Positions 1-64,000 of a stretch of DNA of 64,000 nt are shown piece after piece. Every line of letters begins with the position of its first letter. The stretch's first letter is position 1. The position numbers were made by a program, and so were the translations under genes. This stretch comes from Gemmatimonadota bacterium (GTDB lineage Bacteria > Gemmatimonadota > Gemmatimonadetes > Longimicrobiales > Gaopeijiaceae). Where the stretch lies: positions 186,001 to 250,000 of the forward strand of contig JAGWBQ010000007.1 of the NCBI GenBank assembly GCA_021295815.1. Reading direction: 5' to 3'. The notes beneath the pieces are model-generated. The model worked only from the letters and a program-made list of their open reading frames with translations, ran no database searches and was not told the origin of the DNA.

Positions 1-1842
1 CTCTCCGTCGGCGTTCCGTCCCTTCTCGATACGCACGCGCGCTCCTACGGCGTCGGTATTGGGCGGCAAGCCGACGAGTCTCACCGCCACCCGGTGGGCC
101 GAGGCGTCGTTGCGAAGGACGACCGCCACGTCCCCCAGCCGGTTGATCACCAGGTCGAGGTCGCCGTCGCCGTCCAGATCGCCGGTCGCCAGGCCATGTG
201 AGATGTCGGGTCCAAGATCGAGACCCCAGTCGTCGGCGAGATCGAACTGACCGCGTCCGTGGTTCCGAAATGCGACGTTCGAGACCCTGAGTTCCGGGAA
301 GGCGTCGATGACTTTGCGCCAGTCCTCGCCGGTGCCGGCCGGCGCGGCCGTCTCACGCATTCGGACTCCGGTGTCGCCGTCGAGCGGATCCCAGCGATGG
401 CCGTTGACGGCGACGAGATCGAGATCGCCGTCGAGATCGCCGTCGAAGAGTTCGCTGCCCCAGGTCCAGTCGGAGGCGTCCACCTCGGCCCAGCGCGCCG
501 CCTCGGCGAAACTGCCGTCGGGTCGGCGGAGCTGAAGTGTGTTCCGGTTCACCTGCATGATCGAAAGGGTGTCTCCGGCCGGCGGCCTGCGCTCGATCAG
601 CATGGGGACCTGCGTCTTCCGGCGGCGCGTCGAGAGCGGTAGCATGTCGGCGACGAAGATATCCGTCAGACCGTCCGCGTCCACGTCACCGAACGCGATC
701 GACATGGAGGCGTGGCTCGTCTTGGGCAGCGCGGGCGCACCGACCTCGGCGAAGTGTCCCGTGCCGTCGTTCAACCAGAAGCGGTCCGGGCTTTCGAAGT
801 CGTTGGCGACGTAGAGATCGGGATCGCCGTCGCCGTCCACGTCGTGAAAACGGGCGCTCAGCCCCCAGTCCCTCGGTTCCCGATCGGCATCTCTCCCGAC
901 CCCTTCCGACGAACCGGCCTCGGCACCGAGAAGTCCGAACCTCGGCGCCGTCACTCCTGTGCGGTCGAAGTGACCCGTGCCGTCGTTCAGCCAGAGGTCG
1001 TCCTCCTCGCCGAACTCCCACGACATGACCTCGCCGTTGGAGCCGCGGACGATCTCGTAGTGGTCCCGATACCGTTCGGCGACCTCGACCGACCCGTCGG
1101 GCATGTCGATCAGCACCGGATGCTCGCGTCGCACTTCGGGCGGGAAAACGTCCGCCGCCCTCCACAGCTTGTAGTTGGTCGCGTACAGATCGAGGTCGCC
1201 GTCCAGGTCGATGTCCGCGAGCGCGAGCGTGCTTCCGGCGCGGGCGATGTCGAAACCGGCCTCCGCCGAACCGTCGGAGAAGTGACCCGTGCCGTCGTTC
1301 ACCAGAAGACGCACGTGCGAACCCATGGACGAGACGAGCAGGTCCTGATCGCCGTCGCCGTCCACGTCGGCGAACGCCGCTCCGCTCGGGTGAAGCCCGG
1401 GCATCGACGTTCCGGCGGATTCGTCGGCCCGCTCGAAGCGAAGACCCCCGCGATTGAGGTAGAGGGCGTTGGCGCCGCCGGTGTGGGTCAGGAAGATGTC
1501 CGTTAAGCCGTCACCGTCCACGTCGCCCAGCGCCGTTCCCGCCCCGTTGGCGAGGTGCTGATTCGCCACCAGCAGGTCCGGCTCCGGGTCGTTTCGGAAG
1601 TCGAGTCCGCTCGCCCGCGCCGTCAGCGCCGTGAAGCCTTCACCTTGTGCGCGGTCCACCTCGAGCACACGCCAGCGGACGCCGTCCTCCTCTACCCAGA
1701 CGACTTCCGGCGGGCCACCGCAGCCTGCCGCCAGAAGCCAGGCCGCAACGAGGGCGGTTCGTTTTACGGCACCGCCGGGGACCGCCTCTTTGTCGCCTTG
1801 GCGGGACGTGCTGCTCGGTGTCGGGGTGAGGATCGGACCCAT
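1..1842 (-). CDS. CRTAC1/VCBS-repeat lipoprotein, C-terminus cut off by the window edge
   Basis: Read on the minus strand from the ATG at 1842, 614 residues stay open to the left edge, so the C-terminus is missing. Residues 27-41 are a basic-then-hydrophobic signal ending in lipobox LAAGC (Cys41), which predicts a lipoprotein. The rest carries at least six FG-GAP/VCBS calcium-binding repeats of the type DVDGDGxxDLxV, spaced 60-100 residues apart, which is a beta-propeller pattern. At the edge the sequence GARVRIEKG begins, resembling the ASPIC/UnbV domain that ends CRTAC1 proteins. Substrate and role are unknown for the bacterial family; a surface or periplasmic location is inferred. Overlapping open frames here are shadows: only the minus frame gives the repeats. 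Confidence 0.85.
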   Translation of the reverse strand, partial: MGPILTPTPSSTSRQGDKEAVPGGAVKRTALVAAWLLAAGCGGPPEVVWVEEDGVRWRVLEVDRAQGEGFTALTARASGLDFRNDPEPDLLVANQHLANGAGTALGDVDGDGLTDIFLTHTGGANALYLNRGGLRFERADESAGTSMPGLHPSGAAFADVDGDGDQDLLVSSMGSHVRLLVNDGTGHFSDGSAEAGFDIARAGSTLALADIDLDGDLDLYATNYKLWRAADVFPPEVRREHPVLIDMPDGSVEVAERYRDHYEIVRGSNGEVMSWEFGEEDDLWLNDGTGHFDRTGVTAPRFGLLGAEAGSSEGVGRDADREPRDWGLSARFHDVDGDGDPDLYVANDFESPDRFWLNDGTGHFAEVGAPALPKTSHASMSIAFGDVDADGLTDIFVADMLPLSTRRRKTQVPMLIERRPPAGDTLSIMQVNRNTLQLRRPDGSFAEAARWAEVDASDWTWGSELFDGDLDGDLDLVAVNGHRWDPLDGDTGVRMRETAAPAGTGEDWRKVIDAFPELRVSNVAFRNHGRGQFDLADDWGLDLGPDISHGLATGDLDGDGDLDLVINRLGDVAVVLRNDASAHRVAVRLVGLPPNTDAVGARVRIEKGRNADGE

Positions 1843-1882
1843 TTCAACCTTGTGGGCGTAGTTACTGGGGCTTGCAGCGTCA

Positions 1883-1888
1883 ATTGTA
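1883..1888 (-). promoter_or_regulatory. Possible -10 box for the VCBS-repeat lipoprotein
   Basis: The minus strand reads TACAAT here (5 of 6 match to TATAAT), about 40 bases before the ATG at 1842. No convincing -35 box lies at the right distance, so this is only a candidate inside the 88-base divergent gap. Confidence 0.25.
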
Positions 1889-1930
1889 CCCCGATCCCAT
1901 CGCCCGTGCCCATCTAGCCTTCAGGGAGCC

Positions 1931-2896
1931 ATGCGCCGTTCACCCCTCTTTATCGGAACGGTTTTCGCACTCGCTTCGTCAAGCGTGGCGTGCGAGTCCG
2001 GACTCGATCCCGTGCCCAATGACGGATCGCCGCCGGGGCTGGACGTTGAGGAACCGTATCCTATCGATCGCGGAGACGAGGGTGTCGGGACGCCGGGCAA
2101 GTACAAGGGTCTGTGGCTCCGGCTGGCGGACACCGGCCAACCTGAGGTCACGCAGGTTGCGGTCACGCAGGTGGACTCCATCGTGACCGTGGTCTGCTTC
2201 GGCATGATGGAATCGGCCGCCGGGTGCGGAGATTTCGTCGCCCGCATCACGAGTCATTGGCTGAACGAGCGGGCGCGCAACGTCGTCGTCGTCAATTGCG
2301 GGCAGGACGGGTTCGGAATCGAGTCGTGGGCCGATCCGGAGAAGGACGCCCGACTCTGGGAGCCGTGCATGCTCCTCGTCCGCGAGTGGTTCGGCCTCCT
2401 TCCCCACCACGTCAGGGTCGTCTACGCCGACGTTGCCCTGGAGCGGCTTACCGGCGACGACGGAGACCGACTCCCCGCCTACCCCGACCCCGAGTCGGGA
2501 TACTGGAGGATGAAATCCCACCTCACCGCCTTCACGGCCAGACTCCCGAACTTCTTCCCCGACCTGCAGGCCGTCTATCTCTCGTCGCGCACCTACGGCG
2601 GATTCGCCGCCGGATCCGCGTCCGCTCCCGTGGAGCCCAACAGCTACGAAGAAGGCCACGCCGTCAACTCCTGGATCGCCGAGAACCCGGAACGGAACGG
2701 CATCTGGTTCGGCTGGGGCGCGTATCAGTGGGCGCCGGACTGCGGAGCCGGGGTGACGAACGGGCAGGAGATATGCTATTTCAGGGACGACTACGCGGTG
2801 AACGGTTACTCGCTCTCGCCCAAAGGCCGGGGCAAGATGAGCTGGCAGATCCATTATCGCCTGCGGCGCGAGCCCTGGTATCGAGGAGGAACGTAG
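1931..2896 (+). CDS. SGNH-hydrolase-like lipoprotein with altered Asp/His motif
   Basis: 321 residues. The signal ends at SSSVAC (Cys21), predicting a lipoprotein. The body resembles a family of secreted SGNH/GDSL-like proteins: a VVVVNCGQDG strand, a VYLSSRTYGGFA segment, then a Tyr/Glu-rich EPNSYEEGHAVNSW segment and a C-terminal block NGYSLSPKGRGKM. In the relatives I recall, that last block reads DGTHPSPSG and carries the catalytic Asp and His; here they are Asn and Ser, so enzymatic activity is doubtful. Family assignment is from remembered motifs. It is divergent from the VCBS lipoprotein and convergent with thiE. An AGGGAG stretch sits directly before the ATG. Confidence 0.6.
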   Translation: MRRSPLFIGTVFALASSSVACESGLDPVPNDGSPPGLDVEEPYPIDRGDEGVGTPGKYKGLWLRLADTGQPEVTQVAVTQVDSIVTVVCFGMMESAAGCGDFVARITSHWLNERARNVVVVNCGQDGFGIESWADPEKDARLWEPCMLLVREWFGLLPHHVRVVYADVALERLTGDDGDRLPAYPDPESGYWRMKSHLTAFTARLPNFFPDLQAVYLSSRTYGGFAAGSASAPVEPNSYEEGHAVNSWIAENPERNGIWFGWGAYQWAPDCGAGVTNGQEICYFRDDYAVNGYSLSPKGRGKMSWQIHYRLRREPWYRGGT

Positions 2897-2903
2897 TGCG
2901 CGT

Positions 2904-3545
2904 CTAACGAACGCCGCCGTCGAATCCCGTTCTGAGGCTGACCGCGACCGCCTCGGGATCCTCGGCCGCCATGAGTGCGCCGACCGCGGCGACGCCGGTG
3001 CAGGTGCCGGCAAGCTTCGCCACGTTCGCAGGCGTGATCCCGCCGATCGCCACCACCGGCGCATCGCATCCGGCCGAAACGGCGAGCACGCCCTCGGGAC
3101 CGATCGCTCGCCCGGCGTCCGGCTTGGTCGAGGTGGGAAAGACTGTTCCGCAGCCGATATAGGAAGCTCCGTCGGCGACCGACCTGCGCGCGGCGGAGGG
3201 ATCGTCGGTCGAGTACCCTATCGCGAAGCCTGGGGGCGCGACCCGGCGGGCTGCCGCCACAGGAAGGTCGAACTGGCCCAGATGCACGCCGTCGGCCCCG
3301 GAAGCCAGCGCCACGTCGAGCCTGTCGTTGACTATGAGAAGCGCACCCGTCGCCTCGCGCAACGGAAGGAGTTCCTTCGCAGCTAGCAGGAGTTCACGCG
3401 CCGAATCGTCCTTGTTGCGGAGCTGGATCGCCGTCGCGCCTCCCCGAAGCGCCGCCGCCGCCGTCTCCACCGGAGATCGATGGGCGGAGAGGGTGCGCTC
3501 GACGATCACCATCAGCTTCAGCGCCTGCCCAAGGTCACTTCTCAC
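2904..3545 (-). CDS. thiE: Thiamine-phosphate synthase
   Basis: 213 residues, the usual ThiE length. It joins the thiazole phosphate and the pyrimidine diphosphate to give thiamine monophosphate in the cytoplasm. Visible family landmarks: the pyrophosphate-binding AIQLRNKD region, the VNDRLDVALASGADGVHLGQ block, the YIGCGTVFPTSTKPD loop and the GGITPANV glycine-rich phosphate site. The start overlaps the mltG stop by 11 bases, so it is the last gene of the PBP1-ruvX-mltG operon. No other thiamine gene and no TPP riboswitch is visible nearby. Confidence 0.93.
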   Translation of the reverse strand: MRSDLGQALKLMVIVERTLSAHRSPVETAAAALRGGATAIQLRNKDDSARELLLAAKELLPLREATGALLIVNDRLDVALASGADGVHLGQFDLPVAAARRVAPPGFAIGYSTDDPSAARRSVADGASYIGCGTVFPTSTKPDAGRAIGPEGVLAVSAGCDAPVVAIGGITPANVAKLAGTCTGVAAVGALMAAEDPEAVAVSLRTGFDGGVR

Positions 3546-4635
3546 GTTCGGTGTTGCGGATACGGGCGATGGCCCGGTTGTGTTCGGCGAGGGTGCGACT
3601 GAACTCGTGGTAGCCGTTCCTCCCGGCCACGAAGAACATGAACGACTCGTCGGCCGGCCAGAGCACGGCGTCGATGGCGTATTCGCCCGGAGCCCCGATC
3701 GGGCCCGGCGGGAGCCCGCTGCGGGTGTATGTGTTGTACGAGTGGCCCGCGACCGAATCCATGGCTGCGTAGAGCAGCCGGGGACGCCAGCCGCCCAGGG
3801 CGTAGAGCACGGTCGGATCGGCCTCCAAGGGCCAGTCCTGCTCGAGCCGGTTGCGATAGACCGAAGCGATGCGGGGCATCTCCTCGGTCCTCGCTGCCTC
3901 GGCCTGAACGATGGAAGCCAGGGTCAGCACCTCGTGCTTCGACATTTCCAGCGAATCAAGACGGACAGCGCGAAGGGAGTCGTCCCAGACACGGTTCTGC
4001 CGCTTCCAAAGCTCGCTGATCACCCGCTCGATCCGCGTTCCCGAAGCGAATCGATAGGTGTCCGGAAAGAGGTAGCCTTCCAAGCTCGGAATCGGTGAAC
4101 CCAAGCTGACCGCGAGCGCGGAGTCCGTCAGCACTCGGGCGACCTGGGCCGAATCTTCCGGGGTCACGGCGGAGAGTGCGCCGGCCATTTCCTCCAAGGT
4201 CGCTCCCTCGTGGACTGTGACGGCGACGGTGACCACCGCGCCGCGGGTGATGCGGTCGAGAATCGTACCCCAGCTCGCCCCCTTCTCGACGCTGTAGCGG
4301 CCGTACTTCATGTTGAGATCGTCCCCGCGGAGTCTTGCCAGCGCCCGGAATCCCCACCTCCACCCGACCAGACCTCGAGCGGTCAGCGTATCGACCACTT
4401 CACGCGGAGTCGCGCCTTTCGGGATAACGAATTCGATCTCCGTTTCAAGGTCCGGGGCGAAAGCTCCATCGTCGCGGGAACTCGAAGGGCCTCCGGTCAT
4501 CCAGTGGAGTCCGAGCACGAGCAGCGACGCACCCGCCGCGAAGACCGCCACCGTGCCTTTGGCTGGCACGAACCCGCCCGGCCACGGTCCCCGCGAATTT
4601 CGGATCAACGCTCCAGGGTCCTCCGGTCCAGCCAC
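3535..4635 (-). CDS. mltG: Endolytic murein transglycosylase MltG (YceG-like)
   Basis: 366 residues: a short cytoplasmic N-terminus, one membrane helix (about residues 28-46), a LysM-like region (FVIPKGATPREVVDTL) and the YceG catalytic domain. The family signature QAEAARTEEMPRIASVYRNRL-type segment holds the predicted catalytic Glu, followed by EADPTVLYALG. MltG cleaves nascent glycan strands next to the inner membrane and sets glycan length, which fits its place after a class A PBP. The ATG at 4635 overlaps ruvX by 31 bases; a GTG at 4569 would remove the overlap and keep the membrane helix, so the start is uncertain. Confidence 0.92.
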   Translation of the reverse strand: MAGPEDPGALIRNSRGPWPGGFVPAKGTVAVFAAGASLLVLGLHWMTGGPSSSRDDGAFAPDLETEIEFVIPKGATPREVVDTLTARGLVGWRWGFRALARLRGDDLNMKYGRYSVEKGASWGTILDRITRGAVVTVAVTVHEGATLEEMAGALSAVTPEDSAQVARVLTDSALAVSLGSPIPSLEGYLFPDTYRFASGTRIERVISELWKRQNRVWDDSLRAVRLDSLEMSKHEVLTLASIVQAEAARTEEMPRIASVYRNRLEQDWPLEADPTVLYALGGWRPRLLYAAMDSVAGHSYNTYTRSGLPPGPIGAPGEYAIDAVLWPADESFMFFVAGRNGYHEFSRTLAEHNRAIARIRNTEREK

Positions 4636-5066
4636 GCTTGAAGGATGAGCTGCGCCGCCGCGGTGTCCACGCGCTCACGGCTCTTGCGCTTCTTTCGGGG
4701 GAGCCCCACCGCCCGAACCGCCGCCTGAGCTCGAACCGAGCTGAGACGCTCGTCGACGTAGGCCACCTCGGCTCCGATGCGGTCGGCCACTGCACCCGCG
4801 ACCCTTCTGACCTCCGCGCACCAATCGTTTTCCTCACCGGCGAGCGTCAGCGGCAGGCCGGCGACCACGTGGCTGACTCCGTGTTCCTTGCCGATCCGGG
4901 CGAGACTCGCAACCGGCGGACGCCTACCCGTTCTGCGCCTGACGGCAGGCATGGGCGTGGCGATCGTGCCGGTGGGGTCGGAGAGGGCCACGCCGATCCT
5001 CTTGAGACCGTAATCCAGACCCAGCGCGCGCATACCGCCCTTGATCCCGTCGGCTTCCTTGTTCAA
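4605..5066 (-). CDS. ruvX: Putative pre-16S rRNA nuclease / Holliday junction resolvase-like (YqgF/RuvX)
   Basis: 153 residues with the RNase H-like fold signature of YqgF: LGLDYGLKRIGVALSD at the N-terminus (first catalytic Asp), the VAGLPLTLAGEEN block, VDERLSSVRA (Glu) and a C-terminal RVDTAAAQLILQAWLD (last Asp). Family members mature the 16S rRNA 5' end in E. coli; a resolvase role has also been proposed. An alternative start at the internal Met (GGMRALGL) would remove about 11 residues. It lies 32 bases after the PBP gene and overlaps mltG. Confidence 0.92.
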   Translation of the reverse strand: MNKEADGIKGGMRALGLDYGLKRIGVALSDPTGTIATPMPAVRRRTGRRPPVASLARIGKEHGVSHVVAGLPLTLAGEENDWCAEVRRVAGAVADRIGAEVAYVDERLSSVRAQAAVRAVGLPRKKRKSRERVDTAAAQLILQAWLDRRTLER

Positions 5067-5098
5067 ATGCGCACTGTCAGAAGGTAGAAACTGCCCGG

Positions 5099-7435
5099 CT
5101 ACCGGGACGGTCTGCCTGGTACTCGGAAACGTCGCGCGGTCTGATCACAGAACTCGGTCGGTTCCGTGCCCGGAATGAAAAGTTCCACGTAAGAATTTTC
5201 GGCATCGCACCACTTCGAGGCCAGCAACCCGGTCGTCCGATCCACCCTGATGGGTTGCAACCCCTCGGGCATGGGCCAGGTGCCCGGAATGTCGAGCAGG
5301 GGTGCGACGGCAGGGATGCCTTCATCCGGATCCGCAGGCCGACCCTGGTAGACGCGCTTCATGAAAGACCCCCAGATCGGCGCGGCCAGCCCTCCACCGG
5401 TCGCCTGTCTCACATCCGACCCCAATTGGAAGATGGGAACGGGATTGTCCATACCCAGCCAGACCCCGGCGAGAAGATTGGGGGTGAAGCCCATGAACCA
5501 GACGTCGGTGCCGTCGTTGGTGGTTCCGGTCTTGCCGGCTGCGGTTATCGTGGCCGGAAGTCCGGCGATGATCCGGATCCCGGTATGGGCGGTGCCAAGC
5601 GCGACCACGTCCTCGAGCATCGAGACCATCGCCCGGGCCACCAGCGAATCCAGCACCTGCGTGCGTTCGGGTTCCGGCTGCCAGAGCACGTTGCCTTCGG
5701 AATCCTCGACCTTCAGAATGGGGAAAGGACGCACCTTGCTTCCCATGTTGGGGAATGCCGAGTAGGCCTCGGCCATCTGGAGCGGGATGACCTCCGCCGC
5801 CCCGATCGTCGTGGACGGGAAGCGCTCGATCTCGGTCCGGATCCCCATACTGCGGGTGATCTGTGCGACCGTTTCGATGCCGACCTCCTCCCAGCCCAGC
5901 TTGATGGCGATCATGTTGGTGGAGGTGTAAAGTCCTTCGCGTAAGGTGATCGGCCCCTTGAACTTGCCGCCGAAGTTGGAAGGACGCCAATCCTCGCCGC
6001 TCACCTGCGGGTAGACCACCGGCGCGTCCACCACGATCCTCGAGGCGGGAATGCCGCTCGCCAAGGCCGCCGTGTATACGAACGGTTTGAAGGAGGAGCC
6101 CGCCTGTCTGCGCGCGAGCCTGACTCGGTCGAACTTGGACTGCTCGAAGTCACGTCCGCCAACCATCGCCAGAACGTGGCCGGTCTCGGGGTCGAGAGCG
6201 ACGAAAGCACCCTGCAGGTATGGCGTGGACGAGCCCGTGAAGCTCTCCACCGAGTCGAATTCGGCGTACCGGGGGTGCTGGAAGGCGGAAGAATCCGATT
6301 CGACCCGCAGCAGCCCTTCGTCCAAGGCCTCGCGCGCGGCGCGCTGCATGTCGAAGTCGAGCGTGGTGTAGACCCTCATTCCGACCCGGTAGATGTCGCT
6401 GCCGAAGCGGTCCTGAATGATGTCGCGCACCCACTCCTCGAAGTAGGGCGCCATCGAGCGCGGAGGTCCCTCGGATTCGATCTCGGGCAACGGGAAGGCC
6501 TTCCAGGTCTCGGCCTCGTCTCTCGACAGAAAGCCCTGGCGGGCCATCAGGTCGAGCACCATGTCGCGGCGGCTCTTCGCGCGTTCCGGATAGCGGAAGG
6601 GGTCGTAGTGACCGGGGCGGTTGAGGATTGCCGCGAGTAGGGCCGCCTCGGCGACGTTCACGTCGGCGATGTTCTTGCCGAAGTAGCTCCTGGACGCGTT
6701 CTGGAATCCGAAGCCTCGCCCCATGTAGATCTCGTTGAGATACGCCTCGACGATCTCGTCCTTGGAATACGCCTGTTCGAGCTCCAGAGAAATCTGAATC
6801 TCCTTGAGCTTGCGGATGTAGATCCGCTCGAATCCGATCTCGTCGAAGAGATTGCGGGCGAGCTGCTGGGTGATGGTGCTTCCTCCGCCCAGGTTCCGTC
6901 CGGTGAGCTGGCCGATGGCGGCTCTCGCGATACCCCGAAGGTCGAAGCCGCCGTGGTTGCAGAAGCGCTTGTCCTCGACGGCGATGACCGCCTGCGTGAC
7001 GTACGACCTCATCGCGTTCGCGCAGCCGGACTCCCGGGTCGTCGAGGATGCCGGGATAGCCGGGATGGTGGCGCCGGCCGACGAGGGCGGGAGGGCGCCG
7101 AGCGAAACCGGGTCGCGGGGTCGGAAGCCGATTTCGGCGAACTGGCGACCGGTGCGGTCCAGGATCTTGCTGGTCTGTTCGTGTTCGAAGGTGCGCACCT
7201 GGGCGACGGACGGGCAGCTCTCGGCCTCGCAGAGGTTGCGCCAGACTCCGTAGGCCAGCCCGAGTCCCATGCAGCCCAAGACGACGCCCGCAGCGGCCAG
7301 TTGTCGCCAGGGCAGCTTGGCGAGGAGGATGCGAATCCGCGAATCCTTCGGTCCGTCGGAGCGTTTCGCCGTAGGTTTGCGCTCGCTCTTGGAAGAGGGC
7401 CTGCCCGGTGCCGAACGGGATCTGGAGAGAGGCAT
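5099..7435 (-). CDS. mrcA: Class A penicillin-binding protein (PBP1A-type)
   Basis: 778 residues. A basic N-terminus and one membrane helix (about residues 46-66) precede a GT51 glycosyltransferase domain with EDKRFCNHGGFDLRGI (catalytic Glu) and GGGSTITQQLARNLF. The transpeptidase domain has the SxxK box SSFK near residue 448, an SxN box STN near 510 and the KTGT box near 634. It polymerises and crosslinks peptidoglycan outside the inner membrane. AGGACG sits about 7 bases before the ATG. It leads the operon with ruvX, mltG and thiE. The transglycosylase-transpeptidase order and all three penicilloyl-serine boxes are intact. Confidence 0.95.
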   Translation of the reverse strand: MPLSRSRSAPGRPSSKSERKPTAKRSDGPKDSRIRILLAKLPWRQLAAAGVVLGCMGLGLAYGVWRNLCEAESCPSVAQVRTFEHEQTSKILDRTGRQFAEIGFRPRDPVSLGALPPSSAGATIPAIPASSTTRESGCANAMRSYVTQAVIAVEDKRFCNHGGFDLRGIARAAIGQLTGRNLGGGSTITQQLARNLFDEIGFERIYIRKLKEIQISLELEQAYSKDEIVEAYLNEIYMGRGFGFQNASRSYFGKNIADVNVAEAALLAAILNRPGHYDPFRYPERAKSRRDMVLDLMARQGFLSRDEAETWKAFPLPEIESEGPPRSMAPYFEEWVRDIIQDRFGSDIYRVGMRVYTTLDFDMQRAAREALDEGLLRVESDSSAFQHPRYAEFDSVESFTGSSTPYLQGAFVALDPETGHVLAMVGGRDFEQSKFDRVRLARRQAGSSFKPFVYTAALASGIPASRIVVDAPVVYPQVSGEDWRPSNFGGKFKGPITLREGLYTSTNMIAIKLGWEEVGIETVAQITRSMGIRTEIERFPSTTIGAAEVIPLQMAEAYSAFPNMGSKVRPFPILKVEDSEGNVLWQPEPERTQVLDSLVARAMVSMLEDVVALGTAHTGIRIIAGLPATITAAGKTGTTNDGTDVWFMGFTPNLLAGVWLGMDNPVPIFQLGSDVRQATGGGLAAPIWGSFMKRVYQGRPADPDEGIPAVAPLLDIPGTWPMPEGLQPIRVDRTTGLLASKWCDAENSYVELFIPGTEPTEFCDQTARRFRVPGRPSR

Positions 7436-7576
7436 GAACCGTCCTACACCGGGGGCCGGGGAGGTTTCCCGAAAAAGGCGCGACCCCAGGTCACCGCATC
7501 ATCGCTCGCGGGGCGTTCGATGAGAGGGCTTGTATCGACTCGTCGGCGTCGAGGCGACTTGAGCCGCGAGCCCACC

Positions 7577-7604
7577 TTGCACATTCCCGATCTCTGCGTA
7601 AATT
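7577..7604 (+). promoter_or_regulatory. Possible promoter for the small lipoprotein gene
   Basis: TTGCAC (7577-7582), a 16-base spacer and TAAATT (7599-7604) lie in the 283-base divergent gap, about 115 bases before the ATG at 7719. The match is weak (3 of 6 and 4 of 6). Nothing else is recognisable in this gap. Confidence 0.25.
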
Positions 7605-7718
7605 CCATCCGACCGCAAAGGCCCGCAGTCCCATGCGCAGCCGCCACGTCGATGTTGCAACACCGGTGTAGCGCCTCCATGCGCCGGCTCCTCTCTCCGC
7701 CCACCTGCCCTCCGGATC

Positions 7719-8252
7719 ATGAAAGACACTCTCGCGAACATCCGTCCTCTGATCGTCATCCTCTTCTCGGCCGCCCTGGCCGCAGCCGGAGCGTGTGCGT
7801 CGTCGGGCGGCGGAGATTCGATTTCCTCGTACCGAAAGGACCTCGGACGCCAGCTCGAGCTCACTTTGGAGGAGGCGAGGCTGAAGATCTGGAACCGGCA
7901 CGGTTGGAATCAGGTCAGGCGCCAGTCGGAGTACCAGAACCTGTACTGGGAGTCCGACTGGCGAGGGCTCGTGCCCGAGAGCGGTGGCACCGCGACCGGC
8001 CCGGAAAGAGGGCGGGCGAGGCTGATCATCCGCGGGCGGCGGGTGCAGGAGCAGCTCGGATCGAACCGGGTCTCGTCCGATGCCGAGGGCGGAATCTACC
8101 GGATCACGCTCCATGGCGAGTACCAGGTGATCGGGGGCATCGATGGCGAGACGTGGCGTCCCGTACCGCCCCCGGAAGATGTGGTCGAGCTGTGGGATCT
8201 CGTCTACAACGACATGTATCTCGAGGTCAGGACCGGGATCACCCGGAATTAG
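7719..8252 (+). CDS. Small lipoprotein of unknown function
   Basis: 177 residues. A hydrophobic signal ends at AAAGAC (Cys27), a good lipobox, so the protein is predicted to be lipid-anchored. The mature part is mixed alpha/beta with a TLEEARLKIWNRHGW segment, a strand-rich middle (RARLIIRGRRVQEQLG) and a C-terminal VYNDMYLEVRTGI. I do not recognise a domain. It converges on the GWxTD gene with no gap: its last base is 8252 and the GWxTD stop begins at 8253. Confidence 0.75.
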   Translation: MKDTLANIRPLIVILFSAALAAAGACASSGGGDSISSYRKDLGRQLELTLEEARLKIWNRHGWNQVRRQSEYQNLYWESDWRGLVPESGGTATGPERGRARLIIRGRRVQEQLGSNRVSSDAEGGIYRITLHGEYQVIGGIDGETWRPVPPPEDVVELWDLVYNDMYLEVRTGITRN

Positions 8253-10235
8253 TCAGCGCCGCTCCATTATTTCTATCGCGGCTCTCCGGACGATCGACTC
8301 CCCCCCGAGGAGATCGGTCGCCTCCACCTCCAGCAGGTAGCTGCCGGCTTCGAAGTCGTCGAGGTTCACGTCGATCCATCGTGCCACCCGAGTGGTGGTG
8401 CCTTCCATCGGAATTCCAATGGTGACCGGATCGCCGGATACGGGGCGGCCGTCCAGGTCGAGTTGGGTGAGGCGGAATCCAAGCTCGTAACCGGACTCCA
8501 GCGAATCGGCCCGCAGGCCGTAGAGCTCTACGTAGACGCGCATCAGGTCGCCGGGCCACATGTGCCGCGCGGGCAGAAGCGGAAACGGGAGCGTCGAACT
8601 CTCGGCGAAGATGTCGTCGCGCCCTCCGAGCCCGAGGGGTCTCCCGACGGCGATGTCGCTCATCTCGAACCGATCGGTCGAGAGCGGATTTTCAAGATAG
8701 ACGTGGTCGGCTCCGACAAGCGACAGAGTGTCGAAAGCGGCCACCGGCTCGCCGATCGCTTCGGCGTAGACGCTCACGTGCATGGGCTGGTCCGGATGGA
8801 AGAGCCGGAAGACCGCGATCCCGCCCGAGGCCGCAGGCGCGTCGCGCGAGGTTCTGCCGGCTTCGCGCAGGGTGCGGTCGCGGAGCAACAGCACGTGCCG
8901 GGTGTCCCTTATCGGCGTCATGAAGGCTCTCCGGCGGTCGCCGTGACCGTCCAGGACAAGGCGGGGTGCGGCGAGCGACTGGAAGACGACGTTCGGGCGG
9001 TTTTCGGCGTCGAGCACGCGAACTGCCTGTAGGACGAGCTCCGTCGCCCGCGAGCTGCCCTCGAAGTCGGACTTGGCACGAACGACCGGTGCCCCGGGCG
9101 GATGGTAGCGATCCTCCTGTTCGTAACGGATCGAATACGTTTCGAGGGTCGGTCCGGTGGGTGAGGGCCTGCCGTTCGCGCCGAAGACGTTTCGCCTGAG
9201 GGTGTAGCCGTCCCACAGATCCGAGAGCTCTCCGAAGCGCTTGCTGTAATGGCCCCCTAGGACCGCGAGGTCGTGGTAGTAGAAAAGTTCCAGATAGTAT
9301 TGTCCTCTCACGCCGCCGGGAGTGAGGTTGCGCGAGCCCCGCGCCCTTGCCTGGTCGCTCACGAGGTCGAGCGGCCCGCGGACGAGCTCGAACGGACCGG
9401 ATCCCCGCACGTTCCCGAAGAGGAAATAGGTCATCTCGAAGGGGTTCAGGTCCCGGTATCTCCAGAGTGCGAAGTCCGGGTGCGGATCGAGACGCCGCAT
9501 CCTTGCCATCCATTCGCGGTCGGTGACCCGGATGCGCAGCTCGGCCTCGCTTCCGCCTAGAGTGCCTCCGATGGCATCGTCAGGAGGTCCGAACTTGACG
9601 AAGACGGTGCCGCGGTCGTCGGTGCGGTAAGGGCTGCGGTTGTGGCGCACGAAGCGCGAGCGGGCTTCCACGATCCGCCGCCAATGCTCGACGAGCCTCT
9701 CGTTCAGGGGCGTGTCCGGGGTGGGATCGCGCTCGATCCAGAATCGGGCGATCCTGTGCGCCAGCCCACGGTAGCGTTCGGGATCGTCGTCCGAGTTCTC
9801 CGGGATATGATCCTGCCAGGAGATGGAGTCCCGGCGCGGCAGGATGGGGACGATCCGGCGGGCCTCCTCCAGTATGAAGGACGAGAGCGACCCGGGTACG
9901 TCGCCGGTGAAGGACCAGAGGTAGAGAGAGGAAGCCTCTCCCAACCGGTCCTCCGCACCGCTCCTGATCGCGGCCGCGATGAAGGCGGGTCCGATTCGGG
10001 GATCCGAGACTCCGACAGGCAGAGAGTCGGTCGCGCTCGACCAGAGATCCAGGGCCTCCTGCCATCGCTCTTCCGAGGCCAGCTCTTTTCCGCGCTCGTA
10101 AAGGTCCGTGACGGCGACCGCAGGCTCGGGATCCGCAGTCTGCTCCGCAGCGTTCGAGAGCAGCTCGGCGTCGGCCGAGCACGGAGCTGCCAGAAGCGCC
10201 GCGATCACTGACACGGAGGGCCGGGCCGCCAACAT
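8253..10235 (-). CDS. GWxTD-domain lipoprotein
   Basis: 660 residues. The N-terminal signal ends with lipobox LAAPC (Cys19). A TPR-like stretch (about residues 44-110) precedes the GWxTD region, seen as FWIERDPTPDTPLNERLVEHWRR-type sequence, with the typical downstream GTVFVKFGPPDDA block; here GW is replaced by FW. The remainder is long and beta-rich, ending in Ig-like strands (GSYLLEVEATDLLGG). The family is common in Gemmatimonadota, Acidobacteriota and relatives and has no established function; periplasmic or outer-membrane location is inferred. It follows the small barrel gene by 10 bases on the same strand, so the two are probably co-transcribed. Confidence 0.8.
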   Translation of the reverse strand: MLAARPSVSVIAALLAAPCSADAELLSNAAEQTADPEPAVAVTDLYERGKELASEERWQEALDLWSSATDSLPVGVSDPRIGPAFIAAAIRSGAEDRLGEASSLYLWSFTGDVPGSLSSFILEEARRIVPILPRRDSISWQDHIPENSDDDPERYRGLAHRIARFWIERDPTPDTPLNERLVEHWRRIVEARSRFVRHNRSPYRTDDRGTVFVKFGPPDDAIGGTLGGSEAELRIRVTDREWMARMRRLDPHPDFALWRYRDLNPFEMTYFLFGNVRGSGPFELVRGPLDLVSDQARARGSRNLTPGGVRGQYYLELFYYHDLAVLGGHYSKRFGELSDLWDGYTLRRNVFGANGRPSPTGPTLETYSIRYEQEDRYHPPGAPVVRAKSDFEGSSRATELVLQAVRVLDAENRPNVVFQSLAAPRLVLDGHGDRRRAFMTPIRDTRHVLLLRDRTLREAGRTSRDAPAASGGIAVFRLFHPDQPMHVSVYAEAIGEPVAAFDTLSLVGADHVYLENPLSTDRFEMSDIAVGRPLGLGGRDDIFAESSTLPFPLLPARHMWPGDLMRVYVELYGLRADSLESGYELGFRLTQLDLDGRPVSGDPVTIGIPMEGTTTRVARWIDVNLDDFEAGSYLLEVEATDLLGGESIVRRAAIEIMERR

Positions 10236-10245
10236 CCTTCGAGCC

Positions 10246-11004
10246 CTAGCGCACCTTGATGCCGATCCCGAATGTCAGGTAGACATCGTTCTGCATGATA
10301 CCTTCGGTCCGATCGTCTCCGCCGTCATAAGGAGTGGTGACGTCGCTGCCTCTGAAATGGAAAGTTACCGGGTCCGCGTCCATCTCCACCTCGAAACCGA
10401 ATTCCACCGAGGGCGCCAGTGACGGCGGGTTGGCGTAGACCCCCGCCATGAAGCCGCACACGGTGTGCATGTCCGGGCGGTCTCGGAACGGCGAGCAGTC
10501 GGGGTCGCTGAACTCGTAACTGCGCAGCCCCAGCCCGACGAAGAAGGCCGCGCGGGCGCGATCTCCGGCATCGCCCTGCTTGAAGCCGGCCTGTCCGTGC
10601 AGGGACGTCACCCTGGCGTCCACCACCAGAGGGTCGCAGATGTGGCCGCTCGCCAGCGTGCATAGGCCGATGAGGGCTTCGGCCCGAGCGCCGTGAGTGG
10701 TGCGGGCCATGAGCCGGAACCAGGTGTCTCCTGAGGGCATCGTGGCCTGGAAACCGTAACCGCTGGCCGCCGACGGCTGGATACTGGCCGCAGCCTGGAT
10801 GGAAAGGAAGTTGCCGACCGATCCGACGACCTGGCCGAGGTCGCGCACGCCGAGGAGGGCTCCTCCCTCCGCGAATCCATGAAAGCCCCAGGACTGGGCC
10901 CGGACCGAGCCGGGAAGGGAGAGAAAGCCCAGGGCGAAAGTGACCGCGAGCAAGCTGCCGCGTGAGCGGACTCCGCGGAGTCCGAGGATAGAATTGACGG
11001 TCAT
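10246..11004 (-). CDS. Predicted small outer-membrane beta-barrel protein
   Basis: 252 residues from the ATG at 11004, chosen because it places a normal signal peptide at the N-terminus (basic start, hydrophobic core ALGFLSLPG, cleavage near VRAQS) and has GAGAG upstream; the open frame extends to 11067. The mature protein is a series of alternating strands (GFQATMPSGDTWFRLMART, AAFFVGLGLRSYEF, VEFGFEVEMDA, VYLTFGIGIKVR) ending in a terminal amphipathic strand, as in eight-stranded barrels. Four Cys residues may form disulfides. No specific family is recognised. It leads the pair with the GWxTD gene. Confidence 0.6.
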   Translation of the reverse strand: MTVNSILGLRGVRSRGSLLAVTFALGFLSLPGSVRAQSWGFHGFAEGGALLGVRDLGQVVGSVGNFLSIQAAASIQPSAASGYGFQATMPSGDTWFRLMARTTHGARAEALIGLCTLASGHICDPLVVDARVTSLHGQAGFKQGDAGDRARAAFFVGLGLRSYEFSDPDCSPFRDRPDMHTVCGFMAGVYANPPSLAPSVEFGFEVEMDADPVTFHFRGSDVTTPYDGGDDRTEGIMQNDVYLTFGIGIKVR

Positions 11005-11134
11005 GAGGACACTCTCTCGTTCTCTGGGAGGTGGATCGCCGGTCAAGATACGCCTATCGGGGTACACCCGGCGTTACTCTTTGTGCGTCAATCGGCAGTC
11101 TCGGCACCATACCCGATACGGAGCAAACTCGACA

Positions 11135-12463
11135 ATGTGTCCCACCAAGCAAGGCCCTACCGACGACTTACCGGTCGTTTCGGTCCGTCCCACCCTTCTT
11201 AGAGGCGCTTTCCGCCCTCTCTTCCTAGCCGCGTTCCTGACATCGCTCACCCCCGGTGGAAGCCTGGGACAGGAGGCGGCCGCCGGGAGCGTTTCCGACG
11301 CCGTCGTCAACTCCTCGGACCCGGAACTGGCCGCCAGGGCATCGGCCATCCTCGCGGACGTCGAGGCCTGGAGCGGGCTCGAGGCGATCTCACCGGTGAG
11401 GGTCGAGACCAGATCACGAAGGCAGCTCACCGATTACCTTCTGAGCAAGCTCGATACCGACATGCCTCCGGAGCGAGCGGCGGCGGTCGCCGAAGCGTAC
11501 CGATTGTTCGGACTTGTCCCCGCCGATTTCGACCTGCGCTCCACGCTCCTGGCCGTCTACCGGGAACAAGTGGCCGGTTTCTACGAACCCGACTCCGCCG
11601 CCCTCTTCCTGATCGCCGACCAGGAAGAGCCGATGATGAAACAGGTTCTCGTCCACGAACTGGTGCACGCGCTGCAAGACCAGCGGATCGACCTGGCCGC
11701 GCTCATCGACTCGGAAGAGACCGGAACGGATCGGGCCGCGGCCGCGCACGCGGCGATCGAGGGACACGCGATGGTGGTCACCGTTATCTCGGGCGCGCCC
11801 GCCATGGCGTCGAACCTCGGCATGATCGAGACCGTCTTCGGCAGGATGCGTTCGTCGATGGAGGCGATGGTTGTCTCGACCTCGCCCGAACTGGCTCGGG
11901 CGCCCCGGGTCGTCCGCGAACCTCTGGTTTCGAGTTATGTCGACGGAGGGATCCATGTGCTGCGGATGTGGCGGGAGTTCGGAAGGGACGTGGAATTCGA
12001 CCGGCTGATTCCGGCCTCCACCGATCAACTTCTCGGAGCGCCGCTCTCGGATCGGCCGGTGGAGCTCGAGCTCGAAATCGACGGCGGCGAAACCCTGTAC
12101 GAAAGCCAACTTGGACGAAGGGAGCTCGCAATCCTCATCGATGAACTCTTGGGCGAGGGATGGGACGGACTCGCCGCGGGTTGGGGAGGCGACCGTTTCG
12201 CGCTGGTGGACGGGAAGGGGGGACGAGGCCTGGTCTGGTTCCTGGTCGCGGACACCCCCGACGACCGGGACGCAATCTTCGAAGCGATCGGCGACGGAGC
12301 GTCCGAACTGGGCGGTCCGGCCGAAGTTACCGTCCGGGAGATCGACGGACATCCGGGGCTGGAGCTTCGCATCGGCGAGTTCGGCGGGATCGAAGTCGGG
12401 GCCTCGGTGCGGAAAAACGAGGAAGGTGAGGGCGGCGCGGCGGGGGCAGGGTCGGCGCGATGA
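11135..12463 (+). CDS. Secreted zinc metallopeptidase-like protein (HExxH)
   Basis: 442 residues from the ATG at 11135; an in-frame ATG at 10940 would lie inside the divergent gene and put the signal peptide in the middle. The hydrophobic segment at residues 25-45 (AAFLTSLTPGG) is a likely signal. The motif HELVH (residues 174-178, in LVHELVHALQDQ) is preceded by YREQVAGFYEPDS, a combination seen in a family of bacterial gluzincin-like proteins of unknown substrate. A C-terminal domain (about 330-430) looks like a substrate- or ligand-binding module. The last codons overlap aroB by 4 bases (ATGA). Confidence 0.7.
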   Translation: MCPTKQGPTDDLPVVSVRPTLLRGAFRPLFLAAFLTSLTPGGSLGQEAAAGSVSDAVVNSSDPELAARASAILADVEAWSGLEAISPVRVETRSRRQLTDYLLSKLDTDMPPERAAAVAEAYRLFGLVPADFDLRSTLLAVYREQVAGFYEPDSAALFLIADQEEPMMKQVLVHELVHALQDQRIDLAALIDSEETGTDRAAAAHAAIEGHAMVVTVISGAPAMASNLGMIETVFGRMRSSMEAMVVSTSPELARAPRVVREPLVSSYVDGGIHVLRMWREFGRDVEFDRLIPASTDQLLGAPLSDRPVELELEIDGGETLYESQLGRRELAILIDELLGEGWDGLAAGWGGDRFALVDGKGGRGLVWFLVADTPDDRDAIFEAIGDGASELGGPAEVTVREIDGHPGLELRIGEFGGIEVGASVRKNEEGEGGAAGAGSAR

Positions 12464-13620
12464 GCGACCGCAGGCGGGAGTCGGGCGGGTCGGAAGCCGT
12501 CCTGCCGGCCCGGGAGATACGGGTCTCGTCGCGCTTCGGATCCTACCCGGTGATCGTCTCGGCCGACAGCCTCTCCGATCTTCCCGCCGCGCTGATCGAG
12601 CGTGCGCCTGCCCATCGCTACGCGGTAATCTCAGACTCCAACGTGGCCCGGCTCCATGCCGATAAGATCGCGGGTCTGCTCGAGGGCTCCGGCCTCGTCG
12701 CTAAGCTGTTCACCTTCCCGGCAGGAGAGGCGCACAAGAACCGAGAGACCTGGGCGTCCCTGACCGATGCCATGCTGGAGGCGGGGATGGGGCGCGACAC
12801 CTGCGTGGTCGGCGTCGGCGGTGGCGTGACCGGCGATCTCGCCGGCTTCGTCGCGGCGACTTTCATGCGCGGGATCTCCCTCGTTCAGATTCCGACGAGC
12901 TACCTCGCCATGGTCGACGCGTCGGTGGGCGGGAAGGTGGGCGTCGATGCGCCCTGGGGGAAGAACCTGATCGGCGCGTTCCACTCGCCGCGACTTGTGT
13001 GGTCCGATCCGGCGCTCCTTGCCACGCTCCCTTCGGAAGAACGCGCCCACGGCCTTGTGGAGGCGGTCAAGCACGGAGCCGTCCTCTCACCGTCTCACCT
13101 GGGTGCGATTCGCGGGCTCGCCGCCCCGCTCCTCGAATGCGAGCCCTCGGCCGCCGCCGCCGTCGTGGCGGATTCGGTCGCCATCAAGGCGGACGTGGTC
13201 GGACGCGACGAGCTGGAAGGGAGTTACCGCGAGATCCTGAATTTCGGCCACACCATCGCGCATGCCGTCGAGGCCGCGACCGACTATCGGGTCAGCCACG
13301 GTCGGGCCGTGGCGTGGGGCATGATGGTGGAGTCAGTGCTCGGCGAGCGCTTGGGCGTCACGGAGCCGGGAACGGCGGACCGGATCCGGACGAGCGTGGT
13401 TGAGCTGGGCGTCGATCCGGCTGTCGGCGGGGAGGTCGACTCCGACGAGATCGTGCGACGGCTGGACGCCGACAAGAAGGCGAGGAAGGGCAGCGCCCGT
13501 TTCGTTTTCCTTCGACGGATCGGCGAAGTGGCCCGCGTCGAGGACGGTCGGTGGAGTCGGACCGTGCCGGAAGAGGAGGTGCGGAGGGCGCTCGAGGCCG
13601 TCGCCGGTCCGATCGGGTGA
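12460..13620 (+). CDS. aroB: 3-Dehydroquinate synthase
   Basis: 386 residues. The enzyme converts DAHP to 3-dehydroquinate with NAD and a divalent metal, step two of the shikimate pathway. The family landmarks are present: GGGVTGDLAGFVAATFMRG (NAD binding), QIPTSYLAMVDASVGGKVGVD, KNLIGAFHSP, the metal-binding EAVKHGAV and NFGHTIAHAVE segments. It is translationally coupled to the upstream peptidase gene (ATGA overlap). No other shikimate genes are in the window. Confidence 0.95.
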   Translation: MSDRRRESGGSEAVLPAREIRVSSRFGSYPVIVSADSLSDLPAALIERAPAHRYAVISDSNVARLHADKIAGLLEGSGLVAKLFTFPAGEAHKNRETWASLTDAMLEAGMGRDTCVVGVGGGVTGDLAGFVAATFMRGISLVQIPTSYLAMVDASVGGKVGVDAPWGKNLIGAFHSPRLVWSDPALLATLPSEERAHGLVEAVKHGAVLSPSHLGAIRGLAAPLLECEPSAAAAVVADSVAIKADVVGRDELEGSYREILNFGHTIAHAVEAATDYRVSHGRAVAWGMMVESVLGERLGVTEPGTADRIRTSVVELGVDPAVGGEVDSDEIVRRLDADKKARKGSARFVFLRRIGEVARVEDGRWSRTVPEEEVRRALEAVAGPIG

Positions 13621-13978
13621 GGTCGCGGATTCCTTGTTCCTATTCCCTTTCCCTTCCCCCGGACGGCGAACGATGTCCCATCGAGCCATTCGAATGTCCC
13701 ATACCGACCGCGAGTCGTCGGTACGCGCGGCCGACGACCGGTACCCGTGGTCCGCGGCCTGACGCCCGGCCCTTGCTCAAGAGCTCGTTACCCGTTATTT
13801 TTATTTTCGCCCGAGAGCTGAGAGGCCGACCGCACCCCCGGCGGCGCTCACCTCCCCGGCCAAAGGTGCCGCTCCGGCACCCCGTTCGGACTTCCCCTGC
13901 CCGCACGCGACCCAAGGCGGCCGCCTAGGGTGGGGAGGTCCCGCGGAACTCACATATCGCGAGAACCCAAGGGACGGA
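13621..13978 (+). other. 358-base non-coding gap between aroB and the NYN gene
   Basis: No gene is supported here; open frames in it are low-complexity and lack start signals. It holds a pyrimidine-rich run just after aroB (about 13630-13662) and one AT-rich patch at 13788-13808. The only candidate promoter is TTGCTC (13773-13778), 17 bases, TATTTT (13796-13801), a weak match (3 of 6 and 4 of 6). Confidence 0.4.
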
Positions 13979-15850
13979 ATGGTCCTGCCATACACAAGAG
14001 CACCTCATCAGAGCGTGCCCGGCTCCCCGTACGTGGAGTCTCCGCACGCAGCCCTCCTCATCGACTTCGACAACGTCACGCTGGGAATGCGCAGCGACCT
14101 GTCGAAGGACCTCAAAGCCCTTCTTGAGTCGGACATCATCAAGGGGAAGGTCAGCGTCCGGCGCGCCTACGCCGACTGGCGCAGGTACCCTCAGTACATC
14201 GTGCCTCTCTCCGAGGCCTCGGTAGATCTCATCTTCGCCCCGGCCTACGGGAGCAACAAGAAGAACGCCACCGACATCCGGATGGCGATCGACGGCATCG
14301 AGCTCGTCTTCGTGCGCCCCGAGATCGGCACGTACATCCTGCTGACCGGCGATTCCGATTTCTCCTCGCTGGTACTGAAGCTCAAGGAGTACGGCAAGTA
14401 CGTCATCGGCGTGGGGATGCAGGAGTCGAGCTCCGACATCCTGGTACAGAACTGCGACGAGTACTACTCCTACACGAGTCTCACCGGACTTCAGAAGACC
14501 TCCGAGCTCCAGCGAGTGAAGCGAGATCCATGGAATCTCGTAACCGTCGCCCTCGACAAGATGGTGCAGCGCGGCGACGTCATGCGCTCCGACAGGCTGA
14601 AGCAGGTGATGCGCGAGATCGACCCCGGCTTCGACGAGAGCGATTTGGGCTTCGGGAAGTTCAGCAAGTTCCTGCTGGAGGCGCAGAAGCGCGGGGTGGT
14701 CGATCTGAGCAAGGTCGAAGCCGGTCAGTACGAGATCGCCCATTCCCGATCCGGCGGACACTCGGTGGGGCGGAGTTCCGCTGGTCCCAACGCCAACGCG
14801 GCCCGGCCGCCGAGCGGCTCGGGCGGGCGGCGAAGCCGGCCTTCGAGGCGGCGAACGCCTCAGGCTCAAGGCAAGCCGGCTGCTGCCCGTCCGGAGAAGG
14901 CCACGACTCGTCCCGCGACGGCGGCACGTCCCGACCCCGAACCGCCGACGAGGGCCGAGGAACCGAAGCAGACGGACAGGCCGGCGGAGTCAGATCGCTC
15001 ATCGGACAGCGCCGGGCCCGCAGTCACTGGGGCAGCGTCGCGGGAGACCGGAACGGCCAAGCAGGCGACCGCATCCGCCACCGGATCCACCCGGCCGTCG
15101 AGATCGCGTCGGAAGCCGCCCCGCAAGCCTGAGCCCATGGCCGCCTCCGGGAGCGAGCGGGTGAAACCGTCCGACCAACCGGCCGAGCCCGAGCTCGTCG
15201 TCGATGAAATCGGACCGGAGCCGGATGCCGGGCCCGACCGCTCGCGCGGCCGGAACGGCGGAAAAGGCCTCAGGGGCGGTGGCACGCGCAGGCGCGGGGG
15301 GAACGCGTTGACCGACATTTTCGCCGCTTCCGCCGCCTCCGGTCGCGGTACGGGACCCGAAGAGAGGCCGGACGGCGGCAAGAGCCCGACTGTCGGGAAG
15401 AGGCCGACCGACGAACGGAAACCGACCGGCGGACGGCGGTCGACCGCGAAGAAGGGACCTACCGACCGGCCCGGACCTGCCGCTGGAAGGCGGACCCCGG
15501 CTGGAAGAAACGCCAAGGCCGCCGGGCGGACGCCGGCTGCGAAGACGGCGGCTTCCGGGCAGGACCCGACGAACGGCGAGAAGCCCAGCGGCGGGGCCGC
15601 CGCCGACTTCGACCCGAAGGCGCTCAGGCTTCCCACCGATCCGGCCGCTGTCCGCCGCTACCTCGCCAACCGCTACCGCGGCGTCGGCGAGAAGACGGCC
15701 GCGACCCTCATCGAGAACTTCGGGCCCGAACTCTTCCGCATACTGGCCGAGGAGCCCGGCAGGCTGAAAGGCGTGATCCCGCCTAAGCGAGCAGAGCAGT
15801 TGCTGACGGCCTGGAACAAGGATTACGACACTCGCCGAGCTGCCGGCTGA
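13979..15850 (+). CDS. NYN-domain putative ribonuclease with LOTUS (OST-HTH) and C-terminal HhH domains
   Basis: 623 residues; AAGGGACGG precedes the ATG. Residues 24-165 are a NYN/LabA-type PIN-like nuclease domain: LIDFDNV (Asp29, Asp31), NATDIRMAID (Asp98) and LLTGDSDFS (about 120-128) are the expected acidic metal ligands. Residues about 184-250 match an OST-HTH/LOTUS RNA-binding domain (LDKMVQRGDVMRSDRLKQ, FGKFSKFLLEAQKRG). Residues about 260-540 are Pro/Arg/Lys/Gly-rich and probably disordered. The last 75 residues form helix-hairpin-helix repeats (RYRGVGEKTAATLIENFG, LKGVIPPKRAEQLLTAW), a nucleic-acid binding module. NYN plus LOTUS is known from MARF1-like and bacterial proteins; the terminal HhH module is unusual. 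RNA processing is inferred. Confidence 0.85.
   Translation: MVLPYTRAPHQSVPGSPYVESPHAALLIDFDNVTLGMRSDLSKDLKALLESDIIKGKVSVRRAYADWRRYPQYIVPLSEASVDLIFAPAYGSNKKNATDIRMAIDGIELVFVRPEIGTYILLTGDSDFSSLVLKLKEYGKYVIGVGMQESSSDILVQNCDEYYSYTSLTGLQKTSELQRVKRDPWNLVTVALDKMVQRGDVMRSDRLKQVMREIDPGFDESDLGFGKFSKFLLEAQKRGVVDLSKVEAGQYEIAHSRSGGHSVGRSSAGPNANAARPPSGSGGRRSRPSRRRTPQAQGKPAAARPEKATTRPATAARPDPEPPTRAEEPKQTDRPAESDRSSDSAGPAVTGAASRETGTAKQATASATGSTRPSRSRRKPPRKPEPMAASGSERVKPSDQPAEPELVVDEIGPEPDAGPDRSRGRNGGKGLRGGGTRRRGGNALTDIFAASAASGRGTGPEERPDGGKSPTVGKRPTDERKPTGGRRSTAKKGPTDRPGPAAGRRTPAGRNAKAAGRTPAAKTAASGQDPTNGEKPSGGAAADFDPKALRLPTDPAAVRRYLANRYRGVGEKTAATLIENFGPELFRILAEEPGRLKGVIPPKRAEQLLTAWNKDYDTRRAAG
15370..15575 (+). 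repeat. Low-complexity Lys/Arg/Pro/Thr-rich linker coding repeat
   Basis: Within the NYN gene, degenerate short repeats of the form K-x-PT-x-G-R/K (for example KSPTVGKRPTD, RKPTGGRRST, KKGPTDRPG) encode a strongly basic disordered linker between the LOTUS and HhH domains. The units are not exact at the DNA level, so this is compositional rather than a clean tandem repeat. Confidence 0.5.
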
Positions 15851-15854
15851 GCGG

Positions 15855-16448
15855 GTGCGTTCGGCGGTTCTCGAGGAGCCTTCCTTTTCCAAGGCATTTT
15901 TTCTCCGACCCGTACCTGAGGTCGCGCGCGATCTCCTGGGAGCCCTGCTGATCTCCGAGGTCGACACCGTCGTCAGCGGAACCGTCGTCGAGACCGAAGC
16001 TTACGGCGGCCCCGAAGATCCCGCCTCCCACGCGGCGGTTCACGCCGGGATCACCTCCCGGAACGCCTCCATGTTCGGGCCGCCGGGCCGCGTCTACGTC
16101 TACCGGAGCTACGGCCTGCACTGGTGCCTCAACGTCGTGACCGGTGGAGTGGGCGAACCGGGCGCCGTCCTCATCCGCGGAATCGAGCCAGTGTCTGGAG
16201 CGGAGACCATGGCGGAGCGTCGCCGGGGCCGTGCTCCCCTCGCCGCCGGACCCGGCCGCCTCACCCAGGCGCTGGGGGTCACGGGCGAGCTCGACGGACA
16301 CGACCTCTCCCGGCCGCCGTTGCGCCTGATCCCGGGTATGGACGTGGACGAAAGGTCGGTCGGACGTTCCGGCCGTATCGGCCTCAGCCGGGCGACGGAC
16401 CGGCAGTATCGCTTCTACCTCAGGGGCTCCACCGGAGTTACACCATGA
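15855..16448 (+). CDS. mpg: 3-Methyladenine DNA glycosylase (AAG/MPG family)
   Basis: 197 residues from a GTG four bases after the NYN stop. It removes alkylated purines from DNA. Visible family motifs: FFLRPVPEVARDLLGALL at the N-terminus, VVETEAYGGPEDPASHA (catalytic Glu), SRNASMFGPPGRVYVYRSYGLHWCLNVV and GPGRLTQALG. It ends in an ATGA overlap with the antiporter gene, starting a run of four translationally coupled genes. Confidence 0.94.
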   Translation: MRSAVLEEPSFSKAFFLRPVPEVARDLLGALLISEVDTVVSGTVVETEAYGGPEDPASHAAVHAGITSRNASMFGPPGRVYVYRSYGLHWCLNVVTGGVGEPGAVLIRGIEPVSGAETMAERRRGRAPLAAGPGRLTQALGVTGELDGHDLSRPPLRLIPGMDVDERSVGRSGRIGLSRATDRQYRFYLRGSTGVTP

Positions 16449-17857
16449 CCGATCCGAACTGGACTTCGCTCCTGCCTCCGCTGCTCGCCATCGGACTGGC
16501 GATCTGGACTCGGCAGGTCTACGTCTCCCTGGCGGCCGGTCTCTGGCTCGGCTTCACCATGCTCTCGGGTTGGAATCCGCTTTCGGGGCTCTCGGGCGCC
16601 GTCGACGGCGCCGTCGCGGTCTTCGGCGACAGCGGAAACGCCAGCGTCATCATGTTCACCCTTGTGATGGGGGCGCTCATCGCGACGGTCGAGGCGTCGG
16701 GAGGGGTAAAGGGCTTCGTAGGCTTCCTGGAGAGGCGGCGCTGGGTCAACAACGCCAGACGCTCGCACTTTCTCGCCTGGATCACCGGTTGCGTCATTTT
16801 CATCGAGTCGAACATCACCGTGCTCGTCGCCGGATCCATCGCTCGCCCGCTCTTCGATCGTTACCGGAGCTCCCGCGAGAAGCTCGCCTACATCATCGAC
16901 TCGACCTCAGCTCCGGTCTGCATCCTGGTTCCGGCGAACGCCTGGTTCGCCTACGTCGTCTCGCAACTCGACGGCCTCGGCGTCGAAAACCCCTTCGCAG
17001 TTTTCCTCGACACCATCCTCATCAACTTCTACGCCATTGTTGCGATCATTTTCGTGCTGGCGGTCGTCTGGTTCGGGATAGACATCGGTCCCATGAGGCG
17101 CGCCGAGGAACGTGCGGCCGCTGGAAGGCAGCTCTGGCCAGGCAGCACGCCCATGGTGGACGAGGAGATCCTCTCGCCCGCCGCGAACGACCGAATACCG
17201 CCGCGAGCCGTCAACATGGTTCTGCCCATCCTGACCATGGTGGGCATGATGCCTGTCGGTCTCCTCATAACCGGCGACGGCCGCATGACCGAAGGGTCGG
17301 GCAGCACCAGCGTGCTCTGGGCGTCGCTGGCGGGGCTCGTCGTCGCTTGGGCGCTGATGCTGGTCCAACGGGGCTTCGATCTCCAGGGCCTCGTCAAGGT
17401 GGCGCTCAAGGGCGCGGGCGGGCTCGTTCCTCTGGCCCTCATCCTGCTGTTGGCGCTCGCGCTGGGAGCCGTCGTGAAAGAGCTGGGGACTGGCGTCTAC
17501 GTCGCTCAGGTCACGGCTGGGACGATGCCCAACTTCGTCTACCTCCCGCTCGTCTTCATCGTCGCCGGCGGGATCGCGTTCTCGACCGGCACGAGCTGGG
17601 GAACCTTCGCGATCATGCTTCCCATCGCGGTACCTGCGGCGGCCGCGCTCGATCTTCCTCTTGCGCCTTTCGTAGCCGCGTCGCTCTCCGGCGGGATCTT
17701 CGGCGACCACTGCTCACCCATCAGCGACACCACCATCATCTCATCAATGGCTTCCGCGACGGATCACATCGATCACGTCCGCACCCAGCTTCCCTACGCG
17801 CTCGCCGGCGGGACTGCGGCCGCAGCTCTCTTCGCCGCTCTGGGGGCGACCTTGTGA
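16445..17857 (+). CDS. nhaC: NhaC-type Na+/H+ antiporter family membrane protein
   Basis: 470 residues from the ATG at 16445 (ATGA overlap with the glycosylase); the frame is open upstream but that part is antisense noise. At least ten hydrophobic helices are visible, with conserved NhaC-type sequence: FIESNITVLVAGS, STSAPVCILVPANAW, FSTGTSWGTFAIMLPIA and GGIFGDHCSPISDTTIISS, the last being the most diagnostic block of the family. Ion exchange of Na+ for H+ (or an organic acid, as in related members) across the inner membrane is the family role. Its coupling to etfBA is unusual and suggests a redox or ion-gradient link, by inference only. Confidence 0.88.
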   Translation: MTDPNWTSLLPPLLAIGLAIWTRQVYVSLAAGLWLGFTMLSGWNPLSGLSGAVDGAVAVFGDSGNASVIMFTLVMGALIATVEASGGVKGFVGFLERRRWVNNARRSHFLAWITGCVIFIESNITVLVAGSIARPLFDRYRSSREKLAYIIDSTSAPVCILVPANAWFAYVVSQLDGLGVENPFAVFLDTILINFYAIVAIIFVLAVVWFGIDIGPMRRAEERAAAGRQLWPGSTPMVDEEILSPAANDRIPPRAVNMVLPILTMVGMMPVGLLITGDGRMTEGSGSTSVLWASLAGLVVAWALMLVQRGFDLQGLVKVALKGAGGLVPLALILLLALALGAVVKELGTGVYVAQVTAGTMPNFVYLPLVFIVAGGIAFSTGTSWGTFAIMLPIAVPAAAALDLPLAPFVAASLSGGIFGDHCSPISDTTIISSMASATDHIDHVRTQLPYALAGGTAAAALFAALGATL

Positions 17858-18627
17858 GCGAGCTCGACATCGCCGTATGCGTCAAGCGCGTACCGGCCAC
17901 GGACACCCGGATTCGTATTGCCGGCTCAGGTGCCGGCATAGAGACCGCCGGCGTGAAGTACATTCTGAGCCCCTACGACGAGTTCGCCATCGAAGGGGCT
18001 TTGCGCCTCCGGGACGCGGCCGGGGGTGGCAGGGTATCGCTGGTCTCCTTCGGCGCGGCAGCGGCGCAGGAGCAGTTGCGTACGGGACTGGCAATGGGCG
18101 CCGACTCCGCGACCCTGCTTGCCGGCGATTCCGATGTCGACGCGCTGGCGACTGCCCGCGTCCTCGCCGGTTGGTTCTCGTCGCTGGAAGAGCAGGGCGG
18201 CGCTTCTGGACTGATTCTGCTGGGAGTCAAGGCGGCGGATTACGACCAGCAGCAGGTGGGCCCCATGCTGGGCGTGCTCCTGGATCGACCCTGCGTGACC
18301 GGCGTCGTCGAAGTCGAGCTTCGCGACGGTGCGGTAAGATGCGAGCGTGAGACCGAGACCGGGGTGGAGGTCGTCGAGGTCGAGCTTCCGGCGGTTCTGA
18401 CCGTCACCAAGGGGGAGTACGAGCCGCGCTTCGTCTCTCTCCGCGGCATCATGGCAGCGCGGCGCAAGCCCCTCCTTACCGGTGAAGCCGAGAGCGCACC
18501 GTCCGGTGCCGTCGTCGAGCGTCTGATCGCGCCGCCCGCGCGACCGCCGGGGCGCGTGGTGGGGACCGGAAGCGAGGCGGTACCCGAACTGGTACGCCTG
18601 CTGAGGGAGGAGGCGCACGCCATATGA
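17854..18627 (+). CDS. etfB: Electron transfer flavoprotein beta subunit
   Basis: 257 residues from a GTG that overlaps the antiporter stop (GTGA). The typical N-terminus IAVCVKRVPATDTRIRI, the KYILSPYDEFAIEGALRLRD block, the AMP-site region AADYDQQQVGP and the ETFB signature VTKGEYEPRFVSLRGIMAARRKP are all present. The heterodimer passes electrons from acyl-CoA or related dehydrogenases to the quinone pool. The stop overlaps the etfA start by 4 bases. Confidence 0.95.
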   Translation: MSELDIAVCVKRVPATDTRIRIAGSGAGIETAGVKYILSPYDEFAIEGALRLRDAAGGGRVSLVSFGAAAAQEQLRTGLAMGADSATLLAGDSDVDALATARVLAGWFSSLEEQGGASGLILLGVKAADYDQQQVGPMLGVLLDRPCVTGVVEVELRDGAVRCERETETGVEVVEVELPAVLTVTKGEYEPRFVSLRGIMAARRKPLLTGEAESAPSGAVVERLIAPPARPPGRVVGTGSEAVPELVRLLREEAHAI

Positions 18628-19610
18628 GCGGATCACATGTGGCGGCCTTCGCGGAGACTCGGGACGGTACGCTGACCGGAGCGGCAGGGGAGGTAGCTTC
18701 AACCGCCGTCAGGCTGGCAGGGGAGCTCGACCGCGAAGCACGGGCGTCGGTTCTGGCCCCGGAGGGCCCCGGAGGGCTGGAGACCTTGGGAGAGTACGGC
18801 GTCGCCGAGGTGCTGCACGGCAGCCACGACGCATTTGCGAGCTACAACCCCGAGCAGTGGACCGCCGGATTCGTCGAACTGCTGAGGTTGGACGAACCAT
18901 CGGTGGTGCTGCTCCCGGCTACCGCCCTGGGCAAGGACTTGGCCCCGAGGGTGGCGGCTACCTTGGGCGTGCCGCTGATCGGCGACGTGACCCGGATCGA
19001 AGTCCGGAACGGCGCCTTGATTGCCACCAGACCGGTGTTCGCTGGCAAAGCCTTGGCCGAAGTGCGGATCGACGCACGTCCGGCCGTGATCACCCTTCGC
19101 CCGAACGTCTTCAGCGCGGAAAGGACGGGCGCCGGCCCGGCGAAGGTGATCGTGGTGACGCCCTCTCTTTCGCAGCCGAGGATGCGCACGATCGAGAGAC
19201 GGGCGGGCGGGGGTGAACTCGATGTTACCGAGGCGTCCACGGTCGTGTCGGGCGGGCGCGGGATGAAGGGGCCTGAGCACTGGCACCTGCTGGAGGCTCT
19301 GCGGGACGCCCTCGGCGGCGCGGCGACGCTGGGGGCGTCGAGGGCCGTGGTGGACGCCGGCTGGCGTCCTCACACCGAACAGGTGGGACAGACCGGCAAG
19401 ACCGTTTCCCCGAAACTGTACATCGCCGTAGGTATTTCCGGGGCGATCCAGCATCTTGCCGGGATGCGCTCGGCCTCCACCATCGTCGCCGTCAATCGCG
19501 ACCCCGACGCACCAATCTTCAAGGTCGCCGACTACGGGATTGTGGGAGACGCATTCGAAGTGCTTCCGGCGCTCTCCCGGGCTATCGCCGAGCTGAAGGC
19601 GGGCGACTAG
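18624..19610 (+). CDS. etfA: Electron transfer flavoprotein alpha subunit
   Basis: 328 residues, standard length. An N-terminal ETF domain ([20 protein letters not shown]) is followed by the FAD-binding domain with [55 protein letters not shown] and [20 protein letters not shown], all diagnostic. Partner of the preceding etfB, with which it overlaps by 4 bases. No ETF-quinone oxidoreductase or acyl-CoA dehydrogenase lies in the window. Confidence 0.96.
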
Positions 19611-19618
19611 CGGGTCCC

Positions 19619-19638
19619 CCGGCTCCAGCGCCGGTTTT
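19619..19638 (+). terminator. Hairpin terminator after etfA
   Basis: CCGGC (19619-19623), a six-base loop and GCCGG (19630-19634), followed by TTTT. A longer inverted repeat, CCGGCTCC and GGAGCCGG, spans into 19655, so the element could serve both converging transcripts. Confidence 0.5.
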
Positions 19639-19641
19639 CGA

Positions 19642-19926
19642 TCAGACGGGAGCCGGCGCCGCCCTGCCCAGCGCGCCCTTCAGCCTGCGTCGCATCTCGC
19701 CTTCGGACATGGTTAGGATGGTGCGTTCGGCGGAGTCCACGCTGTTCCAGCGGACGTCGGTGAGCCGGGCGGCTTCGTCCTCGCGGTGGAAGGCGAGGCA
19801 GTAACGACCCTTGTAGTCGGGTCCGTCCCGCCGGAGGACGCCGATCGACCAGTCGCGCCCTTCCTCGTCTCTGAAGCTGGTGATGTTCTTATGCACGATC
19901 GTTGGTTCCTGAAGTGGGGTTTCCAA
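19642..19926 (-). CDS. Small conserved-looking protein of unknown function
   Basis: 94 residues, soluble, no signal. Visible features: FRDEEGRDWSIGVLRRDGPDYKGRYCLAF, then LTDVRWNSVDSAERTILTMSEGEMRRRLK. The regular alternation and charged C-terminal helix look like a real domain, and I recall similar short proteins in Gemmatimonadota, but no function. Its start lies 38 bases inside the end of the upstream membrane wHTH gene, so it is the last gene of a three-gene unit. Confidence 0.55.
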   Translation of the reverse strand: METPLQEPTIVHKNITSFRDEEGRDWSIGVLRRDGPDYKGRYCLAFHREDEAARLTDVRWNSVDSAERTILTMSEGEMRRRLKGALGRAAPAPV

Positions 19927-20407
19927 ACGCGGGAACCATCTGGTCCCGGTGCAGGATCTCCGGAAATTCGTAGTAGATGACCCCTTCGGTACTCACCTCC
20001 GAAACGATCCTCACCCCGTCTTCCATCGCGTTGAGCGTGGTTTCGGCGGCTTTGAAGGAAATGCTGAGCTGGGATGCGACATCGGTCACGGTGAGCCGAC
20101 CGCCGGTCGCACGGGCCAGATGGAGGATGGCGGAAACGACCCGCTGCCGGATGGTCTCGCGTCGGTTGCGCAGGCTTGTGTGGCCCCACCAGAAGAGTCC
20201 CGCTCCGGCCAGCAACCAGAACACGCCGCCTCCCGTTAGAAACCCCGCCGCCAACGAGACGGCGTTGAAGGCCATTATGATTCCACCCAGGATGCGGCGC
20301 TTGAGCCCCTTGGAGGGAAGGCCTCGGAACTCCCTGCCCACCGTCCGGTCCACCGTCACCGCCCAGTCGGTCTTCTTTTCGGTTCGAGTGATTGCGGTCT
20401 TAGACAT
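19889..20407 (-). CDS. Membrane-anchored winged-helix-like protein (paralog of its neighbour)
   Basis: 172 residues: a basic N-terminus, two hydrophobic helices (about residues 40-75: ILGGIIMAFNAVSLAAGF and GGGVFWLLAGAGLFWWG), then a helical domain at about 91-155 (AILHLARATGGRLTVTDVASQLSIS, then LNAMEDGVRIVSEV and GVIYYEFPEI). That domain looks like a winged helix-turn-helix with a terminal beta-wing. The neighbour at 20417-21277 carries the same arrangement and nearly the same domain but adds zinc ribbons. The HTH faces the cytoplasm if both helices are real. Function unknown. Confidence 0.6.
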   Translation of the reverse strand: MSKTAITRTEKKTDWAVTVDRTVGREFRGLPSKGLKRRILGGIIMAFNAVSLAAGFLTGGGVFWLLAGAGLFWWGHTSLRNRRETIRQRVVSAILHLARATGGRLTVTDVASQLSISFKAAETTLNAMEDGVRIVSEVSTEGVIYYEFPEILHRDQMVPAFGNPTSGTNDRA

Positions 20408-20416
20408 GGGATTGGC

Positions 20417-21277
20417 TCATGGGCGGTCGATGTCGAGATCCAGCCTCGCAGGCTCCGGCTCCAGGCCGGGTACGGGAGTCAGATCGGCTCCGTGGACGAT
20501 CTCCGAGAACTCGTAATATACGATACCGGCCGGACTGATCCGCGAATGGACTCTAATGCCGTCCTCCATGGTCGCGAGCAGGGCTTCGGCCTCCGCGACC
20601 GAGCAATTGAGTTGGGCCGCCATGTCGGTCACCGTGACCTTGCCGCCGACGAGACGGGCGAGCCGGAGTATCTTGGATTCCGTCCTGTTGCGCACGGCGC
20701 GCTTGCGAGCCTCCAGCCTGTTCTTGCCCCACTGGTAGAGCCCCATGCCGCCGGTCCCGGAGAGCAGGGCGAACACCAGACCGGGGGGTTCCTGTTCCAT
20801 GAAGGCCGCGAATATGAGGAGAGGCGTCATCGCCATCATCGAGCCCCCGACCACGCGCCGCACCAGACCGGTGGAAGGCAGGTCGCGTCCGTCCATTCCC
20901 GCTGCGAGGACCGGGGCGCCCGCCTTGGCGACGGTTCCGCATTGGGAGCAGATGACGTGGGTTCTCCGCAGTCCCCGGTAGACGAGGCCGCCGAGTCCGA
21001 AGGTGAAGAAAGATGCGGCAATCAGCCCGCCCAAGCGCCGGGGATCGCGGAAATAAGGCCGAAACTCCCGCAGTCCGCAGTTCCTGCAGACGCTGCCCCG
21101 ACCCGGAACGAAATGCACGTCCGGCGCTGCGTGCTCGACGAGATCCGGGGGCGGAGGTTCGGCGGCGCGGTCGTCTTCACTAAAACCGTCGTCGGGCTGC
21201 GCGCGGACGAAACTCCCGCACATCGGACATCGGTCGTGGTCGGGTTCGACCGAGGCATGGCAGGTGTGGCATCGCAT
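20417..21277 (-). CDS. Zinc-ribbon, LITAF-like, membrane-anchored winged-helix-like protein
   Basis: 286 residues from the ATG at 21277, preferred over an upstream frame opening at 21376 because it puts a zinc ribbon (CHTCHA..CPMCGS, two CxxC pairs) at the N-terminus. Next comes CRNCG, a hydrophobic segment (GGLIAASFFTFGLGGLVY) and HVICSQCG: a CxxC-hydrophobic-HxxCxxC pattern that resembles LITAF domains. Two more hydrophobic helices follow (SMMAMTPLLIFAAF and GLVFALLSGTGGMG), then a winged-helix-like domain at about 199-263 (TVTDMAAQLNCSVAEAEALL, MEDGIRVHSRISPAGIVYYEF) shared with the gene at 19889-20407. Nine bases separate the two. Role unknown; a membrane-bound DNA- or protein-binding sensor is inferred. 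Confidence 0.6.
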   Translation of the reverse strand: MRCHTCHASVEPDHDRCPMCGSFVRAQPDDGFSEDDRAAEPPPPDLVEHAAPDVHFVPGRGSVCRNCGLREFRPYFRDPRRLGGLIAASFFTFGLGGLVYRGLRRTHVICSQCGTVAKAGAPVLAAGMDGRDLPSTGLVRRVVGGSMMAMTPLLIFAAFMEQEPPGLVFALLSGTGGMGLYQWGKNRLEARKRAVRNRTESKILRLARLVGGKVTVTDMAAQLNCSVAEAEALLATMEDGIRVHSRISPAGIVYYEFSEIVHGADLTPVPGLEPEPARLDLDIDRP

Positions 21278-21406
21278 AGGTGCAAATACGATCAGGGGTC
21301 GCTTGCGGTTCCTATGCGCGTCCCGGAAACGATCTGAGGGTGTCGGGTTACAGGCGAAGCAGTCGATCCATCCCACCGTTCGCTAACACCCTCAATAAGG
21401 ATCTGC

Positions 21407-22129
21407 ATGTCGGATCTCCCAACGGCACACACGCTCCAGGCGGCCCGGCTCGCTCCTCTCTTCGGTTTCTTCGTTCTGCTGACCGGAGCGGCTCCGGCCC
21501 TTGCGGCCCAGACCATCCCGTCCCCGTACACCTTCCTCGAGCGCAGACAGGAATCGGGACCGTTCGCCGGGTACATGTGGGCGAACTCGGGACGCTTCGG
21601 ATACGGCCCGAAGGGCGGCGTCCACGCGGGAGGCCGCTGGGGCTTCGAGCTGGGCGGCCCGGCGTCGCTCGAAGGTGTGGCCGGACTCCTGATGGGCGAG
21701 CGCGACGTGATCGACCCCGGCCGCGACGAGGGTGACCGCGTCATCGGACAGGCGCCCGTGCTCATTTCCACCGTCGACGCCCGACTGAAGTTCTCCCTCG
21801 TCGGACGGCGGCACTGGCGCGGACTCAGTCCGTTCCTGGTTTTCGGCGGAGGTGCGGCGATCGATCTGGCGGGCGCGGCCGCGATCGACGAGAGCCTGCT
21901 CGCAGCCGACCGTTTCGATTTCGGCACGGGATTTTTCGGCACGGTGGGAGCCGGCACCCGCGTATTTCTAACCGAGAGCGTCGCTTTCAGGATCGACGGC
22001 GTCCTTTCCCTGTGGAAGCTCGACACGCCGCCCGGCTTCAGCGATCCCGAGAGGGGGTTCGAGGCGGTCGAGGAGGACGAGTGGAGCGAAGGGGTCACGC
22101 TCTCCCTGTCGTTCATGTATCGCTGGTGA
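21407..22129 (+). CDS. Predicted outer-membrane beta-barrel protein
   Basis: 240 residues. A clear signal peptide (FGFFVLLTGAAPALAAQ, cleavage after ALA) is followed by paired glycine/aromatic strands (GRWGFELGGPASLEGVAGLLMG, FLVFGGGAAIDLAGA, FDFGTGFFGTVGAGTRVFL) and a C-terminal LSFMYRW strand that ends in an aromatic residue, the usual BamA recognition signal. It belongs to the broad OmpA/OmpW-like barrel class with no specific family visible. Its stop overlaps the moeA GTG start. Confidence 0.65.
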   Translation: MSDLPTAHTLQAARLAPLFGFFVLLTGAAPALAAQTIPSPYTFLERRQESGPFAGYMWANSGRFGYGPKGGVHAGGRWGFELGGPASLEGVAGLLMGERDVIDPGRDEGDRVIGQAPVLISTVDARLKFSLVGRRHWRGLSPFLVFGGGAAIDLAGAAAIDESLLAADRFDFGTGFFGTVGAGTRVFLTESVAFRIDGVLSLWKLDTPPGFSDPERGFEAVEEDEWSEGVTLSLSFMYRW

Positions 22130-23376
22130 AGGCCGACTGGCTCTCGTTCGACGAGGCCCTGGAGCGAGTTCTGAACGGAGCTTCGGTCCTTGAGACGGTC
22201 GAAAGCGGGATCGACTCCGCACTGGGAAGGGTTCTCGCGGAGCCGTTAAGCGCACGTGCGACCATCCCCGCTTCCGCAAACTCGGCGATGGACGGCTACG
22301 CCGCTCGGTCCGATAGCGTGCTCGGCGCGACCCCTGAGAACCCGGCGCGGCTGGAGGTGAAGGGTCGGATCGCAGCCGGGATGAGCGCGGCCGGCGTGCG
22401 GGTGGGAGCGGGCGAGGCCGTGGCGATCATGACTGGAGCTCCCGTGCCCGAAGGCGCGGACTCGGTGATCCGGGTCGAACACACCTCCGGGTGGAGGCAG
22501 GAAGGGGAAGTGGTGTCGGTGACCGCCGGGAGCGACGCCGGACGCAACATTCGGCTCGCCGGAGGAGACGCCCGCGCCGGAGAGACGGTCCTGTCGGCGG
22601 GAACGGTCGTGACGCCGGGGGCCGTCGCGGTCGCGACCGCATTCGGGCACGACTCCTTGAAGGTCGTGCGCGCTCCGCATGTGCGGGTCCTGGTGACAGG
22701 CGACGAACTCGCTCCGAACGAGCGTTACCGGGAGGTTATCGAGGGTATCGCGGTTCCCGATTCCAACGGTCCCATGCTGGTCGCACAGGCTCGAAGCTCG
22801 GGTGCCGCGGCGGAGGGACACGCTCTGGTCGGCGACGACCCGGACGAACTCCGACGGGTGATCGACGCGGCGCGCTGCGCGGACGCGCTGGTCGTCTCCG
22901 GGGGAGCCTCCATGGGGGACCGCGATCTGGTGAAGGGCGTCCTCGGCGAATTCGGCTTCGAGCTCGACTTCTGGCGGGTGCGGATGCGCCCGGGAAGCCC
23001 GGTGGGATTCGGCTTCCTCGACGATCTTCCGGTCTTTTCGCTACCCGGCAACCCGGCTTCGGCCTTCGTGACCTTCGAGACCCTCGTGCGTCCCTTTATT
23101 CGAGGGCTCGCCGGGTTCGACCCTCCCGTGCCTTTCAGAATAAGAGCGGTGGCCGGCGAGGAGCTCGGCTCTACTGCGCGGATGACCGTTTTCCAGCGTG
23201 TGCGTCTGAACGGGGAGGAGCCGGTCGCGACGCTGTCGGGCCGGCAGGGATCCGGGCTGGTGCGCTCCCTGGGATCGGCAGACGGACTCGCGGTCTTGCC
23301 CGAGGGCGTGAAGGAGGTGCCGTGTGGCGAGCGGGTCGAGGTGATCGCGACCGGATGCGGCATGTACGGTCTGTGA
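22126..23376 (+). CDS. moeA: Molybdopterin molybdenumtransferase MoeA
   Basis: 416 residues from the GTG at 22126 (GTGA overlap with the barrel gene); an ATG at 22012 would run inside that gene. Domains in order: MoeA N-terminal (SFDEALERVL, IPASANSAMDGYA), the beta-barrel part (AGMSAAGVRVGAGEAVAIMTGAPVPEGAD) and the MoCF-fold domain (VLVTGDELAP, SNGPMLVA, VVSGGASMGDRDLVK), then FSLPGNPASAFVTFE and a C-terminal domain IV. MoeA inserts molybdenum into adenylylated molybdopterin. It overlaps the downstream M23 gene by 4 bases. Confidence 0.95.
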   Translation: MKADWLSFDEALERVLNGASVLETVESGIDSALGRVLAEPLSARATIPASANSAMDGYAARSDSVLGATPENPARLEVKGRIAAGMSAAGVRVGAGEAVAIMTGAPVPEGADSVIRVEHTSGWRQEGEVVSVTAGSDAGRNIRLAGGDARAGETVLSAGTVVTPGAVAVATAFGHDSLKVVRAPHVRVLVTGDELAPNERYREVIEGIAVPDSNGPMLVAQARSSGAAAEGHALVGDDPDELRRVIDAARCADALVVSGGASMGDRDLVKGVLGEFGFELDFWRVRMRPGSPVGFGFLDDLPVFSLPGNPASAFVTFETLVRPFIRGLAGFDPPVPFRIRAVAGEELGSTARMTVFQRVRLNGEEPVATLSGRQGSGLVRSLGSADGLAVLPEGVKEVPCGERVEVIATGCGMYGL

Positions 23377-23840
23377 CGGGTCGCCGTGGCGCAGCTGTCC
23401 GCCTCGTTCTGGCCGCCGGCACGGTCTCCATGCTCTCCTGCGCTCTCCCGCGCTGGCCCGTCGACGCGCCGCTGTCGTCGCCTTTCGCGGCGCGAGTTCT
23501 TGGCGGAACCGCCGACGTCCACCGCGGAGTCGATCTTCTCGTTCCCGCAGGCACGGAGGTCCGAGCCATGTACCGGGGGCGGGTGAAGCTCGCCGGTTCT
23601 CTCCAAGGTTACGGACTGGCGGTCATGCTCGATCACGGCGATGGCCTCGAGAGCCTTTACGCCCACCTGTCGGAGATCCGCGTGCAAACGGGCGAGTCGA
23701 TCCGCGACGGAGCGGTGATCGGGCTGAGCGGCAGCTCCGGCAATGCGGACGGAGCGCACCTTCACTTCGAGGTTTGGATGGGAGGCCGACCGGTGGACCC
23801 GGTTCGCTTCTTCGGGGGGCCGCCCGGCGAAAGTCGGTGA
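23373..23840 (+). CDS. M23 (LytM) zinc endopeptidase, likely lipoprotein
   Basis: 155 residues from a GTG overlapping the moeA stop. The hydrophobic N-terminus (LVLAAGTVSMLSC) gives a possible lipobox. The M23 metal and catalytic residues are all present: HRGVD (His and Asp), YAHLSEI (His) and HLHFEVW (His-x-His), so this copy should be active on peptidoglycan crosslinks, unlike the EnvC-like protein at 34250-35620. The domain is minimal, with no coiled coil or LysM. Coupling to moeA is probably organisational. Confidence 0.88.
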   Translation: MTGRRGAAVRLVLAAGTVSMLSCALPRWPVDAPLSSPFAARVLGGTADVHRGVDLLVPAGTEVRAMYRGRVKLAGSLQGYGLAVMLDHGDGLESLYAHLSEIRVQTGESIRDGAVIGLSGSSGNADGAHLHFEVWMGGRPVDPVRFFGGPPGESR

Positions 23841-23961
23841 CCTCGTTCCCGAGCCGGCGCCCACCCGTGCCCAGTTGTTCGACTGCTCCCGAACGGCTTG
23901 GAGGAATTCGGCCTGCGCATCATGTCGGATCGCGACAGAGTCGCGCCCGACCGAGGAGGTG

Positions 23962-25802
<1,841 letters not shown>

Positions 25803-25818
25803 GGCGAAAAGCTAACGG

Positions 25819-27768
<1,950 letters not shown>

Positions 27769-27803
27769 CCGACAGTCGGTTGGTTGCGGACCCGCAGTTG
27801 GAC

Positions 27804-27817
27804 GGGGGGGGGGGGGG
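27804..27817 (+). repeat. Homopolymer of 14 G between acs and the metal ATPase
   Basis: Fourteen consecutive G (C on the acs strand) lie in the short gap between divergent genes, 36 bases before the acs ATG at 27768 and 18 bases before the ATPase ATG at 27835. Such tracts are prone to slipped-strand length change. It is also a typical place for sequencing or assembly length error. Confidence 0.9.
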
Positions 27818-27834
27818 CGGCCACTGGGGCCCAT

Positions 27835-29877
<2,043 letters not shown>

Positions 29878-29888
29878 TTCGAGAGGAA

Positions 29889-29909
29889 AGCCGACTCCGG
29901 AGGCCGGCT
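29889..29909 (-). terminator. Possible hairpin between converging ATPase and transglycosylase genes
   Basis: An inverted repeat AGCCG (29889-29893) and CGGCT (29905-29909) with an inner CTCCGGAG palindrome lies in the 55-base convergent gap. On the minus strand only a short T-run follows, so this is a weak or factor-assisted terminator at best. Confidence 0.35.
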
Positions 29910-29932
29910 CCAGCAACCTGCGGCGACCGCCG

Positions 29933-31111
29933 CTACCGCTTCCTCCCGGAGACGACGGGCACGACGAGGCGGGCACCCACCCGCAGGTAACGGGCCCGGA
30001 TGCCCGGGTTGGCGTCCTGGAGGTCGGTGACCGAAACTCCGTACTTCTCGGCTATCTCGCTCAAGGTGTCGCCGGGGCGGATCTCATGCTCGGTGAAGGT
30101 GACGCGCTCCTCGGGAGGGATGGCCCGGTAGGCCTCCCGGAAATCCGCGCCGCTTCCCTTGGGCACTCGGACCGAGCTGTTCCTTCTCGGGGGCGTCACG
30201 TCGCGTACGTACTTGGGATTGAGGCGGGCGATCTCTTCTTCCGTGGTGCCGGCGGCGCGGGCGATCACGTCGAACGAGGTGGCGTCCGGCACCTCGACCT
30301 CGTCGAACTCGAAGCGCCCGTTTCCCGTTCGCTGATAACCGTGCGAAGTCGGGCTGCCGGCGACGATCATGCCCGAGTAGAACTTGGCGACGAAGGACCG
30401 GGTCTCGCGGGGCAGGTGAGGTCGGATCACCCAGTAGAGCTCGTCGGAACGGGGGTGCAAAGGAGCGTGGGTGCGCAGCAGGCGGGCTACTCTGGTGGGG
30501 CCGCCGTTGTACGCCGCGAGAGCCAGCGCCCAGGAGTCGAAGCGACGGTGGAGATCGGAGAGAAAGCGCATGGCCGCGTGGGTTGCGGCGTAAGGGTCGC
30601 GGCGTTCGTCGACGAGGCGGTTCACCTCCAGACCGAGCGCTCGGGCCGTCGGCTCCATGAACTGCCAGAGCCCCACCGCGCTCGCCGGACTGACCGCGTC
30701 GGGCAGGTAGCAGCTCTCCAGGACCGGAAGGTAACGCAAGGACCTGGGGAGACCGTTGGCGACGAGTGCGGAGTCGACCATCGCCCCGAACCACTGAAAC
30801 CCTTCGATGCACCTGGGAAACCACTCGCTGGCAGGTCCCTTCCAGAAGTCGATGTAGGTCTCCACTTCGGCCCAGAACTCGGGGTTGCCTAGGAGCGGAG
30901 AATGAAAGATGGTGTCGCGGGGGTCTTCGACCGCCGGTTCCGGCTCGGAGAGAAAGGTGCCCCCGACGGGATAGGCGATCCCGACCGGTTCGACGTCGAC
31001 GGCCGGGGGCGGAACCGGGGGAGGGAAGGCCGGAAGCGAGGAGCATGCGCCCGCCGCGAACAAGACTGCGATCAGCAGCGCCGACCGTTGCGGGCGGTCT
31101 CCGTCGGTCAT
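29933..31111 (-). CDS. mltD: MltD-like lytic transglycosylase with LysM, lipoprotein
   Basis: 392 residues from the ATG at 31111, chosen because it gives a signal ending in AAGAC (lipobox) and an ATGA overlap with the upstream aminotransferase; the open frame starts at 31192. The SLT domain has the catalytic Glu in LPVLESCYLPDAVSP, then GLWQFMEPTARALGL and the ALAAYNGGPTRV motif. A degenerate LysM-like repeat (FDVIARAAGTTEEEIARLNP) precedes a good C-terminal LysM (IRPGDTLSEIAEKYGVSVTDLQDANP). It cleaves peptidoglycan glycan strands in the periplasm. Confidence 0.92.
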   Translation of the reverse strand: MTDGDRPQRSALLIAVLFAAGACSSLPAFPPPVPPPAVDVEPVGIAYPVGGTFLSEPEPAVEDPRDTIFHSPLLGNPEFWAEVETYIDFWKGPASEWFPRCIEGFQWFGAMVDSALVANGLPRSLRYLPVLESCYLPDAVSPASAVGLWQFMEPTARALGLEVNRLVDERRDPYAATHAAMRFLSDLHRRFDSWALALAAYNGGPTRVARLLRTHAPLHPRSDELYWVIRPHLPRETRSFVAKFYSGMIVAGSPTSHGYQRTGNGRFEFDEVEVPDATSFDVIARAAGTTEEEIARLNPKYVRDVTPPRRNSSVRVPKGSGADFREAYRAIPPEERVTFTEHEIRPGDTLSEIAEKYGVSVTDLQDANPGIRARYLRVGARLVVPVVSGRKR

Positions 31112-32223
31112 CCGAGGAGCGAGTCGATAGCGACCAGGAGGAGTTCGACGTTCCTTCGGGTGGCGCCCGATCCCATCGTCCCTATCCGCCATAGCTTGCC
31201 TGCGGCAGGTCCGAGACCGCCTCCGACCTCGATGCCGTGCTCACGAAGCAGGGCTTCCCGGAGGGGGCCCTCGGCACGCCCGTCGGGGAGCTCGGCGGAG
31301 GTGAGCTGGGGCAGCCGCGCTCCCTCCTGGGCGAAGAGCTTCCAGCCGCGTTCGGTCAGTTCTTCTTGCAGCAGCCCTCCGACCTCACTGTGTCGGGCGA
31401 AGCGCGCCTCTGTCCCTTCCTCATCGACCATGAGCAAGCTCTCGTGGAGAGCGTACATCATATTGATGGGAGCGGTGTGGTGGTAGCGCCGGGTCGAACC
31501 CTCGCCCACGTAGTCCGCGAGCAGCGCCGCGTCCATGTACCAGCTCTGGGCCGGCCGGTTGCGCCCGCGTACCCGCTCGAGCGCCTTGGCCGAGAATGCG
31601 ATGGGGGCGAGTCCGGGCGGGACGCCCAGGCACTTCTGCGTCCCGGAATACGCCACGTCGATGCGATTGGCCGCGAAATCGACAGGTACGCCGCCGAGAG
31701 AGGTGACGGTGTCGGCCACGAAGAGGGTGTCGGTGCCCGCGAGGAAATCCCCCACTTCGCGCAGAGGCTGATGGACGCCGGTCGAGGTCTCGGCGTGCAC
31801 GAGCGCGACCAGACGCGCGTCGGGTTCGGCCTTCACCGCCCTTAGGACCGCCTCGGGGTCGATGATCGATCCCCAAGGCGCTTTCACCGGGACGACCCGG
31901 GCACCCATGCGCTTCGCCATTTCGGCGAGGCGGGTGCCGAAGACCCCGTTGACGCCGATGACGGCGGTGTCTCCCGGTTCGAGCAGGTTGGCTAGCGAGG
32001 CTTCCTGGGCGCACGAGCCGGTCCCGGAGATCGGGAAGACCAGAGCGTCTTCCCCTGCCGCGAAGAGCTTACGCAGCCGGACGTTGACGTCGTCCATGAG
32101 GGCGAGAAACTGCGGGTCGAGATGACCCACGGTCGGACGCGAGAGCGCCTCGCGAATGCGGCTGGAAACCGGAGAAGGGCCGGGTCCCAGAAGAAGACGG
32201 GCCTCGAAATCGGAGCTCCGCAT
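31108..32223 (-). CDS. Alanine-glyoxylate / serine-pyruvate type aminotransferase (class V)
   Basis: 371 residues. Class V PLP enzyme: N-terminal LLLGPGPSPVSSRIREAL, the cofactor region ISGTGSCAQEASLANLLEPGD, VHAETSTGVHQPLREVG, FVADTVTSLGGVPVDF and the PLP-lysine site YSGTQKCLGVPPGL. These fit the serine-pyruvate/alanine-glyoxylate aminotransferase group, acting in glyoxylate or serine metabolism. The exact amino donor cannot be read from sequence. It overlaps the transglycosylase gene by 4 bases, although no functional link is evident. Confidence 0.9.
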   Translation of the reverse strand: MRSSDFEARLLLGPGPSPVSSRIREALSRPTVGHLDPQFLALMDDVNVRLRKLFAAGEDALVFPISGTGSCAQEASLANLLEPGDTAVIGVNGVFGTRLAEMAKRMGARVVPVKAPWGSIIDPEAVLRAVKAEPDARLVALVHAETSTGVHQPLREVGDFLAGTDTLFVADTVTSLGGVPVDFAANRIDVAYSGTQKCLGVPPGLAPIAFSAKALERVRGRNRPAQSWYMDAALLADYVGEGSTRRYHHTAPINMMYALHESLLMVDEEGTEARFARHSEVGGLLQEELTERGWKLFAQEGARLPQLTSAELPDGRAEGPLREALLREHGIEVGGGLGPAAGKLWRIGTMGSGATRRNVELLLVAIDSLLG

Positions 32224-32280
32224 GGGATGAGTTTGGAAGGGAAGACGACCGGGGCCTGAGGTTCGCCCGGGAACCGGATT

Positions 32281-32307
32281 AATCTAACGAAGGGCGCCGC
32301 ATTCCAA
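32281..32307 (-). promoter_or_regulatory. Possible promoter for the aminotransferase operon
   Basis: On the minus strand TTGGAA (32307-32302), a 15-base spacer and TAGATT (32286-32281) precede the ATG at 32223 by about 58 bases. Both boxes match 4 of 6 positions; the spacer is short. The remaining bases to moaC at 32478 show nothing else. Confidence 0.28.
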
Positions 32308-32477
32308 GGGCTGAGCTCCTGGGATCCTCACATTGGACTGCGAGGTCGTCCGCCGTGCTCGGATCTGCTCCCCTTGCGACGAGTTTCAGCGGTGGCGCGG
32401 CAGGTGCGCTGCCGCGCACCGAGTTCCGAGATCCCGCGTCCGGGAAAGCGGAAGGCGGTGCGACGAAAAAGGGCGCT

Positions 32478-32951
32478 TCATCGCTCCCACACTCCGGAGC
32501 GCCCTCCCTGCTTCCTCTCCAGCCTCACGCGCTCGATCTCCATGCCGCGATCCACGGCCTTGGCCATGTCGTAGGCGGTGAGCAACGCGACCGAGACTGC
32601 GGCGAGGGCTTCCATTTCGACGCCGGTGGCGGCCGCGACGGTGACCTCGGCCCTGGCCTGCAGCCCGGGAAGGGCGGGATCGGCCTCGACGACCACGCGC
32701 GCGTTCACCTGAGGAAGCGCGTGACAGAGAGGAATCAGATCCGCCGTCCGCTTCGCGGCCATCACTCCGGCGATTTCCGCAGTGGTCGTCACGCTTCCCT
32801 TGGTGTTCTTTCCGGAGAGGATGTGTTCCAGCGTCGCGGGGTTCATCCTGAGTCGTCCGGTTGCTACCGCCGTACGTCGGGTCTCGCTCTTCTTCGAGAC
32901 ATCGACCATGCGCGCCCGACCGCCGCTTTCGATGTGGGTGAGCTTTCTCAT
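32478..32951 (-). CDS. moaC: Cyclic pyranopterin monophosphate synthase
   Basis: 157 residues. Second step of molybdenum cofactor synthesis, with cyclic pyranopterin monophosphate as product. Family signatures: MVDVSKKSETRRTAVATG at the N-terminus, GKNTKGSVTTTAEIAGVMAAKRTADLIPLCHALP, TGVEMEALAAVSVALLTAYDMAK and the catalytic lysine/aspartate region. It begins one base after the holB stop and is the last gene of the long mfd-to-moaC cluster. The partner moaA is not in the window. Confidence 0.96.
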   Translation of the reverse strand: MRKLTHIESGGRARMVDVSKKSETRRTAVATGRLRMNPATLEHILSGKNTKGSVTTTAEIAGVMAAKRTADLIPLCHALPQVNARVVVEADPALPGLQARAEVTVAAATGVEMEALAAVSVALLTAYDMAKAVDRGMEIERVRLERKQGGRSGVWER

Positions 32952-32952
32952 G

Positions 32953-34182
32953 TCATGCTCCGGCTCGGGGACGCGCGGGAGTTCGTGCCGCGCTGCGGGT
33001 CAGGGCGAGAAGAAGTCCGTAGATGGCGAGCTGCGGGTTGACGTTGCCCTTCAGCAGCTCTCGCGCTTGGGAGACGTGGTCGCAGGCGTCGGCCACGTCG
33101 GATGGCAGGATGCCGGTACGCTCGACCACCCGTTCGAGTCGGTCCAGGGAGTCCCGGTTCCAGATCTGCTCCGGCGCACCGGTGCCGACCGCTCCCAGGT
33201 CGCGCAGCCACTCCTCGACGAAGGAGAGCAGGAGGTCGTGGTTCGTGCCCTGCCTGGGGCCGAAGCCGAGGACGGACTTGTAGACCCGGCCCAGATTCGG
33301 TCGTGGGAAGCAGCCGTCCCGGCGTCCGGATCCGTCGGCTTCGAGCCGGCGCATCTCGACGACTCCGGCGAGGGCGGAACCCACCAGTCCGAAGGCTTCC
33401 TGACGCACGGTTTCCAGCTCGCCCGGCTCGCCGTCCCTCTCCAGAAAACCGAGCGCCCGCCCGATCGAGCCTCTCGAGAGCGCGGCGGCCTTTTCGACCT
33501 CGTCCGCCGAGCTGTCGGAGCGCTCGCGGAGGAAGTCGGCTACCGAAGAGATCGGCAGCGGAGCGAGGGTGATGGGAACGGTGCGGGACCGGATGGTAGG
33601 GAGCAGTCCGGCCGGTTCTGACGAGGTGAGGATGAACCTGCACGGACCCGGCGGCTCCTCGAGTACCTTGAGCAAGGCGTTTCCGGCTTCCTGGCCGGCC
33701 TCCTGCGGGACCAGTCGCTCCGCTTCGCCAATGACGAAGACGTGCTCGCCCCCCAACGCCGGCCGTTGCGTCGACGCTGAGCGGATGCGCCGAACCGCCG
33801 CCAGATAGATGGCTCCTGCCGGAGGAGCGGTGGGGTAGAGCGGTTTGGACCGTCTTTCGGCGAGGACCTCCGCGCGCGCCTCTTCCAACGCGTCGGCCAG
33901 ACGGTCCGGTCTTGTGGCGCGCGGCCTGGGCAGCGGGAAGTGCCAGTGCATATCGGGATGCTGGAGAGATACCGACATCGAGCAGCCTGGGCAGCTTCCG
34001 CAAGGTCCGGCGTCCCCCGGGGTTTCGCAGAGGACCAGTTGACCGACCCAGAGAGCGAGCCGCTGCTTGCCCACTCCCGGCGGACCGCTTACCAGCAGCG
34101 CTGCGGGCAAGGCGCCGTCGCCGAGTGCCCGAACGACCGCCCGGCGAGTCTCCTCGTGCCCTTCGAGGGGGAGCAGGCTCAA
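32953..34182 (-). CDS. holB: DNA polymerase III delta-prime subunit
   Basis: 409 residues, longer than the E. coli protein. AAA+ clamp-loader fold: a P-loop-like GPPGVGKQ where Ser/Thr is replaced by Gln, a common loss in delta-prime; the zinc module Cys-x8-Cys-x2-Cys-x2-Cys (CETPGDAGPCGSCPGC); VFVIGEAERLVPQEAGQEAGNALLKVLEEPP and the SRT arginine-finger motif (TIRSRTVPITLAPL). The C-terminal helical domain follows. It is 67 bases after the EnvC-like gene and 1 base before moaC. Confidence 0.9.
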   Translation of the reverse strand: MSLLPLEGHEETRRAVVRALGDGALPAALLVSGPPGVGKQRLALWVGQLVLCETPGDAGPCGSCPGCSMSVSLQHPDMHWHFPLPRPRATRPDRLADALEEARAEVLAERRSKPLYPTAPPAGAIYLAAVRRIRSASTQRPALGGEHVFVIGEAERLVPQEAGQEAGNALLKVLEEPPGPCRFILTSSEPAGLLPTIRSRTVPITLAPLPISSVADFLRERSDSSADEVEKAAALSRGSIGRALGFLERDGEPGELETVRQEAFGLVGSALAGVVEMRRLEADGSGRRDGCFPRPNLGRVYKSVLGFGPRQGTNHDLLLSFVEEWLRDLGAVGTGAPEQIWNRDSLDRLERVVERTGILPSDVADACDHVSQARELLKGNVNPQLAIYGLLLALTRSAARTPARPRAGA

Positions 34183-34249
34183 CTCGCGATCTCCACACCA
34201 GACTTGCGGCGACCGGCCTCGGCCTCCGTTGTCGAGCCTCGTCGCACCG

Positions 34250-35620
34250 TCATTCTCCGCCGCGCAGCCACTGCAGGGGATCCTCGGCTATGGGCGCACC
34301 GCCGTTGGAGGATGCCCAGAGCTGAAATTCGAGGTGCGGTCCTTCCTGGGTCTCGGCGCCTCCGACCGTGCCGACTCGCTCGCCCGCGCTCACGCTCCGG
34401 CCTTGGAAGGCGTCTATGTCGCGGAGGTAGAGGTACAGGGAGTAGACGCCGCCGCCATGGTTTACGACCACGGTGGGACCGTATCCCTCGAAGCGGCCCG
34501 CAAGCTCGATCCGACCGTCGGCGACCGCCCGCACCGGAGCTCCGAGGATGGCCCCGATTCCCACTCCGGAGCGGCGCAGCACCGTGCCGTCCTCGCGACT
34601 CTCCCTCCCGAACCCGTAGATGATCTCGCCCTCGAGCGGCCAGGGAAGGGTGCCCGCGTCCCGCCGAGTGACGAAGGGACCGGCCTCGGTCACGTCGGCC
34701 GCGGTCGAGTCGTCGGCGGATTCCGCGGAATCCGGTCCGGAACCGACGCTTCCGTTCTCTGTCCGCGCCTCCTCCTCTGTCCGTGCCGCTGCAAGCTGGG
34801 CCGCCTGCTCGCGGGCCCGATGCCGGGTCTCGAGATCTTCCACCAGCGCCACGATGCGTTCTTCGTCCGCAGTGAGCTCCGCAATACGCGTGCGAGCTCC
34901 ACCCTCGCGGCTGCGGTAGGCGGAGACCACCAGCTCGCGTTCCCTTTCCTCGGCGACTAGCCGGGCCTCCTCGGCGAGCAATTCCTCCTTGAGCTCGAGC
35001 AGTTGAGCGAGCTCGGCGGCCGCCATCGCCGAGTCCGAGCGCAGCCGGTACTCCAGCCCCTCCACCCGGTCTACCAGGGCTCGGTCGCTCTCCGCCATAT
35101 GACGCATGTACCGGTAGCGGGTGACGAGGTCGGAAGGGGACGACGCGCCGACAACGGCTCGGAGCGCGGTGAACGGTCCGGCCTTGTAGATGGACCGCAG
35201 CCTGTTCCCGAGGATGTCGCGCGCCTCCAGGAGTCTGTCACGGGTGCGGGTGAGTTCGGTCTCGTTCTCGCTCACGGCGAGCGCAGCCGCTTCCTCCTGG
35301 TCCTGGAGCTCGGCCAACACGGCCCGCGAAGCCGATATGCGACGTTCGACGTTCGCAAGTTCGGTCGCGGCGTCCCGGAGAGACTCCCCCAGGCCGATGG
35401 CCTCCTCCTCCAGTCGTGTCCGTTCGGCTCGCAGGCTCGCCAGGCGGCGCTGCGACGCGGCGACCTCGTCGGCCAGCGAGGTCTGGGCGACGAGCGATCC
35501 GCCCACAATGCCGGACGACGCCAGGACGAGGCCGAACGTTACGGTAACCCTGGGGACGCGGCGGTTTGCCAGGTTCCGAGTCCGCGCCGCTCGGCCCGCC
35601 GACCGCCGCGCCGCGGTCAC
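34250..35620 (-). CDS. envC: EnvC-like murein hydrolase activator with degenerate LytM domain
   Basis: 456 residues from a GTG at 35620 that overlaps the ftsX stop (GTGA); the ORF is open to 35725 within ftsX. A signal/anchor helix (VTVTFGLVLASSGIVGGS) is followed by a long coiled coil (about 50-300, rich in Glu/Arg/Ala heptads) and a C-terminal M23/LytM domain. Every metal ligand of M23 looks replaced: the HxxxD site reads RSGVGIG, the mid-domain LYAHL reads LYLYL, and the terminal HxH reads HLE. This matches EnvC, which binds FtsX and activates amidases without hydrolysing peptidoglycan. Gene order ftsE-ftsX-envC supports that. Confidence 0.88.
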   Translation of the reverse strand: MTAARRSAGRAARTRNLANRRVPRVTVTFGLVLASSGIVGGSLVAQTSLADEVAASQRRLASLRAERTRLEEEAIGLGESLRDAATELANVERRISASRAVLAELQDQEEAAALAVSENETELTRTRDRLLEARDILGNRLRSIYKAGPFTALRAVVGASSPSDLVTRYRYMRHMAESDRALVDRVEGLEYRLRSDSAMAAAELAQLLELKEELLAEEARLVAEERERELVVSAYRSREGGARTRIAELTADEERIVALVEDLETRHRAREQAAQLAAARTEEEARTENGSVGSGPDSAESADDSTAADVTEAGPFVTRRDAGTLPWPLEGEIIYGFGRESREDGTVLRRSGVGIGAILGAPVRAVADGRIELAGRFEGYGPTVVVNHGGGVYSLYLYLRDIDAFQGRSVSAGERVGTVGGAETQEGPHLEFQLWASSNGGAPIAEDPLQWLRGGE

Positions 35621-36483
35621 GAGGCGGGTTCCTCCAGTCTGCCCCGGATCGCGATCAGACTCGACGCGACTCCAAAGACCGCGGAGGCGGCGAGCCCGCC
35701 TGCGGCCCACTCCACCGCCATCCACTCCAAAGGAAAGAGGAGGCGCAACGTGGCCTGGTAGGCGCCCCAGGTGAGCAGAAACGCCAGCCCGCCGCCCGTG
35801 ATCCCGACCAGAGCCCCCTCCACCAGGAACGGGCTGCGTACGAATCTGTCGCGAGCTCCCACGAGCCGCATGACGTAGATCTCGTCGCGGCGGGAGAAGA
35901 TGACGACGCGAAGAGCGGAAGCCGTGATCAGTGCCGCGACAACGGATAAAACGACCCCGAGGGCCGCAGCCGCGACCGCGGCGAGACTCCGGAGCTCCGA
36001 GAGCGCGGCGATCAGGTCGTCACCTTGATCGGCGTCCTCCACGAGGGGGTAGGCGAGGGCGACGGCTCGGACCCGGTCGGCTGCCGCCGCCGCTCCGTCG
36101 CCCGGCCGAATCGATATCTCTAGCGACCGGGGGAGCGGGTTCGCTCCGTCGAGCGATCCGAAGACGTCCTCGAAGCCTGGAAAGTCCTCGAGCGCTCGCC
36201 GGCGAGCGTCCTCCTTGGAGACGAAATCAACTCCGGTCACCTCGGTCCGAGCGCCGATCTCGTCTCGGATCCGATCGATTTCGTCCGTGCTCGCATCGTC
36301 GCTCAGGAAGAGCACGACCTCCATCTCCTCCGCGACCGCCCCGAGCTGGACGTTCAGGTTGTGAACCGCAAGACCGAAGATCCCGAGAACGAAGAAGGCC
36401 AGTCCGATCATCAGCGCGGCGGTTCCGGAGAGCAGCGGGGCTCGCCTGATGCCGCCGACCGCCTCGACGAGAACGCGTATCAC
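35617..36483 (-). CDS. ftsX: Cell division ABC transporter permease FtsX
   Basis: 288 residues with the FtsX layout: a membrane helix near the N-terminus (LMIGLAFFVLGIFGLAV), a periplasmic loop (about 45-160, VEVVLFLSDDASTDEIDRIR...VDFVSKEDARRRALEDFP) and three C-terminal helices. The loop is the expected docking site for the EnvC-like protein coded next. It overlaps ftsE by 4 bases upstream and the envC-like gene by 4 downstream. With FtsE it couples division-site ATP hydrolysis to peptidoglycan cleavage. Confidence 0.94.
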   Translation of the reverse strand: MIRVLVEAVGGIRRAPLLSGTAALMIGLAFFVLGIFGLAVHNLNVQLGAVAEEMEVVLFLSDDASTDEIDRIRDEIGARTEVTGVDFVSKEDARRRALEDFPGFEDVFGSLDGANPLPRSLEISIRPGDGAAAAADRVRAVALAYPLVEDADQGDDLIAALSELRSLAAVAAAALGVVLSVVAALITASALRVVIFSRRDEIYVMRLVGARDRFVRSPFLVEGALVGITGGGLAFLLTWGAYQATLRLLFPLEWMAVEWAAGGLAASAVFGVASSLIAIRGRLEEPAS

Positions 36484-37142
36484 TCCCCCTCCACCAGCTC
36501 GCCGTGACTGAGGACGAAACGACGGGCCTCGGCGATGCGGGCCATGATGTCGAGGTCATGCGTCGCCATCAGCACCGTGGTGCCCGCCGCGTTGATATCG
36601 GAGAAGATCTCCAATATGCCGTCGGTCGCTCGTCGGTCGAGATTTCCCGTGGGCTCGTCGGCTAGGAGGACGTGAGGTTCGCCTGCCAGGGCACGGGCGA
36701 TGCAGACCCGCTGGCGTTCCCCTCCGGAGAGCTCGTGGACGAGTGCGCCCGCCTTTGGCGCCAGCCCGACCTGGGTCAGAATATGCTGGGCCCGCGGGCG
36801 GATCTCGCGACGCGGGGCGTCCATGACCCGGAGCACGAAGACGATGTTGTCGATGGCGCTTCGGTTCGGGAGCAGCCGAAAGTCCTGGAATACGAACCCG
36901 ATGCGTCTCCGAACTTGCCAGAGGTTTTTCCTGGTGACCCGGTCGGAGTGGAATCCGGCCGCAAGGACCTCGCCGGAAGTCGGGCGTTCGGCCATGTGCA
37001 CCAGTCTCATGGCCGTCGACTTGCCCGAGCCCGAGTGGCCGGTTAGAAACGCGAACTCGCCTTTCTCGACCGTGAAGCTCACGTCGCGGAGTGCACACTT
37101 GCGCTCCCCGTACTCCTTGCGGACCCGCCGAAGCTCGATCAT
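36480..37142 (-). CDS. ftsE: Cell division ATP-binding protein FtsE
   Basis: 220 residues. ABC ATPase: Walker A GHSGSGKST, Q-loop region IGFVFQDFRLLPN, signature LSGGERQRVCIARAL, Walker B VLLADEPTGNLD and H-loop MATHD. The family N-terminus (MIELRRVRKEYG) is complete. It overlaps pdxA (upstream) and ftsX (downstream) by 4 bases each, so the division genes are translationally coupled to a vitamin B6 gene. Confidence 0.95.
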   Translation of the reverse strand: MIELRRVRKEYGERKCALRDVSFTVEKGEFAFLTGHSGSGKSTAMRLVHMAERPTSGEVLAAGFHSDRVTRKNLWQVRRRIGFVFQDFRLLPNRSAIDNIVFVLRVMDAPRREIRPRAQHILTQVGLAPKAGALVHELSGGERQRVCIARALAGEPHVLLADEPTGNLDRRATDGILEIFSDINAAGTTVLMATHDLDIMARIAEARRFVLSHGELVEGE

Positions 37143-38146
37143 GCCGAAAGGGCAGGTGAAGGTGCCGACCCGTGGGGCCGGGCGACCGAGGGCGATGCGC
37201 CCGAACGCGGTCGGGCGAGTCTCGCAGCCAGCTCCAGGGCCTCACGCATAGAACCCGGATCGGCCTGCCCCGTCCCGGCGATGTCGAAGGCGGTCCCGTG
37301 GTCGGGAGAGGTCCTGACGAAGGGTATCCCGAGGGTGACGTTCACGCCCTTGCCGAAGGCTGCGGTCTTGAAGGCCGCCATCCCGACGTCGTGATAGGGC
37401 GCCACCACCGCGTCGAATTCGCCCGCCAGGGCTCGGACAAAGACGGTGTCCGCGCTGATCGGACCGCGGACCTCGGCCCCCAGGTGTCGGAGTCGGTCGA
37501 GGGCGGGAGCGTAGACATCCTCCTCTTCGTTGCCGAAGATGCCGCCGTCCGAAGCGTGGGGGTTCAGTGAGCAGAGGGCGATCCGCGGTCGGTCGATCTT
37601 CCAGCGTTCCCCGAGCTCACGGCTCAGAAGAAGACTCTGCGAGACGAGGAGTTCGCTCGTGACCAGTCCGGGCACGTCGGCGAGCGGATGGTGAGTGGTG
37701 GCGAGCAGCACCCGAAGAGGTGAGCGCCCCGGAATCTCTTCAGCGGCCATCAGCATTCCGACCTCGCCCGCTCCCGAGAGCTCGCACAGGAACTCGGTGT
37801 GGCCGGGATGACGAAGACCGGCAGCCCTGAGGGAGGGCTTGTGGACCGGAGCCGTGACCACGGCGTCCTGCCTGCCGGCGAGGATGTCGGAGACCGCCCG
37901 TACGATCGCCTCCACAGCGACCGCGCCGGCCCCCCGGTCTTGGGAGTAGTCTAAATCCCTGTTGCAGACCGGGATGAAGCCGCAGCCTTCAGGTGCTTGC
38001 ACCGCGAACGGCTTCGGCCCGTAAAAGGTGATCGCCGAGCGGGCGAACGATCCGGTCCGAACTGCGGCGAACGAGACCTCGGGTCCGATCCCTCGTGGAT
38101 CCCCGAGCGTGACCGCGACCCGAGCCGACGAAGTCACGGGAGCCAT
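37139..38146 (-). CDS. pdxA: 4-Hydroxythreonine-4-phosphate dehydrogenase
   Basis: 335 residues. Step in de novo pyridoxal phosphate synthesis (DXP-dependent route). Landmarks: TLGDPRGIGPEVSFAA, TAPVHKPSLRAAGLRHPGHTEFL (metal-binding His), LNPHASDGGIFGNEEE (second metal site), ADTVFVRALAGEFDAVVAPYHDVGMAAFK and the C-terminal FVRTSPDHGTAFDIAG. All expected motifs are intact. It sits 9 bases after surA. Confidence 0.95.
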   Translation of the reverse strand: MAPVTSSARVAVTLGDPRGIGPEVSFAAVRTGSFARSAITFYGPKPFAVQAPEGCGFIPVCNRDLDYSQDRGAGAVAVEAIVRAVSDILAGRQDAVVTAPVHKPSLRAAGLRHPGHTEFLCELSGAGEVGMLMAAEEIPGRSPLRVLLATTHHPLADVPGLVTSELLVSQSLLLSRELGERWKIDRPRIALCSLNPHASDGGIFGNEEEDVYAPALDRLRHLGAEVRGPISADTVFVRALAGEFDAVVAPYHDVGMAAFKTAAFGKGVNVTLGIPFVRTSPDHGTAFDIAGTGQADPGSMREALELAARLARPRSGASPSVARPHGSAPSPALSA

Positions 38147-38155
38147 GTGCGCACT

Positions 38156-39508
38156 CTACCGGCGCAGAATCTCGATGTGGGTTCGGGCGCGCAGGTCTTC
38201 GAGAATCGCTTCGATCTGACGTTCCTGGGTAAGCTGTTCGGAGATCTGGGCGCGGAGATCGTCGAAGGTGTACGCACCGGCTTCGCGCACACCCGTGACC
38301 TTGACGACCGCCATCCGGTTCTCGCCCTGGGCCGTTCGGTAGGTAACGGGTCCCAATACGTCCCCCTCGACCGCTGTCCGGAGCACATCGTAGCCGGGGG
38401 GAAGGCTGGAGAGCTGCGGAACCGGGACGGTGAGCGAGTCCGGCGCTTCAGGATCGGAGTACTGTGCAAAGAGCTCGTTGATCGGAGTCCCGGCTCGGGC
38501 TTCGGCAGCCACCAGGTCGGCCGTCTCGGCGGCACCGGTCATGTCGTCGGCGCTGACCTCGGGGCGGATGAGTATGTGCCGGGCGCGCCTCTCGCCAGGT
38601 CGGATGCGGTCGAGCCGGATAACGTGAAAGCCGAACTGGGTTTCGATCACCTCGCTTATCTCGTCCTCGTTCATAGCGAAGACCGCTTCGTCGAACTCCG
38701 CCACCATCCCTCCGCGTCTGAACCACCCCAGGTCACCGCCCGAAGCCGCCGAGCCCGGGTCCTGGGAATGAGCGACCGCCAGCGAGTCGAAGGGTTCGCC
38801 CTGGAGCGCCCTCAGACGGAGATCGACCGCTTCCGCCCGGGCCGCGACCACTGCCGAGTCGGAAGGCGCGGGCGAGATCACCACCTGCCTGAAGGTTATG
38901 AGCTTGGGCCTCTGATCGAGCGAGCCGCGCATGGTCTCGAAAGCCTCGAGAAGATCGGCCTCCCGTAACACCGGCTGCGAGGCGTTGCGAAGGCGAACCC
39001 CGAGGAAGGCCTGCCTCACCTGCTGTTGGGCGATCTGCGAGCGGGTCATGTCTCTGTATTCCGCGAGGGTCATTCCCTCTTGGGCAAGAGCCTGCTGGAG
39101 GCTCGCCTGGCCGCCGAAGCGTTGGATGACGGCGTCGATCTCCTCCGTCGTGCGTTCCTCGATGACCTCGCTCGGTATCCGGACGAGAGAGTCGAGGTCG
39201 GCTGCGACCAGGATCAGCGTGAGATTCACCAGGTTGTCGAGAATCCGCCCTCTGAGCTCGTCGAGCTCGGCACCCGGCTCCGGGACTTCGACGGCGCCCA
39301 TCACCCGAAGGCGTTCGACCTCCTCGTCGATCTGACTTTGGAGGATGGCGGAGTCTCCTACGAAGGCGACCACTCGGTCCACGACGTCGCTACCGCCAAG
39401 GCCGAGCTGAAGAGCTGCGGCCTCGGGCGGGGCGAGAAGGGCGAGGGCCCAGACGACCGGCATGAGTCGGGCGGGTGTCCCGGGTAGAGAAAGAGTCATG
39501 GTAACCAT
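38156..39508 (-). CDS. surA: Periplasmic peptidyl-prolyl isomerase/chaperone SurA
   Basis: 450 residues. A signal peptide ([17 protein letters not shown]) precedes the SurA N-terminal chaperone region ([26 protein letters not shown]). A parvulin domain follows at about 190-290 ([53 protein letters not shown]) and a second, more degenerate one at about 295-400 ([24 protein letters not shown]). SurA escorts outer-membrane barrel proteins across the periplasm. It lies 37 bases after a second parvulin gene and 9 bases before pdxA, an order seen in many Gram-negatives (surA-pdxA). Confidence 0.92.
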
Positions 39509-39545
39509 TACACCGCCGGACCGTTCCGGCGTTCCGCAGGTCGGC

Positions 39546-40970
39546 TCACCGGCCGACGGTGTCCGACAATTCGAGCGGAGAAGCGCTCCGATTCATCCGA
39601 GCCGAGGCGATGGCGAGCACGGTCTCGCCCAACGCCCGTTCGTCGAGCACGAGCGCCCGTCCGCGTCGGATCTCTTCCGTCATTCTGCCAAGCTCGACGC
39701 CGTTGGTTCCACCTTGAAGCACCCTCTCCAACGCCTCCCGCGCCACGCGGGAGAGAGCCTGGTGCCGGGGTTCGCCGGGCGCCGCGTCGAGCCTGTGGAG
39801 CCCAAGGTCGCGCCCCGCTCTGACGAGCTCGCTGCGAGCGGCGTTCCTCATTTCGTCGATTCGTTCCCGAGTGAGCTCCAGCTCTCCGGATCGGGCTAGC
39901 TCTAGCAGGAGCTTCCGGCGCAGCAGCCCGGTCAGGTAGTCGGCCACCTCTTCTTCTTCCGCTTCCGCGACCTGTTCGGCCAGGGCCACGCTCTCCTGTG
40001 CCAGCGCAAGTCGCACTTCGCCCAAGGTGAGTTTGGCGTCGCCGTGCGTCGCGACGATCCGGTCCGCGGCGCGGGAGGAGAGGGTCTGGCCGGGGAGGCG
40101 AGCCAGCTCGCGGACGAGCGCCGGCGCCTCTTCGAGCACCGTCACCTCGGCCCCGGCCTCGGCGTCCTCGACCATGGTCGAGTCGGCCGCCAGCCGCCGT
40201 TTGACGAGAATCATGTTCCTGATCTCGTTCTCGACCTGCTCGAAACCCAGGGCGACGCGTCGATCCAGCCTGACCACGTGCCAGCCGAGTCGGGTTTCCA
40301 CCGGGCCTCCCAACTGGCCCGGGTCGAGATCGGCGAGCGCGGCCTCGATCTCGGGGAGCATCTCCCCCTGGCCGAACTCGCCCAGGCTGCCGCCGTACTG
40401 CGCGGTGCCGGGGTCGTCGCTGAAGGCGCGGGCGAGTCGGGTGAAGTTCTCGCCGCCGCGTATCCTGGCGACAAGCTCCTCGGCGCTCTGCCGGACCAGC
40501 TCGCGATCCTCGTCCGCAGCGTTGAGCGGAAAGGCGCGGAGAATGTGGCTGGCGCTCAGACGAACCGGGGGATCGGTCTCTCGGTAGGCTCGCAGCATCT
40601 CCTCCTCGGTGACCAGAGTGTCCACCGGATAGCTCCGCACTCTGAGCGACGTGATCATCTCCTGCTCGACCAAAGGGGCCACGGCGGGATCGAAGTCGAC
40701 ACCGGCGAGTTCGGGATCGTCCGCCATCACCTCGGCCAACACTACGTAGTCCGCCCATGCCAGGGTGATGCTCGCGATGGCGTTCACATCGGCCGGGACG
40801 CTCTCGATGGCGGTTACGATATCGACCACTTCGTCCACGGTGAGCGTGAAATCGCCGATGCTGCCGACAGCGGATTCGGGCGGTGCGTCGGCGCAGCCGC
40901 CGGCGACCAGAATCCAAGTCAGCGGAAGGCGGGCGAGTCGGGTCGCGCTCGGGAAGGAAATTCTCTTCAC
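39546..40970 (-). CDS. Parvulin-type peptidyl-prolyl isomerase lipoprotein
   Basis: 474 residues. Lipobox VAGGC (Cys26) after a hydrophobic signal. An N-terminal helical region (about 40-125) leads to a parvulin domain at about 140-245 ([61 protein letters not shown]). The C-terminal half is helical and Glu/Ala/Arg-rich, likely a chaperone-like wing. This is the PrsA/PpiD-like arrangement. Clustered with surA, it probably assists folding of exported proteins; the substrate is unknown. Confidence 0.85.
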
Positions 40971-41077
40971 TCGGGTTCGGGGGTTCTTGGAGTGTGCGAC
41001 GCAGGTCCGACCGTACGGCCGGCCTTCCCTCGTCGGGCTTGCGGGTGCTGGCGCCGACCCTTCAAGCTAGCTAAATC

Positions 41078-44000
41078 TCACGCGTCGGCGGCCTGCGCCT
41101 CCAGGGCGAGGCAGGCGGTCTCGACCGGCGACCGCCGACCGCCGTCCACGATTACTATCGAGAGCGGATCGATGCGTGCGATCTCGACCGTTGCGTCGCG
41201 CTTCCTGAGGACGGGTCCGAAGGCCGCGACCCGAGGGTCGGCCCGGGTGTGGAAGTTGATGCGCGCCCGGTTTCCGGTCACCGTCACGCTCTCCGCGCCG
41301 ACCTCCTTCCCGCTCACGCGCAGCTCCGCCGAATCGAAGAGGCGTTCCACCTCTCGAGGCGGCCTTCCGCACCGGTCGCGCAGCTCCGCCCGCAGTTCGA
41401 CGATCTCCCGCCGTGCGCCCGCGCCGGAGAGACGACGGTAGAAGTGGAGCTTCTGGGACGCTTCGCCGGTGTATGCGTCCGGCAGAAAGGCAGGCCCGTC
41501 GAGGGTGACCAGCGGATCCGGCCAAAGCTTGGGCTTCTCGATGCCGCGCACCCTGGCGACGACCTTCTTGAGAAGTCGCATGTAGGCGTCGAGGCCGATA
41601 CGTTCCGCGAAACCGGACTGCTCCGCGCCGAGGACGTTGCCCGCGCCTCTCAGTTCCAGATCCTTGAGTGCGATGGTATAGCCTGCACCGAGCTCGATGT
41701 TCCGTTCCAGCACCCTCAGCCTGCGCTCCGCCTCGAGCTCCACCTCGTCGGGGATCAACAGATAGCAGTGCGCACGTCGGTCCGACCGTCCCACCCGCCC
41801 CCGGATCTGGTAGAGCTGGGCGAGGCCGAAGCGGTCGGCGCGATCCACGATCAGGGTGTTTGCGTTGGGTACGTCGAGGCCGTTCTCGATGATGGAAGAG
41901 CAGACCAGCACGTCGGCTGATCCGGTCACGAAGCCGTGCATGGCCTCGTCGAGCTCGGCCACCGTCATCCGTCCGTGAGCGACCGCCACCTCGGCTCCGG
42001 GCGCCAGTGCGCGGACGCGCTCGGCGACGGTGAAGATGGAGTCGATGCGGTTGTGAAGAAGATAGGTCTGCCCGCCGCGATCCAGCTCCCGCCCGACGGC
42101 TTCGGCGACGATGTCGTCGATCCAGGGCATGACGTGCGTGAAGATGGGCAGCCTGTCGCGGGGCGGCGTGCGAATGAGCGAGAGGTCGCGGAGGCCCGAG
42201 AGCGCCATGTGCAGCGTGCGCGGGATAGGGGTCGCCGAGAGCGTCAGCACGTCCAGGGAGCTCCGCAGGGCCTTGAGCTTCTCCTTCTGGCGAACGCCGA
42301 AGCGCTGTTCCTCGTCGATGATCAGCAGTCCGAGGTCCTTGAAGATCACGTCGCCGGAGAGGAGCCTGTGGGTGCCGACGACGATATCGACCTCTCCACC
42401 GGCGAGCCCCGCGAGAACGGACCGCCGCTCGGCTGGAGAGCGGAAGCGTGAGAGCGTGCCGATCGCGACAGGATATCCGGCCAGCCGCTCTTCGAGCGTG
42501 CGACGATGCTGTTCGGCGAGGACTGTGGTCGGGGCGAGGAACGCCACCTGCTTGCTGTCCTGAACCGCCTTGAACGCGGCCCGCACCGCCACCTCGGTCT
42601 TGCCGTAGCCCGCGTCGCCGCAGATCAGACGGTCCATGGGCCGGGCCCGCTCCATGTCGCGCTTCACCTCGATCGTCGCTTGGCGCTGGTCCGGCGTGTC
42701 CTTGAAGGGGAAGGACGACTCCATCTCGCGTTGCCAGCGGGAGTCGGGCGAGAAGGCGAAGGCGACGGCGGCCTCTCGCCGAGCTTGAAGGTCGAGGAGC
42801 TCGGAGGTCATCTCGGCGATGCGCGCTTCGGTCCGAGCGCATTGGCTGCGCCAGCGCCTGCCGCCGATGCGGTGGAGCGAGGGGGGTGCGGAGTCCTCGT
42901 TCACTCCTACCCAGCGTTCGATCCGATCGACGCGGTCCACCGGAAGCTGGAGCCGGTCGCCGCCCGCGTATTCGATCACGAGCGACTCGATGGTCGTGCC
43001 GGCGATCTCCGCCTGTTCGAGCCCCACGAACCGGCCCACACCGTGATCCATGTGCACCACGTATTCGCCGGGCTTGAGCTGAGCGAGGCTCTCGACCGAT
43101 ACCTTTCCCCTGAATCGACGCGAGCTGCGCCGCCGGCGCGGACGCTCGAAGATCTCGTGGTCGTTGAGGACGCGAAGACCGCCCTCCGGCAGGTCGATCT
43201 CGAAGCCGCCACCCAGCACGCCCAGACTGAGCGTGGTCCCGGCCGGAATGCGTTTCTCGCCCAAGATCTCCTCGAGGCGGTCGAGCTGTCCGGGCCCGTC
43301 GCAGAGGATGAGCGTCCGACTCCCGGTGTCCTCGCCGGTGCGCAGGTAGTCCTCCAGGTCCCGCATGTTGCGCCGGATGCGCGGCGGCGGGCGGCCCTCG
43401 AGGTCGATCGGGCTGTGGCAGCCGCGGAGGCGGCCGTTGCCGGATTCCGCGCCGAGCGGCTCTTCCGAAACCGTTACCCAGCCGTACTGGCGACCCATTT
43501 CCCGGAAGGTCAGGGGATCGAGGAAGAGTTCGCCCGGTTCCGGCGCGGACTCGGCGGCGCCGCCGAGCGCGGCGTAGCGCTTGGTAACCCGTTCCCACGC
43601 CTTCACCGCCGCCTTCTCGACGCTGAAGTCTCCGAGTCGGGCGAAAACGGCGTTCGGAGGCAGAAGGTCCGGCAAAGAGGACTTGGCGACAGCCTCTCCG
43701 GCTTCGGTGCCGGTCCGGAAGTCGACCGGGAGGAGCTGCGCTTCCTGAGTGTTCGTGCGCGAGAGCTGGTCGGTGGGATCGAAGGTGCGAATCGATCTGA
43801 TCTCGTCGTCCCAGAACTCCACGCGGACGGGATCGTTGGACGCCACCGTGTAGAAGTCGATGATGCCGCCGCGCACGGCGAATTGGCCAACCTCTTCGAC
43901 CACCGGCGCTCTCTCGTAGCCGCGACTCGAGAGATCGTCGACGAGTCGCGCATGGCCGTATCCGTCGCCGACGCGGAGCCTGAGCTTGAGCGACGCAAGC

Positions 44001-44203
44001 GCTTCCGGTACGGTAAGCTTCTCCTGAAGGGCTCGAGGTGTGGCGAGGAGGATGCCGCACTCGTTCGAGAGGACGGCTTCGACCGCCTCCACACGAAGCG
44101 AGCTGATCTCCGCCTGCTCCCTGCCTATCTCGTAGGGCAGGGACTCGCGTTGCGGGTAGAGCCGCCACTCGGGACGGTCGTCTCCTAAGACCGTCTCCGA
44201 CAC
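41078..44203 (-). CDS. mfd: Transcription-repair coupling factor Mfd (annotated from first usable start)
   Basis: 1041 residues from the first standard in-frame start, GTG at 44203. Order: UvrB-like domains (VVEEVGQFAVRGGIIDFYT), RNA polymerase interaction domain with GEYVVHMDHGVGRFVGLEQ, a superfamily 2 translocase (LICGDAGYGKTEVAVRAAF Walker A, LLIIDEEQRFGV DEEQ box, TLSATPIPRTL, VLVCSSIIENGLDVPNANTLI) and a C-terminal TRCF domain. Mfd removes stalled RNA polymerase and recruits UvrA. The conserved N-terminus continues in the same frame upstream to 44440, beyond which a TAA stands before an ATG with a good ribosome site, so the true start is unclear (see the upstream feature). Confidence 0.95.
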   Translation of the reverse strand: MSETVLGDDRPEWRLYPQRESLPYEIGREQAEISSLRVEAVEAVLSNECGILLATPRALQEKLTVPEALASLKLRLRVGDGYGHARLVDDLSSRGYERAPVVEEVGQFAVRGGIIDFYTVASNDPVRVEFWDDEIRSIRTFDPTDQLSRTNTQEAQLLPVDFRTGTEAGEAVAKSSLPDLLPPNAVFARLGDFSVEKAAVKAWERVTKRYAALGGAAESAPEPGELFLDPLTFREMGRQYGWVTVSEEPLGAESGNGRLRGCHSPIDLEGRPPPRIRRNMRDLEDYLRTGEDTGSRTLILCDGPGQLDRLEEILGEKRIPAGTTLSLGVLGGGFEIDLPEGGLRVLNDHEIFERPRRRRSSRRFRGKVSVESLAQLKPGEYVVHMDHGVGRFVGLEQAEIAGTTIESLVIEYAGGDRLQLPVDRVDRIERWVGVNEDSAPPSLHRIGGRRWRSQCARTEARIAEMTSELLDLQARREAAVAFAFSPDSRWQREMESSFPFKDTPDQRQATIEVKRDMERARPMDRLICGDAGYGKTEVAVRAAFKAVQDSKQVAFLAPTTVLAEQHRRTLEERLAGYPVAIGTLSRFRSPAERRSVLAGLAGGEVDIVVGTHRLLSGDVIFKDLGLLIIDEEQRFGVRQKEKLKALRSSLDVLTLSATPIPRTLHMALSGLRDLSLIRTPPRDRLPIFTHVMPWIDDIVAEAVGRELDRGGQTYLLHNRIDSIFTVAERVRALAPGAEVAVAHGRMTVAELDEAMHGFVTGSADVLVCSSIIENGLDVPNANTLIVDRADRFGLAQLYQIRGRVGRSDRRAHCYLLIPDEVELEAERRLRVLERNIELGAGYTIALKDLELRGAGNVLGAEQSGFAERIGLDAYMRLLKKVVARVRGIEKPKLWPDPLVTLDGPAFLPDAYTGEASQKLHFYRRLSGAGARREIVELRAELRDRCGRPPREVERLFDSAELRVSGKEVGAESVTVTGNRARINFHTRADPRVAAFGPVLRKRDATVEIARIDPLSIVIVDGGRRSPVETACLALEAQAADA

Positions 44204-44464
44204 GGTCTCGAGATCGGCGTCGATCCCGGATATCTCGGAAGGCGACGGAGCGACGCCTACGAAGATCCGATCCGGATTGGCCCGCCGGAGCGCGAAGAGC
44301 AGGAGAGAGCCGAGAGAGCCGACCGCTCCGCGAACGGGCGTGATCTCGCCGGGGTCGGGAAGCGAACCCGAGAGCTCGCGTACCGGCTCGCCGCGCGCGA
44401 TGGAGTCGAGCAGTAGCCTGTCTCCGCCGATCCGCAGCTCTTAGAAGCCCGTGGCTGAGCCCAT
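44204..44464 (-). other. Conserved mfd N-terminus upstream of the first usable start, cut by a stop codon
   Basis: In the mfd frame, 79 codons (44440-44204) encode Mfd-like N-terminal sequence (ELSGSLPDPGEITPVRG, GSLGSLLLFALRRANPDRIFVG) that would bring the protein to the usual ~1120 residues. No ATG, GTG or TTG lies in this stretch. Just before it is TAA (44443-44441), and seven codons further up an in-frame ATG (44464) follows GGGAGA by 8 bases. Either a CTG at 44437 starts the protein, the sequence contains an error, or the gene carries a nonsense change. Confidence 0.7.
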
Positions 44465-44635
44465 GGCGAAACTCTCCCGACCGCCGAGAGCCGCGCAGCA
44501 GCTGCGCCCGGTACGATGAGGTGTGATTTTCATCGCTGTTCGCCCGCTGAGCGAAACCGAGCGCAGGGTCCGGCGCGGATGTGGCGTCGCACTGCCGTGG
44601 CAGGTCCTGTCCACGGGTGGTTTGGGCGTGTGATC

Positions 44636-45205
44636 CTAGAGCGTGGAATCCAGGCTGATCTGGTGCCCGCAGAGGGTGCCGGTGGCCGAGCCGCTTACGA
44701 CCAGGTCGGTATCGACCGTCACTGTGATGTTGAGCGAGGCCGAGCAGTCGCCGGTGCGCGTGCCGACTTCCCACGAAAAGTCGCCGCTAAGCAGGTTGGT
44801 GATCGTGATGCCGGTCTCCCCCACGGAGAAGTTGCCTGCGAAGGTGAGACTGGGGTTGCCGTTCACGGTGAAGACGAGTCCGTCCTGGCTCACGACGCAC
44901 GCCACCGGCACCATGGTAAAGCTCCAACTGCCGGAGAGTCCGTCGCCACCCGGTGTCAACGAACCTTCTACGGTTGCGGCTCCGCCTGCCGGGCAGGGAA
45001 CCTGCTGCAGGACCGTAAGCGCCTCGATAAGGGAGACGTCCGAAGGGATTATCGTCTGCAGCCCGGTGGCCAGGGTGGTGGCCTCCTGGGCGGTGAGGGT
45101 CTCCTCTTCGGGGGGCACGAGGGTGGAGTCGCCGCAGGCGACGGGAGCGAGGACGAGGCCGCAGAGGGCGAGGGAGGCCGCGAGCTTGCGAGTGTTCTTG
45201 AGCAT
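44636..45205 (-). CDS. Small lipoprotein of unknown function, paralog of the gene upstream
   Basis: 189 residues. Lipobox APVAC (Cys24) after a good signal. A short helix (residues ~37-70, AQEATTLATGLQTII) is followed by about twelve beta-strands with Gly/Ser/Thr-rich turns (GDGLSGSWSFTMVPVACVV, GDFSWEVGTRTGDCSASLNITVTVD) and the tail SGSATGTLCG. Four Cys positions and the tail are shared with the gene at 45267-45896. No known domain. The two genes lie in tandem, 61 bases apart. Confidence 0.7.
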   Translation of the reverse strand: MLKNTRKLAASLALCGLVLAPVACGDSTLVPPEEETLTAQEATTLATGLQTIIPSDVSLIEALTVLQQVPCPAGGAATVEGSLTPGGDGLSGSWSFTMVPVACVVSQDGLVFTVNGNPSLTFAGNFSVGETGITITNLLSGDFSWEVGTRTGDCSASLNITVTVDTDLVVSGSATGTLCGHQISLDSTL

Positions 45206-45266
45206 TTTCGGTTCTTCCTGATTCGTGAGTGTGAGTGGGGTAACGACGCCGGCGAAATGGGGCGGT

Positions 45267-45896
45267 CTACGGATTCCCGACGGGGTACCCGCAAAGGGTG
45301 CCTTGAACGCTGCCCGAGGAGGACGCTTGGTCCGTGAGAGATTGAACGGTTTCGACGTCCACCGAGACGATACAGGCGCCCGTGCGGTCGCCTATCCACC
45401 AGTCGAGGGTGCCGCGCGCCCAGTAGGAGCCCGCGAGGGCGTCGTCCGCCGCCGTATAATATCCTTCGCCCGACACCGATCCGTCAATAGCGAAGGCGAC
45501 ACCGCCTCCCGAGATCAGGCATTGGTTCGCCGAGATTTCAAAGGTGTAGGCGGTCGAGTCGGCCGATGTGGCGGAGGTGCCGGTGATCGACACGTCGCCC
45601 TCGATCGAGCAGTCGAGGTATATGGAGGCTTCCTCCCTTACGCCGCCGGGGGCCGCCCACACGCCCATCTCGGAAAAGGCGTCGTTCAGGGCTGCGATCT
45701 GAGCGGCCGGCAACTCGCCCTCGGGGGCAGTCGGATCCGCGCTGCATGATGACCCGACGAAAAGCGCAGCGGCTGCGAAAGCCGGGATCGCGACCGACGG
45801 GGAACGCCACGCGAGCGGTCTTGCGGCAGGGAGCCGTGCCAACGGTCTCGCCTCTGGCGCTGCGGTCGGTCCCCGACCTCTGGACGAAGACGTCAT
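45267..45896 (-). CDS. Small lipoprotein of unknown function, paralog of the gene downstream
   Basis: 209 residues. An unusually long Arg/Ala/Pro-rich N-terminus precedes the hydrophobic core and lipobox VGSSC (Cys51), so the true start may be later. The mature protein copies the neighbour's plan: a short helix (AAQIAALNDAFSEMG), beta-strands with ISANQCLISGGGVAFAIDG, GTLDWWIGDRTGACIVSVDV and the tail SGSVQGTLCG. Cysteine spacing matches the paralog. It is divergent from the DUF58 gene. No function is assignable. Confidence 0.65.
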   Translation of the reverse strand: MTSSSRGRGPTAAPEARPLARLPAARPLAWRSPSVAIPAFAAAALFVGSSCSADPTAPEGELPAAQIAALNDAFSEMGVWAAPGGVREEASIYLDCSIEGDVSITGTSATSADSTAYTFEISANQCLISGGGVAFAIDGSVSGEGYYTAADDALAGSYWARGTLDWWIGDRTGACIVSVDVETVQSLTDQASSSGSVQGTLCGYPVGNP

Positions 45897-45897
45897 A

Positions 45898-45909
45898 TGT
45901 AGTGCTACA
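45898..45909. promoter_or_regulatory. 12-base palindrome just before the lipoprotein start
   Basis: TGTAG-TG-CTACA, a near-perfect palindrome (5-base arms), begins one base upstream of the ATG at 45896 in the 93-base divergent gap with the DUF58 gene. It could be an operator or a translational hairpin; one copy only, so support is weak. Confidence 0.25.
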
Positions 45910-45989
45910 CCACCCGCTCCCGTCCGGTCCGAAGTTCGACGTCGCCTCGTCGGCTACCCGCATCGGGGCGCCGGGCCTATCTTCCCCCC

Positions 45990-46916
45990 GTGTCGACACC
46001 TGCCGCGCTACCCGATACCGCACGCCCCGATCTTGCCGATCCCGCGACCTTGGCGGAGATCGGCGGCATTGAACTGGTCGCCGAGGCCGTGGTGAGCGGC
46101 TTCCTAATGGGGCTGCACCGTTCGCCCAAACGCGGCTTCTCGGCTGAGTTCGCCGAATCGCGCCAGTACCGGCCCGGCGACGACACCCGATACCTCGACT
46201 GGCGGATGTTCGGCAGGACCGACCGCTACTTCGTCAAGCAGTTTCAGGAGGAGACCAACCTGCGCGCCGAGCTCGTCGTCGACGCCAGCGCCTCCATGGA
46301 GTGGTCCTCCGATCCGTCTCGTCTGCCCGCGAAGCTATGGTACGCGAGCCATCTGGGGGCCTGCATCTCGCTCATACTGCTTCGCCAGGGGGACGCGGTC
46401 GGCTCGATCGCGTTCAGCGACCGGGTCACGTCGAGAATCCGGGCGCGCGGCGGACGCAGGCAGTGGCGCGAGATCACCTTGGCGTTGTCCGGGCTTCGCG
46501 GCGGAGGCGGCTCCGGAGCAGAAGGGGCGCTGCGGGACGTCGCCCGACGTCTGCACAAGAGCGGCATGGTGGTGCTTATCTCGGACCTGCTTGTCGACGC
46601 CGAGGAGACCATCGACGCCTGCCGCTTCCTTCGCCACCGAGGCCACGAGGTCATCGTGTTCCACGTCATGGACCCGGGAGAGCGAGACCTGCCGGCGAGT
46701 TCGGAGGCGAAGTTCGTGGATCCGGAGACCGGCAAGGAGAGCGTAGTCAACGTCGCGGACCTGCGCGCCGAATACCGGACCGCGGTCGAGGATGCCGTGG
46801 CCGAATGGAGGCGAGCCTTCGGCCCCTTCGGGATCGACTATCATCTGGTCGGTACGGACGAACCGCTCGCGACGGCCCTCCGGGCGGCGTTGGTCAAGCG
46901 CGAACGTTTGGGATAG
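45990..46916 (+). CDS. DUF58 domain protein
   Basis: 308 residues from a GTG. The DUF58 signature is clear: SPKRGFSAEFAESRQYRPGDDTRYLDWRMFGRTDRYFVKQFQEE, followed by a von Willebrand A-like strand with a MIDAS-type DASAS (ELVVDASASMEW), and LVLISDLLVDAEETIDAC. Cytoplasmic, no membrane helix. Such genes normally pair with a MoxR AAA ATPase and with BatA-like membrane proteins; the BatA-like gene follows 6 bases later, but no MoxR gene is in the window. Confidence 0.9.
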   Translation: MSTPAALPDTARPDLADPATLAEIGGIELVAEAVVSGFLMGLHRSPKRGFSAEFAESRQYRPGDDTRYLDWRMFGRTDRYFVKQFQEETNLRAELVVDASASMEWSSDPSRLPAKLWYASHLGACISLILLRQGDAVGSIAFSDRVTSRIRARGGRRQWREITLALSGLRGGGGSGAEGALRDVARRLHKSGMVVLISDLLVDAEETIDACRFLRHRGHEVIVFHVMDPGERDLPASSEAKFVDPETGKESVVNVADLRAEYRTAVEDAVAEWRRAFGPFGIDYHLVGTDEPLATALRAALVKRERLG

Positions 46917-46922
46917 CGGCTA

Positions 46923-48980
46923 TTGGGCGCACTGAATCCCACGCTGCTCTTCGCGGCCGCCCTGGTGGCGGTGCCGGTGCTCCTCCACCTCCTCCACCGA
47001 CGCGATGCGGACACCTTCGTCTTCCCCGCGCTCCGCTACCTGGTACGCACCGAGCGCGATCGCTCCCGTCGCATACGGCTGCGGCAGCTAATTCTGCTAG
47101 CTCTGCGCACGGCGGTGGTGCTTGTGCTGGCGCTCGCGGCCGCTCGTCTCTACCTGAGGTCCGGCACGGGGGGTCATCCTCCCACGGCGGTTGCGCTGGT
47201 GATCGACAACTCGCTCAGCAGCGGACTGGTGCGCGGTGAGGACCGGGTGCTCGACGGCTTGGTCGATCTGGCTCGGGTCACGCTCGATCTCGCCGGTGAG
47301 GACGACCGCTTCTGGATGATCAGGGCGGGAGAACCTTGGATGCCCGCGACCCCGCTCCGGGCCCGAGAGGCGGTGGCCGAGCTTGCGAATATCCGTCCCT
47401 CGGACGCTCGAGGTGACGCCCGCGCCGCGCTGGCGAAGGCTCGGGCTCTGCTCGAAGAGACAGAGTTCGCGCACCACGAGATCCACTTCCTGTCCGACAT
47501 GCAGGCCACCGCCTTCGACGCGGACGCCCCGCCGGAATCCGAGGAGGCGGGCTCCGGACCGGAGGCACGCATCCCCCTTATAGCGCCGGCGCCGCCGGAG
47601 GCCGCAGGCGACAACCGGGGCGTGGTCTCGGTCGTCGTGGGCGGCGGAGCAGCTCCGGTGGTCGGCACCCGAGCCGAGGTGGCGGTCACTGCAGGACCGG
47701 GCGTCGGCGGAAAGGAGACGCAGGTCAGGGTGGCGACCGCCGACCTGGTGCGCGGCGTGCTCGACCTGACACCCGGGGCCGCCGGGCGGATCGAGCTGCC
47801 CCGGACCGCAGCAGGCTGGACATCGGGCTATGCCGAGATCGAGCCCGACCGGCTTCGCGCCGACGATCGCCGCTACTTCGTCTTCGAGGCCGCCCCACCC
47901 ACCACGGTCGCCACCGCTGGCCCGGTGGGCATGTTCGTCGCCGAGGCTCTCGCAGTGCTGGGCGAGGCGGGGCGGATCTCCCGCTCACCGCCCGACGGAG
48001 CCGACCTCCTGGTAAGCGCGGACGGCGTTCCGGGACGCGTGAACGGAAATGGTGCGACGCTGGTCCTGCCGCCGGCCGACGCCGCGCGCCTCCCGGCCCT
48101 GAACCGACGACTGGTAGGGATGGGCATCGGCTGGCGGCTGGAGAGGAGGGCGTTGACGGGCGGAGCCGCGCTCGAAGGGATGAAGCTGCCGGAGCCGCTC
48201 GATGGTACGCGAGTGGACCGAGCCTACGGGCTGGTCCCCGTCGAAGGCGCTGACGACCCGGGGCGCGTGCTCGCGGAGCTGGCCGGGGAAGCCTGGGCGG
48301 TGGAGGGTCGCGACAACCGAGGGGGGCGCTTCCTCCTGCTGGCGTCGCCTCTCGACGAACGCTCCACTTCGTTGCCGGTCTCGGCCGGCATGGTTCCGTT
48401 CTTCAACTGGATCGTCGGCCAGTGGACGCGGAGGGGCGCCGACGGGGGCCGCTTCGCCGAGCGCTTGGCGGGCGAACCGCTGCCCACTCCGCCAGGTGTG
48501 ACGGCGGTGCGCCTGCCGTCCGGGCGGATCCGACCCGTGGACGGCGCGAGAACCCTGCGTGAGACCGGCGAGGCGGGACTCTACGCGTTCCTGATCGGCG
48601 GGGCTGAGGTGCCGGTCTCGGACTCCACCGCCCCTGAGGTTTCGGGCGGCGGCGGCACGAACCCGGGCGGCACCAACTCCGTCACCTCGGCTTCGAGCGC
48701 CGTGAGCGTTGGTGGCGATCCTGGCGCCGAGCTTCTCCACTCTTGGGCGGCGGTGGTCCCGGACCCCAGGGAATCCGACCTTACACCGCTTTCCGAAGAC
48801 GATGTCCGGGATCTGGCCGGAGTGGAAATCGCGGGCGACGCCCAGGAATGGGCCGACCTCGTCTTTCGCAGCCGGAGAGGACCCGAGCTCTGGCGCCTCC
48901 TGCTCGGAGCGGGATTGATCCTCCTCGTGCTCGAAGGTCTGGTCGCAGCGTCGACGGCGAGGGGAAGACGAAGCGGATGA
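46923..48980 (+). CDS. BatA-like (aerotolerance N-terminal domain) membrane protein
   Basis: 685 residues from a TTG. Residues 1-75 are the BatA N-terminal domain: LLFAAALVAVPVLLHLLHRRDADTFVFPALRYL, then a second helix (LRTAVVLVLALAAARLYL). A vWA-like domain follows with VIDNSLSSGL in place of a perfect MIDAS DxSxS. The long periplasmic-type region ends in one helix (LLLGAGLILLVLEGLV). The DUF58/BatA pair is widespread and of unclear function, with suggested roles in envelope protein assembly. It follows the DUF58 gene by 6 bases. Confidence 0.82.
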   Translation: MGALNPTLLFAAALVAVPVLLHLLHRRDADTFVFPALRYLVRTERDRSRRIRLRQLILLALRTAVVLVLALAAARLYLRSGTGGHPPTAVALVIDNSLSSGLVRGEDRVLDGLVDLARVTLDLAGEDDRFWMIRAGEPWMPATPLRAREAVAELANIRPSDARGDARAALAKARALLEETEFAHHEIHFLSDMQATAFDADAPPESEEAGSGPEARIPLIAPAPPEAAGDNRGVVSVVVGGGAAPVVGTRAEVAVTAGPGVGGKETQVRVATADLVRGVLDLTPGAAGRIELPRTAAGWTSGYAEIEPDRLRADDRRYFVFEAAPPTTVATAGPVGMFVAEALAVLGEAGRISRSPPDGADLLVSADGVPGRVNGNGATLVLPPADAARLPALNRRLVGMGIGWRLERRALTGGAALEGMKLPEPLDGTRVDRAYGLVPVEGADDPGRVLAELAGEAWAVEGRDNRGGRFLLLASPLDERSTSLPVSAGMVPFFNWIVGQWTRRGADGGRFAERLAGEPLPTPPGVTAVRLPSGRIRPVDGARTLRETGEAGLYAFLIGGAEVPVSDSTAPEVSGGGGTNPGGTNSVTSASSAVSVGGDPGAELLHSWAAVVPDPRESDLTPLSEDDVRDLAGVEIAGDAQEWADLVFRSRRGPELWRLLLGAGLILLVLEGLVAASTARGRRSG

Positions 48981-49159
48981 GGGCGGGACCTCGAGCAAAC
49001 CGGGGACGAAGCCACCGGCGGCAGCGCGACGTTGCATCCGCGCCGACGCCGGACTCGGTGGCGGCGGCTCGAACTTGCACTCAGGCGTTTGCGGGATAAC
49101 TTGAGCTTCAAGGTGGTCGTCACCCCACTGGCCGAGATCACCAACGGGAGGAGAGCCGG

Positions 49160-49579
49160 ATGAACAACATCGCCGCAGTGCCGCCGAACGGTCCGCTGTG
49201 CCTTACGGGAGACGTCCGGGTCGAGGTGGCGGGCGAGATCGTCGCCGAGTCGGACTCGGTCGCCCTGTGCCGATGCGGTCATTCCAACAACAAACCGTTT
49301 TGCGACGGGTCCCACCGAACGGCCGAATTCGACGACCCCGGCCTGATCCGGGGCGGTAGGCTCGTTCCGGCGGCCGACGGGAACGCAGGCGCGGACGACC
49401 CCGTGCGCATCGTCTGCGTCGGCAACGGCCCCCTCGCGGTGCGCGGCCCCTTGACCGTGGTGGCCGCCGACGGAACCATGTCCCAGGGCGTGAAGGGTTC
49501 GCTCTGTCGGTGCGGCGAATCTTCCACCAAGCCGTTCTGTGACGGAAGTCACCGCGAGGCGGGATTCGAGGCTCCGTGA
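49160..49579 (+). CDS. Tandem CDGSH iron-sulfur protein
   Basis: 139 residues with two CDGSH zinc-finger-type [2Fe-2S] sites: CRCGHSNNKPFCDGSH at about residues 36-51 and CRCGESSTKPFCDGSH at about 115-130, both with the full Cys3-His ligand set and the P-F-CDGSH spacing. The half between them repeats the strand pattern, which points to an internal duplication. Related to mitoNEET-type proteins: small redox or cluster-transfer proteins. A strong ribosome site (GGGAGGAGAG, then 4-5 bases) precedes the ATG. Confidence 0.9.
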   Translation: MNNIAAVPPNGPLCLTGDVRVEVAGEIVAESDSVALCRCGHSNNKPFCDGSHRTAEFDDPGLIRGGRLVPAADGNAGADDPVRIVCVGNGPLAVRGPLTVVAADGTMSQGVKGSLCRCGESSTKPFCDGSHREAGFEAP

Positions 49580-49967
49580 GCGCTCTTTTTCGCGGCGGGC
49601 CGAGGCGGGGCGGTCGCGGCCTGCGTACCGTTAGCGTCTCGAGGGGACACCGTGGCCGAGTTGACCCTTCCATTGGGTTGGCGGGCGGACCGGAAATCGT
49701 AACCGATCTTAGACGTCTATGTGGCGGCACACCGGTTTTCCCCCGCCATTGACCGTTTCGTCACGTCCGGTCCGTGAGAAACGTTCCTCTTGGAAGCTTT
49801 CTCCTTGCGGACCTCCTCCTCCTTCGGGTAGGTTGACGCCCGTAACCTGCGACGGACAGTGCGGGCCCGACTGGGACGGCGACGTTTCCGTCGGCCGGCC
49901 GTCGCCCCCTGCGTCCCCGCACCTCCTTCCCACGCCTCCTCACCATCACATCTCACCCACCTTCGCC
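49580..49967 (+). other. 388-base gap before the S9 peptidase gene
   Basis: No gene is supported. The peptidase frame is open here, but its codons are Pro/Arg-rich and unlike the mature protein, and a proper signal peptide starts only at 49968. TTGACC (49749) and TTGACG (49833) occur without convincing -10 boxes; an AGGTT/AACCT inverted repeat spans about 49830-49847. Confidence 0.4.
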
Positions 49968-52550
49968 ATGACAGCTTATCGATTCGTCACCCTTGTTTCG
50001 CTGGCCCTCCTGAGCGTCTCGCTTCTCTCCGACCCCGAACCCGCCGCCGCCCAGGACCGCCGCGCACGGAACCAGCGGGCCAACTTCGAGCTCGCCGCTC
50101 GCTTCGCTCCGTACAAGATGAGCGAAATGGTGCACAGCACACGCGTCGCCCCGAGGTGGATCGAGGGATCCGAAAAGTTCTGGTACGAATGGGAGGACTC
50201 GGACGGCACCTATTACTACATCGTCGATCCCGAGCGCGCTACGAAGACGAGCATCTTCGACAACGACCGCATCGCCGCCGAGCTCACTCGCATCACCCGC
50301 GATCCACACGACGGGCAGCACCTTCCCATTCGCAGCATCCGCTTCATCGACGACAACACGCTTCACTTCCAGGTCCAGTCCTCGCAGGACGAGGAGGTCG
50401 AGGAAGAGGAAGACGACGAGGTCGAAGAGGACATGGAGGAGGAGGAGGAGGGGGAACGGTCGCGAACCCGCACCCGCAAGCGCACCCACTATTTCGAGTA
50501 CACGATCTCGACGCAGACCTTGCGTGAAATGGAGGATTACGAGCACCCGGACAACCATCCCAACTGGGCCAGCGTCTCGCCCGACGGCGAAACCGTGATC
50601 TTCGCTCGCCATCACAACCTGTGGATGATGAACGGCGAGGACTACCGGCGCATCGTCGACGCCAGGCGGGGCAAGACCGGAGACGAGGCCGACGAGGCCG
50701 GAGACGAGGTGGAGGTGGAGGAGACTCAACTGACCACCGACGGCGAGAAGTACTACACATACGAGGGCAACTACACGGGGCGCGGCGAGACCAACGTCTC
50801 GATGGAAGAGGAGAAGGACGATCGCAAACCGACCTCGATCCAGTGGTCGAAGGATTCGCGCTACTTCTCCTTCGTGCGCCGCGACAACCGCGAGGTGGGC
50901 GAGCTCTGGGTAGTGCACGTGGTAGGCGACGGCAACGAGCGCCCCGAGCTCGAGACCTACTCCTACGAGATGGCCGGCGAGGAAAAGGTCACCCAGGAGG
51001 AGCTCATCGTATACGACCTCGAGACCAGGTCGCAGGTCACCGTCGCGCACGACCCGTGGTCCGACGAGGATCTCCAGGTCGTCACTGACCGACAGTTCTT
51101 CTACCCCGATTCCGACGAACCCCGGCGGGCGCTCTGGATCTCGGACGAGCCGGGCGTGCTCCACTTCATGCGCCTCAGCCGCGACCGGCACCGCGCCGCG
51201 GTGATGACGGCCGACGCCGCCACCGGCGAAGCTTCCATGCTCTTCGTGGACTCGCTCAACACGTACATCGAGACCCGCCCCATCGAGATGCTCGACAACG
51301 GCGACATGCTGTGGTGGTCGGAGCGCGACGGCTGGGCCCACGTCTACCGTTACGACTCCTCGGGTGAGATGATCGACCGGCTTACCGAGGGTCCGTGGCA
51401 CGTGGACGGCATCGCGGGCGTGGACGAGGCCGCCGGCCACGTCTTTCTGGTCGGCAACTCGAGGGAGGAGGGCGAAGATCCGTACTACTTCCACCTCTAT
51501 CGGGTCGGACTCGACGGGTCCGGGCTCACCCTGCTCAACCCCGGCGACTTCGATCACCAGGCGTCGATGGGAGAGTCGCGGCGCTTCTTCGTCGACAACC
51601 ACTCGCGGGTGAACACCGTTCCGGCCTCCGCGCTCTTCGCCTCCACGGGCCGCAAGATCATGGACTTGGAGACGGCGGACTTCTCGGCGCTCGAAGCCGC
51701 GGGCTACCAGATGCCCGAGCCCTACAAGGTGGAATCCGCCGACGGCGTGACCGACATCTACGGCGTCATGTACAAGCCCTACGACTTCGATTCGGACCGC
51801 GACTACCCGATCGTCGCCTACGTCTACCCGGGACCCCAGACCGAGTCGGTGTCGAAATCCTGGTCGACGAACTCGACCGAGCAGGGTCTGGCCCAGTTCG
51901 GCATGATAGTCGTCACCATGGGGAACCGCGGCGGTCACCCCGACCGTTCCAAGTGGTACCACAACTACGGCTACGGCGACCTGCGCGACTACGGACTCGC
52001 CGACAAGAAGGCCGTGATCGAGCAGCTGGCCGACCGCCACAACTACATCGACCGCGACCGGGTCGGCATCTACGGTCACTCGGGCGGTGGATTCATGTCG
52101 ACCGCGGCGATGCTGGTCTACCCCGACTTCTTCAAGGTGGCGGTGTCTTCGGCGGGCAACCACAACAACGATGTCTACAACCGCTGGTGGTCGGAGACGC
52201 ATCACGGCGTCAAAGAGGTGGTGGACGACGAAGGCGAAGTGACCTGGGAATACGAAATCGAACGCAACTCGGACCTCGCCGCCAACCTGAAAGGCCACCT
52301 TCTGCTCACGACCGGCGACAACGACAACAACGTCCACCACGCCGGCACCTTCCGTATGGCGGAAGCTCTGATCCGGGCGAACAAGCGTTTCGACTTCTTC
52401 ATCTTCCCAGGCCAGAGGCACGGCTTCGGCGACATGAGCAACTACTGGTTCTGGCTGCGGGCGGAGTACTTCGTGAAGCATCTACTCGGGGACGAACGTT
52501 GGGATGTCGACATACTCGAGCTTCAGGGGCACTTCCCGAAGACGCGCTAG
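49968..52550 (+). CDS. Secreted S9B dipeptidyl-peptidase IV-like enzyme
   Basis: 860 residues from the ATG at 49968, which opens a normal signal peptide (FVTLVSLALLSVSLLSDPEPAAAQ). An N-terminal beta-propeller (about 50-560) with DPPIV-type blades (WSKDSRYFSFVRRDNREVGELWVV, SVSPDGETVIFARHHNLWMM) precedes an alpha/beta-hydrolase domain: nucleophile GIYGHSGGGF, charge-relay Asp in TGDNDNNVHHAGT and His in GQRHGFGD. The catalytic triad is complete. An odd acidic insert (about residues 139-165, Glu/Asp 25 of 30) followed by a basic patch interrupts an early blade. It releases dipeptides or oligopeptides in the periplasm. Confidence 0.9.
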   Translation: MTAYRFVTLVSLALLSVSLLSDPEPAAAQDRRARNQRANFELAARFAPYKMSEMVHSTRVAPRWIEGSEKFWYEWEDSDGTYYYIVDPERATKTSIFDNDRIAAELTRITRDPHDGQHLPIRSIRFIDDNTLHFQVQSSQDEEVEEEEDDEVEEDMEEEEEGERSRTRTRKRTHYFEYTISTQTLREMEDYEHPDNHPNWASVSPDGETVIFARHHNLWMMNGEDYRRIVDARRGKTGDEADEAGDEVEVEETQLTTDGEKYYTYEGNYTGRGETNVSMEEEKDDRKPTSIQWSKDSRYFSFVRRDNREVGELWVVHVVGDGNERPELETYSYEMAGEEKVTQEELIVYDLETRSQVTVAHDPWSDEDLQVVTDRQFFYPDSDEPRRALWISDEPGVLHFMRLSRDRHRAAVMTADAATGEASMLFVDSLNTYIETRPIEMLDNGDMLWWSERDGWAHVYRYDSSGEMIDRLTEGPWHVDGIAGVDEAAGHVFLVGNSREEGEDPYYFHLYRVGLDGSGLTLLNPGDFDHQASMGESRRFFVDNHSRVNTVPASALFASTGRKIMDLETADFSALEAAGYQMPEPYKVESADGVTDIYGVMYKPYDFDSDRDYPIVAYVYPGPQTESVSKSWSTNSTEQGLAQFGMIVVTMGNRGGHPDRSKWYHNYGYGDLRDYGLADKKAVIEQLADRHNYIDRDRVGIYGHSGGGFMSTAAMLVYPDFFKVAVSSAGNHNNDVYNRWWSETHHGVKEVVDDEGEVTWEYEIERNSDLAANLKGHLLLTTGDNDNNVHHAGTFRMAEALIRANKRFDFFIFPGQRHGFGDMSNYWFWLRAEYFVKHLLGDERWDVDILELQGHFPKTR

Positions 52551-52609
52551 AAGCGGACCGGCGGATCTTCGCTCGGACGTCCGACGGAGCCCTTCCTGTC
52601 ACGGGCACC

Positions 52610-53821
52610 ATGAAGAACCGACGCTACTCCGGCTACCGGTCATACTCCTACCTCGAGCCCGGGGCGGACTACCGCGAGTTCGAACTCTGTGCCGAAACCG
52701 GGCGCGTGGACTCCATGCGAGTGGAGCTCGACGGGGCGGGGGAGGAACGGGCGAGGGCTCTCGCCTCGGCCTCTCCCATGATCTCGATGCACGAGCATCT
52801 GGGAGTCTTCCCGGAGAGGATCGACGAGACGCCGGAGTACTGCCGGGCCGGCCGGATGCACACCGCGTTCCGCGGCATCGCCGAGTCGCTTTGGGACTGC
52901 GTCTTCGACAACTTGATGGACGGCCTCTGCCGCATCCGTTCGCACTCGGGCTGGCAGTGGGAGGACGTGCTCCACGATCTCGGCATGCGCCTCTCCGATC
53001 TGGCGCATCAGGACTTCGTGACGCCGTGTCTGCGGGCGGAGGACGTGGAGCGGGCGCGAGCGGCAGGCCGCGTGGCGTGGGTGGCGACCATGGAAGGCGC
53101 CGCCATGATCGAGCACGACCTCGACCGCATCGACATCCTCCACGGTTTCGGACTGCGCTCGCTGGGAATCACCTACTCGGAGTCGAACGCACTCGGGAAC
53201 GGCCTGAAAGAGCATCGCGACGGCGGGTTGACCAACTTCGGCCGGCGGGCGGTGGAGCGCATGAACAAGTTGGGACTGCTCATCGACTGCTCGCACTGCG
53301 GCGACCGGACCACGCTGGATACCGTCCAATGGAGTGAAAAACCCGTGGTTCTCTCGCACATCGGCGCTCGCGCGCTCTGGGACTCGAAGCGGTTGGCGCC
53401 GGACGAGGTGATCGAGGCGGTCGCGGCCAAGGGCGGCGTGATCGGGATCGAGGCCGCTCCGCACACCACCCTAACCCGCAACAACCGGACGCACAATCTC
53501 GAAGCTCTGATGGAGCACTTCGAGCATGTGAAGGCGCTCGTGGGGATCGACCACGTGGGCTTCGGGCCGGACACGACGTACGGAGACCACGTCGGGCTCC
53601 ACCGCGTCTACGCGGCGGCGCTCTCGCTCAAGGAGTCGAAGGGAGCGGGGCGGTCCGGTCAGGAGTACGACGAGGTGGAGTTCGTCGACGGGATCGAGAA
53701 TCCGACGGAGGGCGGTCACAACATCCTGCGCTGGCTCGTGCGCGAGGGCTATTCGGACGACGATATAGCCAAGGTCATGGGCGGAAACGCTCTCCGGGTC
53801 ATGCGGCTCGCCTGGGAGTGA
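52610..53821 (+). CDS. M19 membrane-dipeptidase family protein
   Basis: 403 residues from the ATG at 52610 (the open frame begins earlier but is antisense-like there). No signal peptide is visible. M19 fold: WVATMEGAAMIEHDLDRI (bridging Glu), LGLLIDCSHCGDRTTLDTVQWSEKPVVLSHIGARAL (two metal His), LVGIDHVGFGPDTTYGDH. The usual first metal motif HxD near the N-terminus is HEH here (SMHEHLG). A C-terminal helix NILRWLVREGYSDDDIAKVMGGNALRV is typical. It probably hydrolyses dipeptides from the S9 enzyme; the cytosolic or exported location is unclear. Its stop overlaps the next GTG. Confidence 0.85.
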   Translation: MKNRRYSGYRSYSYLEPGADYREFELCAETGRVDSMRVELDGAGEERARALASASPMISMHEHLGVFPERIDETPEYCRAGRMHTAFRGIAESLWDCVFDNLMDGLCRIRSHSGWQWEDVLHDLGMRLSDLAHQDFVTPCLRAEDVERARAAGRVAWVATMEGAAMIEHDLDRIDILHGFGLRSLGITYSESNALGNGLKEHRDGGLTNFGRRAVERMNKLGLLIDCSHCGDRTTLDTVQWSEKPVVLSHIGARALWDSKRLAPDEVIEAVAAKGGVIGIEAAPHTTLTRNNRTHNLEALMEHFEHVKALVGIDHVGFGPDTTYGDHVGLHRVYAAALSLKESKGAGRSGQEYDEVEFVDGIENPTEGGHNILRWLVREGYSDDDIAKVMGGNALRVMRLAWE

Positions 53822-54648
53822 GCCGGGGAGCGGCTCCGCTGGGCTGCGGCGCGGCCGTTCCGCCGGTCGGTCCGGCGGTCGCGGAGCTTCGCTGCTCTCG
53901 GCGTTCGCGCGAGTTTCGCCACGGACTGCTAGCGGCCCTCCTCCTGGGACTCGCGGGCGCGGCTCCTCGGGCAGCGCAGGAAACCCCGAGCGAAACGCCT
54001 GCTCCGGCGCTCTCCTCGCTCCGGCTCCGGGCGTCTCTTGCCGACGGCGCGCGCGGGACGGTTGTGAGGATCGAGTACCGGGTGACCGTCGCGGGTGAAG
54101 TGCTCGAGCCCCCTACACCTGCCTTCGAACTTCTCGGCTTCGGCGGCGCGCTCGCGGATTCGGTGCGGGTCGCCGGCAGGGCATTCCCGCTGTCGCCATC
54201 GGGCGGAACCATGCGGAGGGCGAAGATTCCGGGTGAGCTCTGGGAGCGCGACGGGAGGGGCGGCGGCGATGATGCCGGGGGCGTGACCGCGTTCGAGCTC
54301 GAGGTGGCGTACGAGGTGAGAGGCGCGGTGGATGGAGAAAAGCCGGATCTCCGAGCGCGTATCCCGGTTCTGGTTCCGGAGCTCGCTCCGGCCGTCGGCC
54401 CCGAGACCTTCGGCGCCGAGGTCGAGCTGCCAGCGGAGTGGCGCGTCTTCTCGGAATTCCCGTCCGGACTCGCGCCCCGGGAACCGGGGGTTCTCGCAGT
54501 CAGCTCGCGGGCACCTCCCGCGGTAATCGACTTTCGCGCCCGGACCGACGGGACGTGGCGACCCGATCTCGCCTTCTACCTCATGCTCGGCGCAGGATTC
54601 CTGCTGGTCGCGGTGGGGGCCGCGGCCTGGCGCGGACTCGAGCGGTGA
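53818..54648 (+). CDS. Signal-anchored membrane protein of unknown function
   Basis: 276 residues from a GTG overlapping the dipeptidase stop. Possible signal at about residues 36-53 (GLLAALLLGLAGAAPRAAQ); the preceding 35 residues may be an artefact of an early start. The middle is a beta-rich soluble domain (VVRIEYRVTVAGEVLEPP, TAFELEVAYEVRGAV, AEVELPAEWRVFSEFPSG) and the end is one membrane helix (DLAFYLMLGAGFLLVAVGAAAW), giving a C-terminally anchored periplasmic domain. No known family is recognised. It precedes the micropeptide and symporter genes. Confidence 0.55.
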   Translation: MSRGAAPLGCGAAVPPVGPAVAELRCSRRSREFRHGLLAALLLGLAGAAPRAAQETPSETPAPALSSLRLRASLADGARGTVVRIEYRVTVAGEVLEPPTPAFELLGFGGALADSVRVAGRAFPLSPSGGTMRRAKIPGELWERDGRGGGDDAGGVTAFELEVAYEVRGAVDGEKPDLRARIPVLVPELAPAVGPETFGAEVELPAEWRVFSEFPSGLAPREPGVLAVSSRAPPAVIDFRARTDGTWRPDLAFYLMLGAGFLLVAVGAAAWRGLER

Positions 54649-54712
54649 GGGGCGGATCGCCAGTGACCGCGACGGTGCGCGGGAGAGCGTCTGCGCACCG
54701 GGAGCCGAGCCG

Positions 54713-54814
54713 ATGAAGTCCTCTCCCGGCTTCATCTTCTGGGGCCTGTTCCTGGCCTGCGGGGTCGTCCTCGTCCTCTATTTGATCTGGATGATCCGGA
54801 AGGAGCGGCGGTGA
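54713..54814 (+). CDS. 33-residue single-helix membrane micropeptide
   Basis: MKSSPGFIFWGLFLACGVVL (first 20 residues) continues as VLYLIWMIRKERR: one membrane helix followed by a positive tail, so the C-terminus probably stays in the cytoplasm. It is preceded by GGAG at about 9 bases and its stop overlaps the symporter GTG start (GTGA), which is strong evidence for translation. Small single-helix accessory subunits are known for some sodium symporters; I infer a similar role here. No close named family is recognised. Confidence 0.65.
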   Translation: MKSSPGFIFWGLFLACGVVLVLYLIWMIRKERR

Positions 54815-56214
54815 GCGAGCGGGCCTGGATATTCGTCGGCTACTCGCTCATCGTCTTCGTGATCGGGTGGGTCGCGCTGAAAAGAACCCGGAGCGACTCC
54901 GACTACTGGATCGCCGGCGGCAACTTGGGCTGGTTCACCGGCGGGGCGACCATGGCCGCCACACATACCTCGGCCGGCACCTTCGTCGGCACGATTGGCA
55001 TTATGTACACCGTGGGCTGGTCGTTCGGCTGGGTCCTGCTCGCCATCCCGCTCTCGTACTGGTTCATGGTCGCGGTCCTCGCCCCACGCTTCACGAGCCG
55101 ACGGGAGCTGACGGTTCCCGCCTTCATCGAACGTCGTTACGGGAGCAGAAAGCTGCGCGGACTCGCCGCGACGATCATCCTCATCGCGACGGTGGTCTAC
55201 GTCCAGGCGCAGATCGTCGCCGGAGGCGTCATCGCCAACGTCGTCTTCGGAGTCCCGCCGATGACGGGGATGCTCGCGTTCACGGCGATCCTCCTCGCGT
55301 ACACGATAGTCGGCGGCATGCTCGCCGTCGTCTACACCGACAGCTTCCAGCTGGTCGTCATGGTACTGGGCGCGCTCGTCGCCGTCCCGCTCGTCCTCCA
55401 GCACACCGACGGCGTCTCCGGCCTGCTCGCTCTCGCGGAGTCGGCGCATCCGCTCGTCTTCTCGTGGGAGAGCATGCCCGCAGTAGCCCTCTTCAGCATG
55501 GGGCTCTCGTTTTTCCTGGGTGGCATCGCCACGCCCGAGAAGCTCGTCCGCCTCTACGCCATGCGCGACATGCGCACTATCAGGCGGGGCATCCTCTTCG
55601 CCGTCACCATGATCCTCACCCTAAATCTCGTCGTATTCGTCCTGGCGCTCGGGGCCATAGCCCTCTTCCCGGCTCTGCCGAGCGGCGATCTGGCGATGCC
55701 CGTGCTGGCGATGAACGTTCTCCCCATGGCGCTGGGATCGATCCTGCTTGCGGCGATAACCGCAGCGATGATGTCGACGGTGGACTCGCTCCTCATCGTC
55801 GCAGGCTCCGCGCTCTCCGTCGACATCTACCGGAACCTCCTGCGACGGCGGGAAGTCTCGGAGGCTCGCGGACTTGCCGTGGCGCGGCTGGGGATACTGA
55901 CGGTGGGGACGGTTCCGGTCGCGTTGCTTCTCTTCGGCGTGGGGGAAGGCGAATTGGTCCAGTACATCGTCCTTCTCTTCACGGCGCTGATGGGGGCGGC
56001 GTTCGCCCTGCCCGTGGTTGGCGGCGCCCTCTGGCGGGGAGCGACGGCTCCCGGTGCGGCGGCCGCGATGGTCGGCGGCGTGGCGGCCACCTTCGCGTGG
56101 AAGATCACGGGCCGCTCGGACGTGGAGCCCGTGGTGGCGGGATTTCTGACCTCCGCCGCGCTCTTCGTGGGGGTCAGTCTCTTCACCCGGACGCGGGCGC
56201 TCCCGGATGGGTGA
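54811..56214 (+). CDS. Sodium:solute symporter family transporter
   Basis: 467 residues from a GTG that overlaps the micropeptide stop. LeuT-fold SSS family: WIAGGNLGWFTGGATMAATHTSAGTFVGTIG (first broken helix), FIERRYGSRKLR, VVYTDSFQLVVMVLGA and the SSS motif FFLGGIATPEKLVRLYAMRDMRTIRRG, then ITAAMMSTVDSLLIVAGSALSVDIYR. About 13 helices. Na+-coupled uptake in the inner membrane; the substrate is not determinable, but neighbouring peptidases make amino acids or small peptides a reasonable guess. Its last 8 bases overlap the mobA start. Confidence 0.9.
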   Translation: MSERAWIFVGYSLIVFVIGWVALKRTRSDSDYWIAGGNLGWFTGGATMAATHTSAGTFVGTIGIMYTVGWSFGWVLLAIPLSYWFMVAVLAPRFTSRRELTVPAFIERRYGSRKLRGLAATIILIATVVYVQAQIVAGGVIANVVFGVPPMTGMLAFTAILLAYTIVGGMLAVVYTDSFQLVVMVLGALVAVPLVLQHTDGVSGLLALAESAHPLVFSWESMPAVALFSMGLSFFLGGIATPEKLVRLYAMRDMRTIRRGILFAVTMILTLNLVVFVLALGAIALFPALPSGDLAMPVLAMNVLPMALGSILLAAITAAMMSTVDSLLIVAGSALSVDIYRNLLRRREVSEARGLAVARLGILTVGTVPVALLLFGVGEGELVQYIVLLFTALMGAAFALPVVGGALWRGATAPGAAAAMVGGVAATFAWKITGRSDVEPVVAGFLTSAALFVGVSLFTRTRALPDG

Positions 56215-56947
56215 CTTCTCCTCCTGCCTCCTCGGAGCGGTGCTCGCCGGTGGCGGGAGTTCGAGGTTCGGGAAGGACAAGACCAGAGCAGGTCTCGGCG
56301 GAGCACCCTTGGTCGCTCGGGCGCGGAACACTCTGGCGAAGTCGTTCGAAGAGGTAGTGGTGGCGCTGGCCAGGGACGCGGCGGCAGCGGATGTGCGCGG
56401 CCTTCCGACGGCCCGGAGTGCAATCGTGCACGACCGCCGGAGCGGGAGAGGACCGATGGCGGGAATCGAAGCGGCCCTCCTCGAGGCGGAGAAGCGCGGT
56501 CGGTCGGGAGCCTTCGTGCTGGCGTGCGATCTTCCCCTCGTGACTCCGGCCACCGTGGAGGAGCTTGTGAAGATCTGGAAGCAAGAGGAAGCCCCGGCCG
56601 TCGCGGCCAAGCTGAACCTCCGTCATCTCGAGGGCGAAGAGCGCGGACGTCTTCCGTCGATCCAGCCGCTCTGCGCCGTCTATTCCTGCACCCTGCTGGG
56701 GGCGCTCGACACCGCCCTCTCGGGCGTGGTCCCCTCCATGCACTCGTTCTTCAGCGCGGTCGGGGGCAGGCCGGTGCAGCTCACGGAAGCCGGCGACGAT
56801 GAGTTCCTGAACGTCAACACGCAAGCGGATCTGGACAGGGCTGAGGCGGTGGTCGCGGGTCGGTCCGGCCTTGGGGGCGAGGCATTTAACGCGACACCGG
56901 AACCGGGTTCGGGGAACGTGAGGCACGACAAGCTGGGGACGCCGTGA
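56207..56947 (+). CDS. mobA: Molybdenum cofactor guanylyltransferase MobA-like
   Basis: 246 residues. The nucleotidyltransferase N-terminus GAVLAGGGSSRFGKDKTRAGLGG is diagnostic, followed by VHDRRSGRGPMAGIEAAL, FVLACDLPLVTPATVEELV (metal-binding Asp) and LNVNTQADLDRAE near the end. MobA attaches GMP to molybdopterin to give the bis-MGD cofactor. The final 30 residues look unconserved. It overlaps the symporter gene by 8 bases and its stop overlaps the GTG of the acyltransferase remnant. Confidence 0.85.
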   Translation: MGDFSSCLLGAVLAGGGSSRFGKDKTRAGLGGAPLVARARNTLAKSFEEVVVALARDAAAADVRGLPTARSAIVHDRRSGRGPMAGIEAALLEAEKRGRSGAFVLACDLPLVTPATVEELVKIWKQEEAPAVAAKLNLRHLEGEERGRLPSIQPLCAVYSCTLLGALDTALSGVVPSMHSFFSAVGGRPVQLTEAGDDEFLNVNTQADLDRAEAVVAGRSGLGGEAFNATPEPGSGNVRHDKLGTP

Positions 56948-57093
56948 AGCTGGAAGGACGGATCGAATCGCTCGACGCCCTGAGCGGTCTCGCGGTCGCC
57001 GGTATGATACACGTCAACACCCGGGAGCTGGGCGCACGTCTACCCGCCGCTCCTCCACGCCGAGTGGCACGGCCGGACTCCGACCGATCTCGT
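56944..57093 (+). pseudogene. Truncated, frameshifted N-terminus of a DUF5009/HGSNAT-type membrane acyltransferase
   Basis: From a GTG coupled to the mobA stop, the frame reads [20 protein letters not shown], the typical N-terminus of heparan-alpha-glucosaminide N-acetyltransferase-like proteins. At about 57017 the frame slips: the next frame continues exactly as the family does, [21 protein letters not shown], then TDLV. Near 57093 the homology stops and the 3' part of the converging HAD gene begins. So about 50 codons of a ~380-codon gene remain, with one frameshift. It is a decayed gene whose downstream part was deleted. Confidence 0.75.
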
Positions 57094-57801
57094 GTCCCCC
57101 AACCCCATGAGCTCGACGACGCCCGCCATGTCCTGGACCGTGGCGGTCGGTCGGACCCGGGCGGGGGGCGTGGCTCCTCCGCCCGATCCTCGCGATCTGC
57201 GGTCGACGTGGACGGTCGCATAGCCTAGGGCGGAGGCCGGTGCGATATCGTGGAACAGGCTCTGGGCGATGTGCAGGGTGCGCTTCGCGGGGATGCCCGA
57301 GGCGGACCTCATGGTGTCGAAGTGATCCGGTGCGGGCTTGTAGCCGCCGGCGTCCTCGGCGGTCACCACCCAGTCGAAATCGATCTCCAGGGCGACTTGC
57401 GTGGCTGCGAAGAGGTCGCGGTCCACGTTCGACACGACCCCGAGCCGGTAGCGCGAGCCGAGCTTCCGCAAAGCTTCGACGGTGTCCGGGAAGGGCGGCC
57501 AGCTTCCGACCGATCCCGCGAAGGCTTCGCACTCGTGCGCGGTCGGAGAAAAGCCCGCGTCATCGGCCATCCGCTCGATCGTGAGCGCGAGGACCTCCCG
57601 ATACTTCCGGTAGCGCTCGGCCTGGACGACGTGCTCGTGTTCGGCGAAGCCTGCCAGCAGCTCACCGTCGGACGGGCTCCGCCCGCGGGCTTGGAAGACT
57701 GGACGGGCGGCGTCGACGATGCCCCGTTCCCAGTCGACGAGGGTACCGTAGCAGTCGAAGGTCAGGAGCTCGAAGCCGGCGGGGTCGAGGGTCGTGTTCA
57801 T
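57040..57801 (-). CDS. Haloacid dehalogenase-like hydrolase (HAD superfamily, type II dehalogenase-like)
   Basis: 253 residues from the ATG at 57801; an open frame upstream to 57996 runs into the divergent gene. Motif [14 protein letters not shown] with nucleophile Asp, motif [10 protein letters not shown], and motif III/IV around [11 protein letters not shown] match 2-haloacid dehalogenase and related phosphatases. The last ~16 residues (after [10 protein letters not shown]) are coded by the acyltransferase remnant and are probably a read-through extension created by the deletion, since family members end near there. Substrate not determinable. Confidence 0.85.
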
Positions 57802-57892
57802 GGCAGTCGCGGATGTGGGCGGAAGGCTCGGACGGGCGTTATTTCGGGGGATCGTAGCTCGCCGGGTCCCAAAATCTACGGAGGCAAGCACC

Positions 57893-58669
57893 ATGTGGGG
57901 AGCGGTCATCGGAGACATCGTGGGGTCGCGACACGAGTTCGCCCATCCGGCGAAGACGAAGGATTTCGAGTTTTGGCGCGATGACTGCCACGTCACCGAC
58001 GACTCGGTGCTGACGGCGGCGGTCGCGGACGTACTTATAAACGACAGGCCCGTCGCCGAGACTCTCCAGGCCTGGTGCCGGGATCACTTCGGAGTGCGCT
58101 ACTCCTACGGGACCATGTTCTCGTTCTGGATCTTTCAGGACTCGCCCGGGCCCTACGGCAGCTTCGGGAACGGGGCGGGGATGCGGGTTTCGCCCGCTGC
58201 GTTCCTGAATCGGAACAGCCTTGAGGCCGCGCTGGCCGCCTCCGACAAAGTGACGGAGGTGACCCACGATCATCCGGAGGGGATGAAGGGTGCGCGCGCG
58301 ACGACACACGCGATCTGGATGGCGTTCGCCGGCGAGGAACCGACTGAAATCCGCAAGGCCGTCGCGGAGACCTACGACTACGACCTCTCACGGAGCGTCG
58401 ACGAGATTCGTCCCGGCTACGAGTACGACGAGACCTGCCGGCGGACCGTGCCCGAGGCGATCACCTGCGCCTTGGAGTCGAGCTCGCTGGAGGACGCGAT
58501 CCGAAACGCCGTGTCGCTCGGGGGAGACGCCGACACGCTCGCCGCCATTGCCGGAGCGGTGGCGGAGGGGCTGCACGGAATGCCCGAAGAGATGATCGGG
58601 AAGGCGAAGTCGTACCTGGACGACGCGCCGCGAATCCGGGAGGTGATGGAGAAGATGTACGGGAGCTGA
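57893..58669 (+). CDS. ADP-ribosylglycohydrolase family protein
   Basis: 258 residues from the ATG at 57893, with GGAGG about 8 bases upstream; the frame is open to 57794 but that part is not typical. The family hallmark metal sites are seen: GAVIGDIVGSRHEFA at the N-terminus, TDDS (residues 35-38) and GGDADTLAAIAGAVAEG near residue 209. GNGAGMRVSPAAFL lies in between. The fold removes ADP-ribose from proteins, nucleic acids or small molecules; the DraG-like and ARH3-like subgroups cannot be told apart here. Divergent from the HAD gene across 91 bases. Confidence 0.92.
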   Translation: MWGAVIGDIVGSRHEFAHPAKTKDFEFWRDDCHVTDDSVLTAAVADVLINDRPVAETLQAWCRDHFGVRYSYGTMFSFWIFQDSPGPYGSFGNGAGMRVSPAAFLNRNSLEAALAASDKVTEVTHDHPEGMKGARATTHAIWMAFAGEEPTEIRKAVAETYDYDLSRSVDEIRPGYEYDETCRRTVPEAITCALESSSLEDAIRNAVSLGGDADTLAAIAGAVAEGLHGMPEEMIGKAKSYLDDAPRIREVMEKMYGS

Positions 58670-59022
58670 TGGACGCCCTCCGACCCAGGGTTTCCCATTC
58701 CGAGATCGTCGATCCTGGGCGATCCCCCGTGCTGCGCGACCTGTCAACCACATGGGATGGTCGCATCTGGGTGTGGTGGTGCGGAGGCTCCCGACCGAGG
58801 TTCGCTGATCCCCCACGCATGCCCGGCCGATCCCGACCGGATGAACCTTGGACCGTGCCCAAGGATCGGCAGGTACATCGTCGCCGCGCAACTCCTGCGG
58901 AGATGACCGCGACGTGGGTCGGCCGATTTCGCTGCCGGGCGACCGGCATGGTATCCGCCCGTTCTTGCCCTTAGGTTTCCGTTCGATACCAAGGTTCCGC
59001 TTTCAACTGGAGACCCCGGAAC
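58670..59022 (+). other. 353-base gap before the serine hydrolase gene
   Basis: No supported gene. A 101-codon frame opens at the preceding stop (58669) but its product is Trp/Arg-rich and without recognisable features. No good promoter boxes; TTGCCC at about 58964 lacks a partner at the right spacing. Confidence 0.4.
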
Positions 59023-60516
59023 ATGGCCCGACGCGGCTCCACATTCGTTCATCGGTCGAAACCGCCGCTGACCGCGCGACGGGCGGCGGTCCTGGTCGCG
59101 GCGCTGGCGCTTACGCCGGCATCGGGCTGCGCCCAGACGGGAGAGGTAACCACCGATCCGCGCTTCGAGCAGGCGACCGAGCTCTTCGACCTCTGGCTGG
59201 ACGCCAAGATGGACTACGAGAACATACCCGGCGTCTCGGTGGGACTCGTGCACGATCAGGAGCTGGTGTGGGCGAAGGGTTACGGATTCGCGCATCCCGC
59301 GAGCGAAGCGCCGGCCACGCCTTCCACAATGTACTCGGTGTGTTCGATCTCGAAGCTCTTCACCTCGATCTCGGTCATGCGTGAGCGAGACGCCGGCAAG
59401 CTCCGTCTGGACGATCCGGTATCGGAGATACTGCCCTGGTACGACCTCGATCAAGCCTACCCGGAGAGTCCCGCAGTCACGGTCGAGGGCGTCCTGACCC
59501 ACTCGTCGGGGCTGCCGCGCGAGTCCGACCACCCCTACTGGACCGGACCCGATCATCCCTTTCCGACCCGCGACGAGATAGTCGAGGGGCTCTCCGACCA
59601 GGAGACGCTCTATCCGGGTCGGCGCTACTTCCAGTACTCGAACCTCGGGATGGCGCTCGCGGGTCAGGTGGTCGAGGAGGTGTCGGGGCTCGCCTACGAC
59701 GAGTACGTTCGGACGCATCTCCTGGACCCTCTCGGCATGGCCGACACCTATGTCGACATCCCCGAGGAGCACAAGGGCGGCCGATACGCTACCGGCTACG
59801 GGCGGCTTCGTCGTGACGGCGAGCGCGAGGAAGCCCCGTTCTTCCAGGCTCTGGGGATGGCGCCCGCAGCAGGATACGCCTCCACCGTGGAGGATCTGGC
59901 ACGCTTGGCATCCTGGCAGTTCCGGCTCCTCGCCGACGGCGGTACCGAGCTCATCGACGCCAACACGCTTCGGGAGATGCATCGGGTCCACTGGGTCGAT
60001 CCGGACTTCGACACCATGTGGGGTCTGGGCTTCTCGGTCTCGGAGCGGGACGACGCGCGAGTGGTGGGCCATGGGGGCAGTTGCCCCGGCTTCCGCAGCA
60101 CCTTCCGGTTGATTCCGTCAACGAAGCTGGCCGGCATCGTGCTGATGAACGCCCAGGCGAACCCGACCGAGGTTTGGAACCGGGTCATGGACGTTCTCGG
60201 GGGCGCGTTCGAGAGGGTCCGCGACTCGTCGGTGCACGGCGCTTCCCGCCCAGCGCGTTTCAGGGATTACGAGGGCATCTACGAATCCACCTGGGGGGAG
60301 ACAGCGATCCTGCGCTGGGACGACTCCATCGTCGCCTTGGGACTTCCCTCCGGGGATCCGCTCGACGCCATGACCGCTCTGCGACACGTGGAGGGCGACA
60401 CCTTCCGTCGCGTTCGCGAAGACGGCGAGCTTGGAGAGGCTTACGTCTTTTATCGTGAGGACGGCGTGGTCGACCGCATGAGCGTGCACGGCAATTTTTC
60501 ACGCAAGGTGAGATAG
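59023..60516 (+). CDS. Beta-lactamase-related serine hydrolase, likely lipoprotein
   Basis: 497 residues. Signal with AALALTPASGC (possible lipobox) near residue 36. The catalytic SxxK motif is SISK in YSVCSISKLFTSIS, followed by LTHSSGLPRESDHPYW, the second motif YSN (FQYSNLGMALAG) and a HGG-type third motif (GHGGSCPGFRSTF). This is the class C/EstB/penicillin-binding-protein-like family: D-aminopeptidases, esterases or peptidoglycan hydrolases. A C-terminal domain of ~110 residues (FRDYEGIYESTWGETAILRW, FRRVREDGELGEAYVF) is a lipocalin-like extension seen in some members. Specific substrate unknown. Confidence 0.88.
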   Translation: MARRGSTFVHRSKPPLTARRAAVLVAALALTPASGCAQTGEVTTDPRFEQATELFDLWLDAKMDYENIPGVSVGLVHDQELVWAKGYGFAHPASEAPATPSTMYSVCSISKLFTSISVMRERDAGKLRLDDPVSEILPWYDLDQAYPESPAVTVEGVLTHSSGLPRESDHPYWTGPDHPFPTRDEIVEGLSDQETLYPGRRYFQYSNLGMALAGQVVEEVSGLAYDEYVRTHLLDPLGMADTYVDIPEEHKGGRYATGYGRLRRDGEREEAPFFQALGMAPAAGYASTVEDLARLASWQFRLLADGGTELIDANTLREMHRVHWVDPDFDTMWGLGFSVSERDDARVVGHGGSCPGFRSTFRLIPSTKLAGIVLMNAQANPTEVWNRVMDVLGGAFERVRDSSVHGASRPARFRDYEGIYESTWGETAILRWDDSIVALGLPSGDPLDAMTALRHVEGDTFRRVREDGELGEAYVFYREDGVVDRMSVHGNFSRKVR

Positions 60517-60520
60517 CCGG

Positions 60521-61003
60521 ATGGCGGCGGCGAACGTGACTTCGGATGTCGGTCGGAAGATCGCCACCTGCCTCTGGTTCGAGCAGGGCTCGCGTGAGGC
60601 GGCGGAGTTCTGGACGTCGCTATTCCCGGATTCCCGGATCGTAAACGTGGGGAAGATCGCCGCAGGCCCCGGAGCAGGCAACGACGTGGTCGAATTCGAG
60701 CTCTGCGGCAGGCCGTTCACGGCCTTGGACGGCGGGCCGATGTTCAAGATCACGCCGGCGATCTCGCTGGTGGTGAACTGCGACTCCCAGGAAGAGATCG
60801 ACCGCTACTGGGAGGCGCTTTCCGACGGAGGACGGGAGGGATACTGCGGCTGGCTCGATGATCGTTTCGGCGTCTCCTGGCAGGTCCTGCCCGCCGAGCT
60901 GGGAGCGCTAATGAAGCAAAGCCCGGAAGAGGTCATGAAGGCGCTCCTGACCATGACTCGGATCGACCTGGCCGCGCTTAGACGCTCGGTGGGAGCGAGC
61001 TGA
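60521..61003 (+). CDS. VOC superfamily protein, PhnB/3-demethylubiquinone methyltransferase-like fold
   Basis: 160 residues, starting 5 bases after the serine hydrolase stop. The PhnB-like sequence is clear: TCLWFEQGSREAAEFWTSLFPDSRI, VVEFELCGRPFTALDGGP, LVVNCDSQEEIDRYWEALSDGGREGYCGWLDDRFGVSWQVLP. These small proteins of the glyoxalase fold are annotated as 3-demethylubiquinone-9 3-methyltransferase-like but lack a methyltransferase domain and usually have no proven activity. It is probably co-transcribed with the upstream gene. Confidence 0.88.
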   Translation: MAAANVTSDVGRKIATCLWFEQGSREAAEFWTSLFPDSRIVNVGKIAAGPGAGNDVVEFELCGRPFTALDGGPMFKITPAISLVVNCDSQEEIDRYWEALSDGGREGYCGWLDDRFGVSWQVLPAELGALMKQSPEEVMKALLTMTRIDLAALRRSVGAS

Positions 61004-61056
61004 CGGTCGGGTGGCGCGGACCGGGTCCCTGCCGGGAGTAAGGACCCTCGTCTCGC

Positions 61057-61062
61057 TATATT
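61057..61062 (+). promoter_or_regulatory. Possible -10 box for the DUF5916 gene
   Basis: TATATT, the only AT-rich hexamer in the 90-base gap, lies 31 bases before the ATG at 61094. No -35 box is evident. Confidence 0.25.
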
Positions 61063-61093
61063 CCCGTTCACGTTCCTCACTGGATCGCCTGGT

Positions 61094-63427
61094 ATGAATC
61101 TGCTCGCACACTTCAGCCCCCTCACCGGACGTCGAGGTCTGGCTCTCCCGGCGAACCGTCTCGCTTTAGCTACCTTCGCACTCGCCGCGCTCGCCTTTCC
61201 GCTGACCGGCCAGGAGTCCGGTCCGGTCGCGTCCGGGGACGAGGGAGCCGCTCCGCCCGAGAACGCCGTCGCGGTCGAAATCGAGGAGGCGCCGACCATC
61301 GACGGAAGGCTCGACGACGAGGTCTGGCTCCAGGCCGAGGCGATGACCGGCTTCACCCAGCGCGTGCCTGCGGACGGTCAACCGGCCAGCGAACGCACCG
61401 AAGTGAGAGTGCTCTTCGACGACGAAGCCATCTACATAGGCGTGTGGGCCTTCGACAGCAGGGCCGATGCCATCACCTACGGCGAACGCATTCGCGACTA
61501 CGAAGTCAACCAGAGCGACGCCATCGTATTCGTGTTCGACACCTACAACGACGACCAGAACGGCTTCGTGTTCGGCACCACCCCCACGGGGATCGAGTAC
61601 GACGGCCAGGTGGCCAACGAAGGGCGCGGCGGCGGCCGTTTCCAAGGCGGCGGCTTCAACACCCGGCAACGCTTCCAGTCGGGCTCGGGCGGCGGCTTCA
61701 ACAAGAACTGGGATGGAAGTTGGACGGTGGCGACGACCACCGACGAGGAGGGCTGGTACGCCGAGTTCCACATCCCTTTCTCCACGCTCCGCTACAACAG
61801 CGGCAACGAGACCTGGGGCTTCAACGTCTCCAGGCGCATTCGCAGGCTCAACGAGGAGTCGTTCTGGAATCCGGTGCCGCGCGAGTTCAACCTCTTCCGC
61901 CTCAACTACGCCGGCGATCTCGACGGACTCCGTCCGCCCTTCCGTCGGCTGGCCACGGTGACGCCCTACCTCCTCGGATCCACCGACCGCGACTACGCGC
62001 TGTCGTCTTCGTTTTCGCAGGCGGGTGAGGTGGGGGGCGAGGTGAAGTTCCAGCTCACCCAGGGGCTCACGCTTGACGCCACCTACAACACCGACTTCGC
62101 GCAGGTCGAGGTCGACGACCAGCAGCTCAACCTCACCCGCTTCTCGCTGAACTTTCCCGAGAAGCGCCCCTTCTTCCTGGAGAACGCCGGATTCTTCTCG
62201 GTCGGCGGGGGCGGGGCCGATCTCTTCTTCAGCCGAAGGATCGGGATCGCGAGCGGACAGCCCGTCCCCATCCGCGGCGGCGCTCGGCTCTCGGGCCGCA
62301 CTCAAGGACTGAATGTCGGAGTGCTGCACATCGAGACCGGAGGCGCCGAGGGGCTCCAGGACGCTCACGGCTACTCGGTCGGCCGCGTGGCCAAGGAGCT
62401 GCCCAACCGATCGCGGGTCGGCGGTCTGTTCGTCAACCGGAGGGGTGTGGACGGCGACTTCAACCGCACCTACGCGGCGGACGTCTCGTGGGGCGTGGGC
62501 GAGGCTCTGACCTTCAGCAGCTTCGTCTCCCGGACCGACGACTCGGAGCCCCTGGCGGACGAATACGCGTGGGACCTGTCCGGGGCCTGGAACTCCCGGC
62601 TCTGGCAGGTCACCGCGCAGGCCCGCGAAATAGGCGAGGGCTTCAACCCCGAGGTCGGCTTCCTACCGCGCTCCGGCTACCGTTACTACCAAGGCTACAT
62701 GATGCGCCGGATCCATCCCTCGTGGCTCTACGAGATCCGTCCGCACGTCTCCTACTACACCTACCGGAGCCGCAAGGCCGGGGTCGAGCACGGATTCGTC
62801 GAGTCGGCCCGTCTGCACATCGACTCGCACTGGGAGTGGGGGTCGGGCGCCCAGATTCACACCGGCGCCAACTTCACGACGGAAGGCATCTACAAACCCT
62901 TCACCATTCTGGGCACCGACGTGGAGATTCCCGTCGGAAACTACCAGGGTTGGGAATCGGCTTTGGTGATGAACTCGAATCCGGCGGCCCGATTCTCAGT
63001 CGCCTCGCGCATCACCTGCGGAAGCTTCCTGACCGGCGATCGCTGCGGAGGCAACGGGTCGGTAACCTTCCGACCGAACGCGACCTTCAGCGCTTCGGGG
63101 CGGGTCAACTACTATGACGTCGACCTTCCGCAGGGAGACTTCGAGACGGTCCTGCTGGGCATGAACCTGGGGTACTTCTTCACGCCCAAGGTCTATTTGC
63201 AGTCGTTGGTCCAGTACAGCAATCAGATCGACAGTTGGTCCGCCAACCTGCGCTTCGGTTGGCTCAACACCGCAGGAACCGGTCTCTTCATCGTCCTCAA
63301 CGACGTTCAGGGCTTCGACTTCCCCGACGGCCTCAATCCCGACGGCGGCAGGTTCGTGGAAAGCGGCACACTCGCCCGTTCGCTTATTATCAAGTTCACC
63401 CGGCAGTTCAGCGTCCTGGGCGGATAG
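61094..63427 (+). CDS. DUF5916 / CBM9-like domain outer-membrane protein
   Basis: 777 residues. A signal (ALAALAFPLTGQES) precedes a carbohydrate-binding-module-9-like domain (PTIDGRLDDEVWLQAEAMTGFTQ, VLFDDEAIYIGVWAFDS, VNQSDAIVFVFDTYNDDQNGF) and the long DUF5916 region, predicted as a large beta-barrel (LRPPFRRLATVTPYLLGS, LTLDATYNTDFAQVEVDDQQLNLTRFSLNFPEKRPFFLENAGFF). Many Gemmatimonadota and Bacteroidota carry several copies. Function unknown; a surface-exposed binding or transport role is inferred. The last 20 bases overlap the converging amidohydrolase. Confidence 0.9.
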   Translation: MNLLAHFSPLTGRRGLALPANRLALATFALAALAFPLTGQESGPVASGDEGAAPPENAVAVEIEEAPTIDGRLDDEVWLQAEAMTGFTQRVPADGQPASERTEVRVLFDDEAIYIGVWAFDSRADAITYGERIRDYEVNQSDAIVFVFDTYNDDQNGFVFGTTPTGIEYDGQVANEGRGGGRFQGGGFNTRQRFQSGSGGGFNKNWDGSWTVATTTDEEGWYAEFHIPFSTLRYNSGNETWGFNVSRRIRRLNEESFWNPVPREFNLFRLNYAGDLDGLRPPFRRLATVTPYLLGSTDRDYALSSSFSQAGEVGGEVKFQLTQGLTLDATYNTDFAQVEVDDQQLNLTRFSLNFPEKRPFFLENAGFFSVGGGGADLFFSRRIGIASGQPVPIRGGARLSGRTQGLNVGVLHIETGGAEGLQDAHGYSVGRVAKELPNRSRVGGLFVNRRGVDGDFNRTYAADVSWGVGEALTFSSFVSRTDDSEPLADEYAWDLSGAWNSRLWQVTAQAREIGEGFNPEVGFLPRSGYRYYQGYMMRRIHPSWLYEIRPHVSYYTYRSRKAGVEHGFVESARLHIDSHWEWGSGAQIHTGANFTTEGIYKPFTILGTDVEIPVGNYQGWESALVMNSNPAARFSVASRITCGSFLTGDRCGGNGSVTFRPNATFSASGRVNYYDVDLPQGDFETVLLGMNLGYFFTPKVYLQSLVQYSNQIDSWSANLRFGWLNTAGTGLFIVLNDVQGFDFPDGLNPDGGRFVESGTLARSLIIKFTRQFSVLGG

Positions 63428-64000
63428 CCGATCCCCTGATCGCGCGTCCTCCGGTCAGCCCGGTATGTTCGCCGCCGGCGATGGTGTGCGTCCCGTTCAC
63501 CACCACGTCGGCGATTCCTTCGGGGTACCGGTGCGGGGTCTCGAAGGTCGCTCGGTCGGCCACTCGGTCGGGATCGAAGACGACCACGTCCGCGAAGGCT
63601 CCCTCGCGGAGGACGCCGCGGTCGGCGAGAGCGAGCTTCCCGGCCGGGAGGCCCGTCATCTTGTGGACGGCGACGGCCAGGTCCATGATCCCCCGGTCGC
63701 GGACATACCGGCCCAGAACCCGAGGGAAGCTTCCGTATCCCCTCGGATGCGGTGAACCGGTGGAGAGGGCGCCGTAGGGCGCGTAGGCGCCTCCGTCGGA
63801 ACAGACCATCCCGAGCGGGTGAGCGAGCATCCTTTCAGTGTTCTCCTCCGACATTCCGAAGCCGATCATGCCGACTTCGCCGCTCTCTCGCAGTAGCCTG
63901 ACCGTGAGAATGTACGGATCCTCGCCTCGTTCCCGGGCGAGCTCGCCCAGACGCCGGCCGCCGGCGTAGGAGTTGGTCCCTCCGATGCCGGAAATCTGGA
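63408..64000 (-). CDS. D-aminoacylase-like amidohydrolase (N-acyl-D-amino-acid deacylase), cut off by the window edge
   Basis: The frame is open to the right edge and covers 197 residues of the C-terminus; the N-terminal metal site is missing. Visible: GIGGTNSYAGGRRLGELARERGED, GMSEENTERMLAHPLGMVCSDGGAYAPYG (the Asp of this SDGG block is the conserved metal/catalytic residue), HPRGYGSFPRVLGRYVRD and FADVVVFDPDRVADRATFETPHRYPEGI. These are typical of the D-aminoacylase/dihydroorotase-like group. It converges with and overlaps the DUF5916 gene by 20 bases. Confidence 0.9.
   Translation of the reverse strand, partial: QISGIGGTNSYAGGRRLGELARERGEDPYILTVRLLRESGEVGMIGFGMSEENTERMLAHPLGMVCSDGGAYAPYGALSTGSPHPRGYGSFPRVLGRYVRDRGIMDLAVAVHKMTGLPAGKLALADRGVLREGAFADVVVFDPDRVADRATFETPHRYPEGIADVVVNGTHTIAGGEHTGLTGGRAIRGSAIRPGR

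What the first reader, a model, noticed from the sequence alone, without database searches (positions are those of the whole stretch)
19642..21277. Three-gene unit with two paralogous membrane-anchored winged-helix-like proteins, one bearing LITAF-like zinc ribbons
The 286- and 172-residue proteins share the order two membrane helices then a winged-helix-like domain with near-identical ends (MEDGIRVHSRISPAGIVYYEF and MEDGVRIVSEVSTEGVIYYEF). Only the first adds a zinc ribbon and a CxxC-hydrophobic-HxxCxxC segment like the LITAF membrane-inserting ribbon. A small soluble protein completes the unit. The layout suggests duplication, with gain or loss of a sensor, and a membrane-bound regulator or scaffold. 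I know no named system with this make-up.
Basis: partly seen in the sequence, partly recalled or inferred. Interest (0 to 1): 0.6.

Follow-up and report, generated by a model that had tools for sequence, protein, structure and literature searches.

The report
Stress-promoter-linked membrane zinc-ribbon winged-helix protein
The three genes encode a little-known inner-membrane protein with zinc ribbons and a winged-helix domain, its stripped-down tandem copy and a small soluble neighbour, and the DNA in front of the main gene suggests it belongs to a bacterial cell-envelope stress response that also controls the membrane-repair protein PspA.

Summary
A (286 aa) has an N-terminal zinc ribbon, a second ribbon split by a hydrophobic hairpin, two membrane helices and a winged helix. 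B (172 aa) is a tandem copy of A's second half that lost the ribbons (sister to A, support 97/97), and so far is known only in this genome. C (94 aa ORF, probably 84 aa) is a separate conserved family. A+C, not the trio, is conserved. "LITAF-like" describes the layout only: Pfam and profile-profile tests fail.

An ECF-sigma-type element, GAANC-N16/17-CGTA, precedes A in 74 of 89 unique upstream regions (0.34% when shuffled). Its common form, TGAATCYT-N14/15-CGTA, has 71 sites in 58 genomes against 4 for the reversed control. The sites front A, CesT/Tir-PspA operons, toastrack, Band-7, PadR and Yip1 genes, and an ECF sigma/anti-sigma pair. In the window's genome, GGAAC-N16/17-CGTA-N9-ATG fits four genes (control 0): A, a TM2-winged-helix protein and two envelope genes.

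Best reading: A is a stress-induced, cytosol-facing membrane adaptor of a PSP/sigma-W-like regulon, analogous to Bacillus YdjG. The acidic winged helix argues against DNA binding. The regulon link is well supported by sequence; the adaptor role is inferred.

The parts
20417..21277 (-). Gene A, 286 aa: zinc ribbon (C3/C6/C17/C20); second zinc ribbon split by a hydrophobic helical hairpin (C64/C67 ... C110/C113); two membrane helices (about 140-183); acidic winged helix (about 200-262) ending YYEFSE
   Evidence: Homologues in 37 of 58 relatives and across Gemmatimonadota.
19889..20407 (-). Gene B, 172 aa: tandem copy of A's second half (two membrane helices plus winged helix), ribbons lost
   Evidence: 45% identity to A, E about 1e-37; sister to A 97/97 in the maximum-likelihood tree.
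19642..19926 (-). Gene C, small soluble protein (94-aa ORF from TTG; likely 84 aa from the GTG at 19896); predicted four-stranded sheet plus two helices
   Evidence: Homologues in 47 of 58 relatives; AlphaFold2 pLDDT 88; no Pfam family over its cut-off in the scans run and no PDB fold match.
21287..21312 (-). Putative ECF-sigma promoter of A: GGAACCGCAAGCGACCCCTGATCGTA (GGAAC-N17-CGTA); CGTA ends 9 nt before the ATG, so possibly a leaderless mRNA
   Evidence: GGAAC-N16/17-CGTA-N9-ATG has 4 matches in the whole genome, control 0. The orthologous position carries GAANC-N16/17-CGTA in 74 of 89 regions.

Best explanation
Gene A encodes an inner-membrane protein made under an ECF-sigma-type envelope-stress promoter that it shares with phage-shock (PspA) genes in its relatives. 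Its two membrane helices hold both zinc ribbons and the winged helix on the cytosolic face. The second ribbon carries a hydrophobic hairpin that probably dips into the inner leaflet. I propose that the ribbons form a membrane-surface platform and that the acidic winged helix binds protein partners, most likely PSP components (PspA, CesT/Tir, Band-7 or toastrack proteins) or an identical subunit. In this way A would recruit or organise the stress machinery at damaged membrane, as YdjG/YdjH do for PspA/YdjI in Bacillus subtilis. B is a ribbonless paralogue that could pair with A or dilute it. C is a conserved neighbour whose role in this is uncertain. Shown by computation: architecture, duplication, promoter conservation and its co-occurrence with PSP genes. 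Inferred: topology, stress induction, partner binding, recruitment.
For: Promoter: GAANC-N16/17-CGTA in 74 of 89 unique A upstream regions vs 0.34% shuffled, with a near-fixed spacer of 14-15 nt between the extended boxes. TGAATCYT-N14/15-CGTA: 71 sites vs 4 control sites. Other genes behind the same element: CesT/Tir-PspA dyads (PspA_IM30 E about 1e-46), toastrack DUF4097 twice, Band_7, PadR, Yip1, a GrpE-like gene, and an ECF sigma factor followed by a zf-HC2 anti-sigma; the sigma's orthologue in another genus also has TGAATCCC-N15-CGTA. The pspA operon itself has GAAWC-N16/17-CGTA in 19 of 28 genomes vs 0.14% shuffled. Own genome: four genes fit the promoter-to-ATG pattern, control 0; one is A and another is a TM2 protein carrying the same winged helix, E 3e-6. 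Adaptor rather than DNA binder: the winged helix has mean net charge -3.5 in 95 homologues; sequence and fold neighbours include ESCRT-II SNF8 and COP9/proteasome-lid subunits, though weak. Analogy: sigma-W controls pspA-ydjGHI (PMC3498285); YdjG/H are needed to recruit PspA and YdjI (PMC8581546); YdjG has two zinc ribbons and a TM segment (PMC11237479).
Against: No experiment exists. The sigma factor that reads the promoter was not identified in A's own taxonomic family: only 2 of the 31 sigma genes examined carry the element, both in a sister family. In the window's genome neither TGAAHC-N16/17-CGTA nor GGAACC-N15/16-CGTA is enriched on its own (5 vs 4 and 8 vs 13 control sites); only the N9-ATG form is. 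No such element was seen upstream of the window genome's own pspA. Several regulon targets occur in one genome each. A and pspA were not neighbours in the loci read. Charge alone does not exclude DNA binding.
Confidence: 0.5

Rival explanations
1. A and B are membrane-tethered transcription regulators: the ribbons sense zinc, redox state or membrane state and the winged helix binds DNA near the membrane.
For: Winged-helix fold; weak IclR-type HTH hits in 8 of 20 members; Foldseek neighbours include MarR, CadC and ArsR regulators at E of about 0.06-0.2; ZnR-HTH proteins (DUF2089) occur in PSP-like contexts (PMC11237479).
Against: The winged helix is acidic in the family (mean -3.5, none above 0), and the recognition-helix start is P-A-A-E rather than polar or basic. 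The only conserved upstream element is an ECF-type promoter with asymmetric boxes, not a palindrome.
Confidence: 0.22
2. A-C is a housekeeping pair, for example in membrane-protein quality control or ribosome contact, and the stress promoter only boosts its level.
For: C lies downstream of A on the same strand in 70 of 70 loci with C in view, sometimes 42-68 nt apart, including in very diverged homologues; C is present in 47 of 58 relatives.
Against: The two genes do not co-occur beyond chance: C is present in 28 of 37 genomes with A and 19 of 21 without it. Many loci have other genes between them, including one on the opposite strand. Shared ancestral gene order explains the linkage.
Confidence: 0.15
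3. A is a true bacterial member of the LITAF/SIMPLE family that anchors to membranes like its eukaryotic namesake.
For: Cysteine pairs about 46 residues apart around a hydrophobic stretch (49 in human LITAF, PMC5142333), an H at the second knuckle, and a broken helix in the model.
Against: PF10601 best E 0.015, below cut-off in every genome searched, while human LITAF scores 5e-25; hhalign no better than shuffled controls.
Confidence: 0.05

Closest known systems
Bacillus subtilis YdjG/YdjH of the sigma-W operon pspA-ydjGHI (PMC8581546, PMC3498285, PMC11237479)
   Same: YdjG is a membrane protein with two zinc ribbons under an ECF sigma factor in a PspA regulon; the pair is needed to recruit PspA and an SPFH protein to the membrane.
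   Different: YdjG has a YpeB-related domain instead of a winged helix and sits in one operon with pspA; A is a separate transcription unit.
DUF2089 proteins (ZnR + HTH + SHOCT-like) of toastrack/PSP-like contexts (PMC11237479)
   Same: Zinc ribbon plus HTH in an envelope-stress setting.
   Different: As described there, a SHOCT-like domain rather than A's own two membrane helices and split second ribbon; DUF2089 was not among the Pfam matches listed for A.
LITAF/SIMPLE domain (PF10601; PMC5142333)
   Same: Zinc ribbon interrupted by a hydrophobic, membrane-inserting segment.
   Different: No detectable sequence or profile homology; A adds another ribbon, two membrane helices and a winged helix.
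ESCRT-II winged helices (SNF8/Vps22; PMC11188069)
   Same: Winged-helix domain used for protein contacts at membranes; weak profile match (E 0.013) and a 1.9 A Foldseek superposition over 59 columns (E 0.16).
   Different: No significant homology shown; a generic winged-helix resemblance is enough to explain it.

Membership tests
zf-LITAF-like (PF10601) | Profile score above the curated cut-off | tested here: not met
   Best member E 0.015; 0 of 58 genomes over the 23.8-bit cut-off; human LITAF control 87.9 bits.
zf-LITAF-like (PF10601) | Two CxxC knuckles around a hydrophobic in-plane helix, forming one zinc site | tested here: inconclusive
   Spacing and broken helix agree, but zinc binding and membrane insertion are not testable here, and hhalign gives no homology.
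Winged-helix (wHTH) superfamily | Three helices plus a two-stranded wing in the predicted structure | tested here: met
   End of the long helix up to 209, helices 216-223 and 227-237, strands 243-247 and 253-257, pLDDT above 90; many winged-helix PDB neighbours, all at weak E-values.
DNA-binding wHTH regulators | Basic or polar recognition helix / DNA-binding surface | tested here: not met
   Net charge -3.5 on average, range -8 to 0, in 95 homologues; no direct DNA-binding test possible.
ECF-sigma-dependent regulon | Two-box promoter (GAANC, 16-17 nt, CGTA) conserved upstream | tested here: met
   74 of 89 unique upstream regions vs 0.34% shuffled; 71 vs 4 genome-wide sites.
ECF-sigma-dependent regulon | Autoregulated sigma/anti-sigma gene pair with the same promoter | tested here: inconclusive
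   Found in two genera of a sister family (L259, L263); not found among the sigma genes examined in the window's family.
Phage-shock (PSP) stress system | Regulatory or genomic link to pspA and its known partners | tested here: met
   Same promoter in front of CesT/Tir-PspA, toastrack, Band-7, PadR and Yip1 genes in relatives; not seen at the window genome's own pspA.
Phage-shock (PSP) stress system | Physical or functional interaction with PspA | not testable with these tools
   Needs experiment.
YdjG family | Two ZnRs followed by a YpeB-related NTF2-like domain | not tested
   No YdjG sequence was compared; A carries a winged helix in that place.

The most novel reading that the evidence does not exclude
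A and its TM2-winged-helix relative are bacterial membrane adaptors that recruit PspA (the ESCRT-III homologue) through a winged helix used for protein contacts, a bacterial counterpart of how ESCRT-II winged helices engage ESCRT-III, switched on by an ECF sigma factor.
Probability: 0.12. Interest if true: 0.88.

Novelty: new variant of a known kind. Interest (0 to 1): 0.6.

Why it matters
PspA is the bacterial relative of ESCRT-III, and what brings it to the membrane outside the model species is mostly unknown. This family is widespread in Gemmatimonadota, has no name in the libraries searched, and carries an unusually specific promoter signature. The signature connects it to PspA, its known partners and an ECF sigma/anti-sigma pair. 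That turns an unnamed hypothetical protein into a testable component of an envelope-stress regulon in a phylum with almost no genetics, and singles out the YxFPE winged helix (also on TM2 proteins) as a candidate membrane-stress adaptor domain.

Tried and rejected
LITAF homology: rejected (Pfam cut-off, hhalign with shuffled controls). The LITAF and CDIP1 sequences used as controls were written from memory and validated only by their strong PF10601 scores.

B as a member of the older ribbonless branch: rejected. That branch (19 loci) is a separate clade at 100/99, and B nests with A.

Trio as a conserved unit: rejected; B is specific to this genome in the sample.

Functional coupling of A and C by co-occurrence: not supported (28/37 vs 19/21).

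Fold of C by Foldseek and PDB profile: nothing.

ECF promoter in front of the ribbonless branch or of C itself: none found.

TGAATC-type sites in the window's own genome: not enriched. GGAACC-N15/16-CGTA alone: not enriched (8 vs 13 control); only with the N9-ATG constraint (4 vs 0). I added that constraint after seeing four such spacings, so it is partly post hoc; the support is that the orthologous position carries the element in relatives.

My first regex scan for sigma genes failed and was redone with phmmer.

Full report
WHAT IS THERE. The three minus-strand ORFs are as described. A ends 9 nt before B begins, and C most likely starts at a GTG (19896) that overlaps B's stop codon, so an A-B-C operon is likely. 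A's eight cysteines are invariant among the 20 aligned homologues. AlphaFold2 on that alignment (mean pLDDT 78) gives an N-terminal ribbon, a second ribbon whose two knuckles are separated by two short hydrophobic helices, two membrane helices, a long connecting helix and a confident winged helix. Charge placement (RR before the first membrane helix, RKR after the second, an acidic short loop between) suggests that everything except that loop is cytosolic; this is inference.

FAMILY. A has homologues in 37 of 58 relatives, and 132 of 395 genomes of the phylum match the profile, though many of the weaker matches cover only the membrane-plus-winged-helix half. In a public genome collection, hits are nearly all Gemmatimonadota. 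The few labelled Gammaproteobacteria are near-identical to a BD2-11-clade record and may be mislabelled bins. Proteins with only the winged helix or a looser version occur in Myxococcales and Spirochaetes.

B IS A RIBBONLESS DUPLICATE OF A. They are 45% identical over 145 residues and sisters at 97/97. All other long homologues aligned have the ribbons, so B lost them. An older ribbonless branch (two membrane helices plus winged helix, about 150 aa) forms a separate clade (100/99). In 18 of 20 loci a TFIIB-type zinc-ribbon gene (PF13453, E 1e-16) sits beside it, so a zinc ribbon appears in trans there and in cis in A.

C. C lies downstream of A on the same strand in all 70 loci where it is in view (loci partly redundant), but genes often intervene and the two genes do not co-occur beyond chance (28/37 vs 19/21). 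I read this as conserved gene order rather than demonstrated partnership. C is predicted as a four-stranded sheet plus two helices with no PDB neighbour.

LITAF. The layout resembles LITAF (knuckles 46 vs 49 residues apart; PMC5142333), but no member passes the Pfam cut-off and profile-profile alignment finds only the CPxC columns, equal to a cysteine-fixed shuffle. It may work like a LITAF ribbon; it is not a member on this evidence.

THE PROMOTER. Aligning upstream DNA of A from 14 genomes showed one conserved element, TGAATCTT-N14-CGTA. In 1.5 Mb of fetched loci nearly every match lay just upstream of an A gene, with the spacer fixed at 14 (76) or 15 (5). In ECF terms this is TGAATC-N16/17-CGTA, close to the sigma-W consensus TGAAAC-N16-CGTA (the latter from my own knowledge, not confirmed in the papers read). 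Over 89 unique A upstream regions, GAANC-N16/17-CGTA occurs in 74, shuffled rate 0.34%. Across 58 genomes TGAATCYT-N14/15-CGTA has 71 sites against 4 for the reversed pattern.

THE REGULON. Sites not in front of A precede, among others: CesT/Tir-PspA dyads in two genomes, two toastrack DUF4097 proteins, a Band-7 protein, a PadR regulator, a Yip1 protein, a GrpE-like gene, several small membrane proteins (one kind in four genomes), TolC-like and RND-adaptor-like genes, envelope peptidases, and an ECF sigma factor followed directly by a zf-HC2 anti-sigma. (Pfam was run for the sigma, anti-sigma, Band-7, toastrack, PadR, CesT/Tir, Yip1 and PspA proteins; GrpE, TolC, RND and peptidase labels are from reading the sequence.) The sigma's orthologue in another genus also carries the element. 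CesT/Tir, Band-7, toastrack and PadR with Yip1-like proteins are the partners reported for PSP systems (PMC11237479). The CesT-pspA operon itself carries GAAWC-N16/17-CGTA in 19 of 28 genomes (0.14% shuffled), mostly GAAAC, so the A-type and pspA-type promoters may be read by the same or by sister sigma factors.

THE WINDOW. A here lacks the TGAATC form but has GGAACC-N16-CGTA (21287-21312, minus), with CGTA 9 nt before the ATG. Genome-wide, GGAAC-N16/17-CGTA-N9-ATG fits four genes, control 0: A, a TM2 protein with the same winged helix, a glycosyltransferase-DUF3108 fusion and a secreted protein. The N9-ATG constraint was added after inspection, so it is weaker than the cross-genome result, and no such element was seen at this genome's own pspA.

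MECHANISM. The winged helix is acidic (mean -3.5) and its neighbours include winged helices used for protein contacts (SNF8, COP9/proteasome lid), all at weak E-values. With the regulon, I favour a membrane-surface adaptor in a PSP/sigma-W-like response, parallel to YdjG/YdjH, which are needed to bring PspA and YdjI to the membrane (PMC8581546) and lie in a sigma-W operon (PMC3498285). Shown: architecture, duplication, promoter conservation, shared promoter with PSP genes. Inferred: stress induction, topology, partners.

NOVELTY. In the libraries and papers searched I found no name for A, C or the regulon. The setting (ECF plus PSP) is known; this component and its winged-helix/TM2 relatives are a new variant.

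Noticed in passing
L089-L108 (e.g. L092:5819-6346 and 6343-6999): A separate ribbonless membrane winged-helix family (about 150 aa) has a TFIIB-type zinc-ribbon gene beside it in 18 of 20 loci, with ends overlapping by about 4 nt where measured; no ECF element in front of it. It may be a second two-gene membrane unit.
   Followed up: partly
L326 (G000:C7:45312), 188 aa: TM2-domain protein ending in the same winged helix (YRFPDL) with the same promoter-to-ATG layout as A.
   Followed up: partly
L222, L223, L234, L248: A small conserved membrane protein (MIGTLLTFFAVG...LSPADREWLEGGK, about 79 aa) sits behind the TGAATCYT-N14/15-CGTA element in four genomes; weak PspB-like score only.
   Followed up: partly
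L259 (G035:C7) and L263 (G043:C124): ECF sigma factor gene carrying the same element upstream, in L259 followed directly by a zf-HC2 anti-sigma with a membrane helix: candidate regulator of the regulon.
   Followed up: partly
L049:9667-9897 and four other loci: A second small protein family (MRPFVDDQGREWDVVVGRESWGSLYALFVP...) beside C starts like C and may be its distant paralogue.
   Followed up: no
L175, L176, L178, L185: Contigs labelled Gammaproteobacteria carry A-C pairs near-identical to a BD2-11-clade contig (L181); the labels may be binning errors.
   Followed up: no
window 18624-23376: The order etfA - (C,B,A) - beta-barrel-like gene - moeA is a rearranged version of a block conserved in relatives (etfA, M23, moeA, barrel, SH3, protease, A ... 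C, dacB, fur, acs).
   Followed up: partly
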